Origin: a virus
DNA: 29,962 nucleotides
Strand: one strand, 5' to 3'
IMG/VR virus record: IMGVR_UViG_3300022752_000277
Coordinates: 1 to 29,962 of that record
Below the pieces are notes generated by a model. It saw only the letters and a program-made list of their open reading frames with translations, had not been told where the DNA came from and searched no databases. This document shows positions 1-29,962 of the stretch, in pieces (positions within the stretch are counted from its first letter, which is position 1; each line of letters begins with the position of its first letter). Both the position numbers and the translations under genes were made by a program.

Positions 1-409
1 TGTTACCTACTTTCGTCTGGCGGCAACGCTGTTGACGCTTGTTTGAACCCAACCGAGCGGCTTCGTCTTGGAACATCCGCTTAGAGAAGTACGCGCCTTG
101 AAGCGCGTGACAGTCGCGTGACATCGGCGTGACATTGATGTCATCCACTGTGAGCCGCCGAATGACTGAAGCCTCGACCAACTCCTGAAACGCCCGACGG
201 GTGACATCTGGATTGCCCCTGACAGCCGACACAACCCGCTCCTCGGACCAGGGCTTGCCATCGGTGGCAAACACTCCCCGCGGATCACACTGGTGCGCCA
301 GACAGAGAAGATCAATCCAGACCCCACGCGCGGCAGGCGAGACAGAACTCAGAGCCGAGTCCGCCAGCCAATCACCGACATGCAATGGAAACCAAGGCAT
401 CCGTGCCAC
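1..409 (-). CDS. Replication-initiation-like protein, N-terminal part (runs off left edge)
   Basis: The frame is open from a GTG at 409 to the window edge, so at least 136 residues are present and the C-terminus is missing. The GTG is chosen because AAGGAGG lies five bases upstream; the in-frame ATG at 400 is 14 bases from it. The protein opens MPWFPLHVGDWL after three residues and continues with LSSVSPAARGVWIDLLCLAH. This is the pattern of the small winged-helix N-terminal domains of phage replisome organiser or DnaT/DUF1376-like proteins, which bind origin DNA or load helicase. It is the last gene seen downstream of the erf-ssb block, a usual place for a replication gene. Family assignment rests on pattern recall. 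A frame at 7-327 on the same strand is a shadow. Confidence 0.75.
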   Translation of the reverse strand, partial: MARMPWFPLHVGDWLADSALSSVSPAARGVWIDLLCLAHQCDPRGVFATDGKPWSEERVVSAVRGNPDVTRRAFQELVEASVIRRLTVDDINVTPMSRDCHALQGAYFSKRMFQDEAARLGSNKRQQRCRQTKVGN

Positions 410-425
410 GCAAACCTCCTTCAAT

Positions 426-455
426 CCACCGACGCGGGTGTCCCCGTGTCGGTGG
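426..455. other. Stem-loop upstream of replication gene
   Basis: Positions 426-438 (CCACCGACGCGGG) pair with 443-455 around a four-base loop. Twelve pairs are Watson-Crick and one is G-T on the plus strand, which becomes a C-A mismatch on the minus strand. The hairpin lies between the GCCNN tract and the ribosome binding site of the replication-like gene, so it would be in that gene's leader. There is no U-run, so it is not a typical intrinsic terminator. Confidence 0.5.
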
Positions 456-460
456 TAGTT

Positions 461-565
461 GCCATGCCGCGCCCCGCCACGCCCTGCCCTGCCGGGCCTT
501 GCCGGGCCCTGCCATGCCGCGCCCCGCCCAGCCACGCCGCGCCTCGCCACGCCGCGCCTCGCCAC
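461..565. repeat. Pentanucleotide tract (GCCNN)x21
   Basis: Twenty-one consecutive five-base units all begin GCC and vary at the last two bases: GCCAT, GCCGC, GCCCC, GCCAC, GCCCT, GCCCT, GCCGG and so on, with no break in register over 105 bases. On the transcribed strand it reads as a GGCNN series. It fills most of the gap between the unknown gene ending at 575 and the replication-like gene starting at 409. A second tract of the same design is at 1241-1320. Confidence 0.95.
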
Positions 566-574
566 GACTAGGAC

Positions 575-1174
575 TCATTCGAGAACATCAAACCGAACCA
601 CGTTGAACCGTCCGTAGGTCGGTCGGAAGTCTGCAATGCCAATCAACCGGCCAGCGTCACCAATCAACCCATTCAGAAACTGCGGGCTGACGTACTCGGG
701 CAGCGTCACCGAGAACACAAACGTCAAACGCCAGCCTTTCAGGATCGCGGGACGAATCCGCGTCACGCCGTTGCGTTGAACCTGCACCCGCCGCTGGTCC
801 AAGTAATCCCACTTGGTCTTGCCAAGCGACGCAAGATGCGTCTCGGGAATCAATGCGGCGTTCATCAGGTCCATCGCGGACTTGCGCGGCGAACGCGGGT
901 CTTGCTTGAACTTTGCCGCCGTCACGATCGCGCGACGAAGGTACTCGCCGGGAATGCAGATCTCGTTGTTCTCGTTGCGATAGACGTATGAATCAACGTC
1001 GTCGGTCTTCTTGCCCGTGCTGCCCTTGGCGGCTTTGGCCTTGGTTTCAACAGACTCGGGCAGGTAGCGGTGGAGCAACAAATCCGCAACGCCCTCGATT
1101 TCGACTTCAACCCGATACGGCATGGTCAAAGGCACGCTTTCAACTTCCGGCCCAATCGCTGTTGCAACTGCCAT
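575..1174 (-). CDS. Conserved-looking phage protein of unknown function (199 aa)
   Basis: The start at 1174 has AGGAG six bases upstream. The protein is soluble, has no signal or membrane segment, and contains the stretches YRVEVEIEGVADLLLHRY near the N-terminus, then PGEYLRRAI, KFKQDPRSPRKSAMDL and near the end DFRPTYGRFNVVRF. These have the look of a conserved phage family that I associate with ssb/erf-type recombination clusters, but I cannot name a domain or reaction. It lies between ssb and the replication-like gene, so a role in replication or recombination is inferred from position only. GCCNN pentamer tracts flank it on both sides, so it is not translationally coupled to either neighbour. 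Confidence 0.85.
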   Translation of the reverse strand: MAVATAIGPEVESVPLTMPYRVEVEIEGVADLLLHRYLPESVETKAKAAKGSTGKKTDDVDSYVYRNENNEICIPGEYLRRAIVTAAKFKQDPRSPRKSAMDLMNAALIPETHLASLGKTKWDYLDQRRVQVQRNGVTRIRPAILKGWRLTFVFSVTLPEYVSPQFLNGLIGDAGRLIGIADFRPTYGRFNVVRFDVLE

Positions 1175-1207
1175 GAACTACTCCTAGTGGGCGTCATTGC
1201 CCAATCC

Positions 1208-1233
1208 CCCGCGTGCTGTTTCCAACACGCGGG
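1208..1233. other. Stem-loop upstream of the 575-1174 gene
   Basis: CCCGCGTG (1208-1215) pairs perfectly with CACGCGGG (1226-1233) around a ten-base loop containing TGTTTCC. It lies between the second GCCNN tract and the start of the next gene. The stem flanks and loop resemble the hairpin at 3512-3541, which also has a GTGTTTCC core and a GC-rich outer stem. Confidence 0.6.
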
Positions 1234-1240
1234 ATTCGTT

Positions 1241-1320
1241 GCCACACCATGCCCTGCCCCGCCGCGCCGCGCCCTGCCGCGCCGTGCCCCGCCGTGCCCT
1301 GCCCCGCCGTGCCCTGCCTT
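1241..1320. repeat. Pentanucleotide tract (GCCNN)x16
   Basis: Sixteen consecutive five-base units run from 1241 to 1320. Fifteen begin GCC, and the second unit reads ACCAT. The commonest units are GCCCT, GCCGT, GCCGC and GCCCC. The tract has the same design as the one at 461-565 and also lies in a gap between two minus-strand genes, here ssb and the unknown 199-residue gene. Confidence 0.93.
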
Positions 1321-1328
1321 GCAAATCC

Positions 1329-1384
1329 CCCGCCGCAGGTTGCCCCACGGCGGAGGGTGGTGTGTCTGCCGTCCGCACGGCAGA
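1329..1384. other. Two inverted repeats downstream of ssb
   Basis: CCGCCG (1330-1335) pairs with CGGCGG (1348-1353). TCTGCCGT (1365-1372) pairs with ACGGCAGA (1377-1384) around a four-base loop. Both follow the ssb stop codon on the transcribed strand. No U-run follows either stem, so termination is possible but not shown; transcript-end protection is equally likely. Confidence 0.4.
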
Positions 1385-1395
1385 GGAGAGAGAGA

Positions 1396-1800
1396 TCAGA
1401 AGGGGATGTCGTCTTGTCCGAGCGGGGCAGCGGAATAGCCCGCCTTCGCTGCCGGACGATCAGCACGCGGCGCGTCGTCTTGCTTGCGGTCAATGAAATG
1501 GAAGCCCTCGGCAACCACACTCAACTTGCTCCGCTTGTTGCCTTCCTTGTCTTCCCACTGGTCCAACTTGAGCCTGCCCTCAATCAAGATCCGGCTGCCC
1601 TTGTGGAAAAACTTGGCGATGTTCTCACCAGTCTTGCCCCACGCCGTCACGTCAACGAACGTGGTTTCTTCCTTCTTCTCTCCGTCGGCCCCAGCCCAGC
1701 GGCGCGTCACGGCCACGCCGAACGCGGCCACGCTGCCGCTGGTCAGCGACTTCAACTCGACATCCCGCGTGAGGTTGCCCATCAGATAAACCCGGTTCAT
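1396..1800 (-). CDS. ssb: Single-stranded DNA-binding protein
   Basis: SSB coats single-stranded DNA during replication and recombination. The 134-residue protein starts MNRVYLMGNLTRDVEL, has the OB-fold core with TTFVDVTAWGKTGENIAKF and GSRILIEGRLKLDQW, and ends in the acidic tip GQDDIPF, the hallmark tail that recruits partner proteins. The start at 1800 is preceded by AAAGGAG with good spacing and forms an ATGA overlap with the erf stop. An upstream in-frame start at 1818 would add six residues inside erf and is less likely. The length is on the short side but normal for a phage SSB. With the Erf protein and the nuclease just upstream it forms a recombination module. Confidence 0.97.
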   Translation of the reverse strand: MNRVYLMGNLTRDVELKSLTSGSVAAFGVAVTRRWAGADGEKKEETTFVDVTAWGKTGENIAKFFHKGSRILIEGRLKLDQWEDKEGNKRSKLSVVAEGFHFIDRKQDDAPRADRPAAKAGYSAAPLGQDDIPF

Positions 1801-2438
1801 GCGTTCTCCTTTGCCCATTCGGTGAAGGGCTTGCTCATGTTGGACTGGACGTAAGCGGCTGCCTTGTTGAAGTCGTCGTCGGTCGCCTTGCCCAGGTCAA
1901 AGCCAACGGCCTTGGCGACCTGCAACGCGACGGCCTTGCGGTCCTCGGGTGCGACCTTGGCCCACTCGCCGATGATGTTTGCAAACTTGGTCTTGGGCGA
2001 TTCAGCCTTGCCGTTCTGCTCGGGCACGGGACGCTGTGACTTGTTGGGCGCACTGGCCTCGTTCGCGTCGTCGTCCTCGTCGGCGGAGATGCCAAGGATC
2101 GCGGCCCATGCGTACCGCTTTGCGTAGGTGATCGCGGAGCCAACGCCCTGTGGGTCGGGCTTGCTCGCGGTCAGCGTCAACACATCGCTGATCCACTCGC
2201 CGGACTTGTGGGCCAGCACCGTTCGCACGCTGACCTTGGACCCGTCGGCAGATGGGAACTGCGCGATGCTCAGGCCGTTCTCGGCAAGTGCCTTGCGGCT
2301 TGCGTCAATCACGCTTGTCAGGTCGGCGTACCGACTCTTGAAATGCGGGTTGACGCGATTGAACGCCGCAGGCTTCAATGCACCTTGGGCAATCGCCAAC
2401 GCCGTCGCCAACTGTCCGATGCTCTCAGACTTCTCCAT
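1797..2438 (-). CDS. erf: ERF-family single-strand annealing recombinase
   Basis: Erf proteins anneal complementary single strands, as P22 Erf does in genome circularisation and recombination. The 213-residue protein shows the family core: NPHFKSRYADLTSVIDASRK, then ALAENGLSIAQFP, a beta-rich middle with VRTVLAHKSGEWI, and GVGSAITYAKRYAWAAILGI followed by acidic DEDDDAN. The C-terminal third is a polar linker plus a helical tail, as usual. The start at 2438 has AGAGGAG eight bases upstream and follows directly on the stop codon of the nuclease gene, so the nuclease and annealing protein are co-expressed, like exonuclease/beta pairs of other phages. The stop overlaps the ssb start. Confidence 0.95.
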   Translation of the reverse strand: MEKSESIGQLATALAIAQGALKPAAFNRVNPHFKSRYADLTSVIDASRKALAENGLSIAQFPSADGSKVSVRTVLAHKSGEWISDVLTLTASKPDPQGVGSAITYAKRYAWAAILGISADEDDDANEASAPNKSQRPVPEQNGKAESPKTKFANIIGEWAKVAPEDRKAVALQVAKAVGFDLGKATDDDFNKAAAYVQSNMSKPFTEWAKENA

Positions 2439-3332
2439 TTACCACGCTCCTCTGCTGCCCTCAAACGACGGGCAGAATGTGCGACTCTCGCACAAGTGAC
2501 ACCCGATCGGATCGGGATTCGTCGGCCACAATCCCGCACGCGCCATCCGCACGCGGGTTGCAAACTCAGCCTCAATCGCCGCACGCTGCGACGGATCAAT
2601 CGGCACACCCAGAACAATCTTGGACTCGGGCCGCATATCGCCCTTGGCGTACTCAACCTCTTCAATCGCTCCCGTCGTCCAGTCAACTTCCTTGCAAACG
2701 GTCTTGCGACCAAATGGGCGCAGGTTGTTGACGTGAATCCACGACAGACGCGGCCACTGGCGGAACTCAATCCACTCGCCGTCCACCATCACGCTGCCGG
2801 ATTCGAGAGCCGCCGCGTACATGGCGAACTGCATGTTGCGGGCCAGGTACGCCCGCGTCGGAACTTCCTCTTGCGTCTTGTCGTCGTCCATGCACACATT
2901 GCCCATGCCGTCGCGGAACAGCACGTCAATATGCGACGCAAACTCGATCGTCTCGCCATCGACCTCAAACGTGGCACGGATCGGCAACTCGCATCCGATC
3001 AACTTCGCCACGCGAGACGCGACGACTGCGCCGTAGCGGACCAGCAGCGGCGTCAACTCGGCGGCAATGTTCTGCCAGTTGGCGACAACGGCATCGGTCA
3101 GTGGTTCGTTGTCGGCCTTTGCCTGCTCGATGACGATGCTTGCCCCGTCGGTCAACGCCTTGAATGCGGCGTGTTCTGACCATTCGCCTCGTGCGTAGCA
3201 CAGCGCACGGGCCTCGTGCCACAATGAGCCTCGGAACTTTGCCGATGCCGTTTCGCCGATGCGCTTGCCCTTGAGCCGCAGTTCAACGGCTTTGAGGCAA
3301 GCGTTTGTCAGATCGGACGTGTGAAATTCCAT
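2439..3332 (-). CDS. Cas4/RecB-like PD-(D/E)XK nuclease with probable Fe-S cluster
   Basis: This 297-residue protein is a likely DNA end-resecting exonuclease that supplies single strands to Erf. Visible motifs are RGSLWHEA (G35, H39), HIDVLF (D136), MDDDKTQ (D150 and K152) and the RecB-type QFAMY (Q168, Y172). Cys12 near the N-terminus and a C-terminal C-x2-C-x5-C group (C278, C281, C287) match the four-cysteine iron-sulfur cluster of Cas4 and AddB-type nucleases. The start at 3332 has AAAGGAG five bases upstream; a longer reading from 3395 lacks a site and runs through the structured leader. The gene abuts erf, which supports a role as its nuclease partner. Confidence 0.9.
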   Translation of the reverse strand: MEFHTSDLTNACLKAVELRLKGKRIGETASAKFRGSLWHEARALCYARGEWSEHAAFKALTDGASIVIEQAKADNEPLTDAVVANWQNIAAELTPLLVRYGAVVASRVAKLIGCELPIRATFEVDGETIEFASHIDVLFRDGMGNVCMDDDKTQEEVPTRAYLARNMQFAMYAAALESGSVMVDGEWIEFRQWPRLSWIHVNNLRPFGRKTVCKEVDWTTGAIEEVEYAKGDMRPESKIVLGVPIDPSQRAAIEAEFATRVRMARAGLWPTNPDPIGCHLCESRTFCPSFEGSRGAW

Positions 3333-3354
3333 GATGCTCCTTTGACCTGCCCCG

Positions 3355-3541
3355 CCCGGTAACGCACCGGAACGGGGATGCCGTGTGCCAGACAATCACA
3401 CGGCAAGAAATCGGGCGTGCCGGATTCGATACCGGCTCGTGCAACATCACCCAAGCGATCGAGGAACGCTTTGTGTGATCGCCTGCTTCCCCGCAGGCCG
3501 GACGCCCGAAACTCCCCGCCGTGTTTCCACACAGCGGGGAG
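3355..3541. other. Structured intergenic leader with five inverted repeats
   Basis: The 218-base gap upstream of the nuclease gene (3333-3550) holds five inverted repeats. They are CCGGT/ACCGG near 3357-3371; TGCCGTGTG (3379-3387) with CACACGGCA (3397-3405); GCCGG (3419-3423) with CCGGC (3432-3436); GCCTGC (3481-3486) with GCAGGC (3493-3498); and the strongest, 3512-3541. I see no convincing gene here; one 74-codon frame at 3308-3532 overlaps the next gene's ribosome binding site. The region may be a leader RNA, an attenuator or a replication or binding site. Confidence 0.55.
3512..3541 (-). terminator. Terminator-like hairpin downstream of the small coiled-coil gene
   Basis: On the minus-strand RNA, thirteen pairs close a GGAA tetraloop. 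CTCCCCGC (3512-3519) pairs with GCGGGGAG (3534-3541) and GTGT (3521-3524) with ACAC (3529-3532). The C-A mismatch seen on the plus strand at 3520/3533 becomes a G-U wobble in the minus RNA, which suggests the structure works in that transcript. Only three U residues follow, so termination efficiency is uncertain. Confidence 0.5.
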
Positions 3542-3550
3542 CGGCCACGC

Positions 3551-3766
3551 TTACGACGTGGCGCGAGGTGTTTCCAGCAGCCTCTTCAGGCTGTCAATCT
3601 CGCCCTGCAAGCGGTTGAACTCTTCCGCGATCCGCTCAGCCTGCACGCGGGTTGCGGCGTAAAACTTCTGTGCGCCGGGTGCGTAGATGATGTAAGCGGT
3701 CAGCGGTTCGGACTCGCCGATCGGTACTTCGGTACGCGGCGTGCGTTGTGCGGTGTAGTCACTCAT
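3551..3766 (-). CDS. Small helical protein, unknown function (71 aa)
   Basis: The protein has a short polar N-terminus, a segment AYIIYAPGAQKFYAAT that looks like a beta strand pair, then a long amphipathic helix RIAEEFNRLQGEIDSLKRLL likely to form a coiled coil. Two tandem ATG codons are present at 3769 and 3766; the second has GGAGG at six bases and is preferred. The start lies eight or so bases inside the end of the zinc-finger gene upstream, so the two are coupled. A terminator-like hairpin follows its stop. I do not recognise a family; a small regulatory or accessory phage protein is the best reading. Confidence 0.75.
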   Translation of the reverse strand: MSDYTAQRTPRTEVPIGESEPLTAYIIYAPGAQKFYAATRVQAERIAEEFNRLQGEIDSLKRLLETPRATS

Positions 3767-4172
3767 CATCCACCTCCGTATGCTCGCACTCGGGATTGGT
3801 GCAGCCCCACATCGCGGGGTCGCTGATCGTGTGCCAACCCGTGTGATCGCCGCGATCCTGCTCGGCAGGACTCCACGTCATTTCACCGTTGCAGATTGGG
3901 CACGGCTTGCGCTTGGCGTCGATGCGTGCAACGCGACGCGCCAGCGGGTTGATGCAGTCGAACGCCCGCACGGTCGCCGCAAGCGAACGCTCGGCCTGCT
4001 CGTCCGCCGCACGCTTGCAGTCGGGACAGACCGCGCGGCAGAGTTGACCATCCGCCCACACGCTGCCCGTAGTCGGGCGGTTGCAGTTGATGCACGCACG
4101 CTCGGGCAGGCGTTGCATGTCTGCCATCAGGCGGTCAAGTGCGCGGTTGTGTTCTTGGTCGGAGTAGTTCAC
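3759..4172 (-). CDS. Small zinc-ribbon-like phage protein (137 aa)
   Basis: Cysteine pairs suggest two metal sites. CINC and CPDC in the N-terminal half could form one, and CPIC with a later CTNPEC near the C-terminus the second. The C-terminal half, PCPICNGEM followed by WGCTNPECEH, resembles the small Lar-like or zinc-ribbon proteins common in phage early regions, though the identity is not firm. The start is a GTG at 4172 forming a GTGA overlap with the upstream stop; only a weak GGCGGTG precedes it, so translational coupling probably drives expression. Function is unknown. Confidence 0.8.
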   Translation of the reverse strand: MNYSDQEHNRALDRLMADMQRLPERACINCNRPTTGSVWADGQLCRAVCPDCKRAADEQAERSLAATVRAFDCINPLARRVARIDAKRKPCPICNGEMTWSPAEQDRGDHTGWHTISDPAMWGCTNPECEHTEVDDE

Positions 4173-4597
4173 GCCGCACCGCCTTCGGCCTTGGCGATGG
4201 CGGCAAGGGATCGATCTCGCAAAGCACGACAGACGTTCGCCGCGTCTTGCTTGGACACATACGCGATGTGCGACGGCGGTACTTTCGCGGCCAATCCCGC
4301 TTCAAGTTTTTCAAGCGTTGACGCAACAACCTTCAACGCCTCAAGCAGGTCCGGCGCGGCGGCGATGAGGCGGGCGTTGGCTTCAATGTCGTCGGCGTCT
4401 TGCGTGCGAGTCCATTCGCCGCGCTCATTGACCTCGCTTGTGCCGCAGTCGGCAATCTCGCACGGCGCATCGTCTTCGTAGTACGGGTAATCGGTAACAA
4501 CTGCGGGGCCGCGACCCCAGTACGTCCCGTCGATTACGACCTTCCACGGTCCCGGTGTGTGCTTCTGCACCGACGATTCAGTCTGATTGATTGTCAC
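4169..4597 (-). CDS. Phage accessory protein of the HTPGPW type, unknown function (142 aa)
   Basis: The sequence HTPGPWKVV near the N-terminus, ANARLIAAAPDLLEALK in the middle and the helical C-terminus are the signature of a very common but uncharacterised phage protein family. The GTG at 4597 is preferred over the longer reading from 4630: GAGG lies six bases upstream and the extra residues would come from within the integrase gene. Even so, the start lies inside the last codons of the integrase, so the two genes are co-transcribed. The C-terminus ends AKAEGGAA, which is nearly repeated by the gene fragment at the right edge of the window. Confidence 0.85.
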   Translation of the reverse strand: MTINQTESSVQKHTPGPWKVVIDGTYWGRGPAVVTDYPYYEDDAPCEIADCGTSEVNERGEWTRTQDADDIEANARLIAAAPDLLEALKVVASTLEKLEAGLAAKVPPSHIAYVSKQDAANVCRALRDRSLAAIAKAEGGAA

Positions 4598-6026
4598 GCG
4601 ACACCTCGCTTTTCGCAAGGAGTCGAGCAACCGCCAGCATCATCGTGGAACCAGCCTCAAGAACGCGGATCAGTTCGTCGCGTGTTTCTTGGGACGGTAA
4701 TGGGCAGAGCCGTTCTGAACTCGGCGGCCCAGTCGATGACTCCAGCGGCTGCTCGACTCCCGTAACTGACCCTGCTTCAAGGCCCGCCGGAAAACCGCAT
4801 AGCGGCTTGCGAAGTCTGCTTTGAGGATCGACGGCGGGCGTTGGAACAGGGTCGGACTCAGACTTCGCACCATGAGTATCGGTTCTTCGCCCCGGTTTGT
4901 CTACACCATTTCCGTCCCAATCTGCAAAAATGTCTGGAAGTTGACCAACCGCCAAGACTTGCGCATTGAGCGTTTCCGCATATCGGGCGTGGGCATCGCC
5001 TTGATCGTGCCGCATGATGGCCTTGACGACGGCCTCGGACACGCGAGAACCGTCCGGCAAGACCATCGCATACAGCCACGTCGCCAGCGTCTTGCGGCAC
5101 GAGTGGAACGACAGTTTCCGGCGTTGGCCGTTGACGGCGGGCACGCCTGCGGCCTTGCGGTCGCTGGCCCATGTCCCGCGATTGGGGATCATCGCAAACA
5201 CACGCTCATCGGGCTGGCCGGCCACGCGGTCACGTTCTGCTCGCAGTTCACGCACCAGCGGCGGGGCTAGTGCGATCCGCAGTTCGCGTCGGTTCTTCGC
5301 CCACGCCGGATCGGTCACAAGCACCGGCGGGTCGGCGTCCAGGTCCAAATCACGCCAGCGGATTCGGCTTGCCTCGGCGTACCGCAGACCAGACAAAATC
5401 AATAGCCCATAAAACAACCCACGATTGCACCGTGCCCGGCGATCGGATCGGAACGCCCTTGACCCCGCTCGCACCATGGCGCGGGCTTGCTCGACCGTCA
5501 ACGCCCCCGCCGCTTCGCGTGCAGGCATGGCCGACGGAGCGATCCCGGCAAACGGTTGGCGGTCTACCCAGCCCTGAGCATGGCAAAACTTTCCGAATGC
5601 CCGCAACGCGGCCAAGGCCACGTCATGCGTGGCACCGGACCACTTGCGCTCGGACACCATTGCACCAAGCCAACGGGTCAAGCCCTCGCCGTCCATCTGG
5701 CGGACGCCCACCCAGCCGACCCAGTTGCAACACGCCTGGATGTGCGTGCCCATCCGCTTGATAGAGCAGTCGGCTTTGTGCCGTCGGCGCATGTCGGCCA
5801 CCCACGCCGCGTAAGCGTCGGTGATCGGCTTGTCGCCGGGGTCCAACGTCCGTGTTGGCGGCGACGCTATTCGTAGCGTCGGCGTCATATCCGATTGTTC
5901 TACAACGGTTTGTGCGATGATGCAAGACAAATCGGGCAGATGGACGTGAATATGCAGTTCCAGTGGTTTATCTGGTTGACCGCAGCGTCCACACCGACAA
6001 TCGGGACCGTGGATTACCCTGAGCAT
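4578..6026 (-). CDS. int: Tyrosine recombinase / integrase
   Basis: This enzyme would recombine phage and host attachment sites. The catalytic set is complete: R215 in SGLRYAEASRI, K244, H308 and R311 in FHSCRKTLATW, H340 in IMRHDQGDAHARY and the nucleophile Y349. Residues 65-165 form the SAM-like core-binding domain. Two features are unusual: a Cys-rich N-terminus (PDCRCGRCGQ) and a Pro/Ser-rich tail of about 130 residues beyond the catalytic tyrosine, ending in a helix. The start at 6026 has only a weak binding site (ACCCCGATC before ATG); an internal ATG at 5888 has none. It is codirectional with every neighbour, and no repressor gene is visible nearby. Confidence 0.95.
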   Translation of the reverse strand: MLRVIHGPDCRCGRCGQPDKPLELHIHVHLPDLSCIIAQTVVEQSDMTPTLRIASPPTRTLDPGDKPITDAYAAWVADMRRRHKADCSIKRMGTHIQACCNWVGWVGVRQMDGEGLTRWLGAMVSERKWSGATHDVALAALRAFGKFCHAQGWVDRQPFAGIAPSAMPAREAAGALTVEQARAMVRAGSRAFRSDRRARCNRGLFYGLLILSGLRYAEASRIRWRDLDLDADPPVLVTDPAWAKNRRELRIALAPPLVRELRAERDRVAGQPDERVFAMIPNRGTWASDRKAAGVPAVNGQRRKLSFHSCRKTLATWLYAMVLPDGSRVSEAVVKAIMRHDQGDAHARYAETLNAQVLAVGQLPDIFADWDGNGVDKPGRRTDTHGAKSESDPVPTPAVDPQSRLRKPLCGFPAGLEAGSVTGVEQPLESSTGPPSSERLCPLPSQETRDELIRVLEAGSTMMLAVARLLAKSEVSRDNQSD

Positions 6027-6074
6027 GATCGGGGTATATGTCCGGTCGCGCTATGTGGGTGCTAGGGTATTTGC

Positions 6075-6323
6075 CTAGTTTTCGGTTTCGTCGGTCAGTC
6101 CCTGCGAGTCTTTGCCCTCAAACAGGATTTCGTAGGCAGCCCAAATGTGGCCCCTGACCTCGGTGGTATGTCCCGCGCTGTAGATTGCGAGCGTGTCAAA
6201 CCCCTGATCGTCTTTGGCTGGCACGATGATCGTCGCCGAGCCAAACTGTTCTTTGAGGATCGCCTTTGCCCGGCGCAAGGCGTATTCCTCGGGCGTCTCA
6301 TTGAGATTGCGACCACGCGGCAT
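6075..6323 (-). CDS. Small hypothetical protein (82 aa)
   Basis: Translation from the ATG at 6323, with GGGGG a few bases upstream, gives a basic N-terminus (MPRGRNLNETPEEYALRRA), a helical region and a beta-rich half with FDTLAIYSAGHTTEVRGHI. A longer frame to 6500 overlaps the upstream HTH gene and is not favoured. No family is recognised. It sits between the HTH protein and the integrase, so it may belong to an integration or regulatory cassette, but no motif shows this. Confidence 0.7.
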   Translation of the reverse strand: MPRGRNLNETPEEYALRRAKAILKEQFGSATIIVPAKDDQGFDTLAIYSAGHTTEVRGHIWAAYEILFEGKDSQGLTDETEN

Positions 6324-6345
6324 AGAACCCCCAAACAAAGTAGGC

Positions 6346-6585
6346 TCAGACCACGGTATACGCCACGGTGGGCTGCAACTGACCCGTGACATTGGGTTTG
6401 GGAACGCGATCCGCCCGCATTTTGCCCACACGCACGGCGTCTTTGATGGCCTGCCGTGCCCGATAGCGGGACAGTCCGGTCTTGGCGACAATCTCGTCAA
6501 ACGTGAAATACCCGTTCGCTGTCTCGGACCCCATGCGAAGACGGGTCATTTCCGCGACCAGCGTTTCAAGGTCAAGCGTTGCCAC
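6346..6585 (-). CDS. Small helix-turn-helix protein (79 aa)
   Basis: The middle of the protein, FTFDEIVAKTGLSRYRARQA, followed by IKDAVRVGKM, reads as a winged or simple helix-turn-helix with a recognition helix beginning at the SRYRAR segment. This suggests DNA binding. The start is set at the GTG at 6585 because AAAGGAG lies seven bases upstream; a TTG at 6591 would be only one base away. It overlaps the end of the phosphoesterase gene by 14 bases. Its place just upstream of the integrase makes an excisionase-like or regulatory role possible, but that is inference. Confidence 0.75.
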   Translation of the reverse strand: MATLDLETLVAEMTRLRMGSETANGYFTFDEIVAKTGLSRYRARQAIKDAVRVGKMRADRVPKPNVTGQLQPTVAYTVV

Positions 6586-7381
6586 AGACAAACTCCTTTG
6601 CCGGGTCCACCGTACAAATGAAGGAATGAACCATGGGTAGCCCGTTCATCGTGCTGCGGAAATCCAGCAAGACCGCTCCAACGCTGGGAACCGCCGCAGG
6701 CACAACCTTGTGCCCAAACGAGGTCAACGTCTGCCATGCTGGGGTGGTTATCACCATCCCGTGCCCGTCGGTATACATGCCGTAAGTGTGCCGATGCGAA
6801 CGCACCACGACGGTCGGTACTTCATGCCCGTGCCGCGCTGCTGCGGTTTGTTCCTCGGCCAGCGTGACTGACAACTGCGTCGCGTACAGCGCGAGGCGGC
6901 TCGACGTGCCAATGTGATGTTTGAATGAGCAAAGCGTGCCGTTGACGCGTATGTTCCACGCGAACGCGGAATGCTCGCCGCTCTCGGGGTGCTTGACCGC
7001 GTTCAGCCTTGCCCCGATGTTGGCCTCGGTCGTGTGGCCGACGTGGGCCTCAGTGCCGCGAACCATGAACGTTTGCGATGCCCGTGCCGCCAGCGGTTCC
7101 AGACAGTGAATCGCAATCTTGGCATGGACGCCAGGATCGGCATGAACCACCTGCACGGTCTTGTGGTGGATGCCCTCGGTCGCGTCGCCGTTGACGACCA
7201 GGGCAAACGGATCACTGCCAACGATGCTCGGCAACCATTCGTCCTGCATGGCCTGCCAGTTGGCCCAGATCCATTGCTGGATGCGGTTGAGGCCGTACAC
7301 CGCGCCGTCGAACGTCGCGTAGTCTGGCGGGCACAAGCCCACGGTAGACCCGCAGTGGAGGTCCGACACGACCAAGATCAT
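6572..7381 (-). CDS. Calcineurin-like metallophosphoesterase (269 aa)
   Basis: The protein shows the dimetal phosphoesterase motifs in order: D7-x-H9 in VVSDLHCGS, G65-D66 in VVNGDATEG, GTEAHVG (H113) in place of the canonical GNHD/E, H155-H156, and the final H196-x-H198 in RSHRHTYG. It should hydrolyse phosphomono- or diesters, such as nucleotide or nucleic acid ends; the substrate cannot be told. The ATG at 7381 gives an ATGA overlap with the upstream gene. A GTG at 7399 with AAGGG upstream would add six residues. It follows the structural genes, where such enzymes sometimes occur in phages. Confidence 0.88.
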   Translation of the reverse strand: MILVVSDLHCGSTVGLCPPDYATFDGAVYGLNRIQQWIWANWQAMQDEWLPSIVGSDPFALVVNGDATEGIHHKTVQVVHADPGVHAKIAIHCLEPLAARASQTFMVRGTEAHVGHTTEANIGARLNAVKHPESGEHSAFAWNIRVNGTLCSFKHHIGTSSRLALYATQLSVTLAEEQTAAARHGHEVPTVVVRSHRHTYGMYTDGHGMVITTPAWQTLTSFGHKVVPAAVPSVGAVLLDFRSTMNGLPMVHSFICTVDPAKEFVCGNA

Positions 7382-7710
7382 CTTCGCTGATTGATCCACG
7401 CACGCACCCTTTCGTACTTTGACTTCAACGCCACGATGCAGCCGCAACCGGGGAGGGTCTTGACGACCTTCCACGCCGGGGCGTTGCTTCCTTGCTGCAC
7501 CCGCAGAAACGCCCACAACACCCAGCGCAGCGGCATGGGCAAGCCATACCACCAGACGCAGGCGAATCGGACTTGGTTGTCACTCCGCACGAACGCAAGC
7601 CACGGCTTTGTGTACGGCCTGCCCTCATGCCAAAATGTCCACCACGGGAACAGCACGGCGATTGCGTGTGCCGTGACCAGATCCGGTGGCGTCTTGTTGC
7701 ACCCGCACAT
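7378..7710 (-). CDS. Aromatic- and Cys-containing small protein, unknown function (110 aa)
   Basis: The sequence begins MCGCNKTPPD, carries a Trp-rich middle (FPWWTFWHEGRP and ACVWWYGLPM) and a second CGC triplet in LPGCGCIVALKSK. The paired CGC motifs suggest a metal site or disulfide, and the tryptophan-rich core may be partly membrane-associated or simply well packed. The start at 7710 shares bases with the TAA of the Cys-rich structural gene and has GGGAG seven bases upstream. I know no function. Its coupling to the Cys-rich protein upstream suggests they act together. Confidence 0.75.
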   Translation of the reverse strand: MCGCNKTPPDLVTAHAIAVLFPWWTFWHEGRPYTKPWLAFVRSDNQVRFACVWWYGLPMPLRWVLWAFLRVQQGSNAPAWKVVKTLPGCGCIVALKSKYERVRAWINQRR

Positions 7711-9239
7711 TACTTGCTCCCGAAATACCGCATCAACGCCGCGAGCGAACCGTCATATCCCGACGCTGCCAACGAACCAGACCCACCGCTGCACGCGGTT
7801 GATTTGCACGCTCCCTCGGTGTAGGTGATGTCCATTGTGATCGTGTGCGTGCCTTGGTCTGCACCGACGCTGTAGACCTGTTGATGCACGATCTTGGTGC
7901 AGGTCGCACTTTCAAGACGGCAATAACCTGTGTCCGTGCCGCCACCGCAGTTGAAGGGTGTCCAGCCGATTGCAAACCCGGAATCGTTTGGGAAGTCGTA
8001 TGTGATGTTGACGACTGGACCCGTTATTGTCGATGTGCCGTTTCCGGTGATGTTCCACCCGCCGCACGCGGTGCGTGTTGCTGTGTATGACCCGGCAATC
8101 GTGATCGTGTGCGGAAGTCCGTCGTAGTAAACCGTGCCTCCGCCTGTGTGCGTGATCGTCGCGGATGCGCTTGCATGACATGGGCACGGGCCGGTCGGTT
8201 CAGGACCAAACGGGTTGAACACCTGATCGCAGCACGCGCCAGAGAACGATTGAGCAAGGCACTTGCAGCATGTGTACGTCGGCGGCGTCTTGGTCGAATC
8301 GCCGCAGATTGATCCTTGCAACACAACGACATCAACGGGAGGAATGGATAGCGATGGAACAGTCTGACCAGTGAAAGACATGCAGCGCAATGGTCCTTCG
8401 GTAAACCGCTGGACCTGACACAAGAACGGAGCCTGCGCACAACCTTCTGCTGTGGCCCACACCGTTTGCGGGTTTCCGCTGTCAAGGCAGTTCTTCCAGA
8501 CGTAGTAGACATCAGCCGGGCAGCCGTTGCAGTCGGCGTCGGTCGTGACCGTGCCGAACACGTCAAAGTTTGTGCCGCCCGTCCAGTTGGCTTGCGTCGC
8601 CGTACTGATCGGTTGCAGCGTGTTGTTCGCCACGCCGTTCTTGTGGGTGACGTAGAACGCCATCACACGCGAACCGCTGATCGTCGGGACCGGGTAGCCC
8701 TCGCACGACCCGCAGCCCGACGATGCCATGATCGGCGCACCGAACTGATCCACGATGAACGGCACGACGGCAATCGTGTATGTGTCACCCGTGCCCAATG
8801 AGTCGGTCACGTCAAACGATCCGCCGCGCACGTTCATGGACCAATCGCTGCCCGTGCTGGTGATAAGATCCCAGCACACGGGGACCGAATACGTCCGGCC
8901 AAACAGCCCGCCCTTGAGCGTCACGGTCAGGTTGATCTTGGCCGAGAAACCCGACGTGACGTTCTGGCATGCCTTGAGCGTTGCCCCCGAGAACGACACC
9001 GATCGGATGACGTTGCCCGAGTTGTACGACGCGGAAAACGAGTTGATGCGTGCGATCGAACCGGGCAGCAGCGTACACCCGTTGGAGCATGACTCAGGAT
9101 CTTCGCAAGGTGTCAGCACGCGGCACGATGCAAGCGGAGTGCAGCAGTCGTCATTGCAGCAACAGGACGATGCGTCCGTCGTGACCATGCGGCCACCGTT
9201 GACGGCCATTCGCCCGTTGATGACGAGCATCTTCCCCAT
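7710..9239 (-). CDS. Cysteine-rich phage structural protein (509 aa)
   Basis: A beta-rich, Gly/Thr/Ser-rich protein with a very high cysteine content. There is a dense N-terminal group (SSCCCNDDCC, then CRVLTPC, CSNGC), further pairs throughout (CGSC, CNGC, CCKC, ACCDQ, CPCH) and a C-terminal SYTATRTACGGW-type strand region. The size and its place at the end of the tail block fit a tail fibre, tip or other minor virion protein. The cysteines could bind metal or form disulfides after release from the cell. Three N-terminal residues (MGK) precede a second ATG at 9230, which could be the real start. No named domain is recognised. Confidence 0.75.
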   Translation of the reverse strand: MGKMLVINGRMAVNGGRMVTTDASSCCCNDDCCTPLASCRVLTPCEDPESCSNGCTLLPGSIARINSFSASYNSGNVIRSVSFSGATLKACQNVTSGFSAKINLTVTLKGGLFGRTYSVPVCWDLITSTGSDWSMNVRGGSFDVTDSLGTGDTYTIAVVPFIVDQFGAPIMASSGCGSCEGYPVPTISGSRVMAFYVTHKNGVANNTLQPISTATQANWTGGTNFDVFGTVTTDADCNGCPADVYYVWKNCLDSGNPQTVWATAEGCAQAPFLCQVQRFTEGPLRCMSFTGQTVPSLSIPPVDVVVLQGSICGDSTKTPPTYTCCKCLAQSFSGACCDQVFNPFGPEPTGPCPCHASASATITHTGGGTVYYDGLPHTITIAGSYTATRTACGGWNITGNGTSTITGPVVNITYDFPNDSGFAIGWTPFNCGGGTDTGYCRLESATCTKIVHQQVYSVGADQGTHTITMDITYTEGACKSTACSGGSGSLAASGYDGSLAALMRYFGSK

Positions 9240-9240
9240 A

Positions 9241-10095
9241 TCAATCGCCGAACTGATTGGCGTATCCTGCCGACGATCCGCGCTTGGTCGCCGCAGACCA
9301 AGTGACCAAAACGCCCGTACCGGGTTGCTCCAAATACCCGCGAATACCGCTGTAGATCACAAACGACGTTGCACCGATCGTCGCGGGCTGGCGCAGGTTG
9401 CGGTTGTTCAACTCGCCCGCTCGCCACGTCACCTTGTCGAGGTTGCCGTTGCGCCAGATCACCACGCCACCGTTGATCTGAATGGACGTTGACCCGTAGG
9501 TCGCCGTGCCGTTTGCACCGTCGTCGTAGTCGATGACCAGCGTACCGCCCGTGATGTTGATGGATGCCGCGTTTCGTTTGAGGACCGTGTACCCGCCCGT
9601 CTGCTCAAACACCGTCAACGCAGTTGCGTTGTACTCGATGGTGTTATTGCCGCCCGTCACATAGCAGTTGGTCATCACGGTGGACGAATCCACCGAAGTC
9701 GTACCGCTGGCGAAGAACCCGTTTGTGAACGTGCCGCCCATGAGGTACAACGCACCGCCGCCGACGTTCTCGACATTGGTGCAGGCGTTGGAGTTGCCCG
9801 CAGCCTGATACCGCATGAGTCCACCGGCCGCGCCGTAGGACACAAGTTGATCCGTGCCCTGATCGGCGTCGAACTTCAACGGGCCGCCGCTGGAGGTCTG
9901 CAACGCACCCGTGAAACCAGACAGCACCTTGAAGTAGTCGATGCCCTGAGTCAGTGCGGACCAATCGACGTTGGTGTACGCCGTCGCGGAACCCGACGAC
10001 ACCACCAGCGTCGCCGAGTTTGCGAAGCCGGTCAAGTCCGACCACTGGCCAGCCGCCAGCGAAGTAGCACCGGGATTGAGATATGCAACAGCCAT
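9241..10095 (-). CDS. Beta-rich minor structural protein (284 aa)
   Basis: After a short N-terminus (MAVAYLNPGA), the protein has repeated strand-turn patterns such as GGGALYLMGGTFTNG, SINITGGTLVIDYDDG and TSIQINGGVVIWRNGNL, suggesting a right-handed beta-helix or beta-sandwich stack as in phage fibre and tip proteins. The ATG at 10095 has TAAGGAG eight bases upstream; a GTG at 10104 overlaps that site and is rejected. It belongs to a run of codirectional structural genes between the tape measure and the Cys-rich protein, so a distal tail role is likely. Confidence 0.75.
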   Translation of the reverse strand: MAVAYLNPGATSLAAGQWSDLTGFANSATLVVSSGSATAYTNVDWSALTQGIDYFKVLSGFTGALQTSSGGPLKFDADQGTDQLVSYGAAGGLMRYQAAGNSNACTNVENVGGGALYLMGGTFTNGFFASGTTSVDSSTVMTNCYVTGGNNTIEYNATALTVFEQTGGYTVLKRNAASINITGGTLVIDYDDGANGTATYGSTSIQINGGVVIWRNGNLDKVTWRAGELNNRNLRQPATIGATSFVIYSGIRGYLEQPGTGVLVTWSAATKRGSSAGYANQFGD

Positions 10096-10107
10096 CGAAA
10101 CCACTCC

Positions 10108-10467
10108 TTACGAGTTTGTGTCCTTTGCGATCCAATGCACGTTGACGATGCCCGCTCCGCCTTCAACGGTCGTGACTTCAAGGCCAACCACGCCGAATCC
10201 GGTCACGTCGATTGCGCCCGTGTGCTTCACACGCGGGTCCGACGCTGGCGCGGAGTAGGTCGTCGATGAGGCGTACACGCTCTGTTCCACGTTGCCGGTT
10301 CTCAGTGCAAGGACCGCCGTTGCATACGTTCCAGATGCCTTCTCGATTTGGAACGAGCACACTGTAGCCTCGGCTACATTGACTTGCACAGGAAACCCAC
10401 TTGAATCAATCAACACGCCAAGGCGATTGATGTTGCAACCAAGGAACGATCCACGTTTGACGTTCAT
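10108..10467 (-). CDS. Small beta-rich structural protein (119 aa)
   Basis: The start is the ATG at 10467, which forms an ATGA overlap with the preceding gene and follows a GGGGGG stretch; an upstream frame to 10530 lies inside that gene. The sequence is rich in Val, Thr and Ala with no membrane segment (CSFQIEKASGTYATAVLAL, VTGFGVVGLEVTTVEGG) and looks like one beta domain. One palindrome copy, GTAGCC-TC-GGCTAC, lies inside it (10363-10378), encoding VAEAT. Position suggests a minor tail or tip protein; the exact role is unknown. Confidence 0.75.
   Translation of the reverse strand: MNVKRGSFLGCNINRLGVLIDSSGFPVQVNVAEATVCSFQIEKASGTYATAVLALRTGNVEQSVYASSTTYSAPASDPRVKHTGAIDVTGFGVVGLEVTTVEGGAGIVNVHWIAKDTNS
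10363..10378. repeat. Palindrome copy TGTAGCC-TC-GGCTACA
   Basis: Seven-base arms around two bases, inside the small structural gene at 10108-10467, where the minus strand reads GTA GCC GAG GCT ACA (VAEAT). It shares the 12 fixed bases of the palindromes at 20745 and 23936. Confidence 0.6.
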
Positions 10468-10760
10468 GCGCACCCCCCGCCAGCGTACTGCTCGATGATC
10501 GTGAAGTAGGCCGACCCGCCGACGATCCACCCGGACACGACGGTCCCAACACCCGCCGCGTTGATGTCTGCGGCGGTCGGCCGCGCGTTGCTTGGCTTGA
10601 CGCCCGCAAGGTCAAACACCCCGCCGCCGGGCTTGTTGACGCTCACGGTGTACGAGATTGCCGACGCAGGTCCGGGCGATGCGCCCTGCACCGACTTGAT
10701 GACACCCATCACCGGGACGGGTGAATCGTCATTGGTGAAGTTGGCCGGGATGGTCGTCAT
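10464..10760 (-). CDS. Small structural protein (98 aa)
   Basis: This gene has ATGA overlaps with both neighbours. The protein has a polar N-terminus (MTTIPANFTNDDSPVP), strand-like segments SAISYTVSVNKPGGGVFDL and VGTVVSGWIVGGSAYFTII, and ends GGGCA. It is too short and too general in composition to name. Tight coupling with the flanking tail genes implies a small virion or assembly component. Confidence 0.7.
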   Translation of the reverse strand: MTTIPANFTNDDSPVPVMGVIKSVQGASPGPASAISYTVSVNKPGGGVFDLAGVKPSNARPTAADINAAGVGTVVSGWIVGGSAYFTIIEQYAGGGCA

Positions 10761-11608
10761 CCTGACACCACCCCCGCCACGCCGGGCAGCGACTGCCAGC
10801 CGTTGTCGTCCTTGGTGTACAACTTCACCGAGTAGCCGTAACCGATGGTCGTCTCGGGGTTGTCGGCATCGACGTACACGGCCTCGGTGTACGGCTCACG
10901 CGCGTAGACACCAAGGTTCACCGTGTTGTTCGGGACAATGACGTAGACCGGGTTGGATTCACTTTGCCCCGCGAGGTCGGGCATCGGCGTTCCGTTGTCC
11001 TTGACCCATTGGTAGGTGAACTCCCAATCCGTCTGATTGGTCTGGTTCGCATCGCCACCCGCAAAGAGCCAATACGCCCCGCCCAGTTTGTGAAGTTTCT
11101 GGTATTGGTCTGCAATCGCGTTGAACGGGTTGACGATGGTGATATTGGTCGTGCGGATGGTCAGCGTCACCATCTGCCGCTTCTCGCGGACGGTGTATTG
11201 CGTGCCCTGCCAGATCTGTTTGACCGTTGGCGTTGAACCCGAGGAAGGCACGGTCAACTTGCGCCGCGAGACGATCCAGATCTTCGCTTCGGCGGTCTGC
11301 ACCGTGCCCTGCCATGCGTAGTACGTTCCGGGCTTCTTGTCTACCTTCGTCTCGGTAAACGACTCGTTGCTGCTGTATTCGCAACGGATGATGAACGTGC
11401 CATCATCGCGCACGTTGTTCACGCGGCGGTCCAGACGCAGCCCGTTGTCACCGGGGAAGGTGGACCCCAACGCAGGGACATTGGTGTTGTCGGCGTTGCA
11501 TGACGCAGGGTCGCGGTAGTCGGTGTAGAACTCGCGGACGCCGGTGCGTGTGCCCTTGGAGTCAACGCTGAACGTCGCACGCGAAAGGAATGATTCGCGG
11601 ACTGTCAT
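10757..11608 (-). CDS. Minor tail/tip-like structural protein (283 aa)
   Basis: The protein starts MTVRESFLSRATFSV, carries several beta segments (RQMVTLTIRTTNITIV, NPVYVIVPNNTVNLGVYA) and a Tyr-rich C-terminal part (TTIGYGYSVKLYTKD). The start at 11608 overlaps the tape measure stop (ATGA) and has GAGGT six bases upstream. Being the first gene after the tape measure, it fits the distal-tail or tail-tip position of siphoviruses. I do not recognise a specific family, so the call rests on context and composition. Confidence 0.72.
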   Translation of the reverse strand: MTVRESFLSRATFSVDSKGTRTGVREFYTDYRDPASCNADNTNVPALGSTFPGDNGLRLDRRVNNVRDDGTFIIRCEYSSNESFTETKVDKKPGTYYAWQGTVQTAEAKIWIVSRRKLTVPSSGSTPTVKQIWQGTQYTVREKRQMVTLTIRTTNITIVNPFNAIADQYQKLHKLGGAYWLFAGGDANQTNQTDWEFTYQWVKDNGTPMPDLAGQSESNPVYVIVPNNTVNLGVYAREPYTEAVYVDADNPETTIGYGYSVKLYTKDDNGWQSLPGVAGVVSG

Positions 11609-12720
11609 TTGAGACCTCGAATCCCCTGCTCAATGCGCAGGACTTGTTGGCCGAGGTTCTCGATGCTGGTGACAATCTTGGACGAAGAATCAATGTTTGA
11701 CTGCTTGATCGCGTTCGTTGCAGCGTCAAGACGCAACTGTTCGTTGCGTTTGATTTCATCGCGTTCAGCCTGATAGAAACGACGCATTGCCTGTTCAAGT
11801 TTGTTGTATGAGTCAAGTGTTTCTTGAGTTGCACCTTCTTTGTTTTTTTGAATAGCATCAAACGCATCTTGTTCATCAGCGTATGACTTTTCCATTTCGG
11901 TCATACGTCGTTGCGCTGTTTGCTTGTCAAGCTTTTCCGCTTCATCCGCGACATCTTGAGCCTCAGCAAGTTTGATTCGAGAAAACAACGCCTCTCTCTG
12001 TTGCACAACTTGCGGTTTATCAATGCGAGCCTTTGCCTCCATTGATTTTTGCAACGCTTCCCAATACTGCTTGTTGAGGTCGCGTAGTTCTCCGTCCATT
12101 GCCCTTTTTTGTGGGTCTTTGCCAAGTTGATCTTCACGTCGCTTGATTGCTTCGCCAAGCCAGTAAACACGCGCTTCCGCTGCTTTAGCCTCTTCTTTGG
12201 CAAGTTCAACTTGTTTTTGTTTTTTCGCTTCAAAACGTTGATCGTCTACAAGGTCTTTGTAGTCCTCTGCACCAAAGCCGTACATGGTTTTTTTGTTTTG
12301 CTTGCTTAGTGCTGCTAGTCGTTGTTGTAGTCTTTCTCCTTGGGATGCAACGCCCGCAACGCTGTTTCCCATGCGGTCTGACGCAGTGACAACATTTGTT
12401 GCCATCTTCCAAAACTCACGCATACCAGCAACCATTGCCGTGACTGCTGTTAGCGCGATTCCAGCCGTACCAGCAAAGCCAAGAACCGCGCCAAGCGTTC
12501 CTTGGATCGCCTCTCGGAACTCGCGGACGGGCTTGGTGAACTGCTTGATGTCTCGGGCCGTGCCAAGCAAACCCGTATCGACCTGGGCAGCCTTGGAAAC
12601 CTTCTGTGATTCGGTTCGCGTCTCTTGGGCAGCAGCGTTGAATCCGGCCTTGATCTTGCTCCGATCAACGCTGACCTCAATAACCGCATTGGCAATAACA
12701 CCATTACCGGACGGAGGCAT
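11605..12720 (-). CDS. Probable short tail tape measure protein (371 aa)
   Basis: The N-terminus VIEVSVDRSKIKAGFNAAA is typical of tape measure proteins. Then come a hydrophobic segment at roughly 70-100 (LGAVLGFAGTAGIALTAVTA) and a long charged coiled coil through the rest. At 371 residues it is short; using the usual 1.5 angstrom per residue, it would fit a tail of roughly 55 nm. The ATG at 12720 follows AAAGGGGG. Codon choice is unlike the neighbours: from about 11780 to 12320 the DNA is AT-rich (22 G/C of 60 at 11821-11880 and again at 12181-12240), so this coding region may have been acquired separately. A scaffold-like or other coiled-coil tail protein is the alternative. Confidence 0.72.
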   Translation of the reverse strand: MPPSGNGVIANAVIEVSVDRSKIKAGFNAAAQETRTESQKVSKAAQVDTGLLGTARDIKQFTKPVREFREAIQGTLGAVLGFAGTAGIALTAVTAMVAGMREFWKMATNVVTASDRMGNSVAGVASQGERLQQRLAALSKQNKKTMYGFGAEDYKDLVDDQRFEAKKQKQVELAKEEAKAAEARVYWLGEAIKRREDQLGKDPQKRAMDGELRDLNKQYWEALQKSMEAKARIDKPQVVQQREALFSRIKLAEAQDVADEAEKLDKQTAQRRMTEMEKSYADEQDAFDAIQKNKEGATQETLDSYNKLEQAMRRFYQAERDEIKRNEQLRLDAATNAIKQSNIDSSSKIVTSIENLGQQVLRIEQGIRGLK

Positions 12721-12772
12721 ACGGCCCCCTTTCGGTATTGCGTGGCATCATGGACGTGGTAGTCTGGACGCC

Positions 12773-13051
12773 ATGCTTCCCAAACCACTTGCGGCGTTGA
12801 TTGTCTTGGTGTCGATTGTGATTGCTGGTGTGTGGGTGTACAACTCGCACGTCAATGCGATCTACGACAGTGAGTTTCAGAGTTCCTCTGGCCACTTGAT
12901 TCGGAACGGAAATCGTCGCACGCCCACCGTCGGCGATGAGATGTTCCAGAACGTCACCAAGCCGATTCTTTTGTGTGTTGGCGGTATCGCCTTGGTGTGG
13001 GCGATAGTGTCCCTTGCGAGCCAATCCAAGCCCGCACCGTACCGCCCGTGA
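12773..13051 (+). CDS. Two-helix membrane protein on the opposite strand (92 aa)
   Basis: This is the one convincing plus-strand gene. The protein opens with a transmembrane helix right after MLPKP (LAALIVLVSIVIAGVWVY), has a polar loop of about 40 residues (with NGNRRTPTVGDEMFQN) and a second helix (ILLCVGGIALVWAIVSL), then a short polar tail. Codons look normal for the region, and the minus frames here are basic, unstructured shadows. There is no clear ribosome binding site; TTGCGT and TAGTCT spaced by 16 bases end seven bases before the ATG, so a leaderless transcript is possible. It could be a moron-type gene, for example affecting the host membrane or superinfection, but no family is recognised. 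Confidence 0.75.
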   Translation: MLPKPLAALIVLVSIVIAGVWVYNSHVNAIYDSEFQSSSGHLIRNGNRRTPTVGDEMFQNVTKPILLCVGGIALVWAIVSLASQSKPAPYRP

Positions 13052-13068
13052 TGTCGCACACGCGGCGA

Positions 13069-13920
13069 TCATGAGATGGTCACGGCTCCCGCGCCACGGA
13101 CGCCAACGGAGACCTTGATGAGGTCGCCGACGCCAACCGTGATCTGGATGGACTTCCACCACGCCGCGCCCGCGTAGGTGCGACCCGAGTACGCCTGCCA
13201 CGTCAACGTGCGATCCGGCACGCCGTCTGAGTCGCCGTCCCATGCGGACGGGACGATTACATACGGGCTGGAAGTCGAGAGCAGGCCCAGCCCTGCGGGG
13301 AACGTGTGAGTAACGCTGCCGGACCCGGTGAACGAGTACCGCTTGCTGTTCAACTCGCCAACGCCGATACCGACGTTCAGGCCATTGACAAAGATGCTTC
13401 CAGAGAGCGTGGAATCCGTCACGCCCTCTTCGCTGATCTTGAAGGTTGCCGAGGACGGCGCAGTACCCGCCGCCGTGACGCGGGCCGCAGCCGCCGCCGA
13501 ATCGACGTAGCCCTCAAACGACCCGCTGAACTTGTACGGGCCGGGACGGAACAGTTTTTCCGTCACGTTTGACCCGCTGAACTCGGTGATCTCGAACTCA
13601 CTGTTCTCGATCGTCATGTCCCAAGACTTGATGTGTACCACGTCGCCGGCGGCGAACGTCACTAGCCCACCGTTGCCGACCTTCTTCGAGGTCTTGGGGT
13701 AGAAGCCCTCGATGGTGGCCGTCCACGAACGCAGGCCAGGCTTCTGCGTCATGGCAGAAACACCAGAAGCATTGAAGGCGGTGTCATCCAGAGCATCCGC
13801 CGAGTCATCAAACGTGATCTTGGCGCAGTCGATGCCACCGTTGATGAGTTGATACACGTCGTCGCCAGACGACCCCCACGAAGTCACAAGTCCATTTGCG
13901 CCGATTGTGGTCTGACCCAT
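13069..13920 (-). CDS. Probable major tail (tube) protein (283 aa)
   Basis: The order tail terminator, then this gene, then tape measure marks it as the tail tube protein. The sequence supports it: a short N-terminus (MGQTTIGANG), beta-rich core with WTATIEGFYPKTSKKVGNGG, then KSWDMTIENSEFEITEF and GPYKFSGSFEGYVDSA, patterns like those of siphovirus tube proteins that have an added C-terminal Ig-like decoration. The last 120 residues (from about 160) appear to be such an extra domain. AAGGAGG lies eight bases before the ATG at 13920, a strong site suited to an abundant virion protein. Confidence 0.8.
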   Translation of the reverse strand: MGQTTIGANGLVTSWGSSGDDVYQLINGGIDCAKITFDDSADALDDTAFNASGVSAMTQKPGLRSWTATIEGFYPKTSKKVGNGGLVTFAAGDVVHIKSWDMTIENSEFEITEFSGSNVTEKLFRPGPYKFSGSFEGYVDSAAAAARVTAAGTAPSSATFKISEEGVTDSTLSGSIFVNGLNVGIGVGELNSKRYSFTGSGSVTHTFPAGLGLLSTSSPYVIVPSAWDGDSDGVPDRTLTWQAYSGRTYAGAAWWKSIQITVGVGDLIKVSVGVRGAGAVTIS

Positions 13921-13932
13921 GCGTAGCCCTCC

Positions 13933-14403
13933 TTATGGGCTTGTCCTGCTTTGGTGCATTTCAAACGTGACCATCGCAGAGAAGTAATCTCTGTCGCTGG
14001 CGTCCTCTGATCCGGTGTAAACAAGCGTGCCGCCGGTCCATGTACCGACAGCAAGAGTCAAGTTGTGACGGTGCAGTCCGTAACTTGGAACGCCCGACGA
14101 TTGCAGCGTGGCATTGCCGTAGATCCGGTCCAAGATGGTGTCCATGAGGCTCGGCGGGCTGCTGGTCGGAATCCAGACTTGCACTCGCACCGTGACCTTC
14201 AGCACGTCCGACCTGAACGTGTCCTCGATCGCAGCGTCATCGCAAACAAACACGACATACGGCGTCGTCGCACTGGACGGTGCCTCATTGCGATAGACGG
14301 CGGTGATAAGTCCGGGTCCGCCGCCCGTGGCGAACAAAGCACCCGATCCTTGATCGGCCTGCAAGCGTGTGACAATCGCCGTGCAAATGGCGTTGTTATT
14401 CAT
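13933..14403 (-). CDS. Tail terminator / completion protein (156 aa)
   Basis: The N-terminal helix MNNNAICTAIVTRLQADQG, the strand TPYVVFVCDD, the segment VLKVTVRVQVWIPTS and a C-terminal sheet with YFSAMVTFEMHQ follow the layout of the tail terminator (DUF3168 or lambda U-like) proteins. These close the tail tube and join it to the head. It lies between the gp10-like gene (4-base overlap) and the tube gene, the canonical place. GGGGGTG precedes the ATG. Family assignment is from pattern and position. Confidence 0.78.
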   Translation of the reverse strand: MNNNAICTAIVTRLQADQGSGALFATGGGPGLITAVYRNEAPSSATTPYVVFVCDDAAIEDTFRSDVLKVTVRVQVWIPTSSPPSLMDTILDRIYGNATLQSSGVPSYGLHRHNLTLAVGTWTGGTLVYTGSEDASDRDYFSAMVTFEMHQSRTSP

Positions 14404-15008
14404 TTGCGCACCCCCAGCCGTTCGGCAATGCGACGACGGGCATACGTCTCAAACGTCTTGGCAAGACGCGGCCTCGAGCGTGCGAACGCAGGCATGACCC
14501 ACGGGCGAGGCGGGAGCGTCACAGACTTGAGCAGCACAAAGAGCGGAGTGACCGAGCCTTTGCCTGGACCCTTCAGCCGCGAGAATCCCTGCGCCAGAAT
14601 CGGCGGGCGGCCCTTGCGCTTGATCATGAACAGATTGAGCGAACGCACATTGCCGCCGCTGTCGCGGAGTGCTTGGCGTCCCTTGGGACCGATCGGCACA
14701 AGCAGCGATCCGTTCTTCGCCGTGATTGTGCCGCCAAACTCGTGGATTCGCCCATACGGGACGTTCGTACCGACCTGCCGACGCAGGACGCCGGACGACT
14801 TCACGGCCACGCTGTTTCGCAGGCGACCAGTCTGCACGCCCGGCGGCGATCCCGGCGCAGACGATTGATACCGTGCCGTGCGGCTGAATCCGCGCTTCAT
14901 CTCGCCCGCGACCAGTTGCGCAACGGCATCCACGCCGGCCACAAGGCCAGAGATAACAGCCGACTCGAACGGCTGCATTCCACTGAAATCGAGGCGGACG
15001 TTTCTCAC
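14400..15008 (-). CDS. HK97 gp10-like neck/minor tail protein (202 aa)
   Basis: After the start VRNVRLDFSGM the protein shows an alpha-helical N-terminal half, a segment GRLRNSVAV, and the family motif VPYGRIHEFGGTI near the middle, typical of HK97-gp10 and related neck proteins. The C-terminus is basic (ARSRPRLAKTFETYARRR). The GTG at 15008 is preferred: GGAGGAAG lies upstream with good spacing, and it forms a GTGA overlap with the preceding gene. A longer frame to 15263 would be entirely inside that gene. Between the motif and the C-terminus there is an extra basic insertion rich in Pro and Gly. Confidence 0.82.
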   Translation of the reverse strand: MRNVRLDFSGMQPFESAVISGLVAGVDAVAQLVAGEMKRGFSRTARYQSSAPGSPPGVQTGRLRNSVAVKSSGVLRRQVGTNVPYGRIHEFGGTITAKNGSLLVPIGPKGRQALRDSGGNVRSLNLFMIKRKGRPPILAQGFSRLKGPGKGSVTPLFVLLKSVTLPPRPWVMPAFARSRPRLAKTFETYARRRIAERLGVRK

Positions 15009-15352
15009 GTCACTTCCTCCAGTGTCAAGGTTTGCAGAACGCCCTTGCCTGCCGGGTCCATCGACGCACCGACCACGCGGTACGAGATGCCGTTTGCAAT
15101 CACGCGCCAACGCTTCTGAATCGGCGTCACAGTGCCCGTGTCGAGGTCGGGCGGGAAGTAAGCCGTGCTGACACGCAACCCGTCCTCTTTGCCGTAGAGC
15201 AAACGGTCGGTGGACGAAAGAGGCTGGATGGTGCAGCGGACACCCGTGTAGGTGCTTGCCCACGTCACAGACGTACCACCATCAGCACCGACCGTTTCCG
15301 TCGGCGTCTGCACCGTGGCCGTCATGTCAAGAAGGTTGTACGGCGTTTTCAT
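15005..15352 (-). CDS. Head-tail joining / stopper protein (115 aa)
   Basis: A small beta-barrel-like protein beginning MKTPYNLLDMTATVQTP and containing CTIQPLSSTDRLLYGKEDG and VIANGISYRVVGASMDP. This is the layout of the phage head-tail joining (SPP1 gp16 or HK97 gp9-like) family that plugs the connector after packaging. The ATG at 15352 forms an ATGA overlap with the connector gene. Its place between connector and gp10-like genes matches the standard siphovirus order. Confidence 0.83.
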   Translation of the reverse strand: MKTPYNLLDMTATVQTPTETVGADGGTSVTWASTYTGVRCTIQPLSSTDRLLYGKEDGLRVSTAYFPPDLDTGTVTPIQKRWRVIANGISYRVVGASMDPAGKGVLQTLTLEEVT

Positions 15353-15978
15353 GCCGCCACCACCTTCCACATGTCGAGCATCACTCGAATCTCTGGCGGG
15401 ATCTTGTCTGTTGACTTGGTGTACGAGTACGCGCCGATGCTCTCGGATTGCTTGCTCGAATCTTCACCAGAACCAGCAAACCACCAATCGACGATTTTCC
15501 ACACAAGCAACTTCAAATCGTCGGGGATGGTCGCGTACCCGCCGACATAGACGATGGTGTAGTTCTGGTATCCCTTGGACCAGATGTACGCATTGCCGAA
15601 CCGCTGGGCAGGTTCGGTGTCGTTGCGCCAACTGGTCGAGTCTTGGCGGACGTAACGGCCGCGCCCGGTGAACGTGCGATAGAGCAGCCCCGTCACAGAC
15701 TCGAATCGGTAAGTGTCCGAATCGAGGACGCTGGTTGTACCGTCGGTGAACTTCTGCGTAACGCTGGTAATCGAAGTCACCGGGTACTCGGTCAACTGCA
15801 ACGATTCATCGCCCGTGCCGTTGTAGACCTGCGTGTACGGTCCAGACTCAAAGGACCGACCGCAGTACCGCTTGACGAAAGCGTCCGCCGCCGAGACAAG
15901 CGTGGTGAGACGGGTATCCGTCGCCGTGGTGGTGATCCCGGCGTAGGTCTTGTATTCGGATAGCGTCGTCAGTGCCAC
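15349..15978 (-). CDS. Head-tail connector protein (gp6-like, 209 aa)
   Basis: The N-terminal helices MALTTLSEYKTYAGI, RLTTLVSAADAFVKRYCGRS and the central beta insertion (EYPVTSITSVTQKF) follow the gp6/gp15-like connector (adaptor) fold, which forms a ring below the portal. The C-terminal helices PDDLKLLVWKIVDWWFAG and EIRVMLDMWKVV fit too. The start is GTG at 15978 preceded by AAGGGTG. It comes just after the tailspike-like gene, which is an unexpected neighbour, but is followed by the normal stopper and neck genes. Confidence 0.85.
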   Translation of the reverse strand: MALTTLSEYKTYAGITTTATDTRLTTLVSAADAFVKRYCGRSFESGPYTQVYNGTGDESLQLTEYPVTSITSVTQKFTDGTTSVLDSDTYRFESVTGLLYRTFTGRGRYVRQDSTSWRNDTEPAQRFGNAYIWSKGYQNYTIVYVGGYATIPDDLKLLVWKIVDWWFAGSGEDSSKQSESIGAYSYTKSTDKIPPEIRVMLDMWKVVAA

Positions 15979-15987
15979 GCTTCACCC

Positions 15988-18198
15988 TTAGAACGTGCGT
16001 CCGTTCTTTTCCCAAGTCGCCGTACCTGGAATGCCAGCCGAGTTGCAGATGACAGGTCCAGCCGTTGCAAGACCACCCGCGCCACCCGTCTTGGTCGAGT
16101 AGCACCGATCGCCCAGCACGCCGTTCAACAGGCTTGCGTCAACGATGAAGTCCGGGTTATTCACTTCCACCGTGCCCGATGTCACGGTGATCGGCGTAGA
16201 CACCGTGCCCGTCGTCGTGTAGCCCGAGCCGGTCAAACGCACCTTTGCCGATGCCGAGTTGGATCGCAGCAACGTCGCCGATCCGGTGTGTCCGCCCGCG
16301 TACCAGCCGTTGACGTTCACCGTCATCGTCGCGTTGGCGTTCATGTTGAACCCACGCAGACCCGCGCCCGTCGTGTACAGCCCGTTGAACTGGTGGAACG
16401 ATGCCGTTGCCGAGTCCTGCTCAAGGACGTGATTTGCAAACGCGCTGCTCGCGTCGATGAACACGTTGTTCCATTGGGTGACAGGTCCGCCGTTGCCGAT
16501 GTACATGAGCCGCGATCCCGTGGTCGCAGACTGCACACGCATTTGGATGTTGGACCCGACAACCGACGTAACCGTGCCACCGTTTGCAGAGACAAGGTTC
16601 TGGTTCGACGGGTTGAAGCGGACGTTTGTGATCGCAAGGTCAGTGACCGATCCGCCACCAAGCAAGATCGCGTTTCCACTTCCTGCACTGCCCGTCACGG
16701 TCGCGTTCGACAGGCTCAGGCGGGTGATCGTGCCGTTATTGCGAATCACGCAACCGTTGCTGCCTTGAATCGTGGCATCGACGCCGTTGATCCGCAGATC
16801 GGTCACAGATGCCGCACCCGCACCGTTGTCCACATGGACCATGTACGCGGTCACGGCGCGGGCTTCAATCCCGTCGATGGTCAATCGCTCCAATGCGGGG
16901 TTGCCACCGCTGCCCGGCGTCACCACGATCATCGGAGTACCGACGGTCAGGTTTCGGATGTTCTTGATGTCAACCGTCTTGACGCCCGTACCGCTAATCG
17001 AGAATGCCGGATTGCTGCCATCGGTCGAGATTGAGATGTTCTCGAACGTGTTGTTCCGCATCACGCAGCCGTTGAGCAGGCCCACGTTGTCATCACCCAA
17101 AGCGATGCCAGCACCAGAACTGACTTTGCCTCGGATGTTGCGAAATGTGTTGTCTCGGATTGTGTCGGTCGAGTAGCCAGTCAAGCGAACCGGCTGGTAT
17201 GTACCAGTTGACGTGTCGAAGTTCACGCCGTCAACAAGATTGTTGTAAAGGTCTTTGTTGGCGTCGGCGTTTAGTTCGCGGTAGTACGTTCCCTCGGAGG
17301 CAACAAACGCGATCATGTTGTCGCCGTTTACACCGTCCCCGTACGATTCGTACGCACGTTTTGCACCGCTGGTCAATCCGGTAATAAACGTCGATCCAGT
17401 CGGGCCACCGCCAGCCGTAAACGACGGGCTGATGTAGTAGAGGTAGACGTACCCGCCAGCCTCGGACACGAAATAGCCGGTGTTGCCGAACTGGTCCGAA
17501 ACGATCTCGCCCTGCACAAACGCTGTTGCGTTGTTCTGGCCCAAACCGCCCTTGAGGAACTTGGCTTCGACGATGTATGACGCGCCCTGCACGTTCTGGA
17601 TGTCTGCGCTGTAGCCCGGACCATTCAGATGCACGCAGTCCGATCGCTGCTGGAAGCGGCAATCGCGGACGGTCAGGTACGCATACTTCGCTGCGTAGAA
17701 CGCATACTTCTGGAACAGCGTAAACGTGCAGTTGATCGCAAATGCGTCAACCGAGTTGACGAAGATCACGCCGTGCCCGTAGTACAGGTTGCTTGTGCCG
17801 CTGGTCCGCTGGGCGTGCTTCCAGTAGTTGCCAACAAACTCGATGCCTTCGATGCCAAAGTTGAGGTTTCCCGTTGAACCGCTTGTGTTCATCAGGATCG
17901 CAGCGTCCGAAGTGTCAGAAAGTTGAATCTTGACACCTGGAACGCCCGACAGTTTCTTGTTGCTCGGGATCGTGAGGCACGTCGCAAACGTCGCACCGTT
18001 GCAGGTCACATTCCGAGACCCGTTCCACGCCACGACGTAAGTACCGGGCTTGCCGATGTGGACATCGCCAACGCTGGTGTCGTCCAAATACCGCTGAATG
18101 ATCTCAGCGTTGTTCGACACGCCGTCGGGAATCAGGTAGTCCGAGATATCAACGCGGCGGGCGAGGCTTTCACGAAGTGCAGAACCGGCAGGCGGCAT
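15988..18198 (-). CDS. Right-handed beta-helix tailspike-like protein (736 aa)
   Basis: After an N-terminal segment (MPPAGSALRESLARRVDIS) the protein has the start of a pectate-lyase-type solenoid (DISDYLIPDG, NNAEIIQRYL), then many parallel beta-helix turns of the form GIEGIEFVG, VRDCRFQQ, CVMRNNTFENIS, LRINGVDATIQG and LAITNVRFN. The C-terminal region ends in a compact GDRCYSTKTGG/TWEKNGRTF piece. Such solenoids are found in tailspikes that bind or degrade surface polysaccharide; catalytic residues cannot be picked out. AAGGAG lies seven bases before the ATG at 18198. It is oddly placed between the capsid and connector genes rather than with the tail tip genes. Confidence 0.85.
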   Translation of the reverse strand: MPPAGSALRESLARRVDISDYLIPDGVSNNAEIIQRYLDDTSVGDVHIGKPGTYVVAWNGSRNVTCNGATFATCLTIPSNKKLSGVPGVKIQLSDTSDAAILMNTSGSTGNLNFGIEGIEFVGNYWKHAQRTSGTSNLYYGHGVIFVNSVDAFAINCTFTLFQKYAFYAAKYAYLTVRDCRFQQRSDCVHLNGPGYSADIQNVQGASYIVEAKFLKGGLGQNNATAFVQGEIVSDQFGNTGYFVSEAGGYVYLYYISPSFTAGGGPTGSTFITGLTSGAKRAYESYGDGVNGDNMIAFVASEGTYYRELNADANKDLYNNLVDGVNFDTSTGTYQPVRLTGYSTDTIRDNTFRNIRGKVSSGAGIALGDDNVGLLNGCVMRNNTFENISISTDGSNPAFSISGTGVKTVDIKNIRNLTVGTPMIVVTPGSGGNPALERLTIDGIEARAVTAYMVHVDNGAGAASVTDLRINGVDATIQGSNGCVIRNNGTITRLSLSNATVTGSAGSGNAILLGGGSVTDLAITNVRFNPSNQNLVSANGGTVTSVVGSNIQMRVQSATTGSRLMYIGNGGPVTQWNNVFIDASSAFANHVLEQDSATASFHQFNGLYTTGAGLRGFNMNANATMTVNVNGWYAGGHTGSATLLRSNSASAKVRLTGSGYTTTGTVSTPITVTSGTVEVNNPDFIVDASLLNGVLGDRCYSTKTGGAGGLATAGPVICNSAGIPGTATWEKNGRTF

Positions 18199-18207
18199 CG
18201 GTACTCC

Positions 18208-18522
18208 TTAGCAGTTGAGCCATGCGGAAACCGTCGCGCCAGAGATGGCCGACACACGCGCACGCATGAGCGGATACAACGTGACAATCTGAGAAGCACC
18301 GTCGGCGGACAGCGTTGCAAGCGTCACCCAGTCCGCAGTGTCAACCACGCGGCCCTCAAGCACGACAGTTGCCGTGCCGCTTGCAATATCAATCTGGAAG
18401 ATGCCGTCTTTGTTTGACGCTCCGTATGCCGCATTGTTTGGCGCATACGCAGTTCCCGTTACGGTCGTCGTGACCGCCGAGAGCATCGCCTGTGTTCCGT
18501 TGATCTGTGGTTCGCCTGCCAC
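18208..18522 (-). CDS. Small virion-associated protein, unknown role (104 aa)
   Basis: The GTG at 18522 has AAGGAGG seven bases upstream, so it is chosen over the frame extending to 18552. The protein has a short N-terminal helix, then a beta-rich domain (GIFQIDIASGTATVVLEGRV, WVTLATLSADGAS) with RARVSAISGATVSAWLN at the end. It resembles the small beta proteins that decorate phage heads or fibres, but I cannot name a family. Its nearest neighbours are the tailspike-like gene and another small beta-rich gene. Confidence 0.75.
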   Translation of the reverse strand: MAGEPQINGTQAMLSAVTTTVTGTAYAPNNAAYGASNKDGIFQIDIASGTATVVLEGRVVDTADWVTLATLSADGASQIVTLYPLMRARVSAISGATVSAWLNC

Positions 18523-18613
18523 GCTTTGCCTCCTTGCAGCAACACCCGTCAATCCGCTTATTGCGGACCTTCAACCGATCCCCGTGCTTTCCCGTGTTGT
18601 CGATCAAATGGGC

Positions 18614-18637
18614 GGCGGCGTAGTTCCCCACGCCGCC
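18614..18637 (-). terminator. GC-rich hairpin downstream of the 18656 gene
   Basis: GGCGGCGT (18614-18621) pairs perfectly with ACGCCGCC (18630-18637) around an eight-base loop, shortly after the stop codon at 18656 on the transcribed strand. Only a broken T-rich stretch (ATTTGAT) follows, so it may be a weak or partial terminator that lowers expression of the tailspike and tail genes relative to the capsid gene. Confidence 0.4.
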
Positions 18638-18655
18638 CCCAGCGGCGAGCGTGGA

Positions 18656-19087
18656 TTAGCCAAAGACCGCAGCCGAAACACCGCGTTCCGTGTTGCTATC
18701 GGGCGACTGATTTGCGCGGGTCAGTTCACCCTTGATCGCAATCAGCGTGGTCGTGCCGGTGGTCATTTCCGGCTTGATGTAACGCTTGCGACCGGCAAGG
18801 TTCACGAAGTACTTGATGACGGTGTTCGCGTCGCCGGTCTGCGGAAGACGAGAGTTGCCCGTCGAACCGCTGGCCGTAAACGCGGAGATGTCCGAGTAGC
18901 CCGAGCCGGACGTATCCGATTCGGTCAACTTGAACACGGTGGCCGCACTGCCGACCGCGCCAAGCGAGAACTCAACCACAAGGTAGTTGAATCCAAGCGT
19001 GTCGATGGTCGTGGTCGTCACCGCCGCCGAGTTCACACTCTGCGGAGCAGCGACAACCGCAGTCTTGTTGTTTTGCAGATAAATCAT
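18656..19087 (-). CDS. Small beta-rich head protein, possible decoration protein (143 aa)
   Basis: The protein follows the major capsid gene directly. It is Ser/Thr/Ala-rich with strand patterns FNYLVVEFSLGAVG, VIKYFVNLAGRKRYI and TTTLIAIKGELTRAN. Size and position fit a capsid decoration or accessory head protein. AAAGGGGAC precedes the ATG at 19087. No family is recognised with confidence. A hairpin (18614-18637) follows it, which would fit a unit boundary after the highly expressed head genes. Confidence 0.75.
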   Translation of the reverse strand: MIYLQNNKTAVVAAPQSVNSAAVTTTTIDTLGFNYLVVEFSLGAVGSAATVFKLTESDTSGSGYSDISAFTASGSTGNSRLPQTGDANTVIKYFVNLAGRKRYIKPEMTTGTTTLIAIKGELTRANQSPDSNTERGVSAAVFG

Positions 19088-19123
19088 GAGCGTTGTCCCC
19101 TTTCTGGAACTTGGTCAGGTGGT

Positions 19124-20569
19124 TTAGGTGGTGGTCAGGCAGGTGATGGGGCCGAAGGTCGAACCGCGACCGTCGCCGTGAACGTTGACCGCGTAACGGG
19201 CCGTAGCCTTCACGCCGATCTGGTCATTGGCCCAATAGACCTGGTTGCTGGTATCAACGGTCAGGTCGCGGCGATCGCCGATCATCGACGCGCCCATGAA
19301 GTCGCCGAAGTAGATGGATTTCACGCTTGAACCAGACGCCGTGGGCAGGATCTGCGAGTAGTAGATCGGGATGCCCATCCACACGGCCTGATACGGGCCG
19401 CTGGCCTCGCCGATCAGTTCGCGGAACTGACTGGTTGCCGTGTCGAGACGCTTGAGAACCTGCCATGCAAACTGGCGGGAACAGACGCCGTAGATGCGAT
19501 CGTTGTTGACGTTCTCGAACGAGCCGATGGTGTTCAGCAGGTTTGCAGTCGTCAAAGCCGACCACGCGCTGCCAGCACCGCTGATGTACGCGCCCGCGGG
19601 AAGAGCCGTCGCAAGACCGCTGTGTCCGTTGTAGGTCGAAGTGCCGTCGCCGAGGAAGTAATCAAGGTCGATGCGGCGGTCGTACGCCTCGCGGATCGTG
19701 TTACCAGCATCGTCGCCGACGCTGATCGCCGAATCCTCGAAGAGTTCGGTCGAGAACTTGAGGATGATGCCCGCCTTCTTCGCGGTCAAACTCACAACGT
19801 CATACGTTGCGTCCGACGTGGAAAGCGCAGCACCTTCGCCGACAGGCGACATGCTGACAATCGCGGTCTTGCGGGGACGCTCGGTCACGTCGCGGCTCAT
19901 GCGCACGACGTTGGCGAGTTTGCGGGCCACGCCGACCGGCTCGGTCAGGTAGATCAGGTTGGCGATGTACTCGTGCGGGACCAGTGCGCCGCCAAGCGTG
20001 TTGACGATCGTGGAAGCGTCCTTGCCGACGATCTCAAGGTCGAACTTCTTGCCCGCGTAGTCGTGGCCAAGACGCTTGGCAAGGTTCAGACGCAGAATCG
20101 CGTTGAACCGCTCGACCTCATCAGCGTCGCTGAAGTTGGTCTTGCCGTGCTGGGCCTTGGCGTTGTACGCCTTGCGCTGCGATGCGCGGGCCATGCCCTC
20201 GGGCGAGTTGATGCTGAGGCTGCCAGTCGCACCCGCAATGCGGGCGGCGAAATCAGACTTGCCGCGAGCGTTCTTCGCGGCCTCGGCCTTCAACTTGCGG
20301 AACTCGGCAATCTCATCTTCGGACAGGCCCTTCGCCATGTCCTCGCCCGTCTGCTCGGCGGGCGATTCATCGACGACCTGCACGTCCTCGCCAGCATCGG
20401 CGGAGACGGCGATGGTCACGGTCTTCTTGGAGAAGATGGCGTCAACGTCAACCGCGTTGCCGTCGCCGTCACGAACATCCAGATTCTTCTTGATCCACTC
20501 GGCGGCCTCGGAGTCCTTGCCCTTGAAGCCGTTGCTCTTGGCCGTAGCCAGAAGTGCGTTCTTGTCCAT
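19124..20569 (-). CDS. HK97-fold major capsid protein with N-terminal scaffold-like domain (481 aa)
   Basis: The C-terminal two thirds have the HK97-family pattern: TLGGALVPHEYIANLIYLT, then VGVARKLANVVRMSRD, LTAKKAGIILKFSTELFEDS and near the end DLTVDTSNQVYWANDQIGV. The first 120 residues are charged and helical (SEDEIAEFRKLKAEAAKN), like the delta/scaffolding domain removed by the prohead protease. The gene lies directly downstream of that protease. The ATG at 20569 has AAGGAA about nine bases upstream; an in-frame start at 20599 would add ten residues. A structured 205-base leader precedes it, as might be expected for independent, high expression. Confidence 0.92.
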   Translation of the reverse strand: MDKNALLATAKSNGFKGKDSEAAEWIKKNLDVRDGDGNAVDVDAIFSKKTVTIAVSADAGEDVQVVDESPAEQTGEDMAKGLSEDEIAEFRKLKAEAAKNARGKSDFAARIAGATGSLSINSPEGMARASQRKAYNAKAQHGKTNFSDADEVERFNAILRLNLAKRLGHDYAGKKFDLEIVGKDASTIVNTLGGALVPHEYIANLIYLTEPVGVARKLANVVRMSRDVTERPRKTAIVSMSPVGEGAALSTSDATYDVVSLTAKKAGIILKFSTELFEDSAISVGDDAGNTIREAYDRRIDLDYFLGDGTSTYNGHSGLATALPAGAYISGAGSAWSALTTANLLNTIGSFENVNNDRIYGVCSRQFAWQVLKRLDTATSQFRELIGEASGPYQAVWMGIPIYYSQILPTASGSSVKSIYFGDFMGASMIGDRRDLTVDTSNQVYWANDQIGVKATARYAVNVHGDGRGSTFGPITCLTTT

Positions 20570-20693
20570 TGTGCGCGTTTCCTTGAAAGTGCGAACCACA
20601 GGGGTCCGGCTTTCTGGGGGCTTCGCGCTTTGCGTGGGTCAGAGACGCCGCAAATGGACTCAACCGTCAGAGCCTGAGTTGTCCCGACAAACC

Positions 20694-20721
20694 GTGCCAG
20701 CACGATTAAACGTACTGGCAC
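20694..20721 (-). promoter_or_regulatory. Leader stem-loop upstream of the major capsid gene
   Basis: GTGCCAG-C-ACG (20694-20704) faces CGT-A-CTGGCAC (20711-20721) around a six-base AT-rich loop. The single plus-strand mismatch (C701/A714) is a G-U wobble in minus-strand RNA, so the minus transcript can form eleven continuous pairs. It lies about 125 bases before the capsid start. No U-run follows, so a leader role such as mRNA stabilisation or processing is more likely than termination. Confidence 0.5.
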
Positions 20722-20744
20722 AGGAGCGATGGGGAAGGTGCGTT

Positions 20745-20760
20745 CGTAGCCATGGCTACG
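20745..20760. promoter_or_regulatory. 16-base perfect palindrome, candidate operator
   Basis: CGTAGCC-AT-GGCTACG is a perfect palindrome in the gap before the capsid gene. On the minus strand, TTGACT lies a few bases upstream and TACGAA overlaps its downstream edge, though at 19-base spacing, so a repressor-controlled promoter is possible but weakly supported. The same GTAGCC-NN-GGCTAC core occurs at 10363-10378 and 23936-23953. Confidence 0.5.
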
Positions 20761-20774
20761 GTAACGTAGTCAAG

Positions 20775-21500
20775 TCAAGTTGTCAAGACCACAATCTTTC
20801 GCTTAGGCTGCTCGGGCATAACAAACCGATCAGACACAGTCTTTGGAAGAACGCCCTTCACTTTGAGCGTGGCAAGTTCCAACGCTTTCGCCTCATCCAC
20901 CGTGACAGCCTGAGTCTGGCACTCGACATTGCACGGCATGTAGGTGTAACTCACTTCAAGGATCTTGCACTTCCTCACGATGCTTTCGGCGTTGCGGTAT
21001 TTGGTCCGCTCTTCGGGCGTCGGGTCGCCCCACTCCAACGCCTCGAACCCGATGCTCATGCCGATCCGCCCGTCCTTGGCCCCGTCAACCACGGCCTGAG
21101 CATTGGGATTCATGGTGTCGGTGCGAATCACGCCAGTTAGCAACCAGCCAAGCCCACCGCTCGGAGTCCGCTTCAGTGTCGGCAACGCCCTCGCGTACCC
21201 CACGCGATACGACACGCCGTAGCAGTGGTCCACAAACAGCGTCTTGCCGTTGGCACCAAAGTACGACACCCAATCGCAGCCCTCGGGTAGAACGACCTCG
21301 CGGTCCATGTCCACAGCGTCGGTGGTCGCCCACGCCGTCACGTTGATTGTCGTGGGTCCGCCAGACTTGACCGTAACCCCACCGACAAACGCAGACCGCA
21401 CGCCGATGGGCGCATCGGGCTTGGTCAAGTCCTCGCCGAACCGCTTGCGCATACGATCAATCGCGGCAAGCCCTGTCACTTCGTAGACGTTCGCAACCAT
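20775..21500 (-). CDS. Prohead protease, HK97 family (241 aa)
   Basis: This serine protease cleaves scaffold domains during capsid maturation. Landmarks are the N-terminal beta region with TINVTAWATTDAVDMDREVV, the catalytic histidine H92 in LFVDHCYG, the nucleophile S149 in GMSIGF, and E182 in ILEVSYTYMPCN at the usual place of the third residue. The length is normal. GAGGAGGA, within the last codons of the portal gene, serves as ribosome binding site for the ATG at 21500. The order portal, protease, capsid is the canonical HK97 head operon. Confidence 0.9.
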   Translation of the reverse strand: MVANVYEVTGLAAIDRMRKRFGEDLTKPDAPIGVRSAFVGGVTVKSGGPTTINVTAWATTDAVDMDREVVLPEGCDWVSYFGANGKTLFVDHCYGVSYRVGYARALPTLKRTPSGGLGWLLTGVIRTDTMNPNAQAVVDGAKDGRIGMSIGFEALEWGDPTPEERTKYRNAESIVRKCKILEVSYTYMPCNVECQTQAVTVDEAKALELATLKVKGVLPKTVSDRFVMPEQPKRKIVVLTT

Positions 21501-21503
21501 GCG

Positions 21504-23882
21504 TTAGTCCTCCTCCTCGATAATCGGTGCAACACCGCAGCGGCATTGCGGATGCAGGTCGCCCCCGTACACGTCGCGGTATGTGATGACGTAATCCGTA
21601 CCAGGAATGCTCTCACCAATACGCCAAAACGGTTCGCCGACGTTCGCCGTCGGCCTCGATGCAATCGCCGCCTCGCACAACGGGCATGGTCCGCCGGCAA
21701 GCAACCATTCCCGCTGCTCAATGCCAGCCCGCTTCATCGCCTCATCCGCGCCACGGTTGCACAGATGCGACACCTCAGACCGTGCAATCCGCTCCGACCG
21801 ATAGCCCGCCTGCTCGCCCAACGCATCGGCAATCGCCCGTGATGCGTCCGTGACCGTCAAACCATCGGCAAGCGTGGCCTTCAACGCATCGTTCAGGTCG
21901 GCTTCCAGCGTGCCCGTGACCTCGTTCGCCAGACGCACGCGGTAGTTGTCCAGTATCCGCAAAGCATCGTCCGGCGTTACGTCCCATGCCGTTCCAAGGC
22001 TCTCGGCTTGCAACTTGCCGCCGTAGGCCAACGCATCCGCCAACGCCTGCGAAACAAGCGAGTTGAACGCCTCGGTTTGACCGTTCAGGTTGATGATCCC
22101 GTCCGGCGTCGCGTGGATGTCACCAGCAACGCCCGCGATCCACTGCTGGATCTTGGACGCCATGCCGTTGACCAGCCGCGTCAACTCGGGCGGGAGTTCG
22201 CCCAGCCGATCGTCCTTGGTCGTCAAGCCGTGGTCGTGGTCGTGTCCGTACCACCATCCGCACTTGGGGATTGCAGCCTTGTACGCATTTCGATGCCGTG
22301 ATTCGCCCACCAGACCTTGCTCGCCACGGTCCAGTTGTGAAAGCCCTCCAGCGTCGGCTCGGGATTGCTCATCTCGGGCGGCGTCGTCGGCCCGCTTTGT
22401 GCCGGATTGTCCTCGGAGATCTTGGACAGAGCCTTGACCGCCAGATGCCTCTCCAGAAGGCGAAACGCCATCGCCAGAGTTACCACCAGAACCGCCGCGT
22501 CCGGCCATGTCAGCATTTTCGTTACCTCGAAACTGTGGTGGAATGACAAAGTTCGTGACCGGCGCAACAGGCTGAGGCGGATTCATCGCCGGGTGATACT
22601 CAGCACCCTCGGGGCCGGGCACAGCCTCCAGACCCATCATCTGCCGTGCTTCATTGCGAGTCACAAGACCAGCCGCAAACGCCGTCGTCGCCTTGGTCGT
22701 CTGCAACGCCTCGTCTTCGCTGACGGGGTTGTCATACGCAAAGAACCACCCGTCGGTGTCGACGTACATCGGCAACAGCGTTTCAGTCAGATACCCAGCG
22801 AAATAGTCGATACGCGGCTTGATGGTCAGTTCGGCGTACTGCGGATTGCCCGCTGCTGCCGATGCCTTGTTGCTGTCCGACAGTTTCCAGATCGTTTCAG
22901 GAATTCCCGCGTGCCGGTAGACCACGGCCTCCAAGCGTTCCTGGCCCTCGACATACGCCATCTCATGCGGCTTGGTGGCGTATTGCACCACCTTCGCACG
23001 CTGGATAATCATGGCGTTGCCTGCGTTGAACACGCCCCGCGTGTCGCGTGCAAGACCTTCCTTGAGTTGCGACAACTGTGCAGGCGATGCGTCAGGGTCC
23101 GCCTCGACCACGATTCCCGGCATACCGCCATTGAGCCAGCGAGACATCTCCGCTTGGATCGCGGCGGCCTCGCAGTCCAGTTCGCGGGCACACTGATACA
23201 CCCACGTCCACCCGTCCCAAGGCATCGCCGGGTGTGGCGTGGCGCGGAAGTACAGCATCTCATCCACGCCGATGTCGATGGCCTCGGCGGTGTTGCGACC
23301 GAAGCGGAACCCGCCGATCATGCTTTGCCGTGACGGGATCACGCGGACGTATTGCGACGGCAACCAAAACAACGCCGTCGGGCCACCGATGCCGCGTTCG
23401 ACGCCTGCGAACGCCTTGCCCGACATCTCGTGCATCCAGTACATCGCCTTGAAGAACGACACGCCCGTCATTTGCGGGTCCGGGTCGCACAACAGGTCAA
23501 TCACGGGATGCGAGACAACCTCTTCAATCTCACCCGCCTGCGATGCCATCACCATCGATTTGATTGCTGGGCGTAGACGCTGTTCTCCGGCCAGGTACGA
23601 CCGCAGATCCTTTGACACGGGCCGCGACTTCCACACGGCGGATGCACCGCGCTTGGGCCTGAATAGACGCAACTTCTGATTCGCACACACCGTCGCCGTC
23701 ATCATCGCAGCGGCAGCCGCTGAACCGACCAATGCACGCGAGACCGTCTCCGTCGCTAGAGCGTTGTAACTCGAATAGCGACTGGTTGCATCTTCGCCGT
23801 ACATAACAGTCGCCGCTGAAACCAGCGGTGTATCAACTGCCTTGCGTTTTGCCACGGCGTCCTTGCGCGGCTTCTTCGCCAT
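21504..23882 (-). CDS. Portal protein fused to a MuF-type minor head domain (792 aa)
   Basis: Residues 1 to about 430 match the HK97-type portal: GKAFAGVERG, WLPSQYVRVI, MLYFRATPHPAMPW, VYRHAGIPETIWKLSDSN and a C-terminal GLVTRNEARQMMGLEAVPG. This forms the DNA gate ring. Residues from about 575 match the phage Mu F / SPP1 gp7 family, with RIARSEVSHLCNRGADEAMK, a CPLC pair (C733, C736) and HPQCRC (C780, C782). Between them (about 456-554) is a Gly/Ser/Asp-rich linker, which overlaps a second reading frame at 22223-22516. GAGGGGTGGTAA before the ATG and the TAAATG junction with terminase fix the start. The two functions are usually separate genes. Confidence 0.9.
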   Translation of the reverse strand: MAKKPRKDAVAKRKAVDTPLVSAATVMYGEDATSRYSSYNALATETVSRALVGSAAAAAMMTATVCANQKLRLFRPKRGASAVWKSRPVSKDLRSYLAGEQRLRPAIKSMVMASQAGEIEEVVSHPVIDLLCDPDPQMTGVSFFKAMYWMHEMSGKAFAGVERGIGGPTALFWLPSQYVRVIPSRQSMIGGFRFGRNTAEAIDIGVDEMLYFRATPHPAMPWDGWTWVYQCARELDCEAAAIQAEMSRWLNGGMPGIVVEADPDASPAQLSQLKEGLARDTRGVFNAGNAMIIQRAKVVQYATKPHEMAYVEGQERLEAVVYRHAGIPETIWKLSDSNKASAAAGNPQYAELTIKPRIDYFAGYLTETLLPMYVDTDGWFFAYDNPVSEDEALQTTKATTAFAAGLVTRNEARQMMGLEAVPGPEGAEYHPAMNPPQPVAPVTNFVIPPQFRGNENADMAGRGGSGGNSGDGVSPSGEASGGQGSVQDLRGQSGTKRADDAARDEQSRADAGGLSQLDRGEQGLVGESRHRNAYKAAIPKCGWWYGHDHDHGLTTKDDRLGELPPELTRLVNGMASKIQQWIAGVAGDIHATPDGIINLNGQTEAFNSLVSQALADALAYGGKLQAESLGTAWDVTPDDALRILDNYRVRLANEVTGTLEADLNDALKATLADGLTVTDASRAIADALGEQAGYRSERIARSEVSHLCNRGADEAMKRAGIEQREWLLAGGPCPLCEAAIASRPTANVGEPFWRIGESIPGTDYVITYRDVYGGDLHPQCRCGVAPIIEEED
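22223..22516 (-). CDS. Nested overlapping gene: single-pass membrane protein (97 aa), candidate
   Basis: This frame lies wholly inside the portal-MuF gene, shifted by one base. The ATG at 22516 has GAGGT about eight bases upstream. The protein starts with a transmembrane helix (DAAVLVVTLAMAFRLL), then an amphipathic, charged helix (ERHLAVKALSKISEDN), a Pro-rich stretch and a Trp-containing part (NWTVASKVWWANHG). Its third codon positions are mostly G or C, as in normal genes here, whereas the portal frame over the same bases reads low-complexity Gly/Ser/Asp with many A or T third positions. It may be a lysis, holin-like or anti-host protein. It could still be a fossil of a formerly separate gene. 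Confidence 0.55.
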   Translation of the reverse strand: MLTWPDAAVLVVTLAMAFRLLERHLAVKALSKISEDNPAQSGPTTPPEMSNPEPTLEGFHNWTVASKVWWANHGIEMRTRLQSPSADGGTDTTTTTA

Positions 23883-25181
23883 TTACCACCCCTCGATTCG
23901 ATTGACAACGCGGGGAATACCAAATACTGGCCTCAGTGTAGCCTTGGCTACACCAGTTCGCACAAATGCAACACTGGGCGGCTGCGTGTTTGCCACCCGG
24001 TCAAGTTTGACCGCCGCCAACGCCAACGCCACGACAGCATCGTCGTGCTTATCATAAGGAGCGGAATACTGCACCCGACCCGTCTTGCTCAGTTGATACT
24101 CGTAACTCTCCATCTCGGCACGCATCACGCCGTCGATGACCTTGACGCGGCCTTGCTGAATATCGACGATCAAACCCTCAATCAACTGCTGTTTGCGTGC
24201 GCCGGTGGGGTACGCCTCAAGATTGTGACACTTGCGGGACAACCGCTCGGCAATCGGATCGCCCACACCAGATGAGTCAATACACCCATTCCCGCCCTTG
24301 ACGGCCATTGCGATGCGTTCCTCGGTGGCGTCCCAACTGACCCCGTGCCAGCGATCGAAGTAGCACGGCACGCCGTCTATGTCGAGGCCCACCACGACAG
24401 TCCAGTCATGCGTCTTGGCAAGGTCCACCCCCCACGCCACGGCGGGCTTGTTGGACATGGGCCGGACGGCTGCCGCGATGTGCTGGATGCCGAACGGGTT
24501 TGCCCCGTCGTCCGACGGCTCGGCCATGTAGATTTCGCGGAATACCGATTCGGGTAGTTTCCGTCGTGCGTCGTCAACTTCGTGCTGCGAGATCAGCCCA
24601 GCGGCCACGGCATCGGATGCTGTGATCCGCGAGTAGTGCATGTCCGGCTCGCCAGACTCGGCCATGCGTGCCATCTGGTAGGCCCAGTTCTTGCGGCCCT
24701 TGACGTTGCCGATGACACGCACCGGGCCACGGGTCGCCGTGAGCGTTGAACGCACGGCGTACCACGACTCGGCGGGGCATCGGCTGGCCTCGTCAATGAC
24801 CGCCGCGTACACGTCCTCGCCGAACAGACCATCGGGGTTGTCCGCCGACTTGAACCAGATCGTTCGGCCCGTGTCGCCCTTGATCGTCACGAACATCTTG
24901 GACTTGTTGTGTGACCAGATCGTTTGCTTGGGGTCCGCCTGCGTGAGCATCGACACCATGCGCCCGAACGCAATCTCGGCCTGCGAGAAAATCGGGGCCA
25001 CCCACCAGACGTGTTGATTTGGCCCCGTCGCACCCAACGCCTGTTGGAGCAACCACACAAGGCACGGGAAAGTCTTGCCACACTTGGTAGACCCTTCGAC
25101 CACGGCGTACCGCTCGGTGCACCAAAGGGCTTTGGCTTGGTACTCCAGCACCGGGGGCAGTTCGAGGCGGACTTCACCCAC
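23883..25181 (-). CDS. terL: Terminase large subunit (432 aa)
   Basis: The motor-nuclease that packages DNA. The ATPase domain has Walker A GSTKCGKT (residues 30-37) and Walker B VYAAVIDEA with D130 and E131. The RNase H-like nuclease domain has GVDLAKTHDW (D253), IDSSGVGDP (D302) and YDKHDDAVV (D380, D381). The GTG at 25181 is chosen because GGAG lies seven bases upstream; it overlaps the methyltransferase end by eight bases. In-frame starts at 25253 and 25361 would lie deep in that gene. The end carries a GTAGCC-NN-GGCTAC palindrome (23936-23953). Confidence 0.95.
   Translation of the reverse strand: MGEVRLELPPVLEYQAKALWCTERYAVVEGSTKCGKTFPCLVWLLQQALGATGPNQHVWWVAPIFSQAEIAFGRMVSMLTQADPKQTIWSHNKSKMFVTIKGDTGRTIWFKSADNPDGLFGEDVYAAVIDEASRCPAESWYAVRSTLTATRGPVRVIGNVKGRKNWAYQMARMAESGEPDMHYSRITASDAVAAGLISQHEVDDARRKLPESVFREIYMAEPSDDGANPFGIQHIAAAVRPMSNKPAVAWGVDLAKTHDWTVVVGLDIDGVPCYFDRWHGVSWDATEERIAMAVKGGNGCIDSSGVGDPIAERLSRKCHNLEAYPTGARKQQLIEGLIVDIQQGRVKVIDGVMRAEMESYEYQLSKTGRVQYSAPYDKHDDAVVALALAAVKLDRVANTQPPSVAFVRTGVAKATLRPVFGIPRVVNRIEGW
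23936..23953. repeat. Palindrome copy GTGTAGCC-TT-GGCTACAC
   Basis: Eight-base arms around two bases, near the 3' end of the terminase gene, where the minus strand reads GTA GCC AAG GCT ACA (VAKAT). It uses the same four flanking codons as the copy at 10363, though the genes are unrelated. Confidence 0.6.
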
Positions 25182-26307
25182 CGCACGGCTCCAATGCAAA
25201 CTGCGGATCAATGGAGTGTTGAATCCGCATACGGGCGATGTTGACGTACTCATGCTCACGCTCGATTCCAACGAATCGGAATCCTTCAAGCATGGCGGCC
25301 TTGCCGGTTGATCCTGACCCGGCGAACGGGTCCAGCACGATGCCTCCGGGCTGGGTGACAAGGCGGCATAGGTATCGCATCAATGCGGTCGGCTTGACAG
25401 TGGGGTGGTGATTGCGGGCTGTCTTAGTAAATCTGTTCGACACCGGATCGCCGTCAGAATCGTTGCCGTTGTTCATTTTTACGCGAACGGCGAGCATTTG
25501 CTCCAACCCCGCCTCCCTGTCGGCCTTGCTCGCCTTGGCGCAGTAGAAGAACCTCGCGGCGGAGCCGGAGTCGCCGCAGTAGTCCGGCGTACTCATTCCC
25601 CAACCGTCACCGTCAGCCTTTCTTCTTGGGCTGGCCTTCTTGTTTCCACTCGTCGTCATCGGAAACCCCGCCAACACCTCATCGCTCCCGTCGTGGATCA
25701 GGTTCGCGGGCCAGCGGCCCGTAACGGTCGTTGGGACATCGGCTCGCTTGCGCGTCCCGTACTTTCCACCGTCGCCTCCTGTTTCGCCAGCAATGTAGGT
25801 AAGCGTTTCCGTCCCCACCCTCCCGCCATCGACGTTGATCGCCCCCGTACCCCACGCCTGCACGTTCTGTGCAACCGTACCGCACAGCGGCTTGCGTGCC
25901 ACGGTGATCGGCTCCATCGCGGGCTTCAGCGCAGTGCCCCAACCTTGCCAATCGCCGCCAAGATTGTGCGACTTAGGAAACCCACTCCCGTACACCCACG
26001 CAATCATGTCGCGGATCTCGAATCCTGCATCCTCAATCCGCACCGCCATCCGATGCTGCGTCCGCGTCCCCGCAAACGCCAACAGGTGCCCGCCCGGTTT
26101 CAGCACCCGCAAACACTCGGACCACACGTCCACACCGGGCACGTCGTAGTCCCATTTCTTGCCCATGAACTTCAAGCCATACGGCGGGTCCGTCACCACC
26201 GCATCGACGCTGTTGTCCGGCATCGCACGCAAGACGTTGATGCAATCGCCGTGGTGGACCTTGGCACGACCACACGCCGACATCCATGTCGGGTTCTCTT
26301 GGATCAT
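25174..26307 (-). CDS. Beta-class DNA methyltransferase, N6-adenine or N4-cytosine type (377 aa)
   Basis: The order of motifs, DPPY at residues 40-43 (TDPPYGL) then DPFAGSGSTGKAA (FAGSGS at 328-333), defines the beta class. The N-terminal KVHHGDCINVLRAMPD and RVLKPGGHLLAFAGT are also typical. It would methylate an adenine N6 or cytosine N4 in a short site and may protect phage DNA from restriction. The middle (residues 180-260) is a Gly-rich variable region likely to contain target recognition. No restriction enzyme is adjacent, so it acts alone. It lies between the putative small and large terminase genes (ATGA overlap upstream), which suggests co-expression with packaging. Confidence 0.93.
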   Translation of the reverse strand: MIQENPTWMSACGRAKVHHGDCINVLRAMPDNSVDAVVTDPPYGLKFMGKKWDYDVPGVDVWSECLRVLKPGGHLLAFAGTRTQHRMAVRIEDAGFEIRDMIAWVYGSGFPKSHNLGGDWQGWGTALKPAMEPITVARKPLCGTVAQNVQAWGTGAINVDGGRVGTETLTYIAGETGGDGGKYGTRKRADVPTTVTGRWPANLIHDGSDEVLAGFPMTTSGNKKASPRRKADGDGWGMSTPDYCGDSGSAARFFYCAKASKADREAGLEQMLAVRVKMNNGNDSDGDPVSNRFTKTARNHHPTVKPTALMRYLCRLVTQPGGIVLDPFAGSGSTGKAAMLEGFRFVGIEREHEYVNIARMRIQHSIDPQFALEPCGG

Positions 26308-26696
26308 TGCTCCCCCATCTTCGGTCTTACCGGCGGTGCAATGGCGATGACCTGGATTCCCTCGGTCGGCAGCCCGCTATCGAGGCGGGAGTTCTTGTCC
26401 TCAAGGTGCTCGTCGGCCTGATGCTGCGATTCCAACGCCTGCATCGTCTTGACGCTGTCCAACATCGCCCGATGGTCACCCGCACTAGTCGCCAGTTCCA
26501 TCGCCGCCTTCAAGCACTGGACGGCCTTGCCTCGCAGTTCGGAGTCAAGACCCGGCCACCGGCGTTCAATGCACTTGCGTAGCAGCCCGCGATCCTTGCG
26601 GGTTGACAGGTCAAGGTTCCCCACCGTCGTTTGCGCACCGTCCCCCACCCCAGCCAACGGAATGGATGCACCTGCAAGTGTTTGCGTTTCTGCCAA
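26304..26696 (-). CDS. Putative terminase small subunit or packaging protein (130 aa)
   Basis: The protein is mostly helical: a low-complexity N-terminus, a basic region LSTRKDRGLLRKCIERRWPG, helices ELRGKAVQCLKAAMELATSA and MLDSVKTMQALESQHQ, and a Pro-rich tail. It has no strong signature. It is called a terminase small subunit only because of its place upstream of the large one and its helical, charged makeup. The apparent start is TTG at 26696 with GGGAGGG about eight bases upstream; no ATG or GTG fits better. The stop overlaps the methyltransferase start. Confidence 0.6.
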   Translation of the reverse strand: MAETQTLAGASIPLAGVGDGAQTTVGNLDLSTRKDRGLLRKCIERRWPGLDSELRGKAVQCLKAAMELATSAGDHRAMLDSVKTMQALESQHQADEHLEDKNSRLDSGLPTEGIQVIAIAPPVRPKMGEQ

Positions 26697-26698
26697 GT

Positions 26699-26968
26699 CT
26701 AGTGCCCTCCCGTCGGTGTCCTTGGGTTACGCAACCACTCGATGACCATGCCACCGATCGCAGCACCAGCACCAGCGGCAACGGTCCCGATGCCAGCCAT
26801 CGCCCAGCCGATGACGGTGCGATGCTTCTCTTCGATTACGTCAATGCGTGTGCCCTGTGACCTGACCCGATCCACCAGTCCGGGCGGTGCAGTCGGGTCG
26901 AGGTCGTTACCGACGAGGGCACGCTCGATGCGCTCGAGACGCTGGATGATCTCGGCTTGGTCACTCAC
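26699..26968 (-). CDS. Holin-like small membrane protein (89 aa)
   Basis: The protein has an N-terminal coiled-coil-like part (AEIIQRLERIERAL, later RIDVIEEKHRTV) and one C-terminal membrane helix of about 24 residues rich in Ala and Gly (GWAMAGIGTVAAGAGAAIGG). This layout, soluble heptads then a C-terminal anchor, recalls XhlA/holin-type proteins. The GTG at 26968 forms a GTGA overlap with the lipoprotein gene and has AAGGGGG close upstream. Its place next to the lipoprotein and before the packaging genes fits a lysis cassette, but no endolysin is seen, so the role is not settled. Confidence 0.65.
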   Translation of the reverse strand: MSDQAEIIQRLERIERALVGNDLDPTAPPGLVDRVRSQGTRIDVIEEKHRTVIGWAMAGIGTVAAGAGAAIGGMVIEWLRNPRTPTGGH

Positions 26969-27648
26969 GCCGCCCCCTTGCGGTTGGCGGCTTCCTCCCA
27001 TGTGCTATCAATCTTGGCCTGGTGTTCGTCGCGTTCGTTCCAGCCGATGTCACGGCCCTTGGCGATGCCGATCTGCTCGCCGGTGGCCTTGCCGGTTCGA
27101 CGACCGACGTAGCCCGTCACGGCTGCCAGACCAAGGGCGATGAGCGGGTTCGTGCCCACGCCGGGGATGTTCGGGACGACGCCGAGGACCGTGTTGATAA
27201 GGTCGTTCTGCGCGTCGATCTTCGCTTGGGCTGCTTTAGCCTTGGCGTTCAGGTCTTCGATCTTGGCTTGTGCAGCGGTTGACGCGGCTTGGATGCTTGC
27301 TTGAAGCGTGGTCAGGCTTGCGTTGATCTTGTCGGTAGATGCGTCTTGGTCGATGCCGAGTTGCTCAATCTTGGCGGCTGCGTCGTTCTGGACGGCACGC
27401 ACCTTGAGAGCGAACTGGCGTTCGTTGGCCTTGATCTGTCGTGCGAGTTCACCCGCTTCGGCTTGGGCTGCGGCCTGCTTTGCGCTGGCCTCCGCCTGCG
27501 CCTTGCGGGTTTCTGACTGGAGTTCGATGGCGAGTTCGTCTGCGTTGACCTTCTTGCCGCTGAATGGCGAGACGGTTTCGGCACAGCCGCAGAGGAAGAC
27601 CAGAGACACGACAGACAGACAGACGGAAAGGCGACGTGCAAATGACAT
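26965..27648 (-). CDS. Coiled-coil lipoprotein with C-terminal membrane segment, spanin-like (227 aa)
   Basis: The ATG at 27648 has GGAG eight bases upstream and gives a lipoprotein signal sequence ending in the lipobox LCGC. After the lipidated cysteine come Ala/Gln/Lys-rich heptads over about 130 residues, then a hydrophobic stretch (GVGTNPLIALGLAAVTGYVG) and a polar tail of about 45 residues. A lipidated N-terminus plus a C-terminal transmembrane segment joined by a periplasmic coiled coil is the architecture of a unimolecular spanin, which links and disrupts the two membranes. The polar tail is longer than I would expect. The alternative is a plain lipoprotein of unknown role. Confidence 0.72.
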   Translation of the reverse strand: MSFARRLSVCLSVVSLVFLCGCAETVSPFSGKKVNADELAIELQSETRKAQAEASAKQAAAQAEAGELARQIKANERQFALKVRAVQNDAAAKIEQLGIDQDASTDKINASLTTLQASIQAASTAAQAKIEDLNAKAKAAQAKIDAQNDLINTVLGVVPNIPGVGTNPLIALGLAAVTGYVGRRTGKATGEQIGIAKGRDIGWNERDEHQAKIDSTWEEAANRKGAA

Positions 27649-27685
27649 AAGCGCGGCTCCTGTGAACCACGCTCGTCGCAATGAG

Positions 27686-27714
27686 AGTGTACCCCAATGA
27701 CGAGGACGACTCAA
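27686..27714 (-). promoter_or_regulatory. Candidate promoter upstream of the lipoprotein gene
   Basis: On the minus strand TTGAGT (27714-27709) and TACACT (27691-27686) are separated by 17 bases, about 40 bases before the lipoprotein start. A second candidate lies just upstream: TTGAAA (27760-27755) and TACGAT (27738-27733), 16 bases apart. Both sit in the 108-base gap 27649-27756, one of few real gaps in this block, so a transcript for lysis and packaging genes probably starts here. Confidence 0.45.
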
Positions 27715-27756
27715 GCATCGTTTTTGGGGTTGATCGTATTGGGCAAAAACACGATT

Positions 27757-27894
27757 TCAAGGGGTGGGTTGGCGGGCGGATTCGAGGGCGAGCCACACCG
27801 CAACAATGGGGCTTTGGTCAACGGCGGTATGCCTTACCCCGTCAACGTGATATGTGGCGACGTAGACGCCTTCGTGGTGTTCAACGGTCAACAT
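27757..27894 (-). CDS. Very small protein, unknown function (45 aa)
   Basis: ATG at 27894 preceded by AGGAAAG at about five bases; it overlaps the end of the neighbouring small gene by 14 bases. The product starts MLTVEHHEGVYVATYHVDGV and continues with a strand-helix pattern ending VAVWLALESA. The layout, a beta hairpin followed by a helix, resembles the neighbour upstream and small HicB-like or YvrJ-size proteins, but nothing firm can be said. Codon use is normal for the region, which supports translation. Confidence 0.6.
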   Translation of the reverse strand: MLTVEHHEGVYVATYHVDGVRHTAVDQSPIVAVWLALESARQPTP

Positions 27895-28021
27895 TTGCTT
27901 TCCTGTGTGCCGCTTTCACGGCCTGTTCCTTGGTCGCCCCGACCCCAACGTACATCCGCCCGTCGCGTGTGACCCGCGCCTGCCACTCGTTGCTGGCGTG
28001 GTTGTAGATGACTTCAAGCAT
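27881..28021 (-). CDS. Very small protein, unknown function (46 aa)
   Basis: From the ATG at 28021 the product reads MLEVIYNHASNEWQARVTRD, then GRMYVGVGATKEQAVKAAHR. This is a strand-turn-strand-helix with a VxxDGxxxxGxGxTxEEA-like pattern seen in HicB-type small proteins, though the length is only a third of a HicB. No clear ribosome binding site precedes this ATG. The frame stays open upstream to 28102 without a better start. It shares 14 bases with the next small gene. Confidence 0.55.
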   Translation of the reverse strand: MLEVIYNHASNEWQARVTRDGRMYVGVGATKEQAVKAAHRKANVDR

Positions 28022-28064
28022 GGGACGGGATGCTAGCGACTCTACGGCCAGACACGGCGGGCAG

Positions 28065-28652
28065 TCATGTGTTCTCCTCGACCCACTTGAGAGCGAGGTC
28101 AACCGCCAAGGTTGATCGAATCACCCGAAGTTCGTCCCGGTACGGGCCGTCTTGATCCATTCCCTGTTCGAGATCGACAATGCAGTCTTTGACCTCAATG
28201 GATTCGGTGCAGCCGTTGCTCAGATCGTTTCTCTCAATCGCGTTCCGTTGGGTGATTGCCTCGCCCAACACCTTCGCGTGCTGCTTGGCGGTGGCGAGTT
28301 GTGTCCGCAGTTCGACCATTTCCTCAAGACCATGCTCCGCCGCTTTACGTCGATTGAGTTCGGCGGTGAACGCCTGCTTGTAGGTCCACCCGTCCGGTGA
28401 GTATTCGCCCGGTTGAGTTTCGTAGACCATTTCCGTAAGCATTTCGACGCGGGCCGACGCTTCGCTAACTGCGATGCGAAGTGCGTAGTTCTCGTTGAGA
28501 AGTCGATCGCGTTCTTTGTTGGCCTCGGCGAGTTCGGCGCGGAGGCGGGTGAGTTCGGCTTCAACGTCCTTGTATTCCACCCAGCGTCCGCCAATCTCTC
28601 CAATCGCCATGTCTGAGCCGGGATAAATGGCCCAGCGTTTGATGCCTTCCAT
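28065..28652 (-). CDS. Coiled-coil protein, unknown function (195 aa)
   Basis: The ATG at 28652 has AAGGAGG seven bases upstream; a GTG one codon earlier is too close to it. The N-terminal part (KRWAIYPGSDMAIGEIGGRW) looks globular, followed by a long heptad region (VEAELTRLRAELAEANKERD and RVEMLTEMVYETQ), a shorter helix region and a C-terminal end LAVDLALKWVEENT. It resembles the ead/Ea22-type or other helical accessory proteins common in phage early operons. No enzymatic motif is seen. The start codon overlaps the stop of the preceding gene. Confidence 0.78.
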   Translation of the reverse strand: MEGIKRWAIYPGSDMAIGEIGGRWVEYKDVEAELTRLRAELAEANKERDRLLNENYALRIAVSEASARVEMLTEMVYETQPGEYSPDGWTYKQAFTAELNRRKAAEHGLEEMVELRTQLATAKQHAKVLGEAITQRNAIERNDLSNGCTESIEVKDCIVDLEQGMDQDGPYRDELRVIRSTLAVDLALKWVEENT

Positions 28653-28882
28653 CACTCGACCTCCTTGAGTTTGGTGAGGGCTTCACCGAGTTTCGTTCTC
28701 GGGTTTCCGCCACACTCGCCGGTACACCATCCACCGTTGCACCCGCACGACCATTGCTCGTCGAAGAATCGCTGAGTGTTTGCGTACACGCTTTCCGCCG
28801 CCTTTGCCACCGCGATGAGGGCGGGGATGTGTTCTTCGATCTCTCGCATCAGGTTGTCGCGGGCTTCGATGTTGTCGTTCAC
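28652..28882 (-). CDS. Small Cys-containing protein, unknown function (76 aa)
   Basis: The protein has an N-terminal amphipathic helix region (RDNLMREIEEHIPALIAVA) then a cysteine group CGCNGGWCTGEC that could bind one metal ion, and a charged helical tail (KLGEALTKLKEVE). The start is a GTG at 28882 with GGAGG six bases upstream and a GTGA overlap with the rusA stop. It is part of a tight run of accessory genes; no family is recognised. Confidence 0.75.
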   Translation of the reverse strand: MNDNIEARDNLMREIEEHIPALIAVAKAAESVYANTQRFFDEQWSCGCNGGWCTGECGGNPRTKLGEALTKLKEVE

Positions 28883-29352
28883 TGTCCGCCTCCAATCGCC
28901 CGAATCTGGATCGACGCTCCCGCCGGGCGGTCGGTTGCGTACACCTTGATGACTGTCACATGGACCACCTGCGAATCGTCACGCCAAAACTGGCTGTTCG
29001 TCAGCACGTCCAACACCGCTTTGGCGAGGTTGTCGCAGTCCGGCTTTGTCTCGCACCATTCCGCCGCGTTCGGCTTCACGATGCCCTTCTTCGTGTAGTG
29101 CGACGCCGGACGCGGCATACGGAAGTGCATCTCAACCGCGATCGGACCGACGATGGGCTGCTCGGGTCGCTTGTCCTGCGCCGCGAGCGACACCAGATCA
29201 CGCCACCCGTGTACCGGGTGCTTCGGGTCGTCGTACATGCGGGCACGTCCGGCGAACGCCACGGCTCGCGGGCGGGGCTGGCCCTTGGGGTTGCCGAGGA
29301 CTTCGATGGTGATGGTCCCTTCACACAACGATGTAGTCTGGTGCGTGGTCAT
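28879..29352 (-). CDS. rusA: RusA-family Holliday junction resolvase (157 aa)
   Basis: RusA dimers cut four-way DNA junctions. The N-terminal GNPKGQPRPRAVAF and the catalytic region KPDCDNLAKAVLDVL (D105, D107, N108, K111, D115), followed by FWRDDSQVVHV (D125, D126), are the family hallmarks, and the length is typical. The ATG at 29352 has AAAGGAAG a few bases upstream. It overlaps the upstream gene by 32 bases. It probably works with the nuclease, Erf and SSB encoded further along to resolve recombination intermediates before packaging. Confidence 0.93.
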   Translation of the reverse strand: MTTHQTTSLCEGTITIEVLGNPKGQPRPRAVAFAGRARMYDDPKHPVHGWRDLVSLAAQDKRPEQPIVGPIAVEMHFRMPRPASHYTKKGIVKPNAAEWCETKPDCDNLAKAVLDVLTNSQFWRDDSQVVHVTVIKVYATDRPAGASIQIRAIGGGQ

Positions 29353-29605
29353 CGACTTCCTTTGCTCGCTTGAACGCCGCCAGAATCAGCGGGTACACGT
29401 CCAGCCTCGACTCGCCCTCCGCGTCGGTCGCGTCAATGTCCGCGTCGGCGATCACGGGCGTCTGGTAGGTGATGCTCTTCTTCGCCGGCGTTACCAGCGT
29501 CACGCAGAACGAACCTCGGTTCATGCCGTACTCGGTGACGCGGGCTGCAAACAGGCCGGGCATGAGGCTGAACTCGGGCGGGGATGGTGCAACTCGCTTG
29601 CTCAC
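29321..29605 (-). CDS. Small phage protein, unknown function (94 aa)
   Basis: The GTG at 29605 forms a GTGA overlap with the preceding membrane-protein gene and has AAAGGG about six bases upstream; the frame to 29686 lies inside that gene. The product VSKRVAPSPPEFSL contains beta segments (SFCVTLVTPAKKSITY, TPVIADADIDATD) and ends in a helix and DDHAPDYIVV. No domain is recognised. Confidence 0.72.
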   Translation of the reverse strand: MSKRVAPSPPEFSLMPGLFAARVTEYGMNRGSFCVTLVTPAKKSITYQTPVIADADIDATDAEGESRLDVYPLILAAFKRAKEVDDHAPDYIVV

Positions 29606-29709
29606 TTCCTGCCCTTTCTGACGGCCAACCCCACGCACGCCACGGCCAGCCCGAGCGTGAGGTAGACGTGCGCCCACAGAACCCACTCGCGGACGGCAAC
29701 GAGGGTCAT
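29602..29709 (-). CDS. Tiny membrane protein (35 aa)
   Basis: Starting at the ATG at 29709, which overlaps the upstream stop (ATGA) and has GGGAG about eight bases upstream, the protein is mostly one transmembrane helix (WAHVYLTLGLAVACVGLAV) with a basic tail RKGRK, so the C-terminus is probably in the cytoplasm. The longer frame to 29844 lies inside the neighbouring gene. Both overlaps with neighbours argue that it is translated. Confidence 0.65.
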   Translation of the reverse strand: MTLVAVREWVLWAHVYLTLGLAVACVGLAVRKGRK

Positions 29710-29939
29710 GCCTTCCGCTCCCTCGCCGCGAGCGACGCTTTCTTCACCCGCCGCAGTTCGACGCGGACGGGACGCCAGCAATGCGGCATGGCGGATTCCT
29801 CTCGGATGAGTGACAACAGATGCGCCCTTGTCCACGCGATCCACTTGCCAGCGTCGATTTCACTTTTCCGCCCGGATGAGAGAACCCACACCGCCACCCA
29901 CGCATACACGGGCTTGGTCTTGGGATGCTTCTTTTTCAT
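29706..29939 (-). CDS. Small basic protein, unknown function (77 aa)
   Basis: The protein begins MKKKHPKTKPVYAWVAVWVL and continues with GKWIAWTRAHLLSLIREESA and a basic C-terminus (VELRRVKKASLAARERKA). The high Arg/Lys content suggests nucleic acid binding, but no motif is identifiable. The ATG at 29939 forms an ATGA overlap with the gene running off the right edge and has no strong ribosome binding site, so it is likely translated by coupling. Confidence 0.68.
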   Translation of the reverse strand: MKKKHPKTKPVYAWVAVWVLSSGRKSEIDAGKWIAWTRAHLLSLIREESAMPHCWRPVRVELRRVKKASLAARERKA

Positions 29940-29962
29940 GCAGCACCGCCTTCCGCCTTCAC
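29936..29962 (-). CDS. C-terminal end of an upstream gene (8 codons visible)
   Basis: The last codons read VKAEGGAA then TGA, overlapping the next start. The ending matches that of the HTPGPW-type protein at 4169-4597 (AKAEGGAA) in both protein and DNA, so the truncated gene may be a second member of that family. Only eight residues are seen. Confidence 0.4.
   Translation of the reverse strand: MKAEGGAA

What the first reader, a model, noticed from the sequence alone, without database searches (positions are those of the whole stretch)
22223..22516. Nested membrane-protein gene inside the portal-MuF linker
A 97-codon frame in a +1-shifted register has its own ribosome binding site, a plausible transmembrane helix and G/C-ending codons, while the host frame over the same bases degenerates to Gly/Ser/Asp-rich linker with poor codon bias. 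This is the signature expected if the inner frame is the one under selection. An overprinted gene within a portal gene would be an unusual way to carry a lysis or anti-host protein.
Basis: partly seen in the sequence, partly recalled or inferred. Interest (0 to 1): 0.75.

Follow-up and report, generated by a model that had tools for sequence, protein, structure and literature searches.

The report
Small gene nested in portal-MuF linker
A phage gene that fuses two head proteins carries, in the flexible linker between them, a second possible small gene read one base out of step; this one is not proven, but two distant relatives hide a conserved small gene in the same linker and frame, so the reading is plausible.

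Summary
On the minus strand, ATG 22516 to TGA 22223 encodes 97 aa in frame +1 of a 792-aa portal-MuF fusion, with a good Shine-Dalgarno and a borderline transmembrane helix. Over it the host frame's GC3 falls from 0.71 to 0.54. It is the best same-strand shadow frame in the window. Much of this could be chance: recoding the linker with the phage's codons keeps +1 open 59% of the time, and local-composition controls weaken the codon signal to P 0.01-0.06. No homologue of the inner protein and no close relative of this phage was found, so per-frame substitution rates could not be tested here. New evidence comes from relatives, in which portal-MuF fusion is common. Among 73 fused linkers, two (L145, L134) hold a conserved +1 nested gene in the same linker: Shine-Dalgarno, inner proteins that align, portal third positions more conserved than first. 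A sister (L099) lacks the segment. AlphaFold2 leaves the portal frame disordered there; the inner frame gives two helices. I rate the window's gene as real at about 0.55. Lysis or anti-host function is unsupported.

The parts
21504..23882 (-). portal-MuF fusion, 792 aa (host ORF)
   Evidence: PF04860 at aa 112-417; PHROG 2662 over aa 118-787 in one stretch; same fusion in most relatives
22632..23549 (-). portal domain
   Evidence: PF04860, E 3.9e-33
22209..22583 (-). linker between portal and MuF domains, disordered in the portal frame
   Evidence: AlphaFold2 pLDDT below 50 for portal residues 434-558
22525..22528 (-). Shine-Dalgarno GAGG, 8 nt before the inner ATG
   Evidence: read directly from the sequence
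22223..22516 (-). candidate nested +1 gene, 97 aa plus stop
   Evidence: open frame; codon score; two predicted helices
22454..22504 (-). hydrophobic segment of the inner protein (residues 5-21), possible transmembrane helix
   Evidence: KD 1.73 over 17 residues; inside predicted helix 4-35
22274..22351 (-). second predicted helix of the inner protein (residues 56-81)
   Evidence: AlphaFold2 single sequence, pLDDT near 85 at its centre
22223..22226 (-). TTGA: inner stop TGA overlaps a TTG in the MuF frame, a possible restart for separate MuF
   Evidence: sequence; no counterpart at the stops of L145 or L134, so possibly coincidence
21507..22226 (-). MuF domain
   Evidence: PHROG 2468 and 115; aligns with separate MuF proteins of relatives

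Best explanation
A small helical protein, probably membrane-associated, is translated from its own internal start (SD 22528-22525, ATG 22516) inside the disordered linker of a continuously translated portal-MuF fusion. Shown: the ORF, the SD, the fusion, the codon shift, the predicted disorder of the host frame, and the same architecture with a conserved inner protein in two relatives. Inferred: that this particular ORF is translated and useful; that a small gene came to lie in the linker by insertion of a segment or by loss of a portal stop, so that the linker frame is the newer one; and that the protein is an accessory membrane protein made together with the head proteins. No specific activity can be assigned.
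For: Best same-strand off-frame codon score in the window; 2 of 20,000 recodings reach it; ORF + SD + hydrophobic segment together in 0.16% of recodings. L145 and L134 hold a nested +1 gene in the same linker, each behind an SD, with proteins that align (E 5e-4). There the identity at portal codon positions 1/2/3 is 0.39/0.49/0.62, the reverse of core (0.67/0.84/0.44) and MuF (0.55/0.67/0.28). L099 lacks the segment but keeps a flank. The portal frame is disordered over the overlap while the inner frame gives two helices. The local-shuffle test that weakens the window's case also fails to recognise L145 and L134 (P 0.14, 0.60), so it lacks power.
Against: No homologue of the inner protein anywhere searched. 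It is not homologous to the L145/L134 protein. The nearest relative of the window, L087 (core 40% identical), has no such ORF. Codon similarity is equivocal. The window's in-linker excess, 13.4, is not clearly above apparent shadows in L091 (11.4) and L070 (11.0). Hydrophobic +1 shadows occur in other linkers (L070, L150, L152, L164). No control shadow ORF was folded.
Confidence: 0.55

Rival explanations
1. There is no gene: the inner ORF is a shadow of a Gly/Ser-rich disordered linker with relaxed codon choice. Gly and Ser codons ending in T, read in +1, give Val and Leu, hence an apparent transmembrane helix.
For: The +1 frame stays open in 59% of recodings. With low-GC3 codon use like the linker's own, P for the codon score is 0.0145-0.03 and for the hydrophobic segment 0.08. 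L070's Gly-rich portal linker has a GC3 drop and a strongly hydrophobic +1 shadow (KD 3.16) broken by stops. No homologue.
Against: Among 99 linker-like coding windows from 15 other contigs none exceeds the window's score. Genuine nested genes occur in the same linker of relatives. An SD at good spacing and two confident helices are not explained by it.
Confidence: 0.37
2. The fusion is not real here: portal, small gene and MuF are three genes, and a portal stop has been lost through an assembly error or a very recent mutation.
For: Portal and MuF are separate genes in L029, L044, L056, L061, L063 and L072. A TAA in the third frame lies just before the inner ATG, and TTGA ends the inner ORF at a MuF-frame start codon.
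Against: Most relatives are fused. If only the inner frame were coding, the portal frame would stay open through it just 3-4% of the time, and its codon score would be as high with P 1e-4 (window-trained) or 0.03 (gene-trained). No small membrane gene stands between portal and MuF in the separate relatives examined.
Confidence: 0.08

Closest known systems
Embedded spanin genes (Rz1 within Rz of phage lambda; PMC6139136)
   Same: Small phage gene wholly inside another, in the +1 frame, with its own start; such genes often go unannotated
   Different: Host gene is a lysis gene there, a head gene here; no lipobox cysteine; the inner protein is unrelated
Overlapping exclusion genes olg1/olg2 of Pseudomonas phage Fc02 (PMC9936078)
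   Same: Small protein in an alternate frame of another phage gene
   Different: Lies in the lysis-lysogeny control region; no sequence or positional relation
Nested +1 gene of L145 and L134 (found here)
   Same: Same host gene, same linker, same +1 frame, SD before it, disordered-looking host frame with low GC3
   Different: Different, apparently soluble protein of 67-77 aa; not homologous to the window's inner protein
Portal-MuF fusions (PHROG 2662; Roos, Exiguobacterium plasmid and OnionKnight portals)
   Same: Host ORF belongs here
   Different: No nested gene was identified in those examined

Membership tests
Portal-MuF fusion (host gene) | Portal domain followed in the same ORF by a MuF domain | tested here: met
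Nested (overlapping) protein-coding gene | Open alternate frame with its own start and SD | tested here: met
Nested (overlapping) protein-coding gene | Codon signal in the alternate frame beyond the host frame's shadow | tested here: inconclusive
   P from 1e-4 to 0.06 by control; similarity test equivocal
Nested (overlapping) protein-coding gene | Purifying selection on the inner frame among relatives | not testable with these tools
   No relative carries the window's inner protein. Met for the different L145/L134 gene
Nested (overlapping) protein-coding gene | Translated product | not testable with these tools
   needs ribosome profiling, tagging or mass spectrometry
Embedded o-spanin (Rz1-like) | Lipobox cysteine in the inner protein | tested here: not met
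   The 97-aa sequence contains no cysteine
Holin / lysis protein | Match to a holin or lysis family | tested here: not met
   No Pfam, PHROG or NCBIfam match
Holin / lysis protein | One or more clear transmembrane helices | tested here: inconclusive
   One borderline segment, KD 1.73

The most novel reading that the evidence does not exclude
The disordered linker of portal-MuF fusions is a recurrent site where unrelated small genes sit out of frame beneath a structural protein (at least two families: window, and L145/L134), so phages of this group carry accessory proteins that ordinary gene callers may skip.
Probability: 0.45. Interest if true: 0.72.

Novelty: new variant of a known kind. Interest (0 to 1): 0.52.

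Why it matters
If real, it adds an essential head gene to the known hosts of nested phage genes, with the overlap falling in a disordered linker that can tolerate it. Such genes tend to be left unannotated. The family offers cases with and without the segment (L145/L134 against L099) in which to study how overlaps arise.

Tried and rejected
Close relatives by peptide patterns of portal, MuF, MCP and the inner protein: none; terminase gave only L002, whose portal is of another kind. Alignment A1 was too divergent to search with. Taking inner GC3 as evidence: rejected, recoded controls give the same value. Apparent off-frame genes in ORF 14400-15263 and in L071, L116, L160, L011, L140, L058, L044 and L051: judged to be ORF ends overlapping a neighbouring gene. 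Weak tblastn similarity of inner residues 51-89 to relatives' capsid proteins (E 0.05 in a small set): treated as chance. Programmed frameshift from portal into the inner frame: not tested systematically, no classical slippery site seen by eye. Fold search with the inner model: skipped, pTM 0.28.

Full report
Observation. The window is a 29,962-base virus record. ORF 21504-23882 (minus) is a portal-MuF fusion: PF04860 at aa 112-417 and PHROG 2662 over aa 118-787 in one stretch, between terminase and prohead protease. In its linker, ATG 22516 opens a 97-codon frame ending at TGA 22225-22223, in +1. GAGG at 22528-22525 lies 8 nt upstream. The stop overlaps a TTG in the MuF frame (TTGA).

Codon evidence in the window. 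Along the portal gene, GC moves from codon position 3 to position 1 between about 22560 and 22250. A codon model trained on the other genes gives the inner frame +16.6 bits, the best same-strand off-frame stretch of 97 codons once a mis-started ORF is excluded (next -1.4). If the portal amino acids are recoded with the phage's codon usage, the inner score is reached 2 times in 20,000, yet the frame is open in 59% of cases and inner GC3 is unchanged, so openness and GC3 carry no weight. ORF>=80 + SD + hydrophobic segment occur together in 0.16%. Allowing the linker its own low GC3 raises P to 0.0145, a local synonymous shuffle to 0.03 (0.06 with a model trained on the gene alone), and the hydrophobic segment to 0.08. 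Codon-usage similarity, in the spirit of the codon-usage method of PMC3744397, is equivocal: inner 0.54, portal frame 0.45, +1 controls mean 0.48 and max 0.63. Conversely, permuting inner codons leaves the portal frame open only 3.5% of the time and reaches its codon score with P 1e-4 (window-trained model) or 0.03 (gene-trained model), so the portal frame is probably read through.

Relatives. No homologue of the inner protein was found and no close phage. A degenerate terminase motif, then portal and MuF alignments, brought in more than 100 related loci. Portal and MuF are fused in most and separate in others. Of 73 fused linkers scored, the window's included, L145 and L134 carry +1 nested ORFs whose proteins align (MVAQPKTMQLKIPQEVLEPIVAKL / MTQPQKMQVKMPKEVIEKMIGQIL; phmmer E 5e-4), each behind an SD. 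On a DNA alignment, identity in the nested stretch is 0.39/0.49/0.62 at portal positions 1/2/3, the reverse of the core (0.67/0.84/0.44) and MuF (0.55/0.67/0.28). L099, 56% identical to L145 in the core, keeps the linker's far flank (HSDIVYK) but lacks the segment. I take these to be genuine nested genes on comparative evidence from two sequences; they are not homologues of the window's ORF.

Placing the window. By in-linker excess of off-frame over host-frame score the order is L145 34.4, L134 13.9, window 13.4, L091 11.4, L070 11.0 (after setting aside by inspection eight ORF ends that overlap neighbouring genes). The last two look like shadows, so the window is not cleanly separated from background. 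L070's Gly-rich linker shows that a GC3 drop and a hydrophobic +1 shadow can occur without a gene. But the local-shuffle test that weakens the window's case also fails to recognise L145 and L134 (P 0.14, 0.60), so its weakness is not evidence against. Among 99 linker-like coding windows from 15 other contigs none exceeds the window's score. AlphaFold2 gives portal residues 434-558 pLDDT below 50, covering the whole inner ORF, while the inner protein alone gives two helices with block means near 85 (pTM 0.28). No shadow ORF was folded as a control.

Interpretation. Most likely (0.55) a small helical, perhaps membrane-associated protein is made from an internal start inside a translated fusion. 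In L145 the inner frame has native codon usage (0.75 against 0.38 for the portal frame), which suggests that there the small gene is the older frame and the linker the newer; L134 points the same way only weakly (0.19 against 0.02), and for the window the direction is a guess. Rz1 embedded in Rz is the nearest precedent in architecture (PMC6139136). No function can be assigned; lysis and anti-host roles are guesses.

Noticed in passing
L145 3128-3361 and L134 665-868 (+): Conserved +1 nested gene in the portal-MuF linker of two relatives (77 and 67 aa), each behind a Shine-Dalgarno; no family match above chance.
   Followed up: partly
L037 6775-8490 (+): MuF gene with what looks like an intein (Hint-like, ...THNCRC) inserted at the conserved NCRC motif; read by eye, not searched.
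   Followed up: no
L002 3794-5749 (+): Portal-like protein of a different kind with an HNH-endonuclease-like insertion in its C-terminal part; read by eye.
   Followed up: no
window 26699-27001 and 26965-27714 (-): A small protein with one hydrophobic segment near its C terminus, and a coiled-coil-like protein with a lipoprotein-like N terminus; better lysis candidates than the nested ORF, but not characterised.
   Followed up: no
window 11605-12720 (-): 371-aa ORF with GC3 0.47 against about 0.73 in most other genes: possibly a recent acquisition.
   Followed up: no
window 22223-22226 (-): TTGA overlap of the inner stop with an in-frame TTG at the start of the MuF domain; could allow a separate MuF product.
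   Followed up: partly
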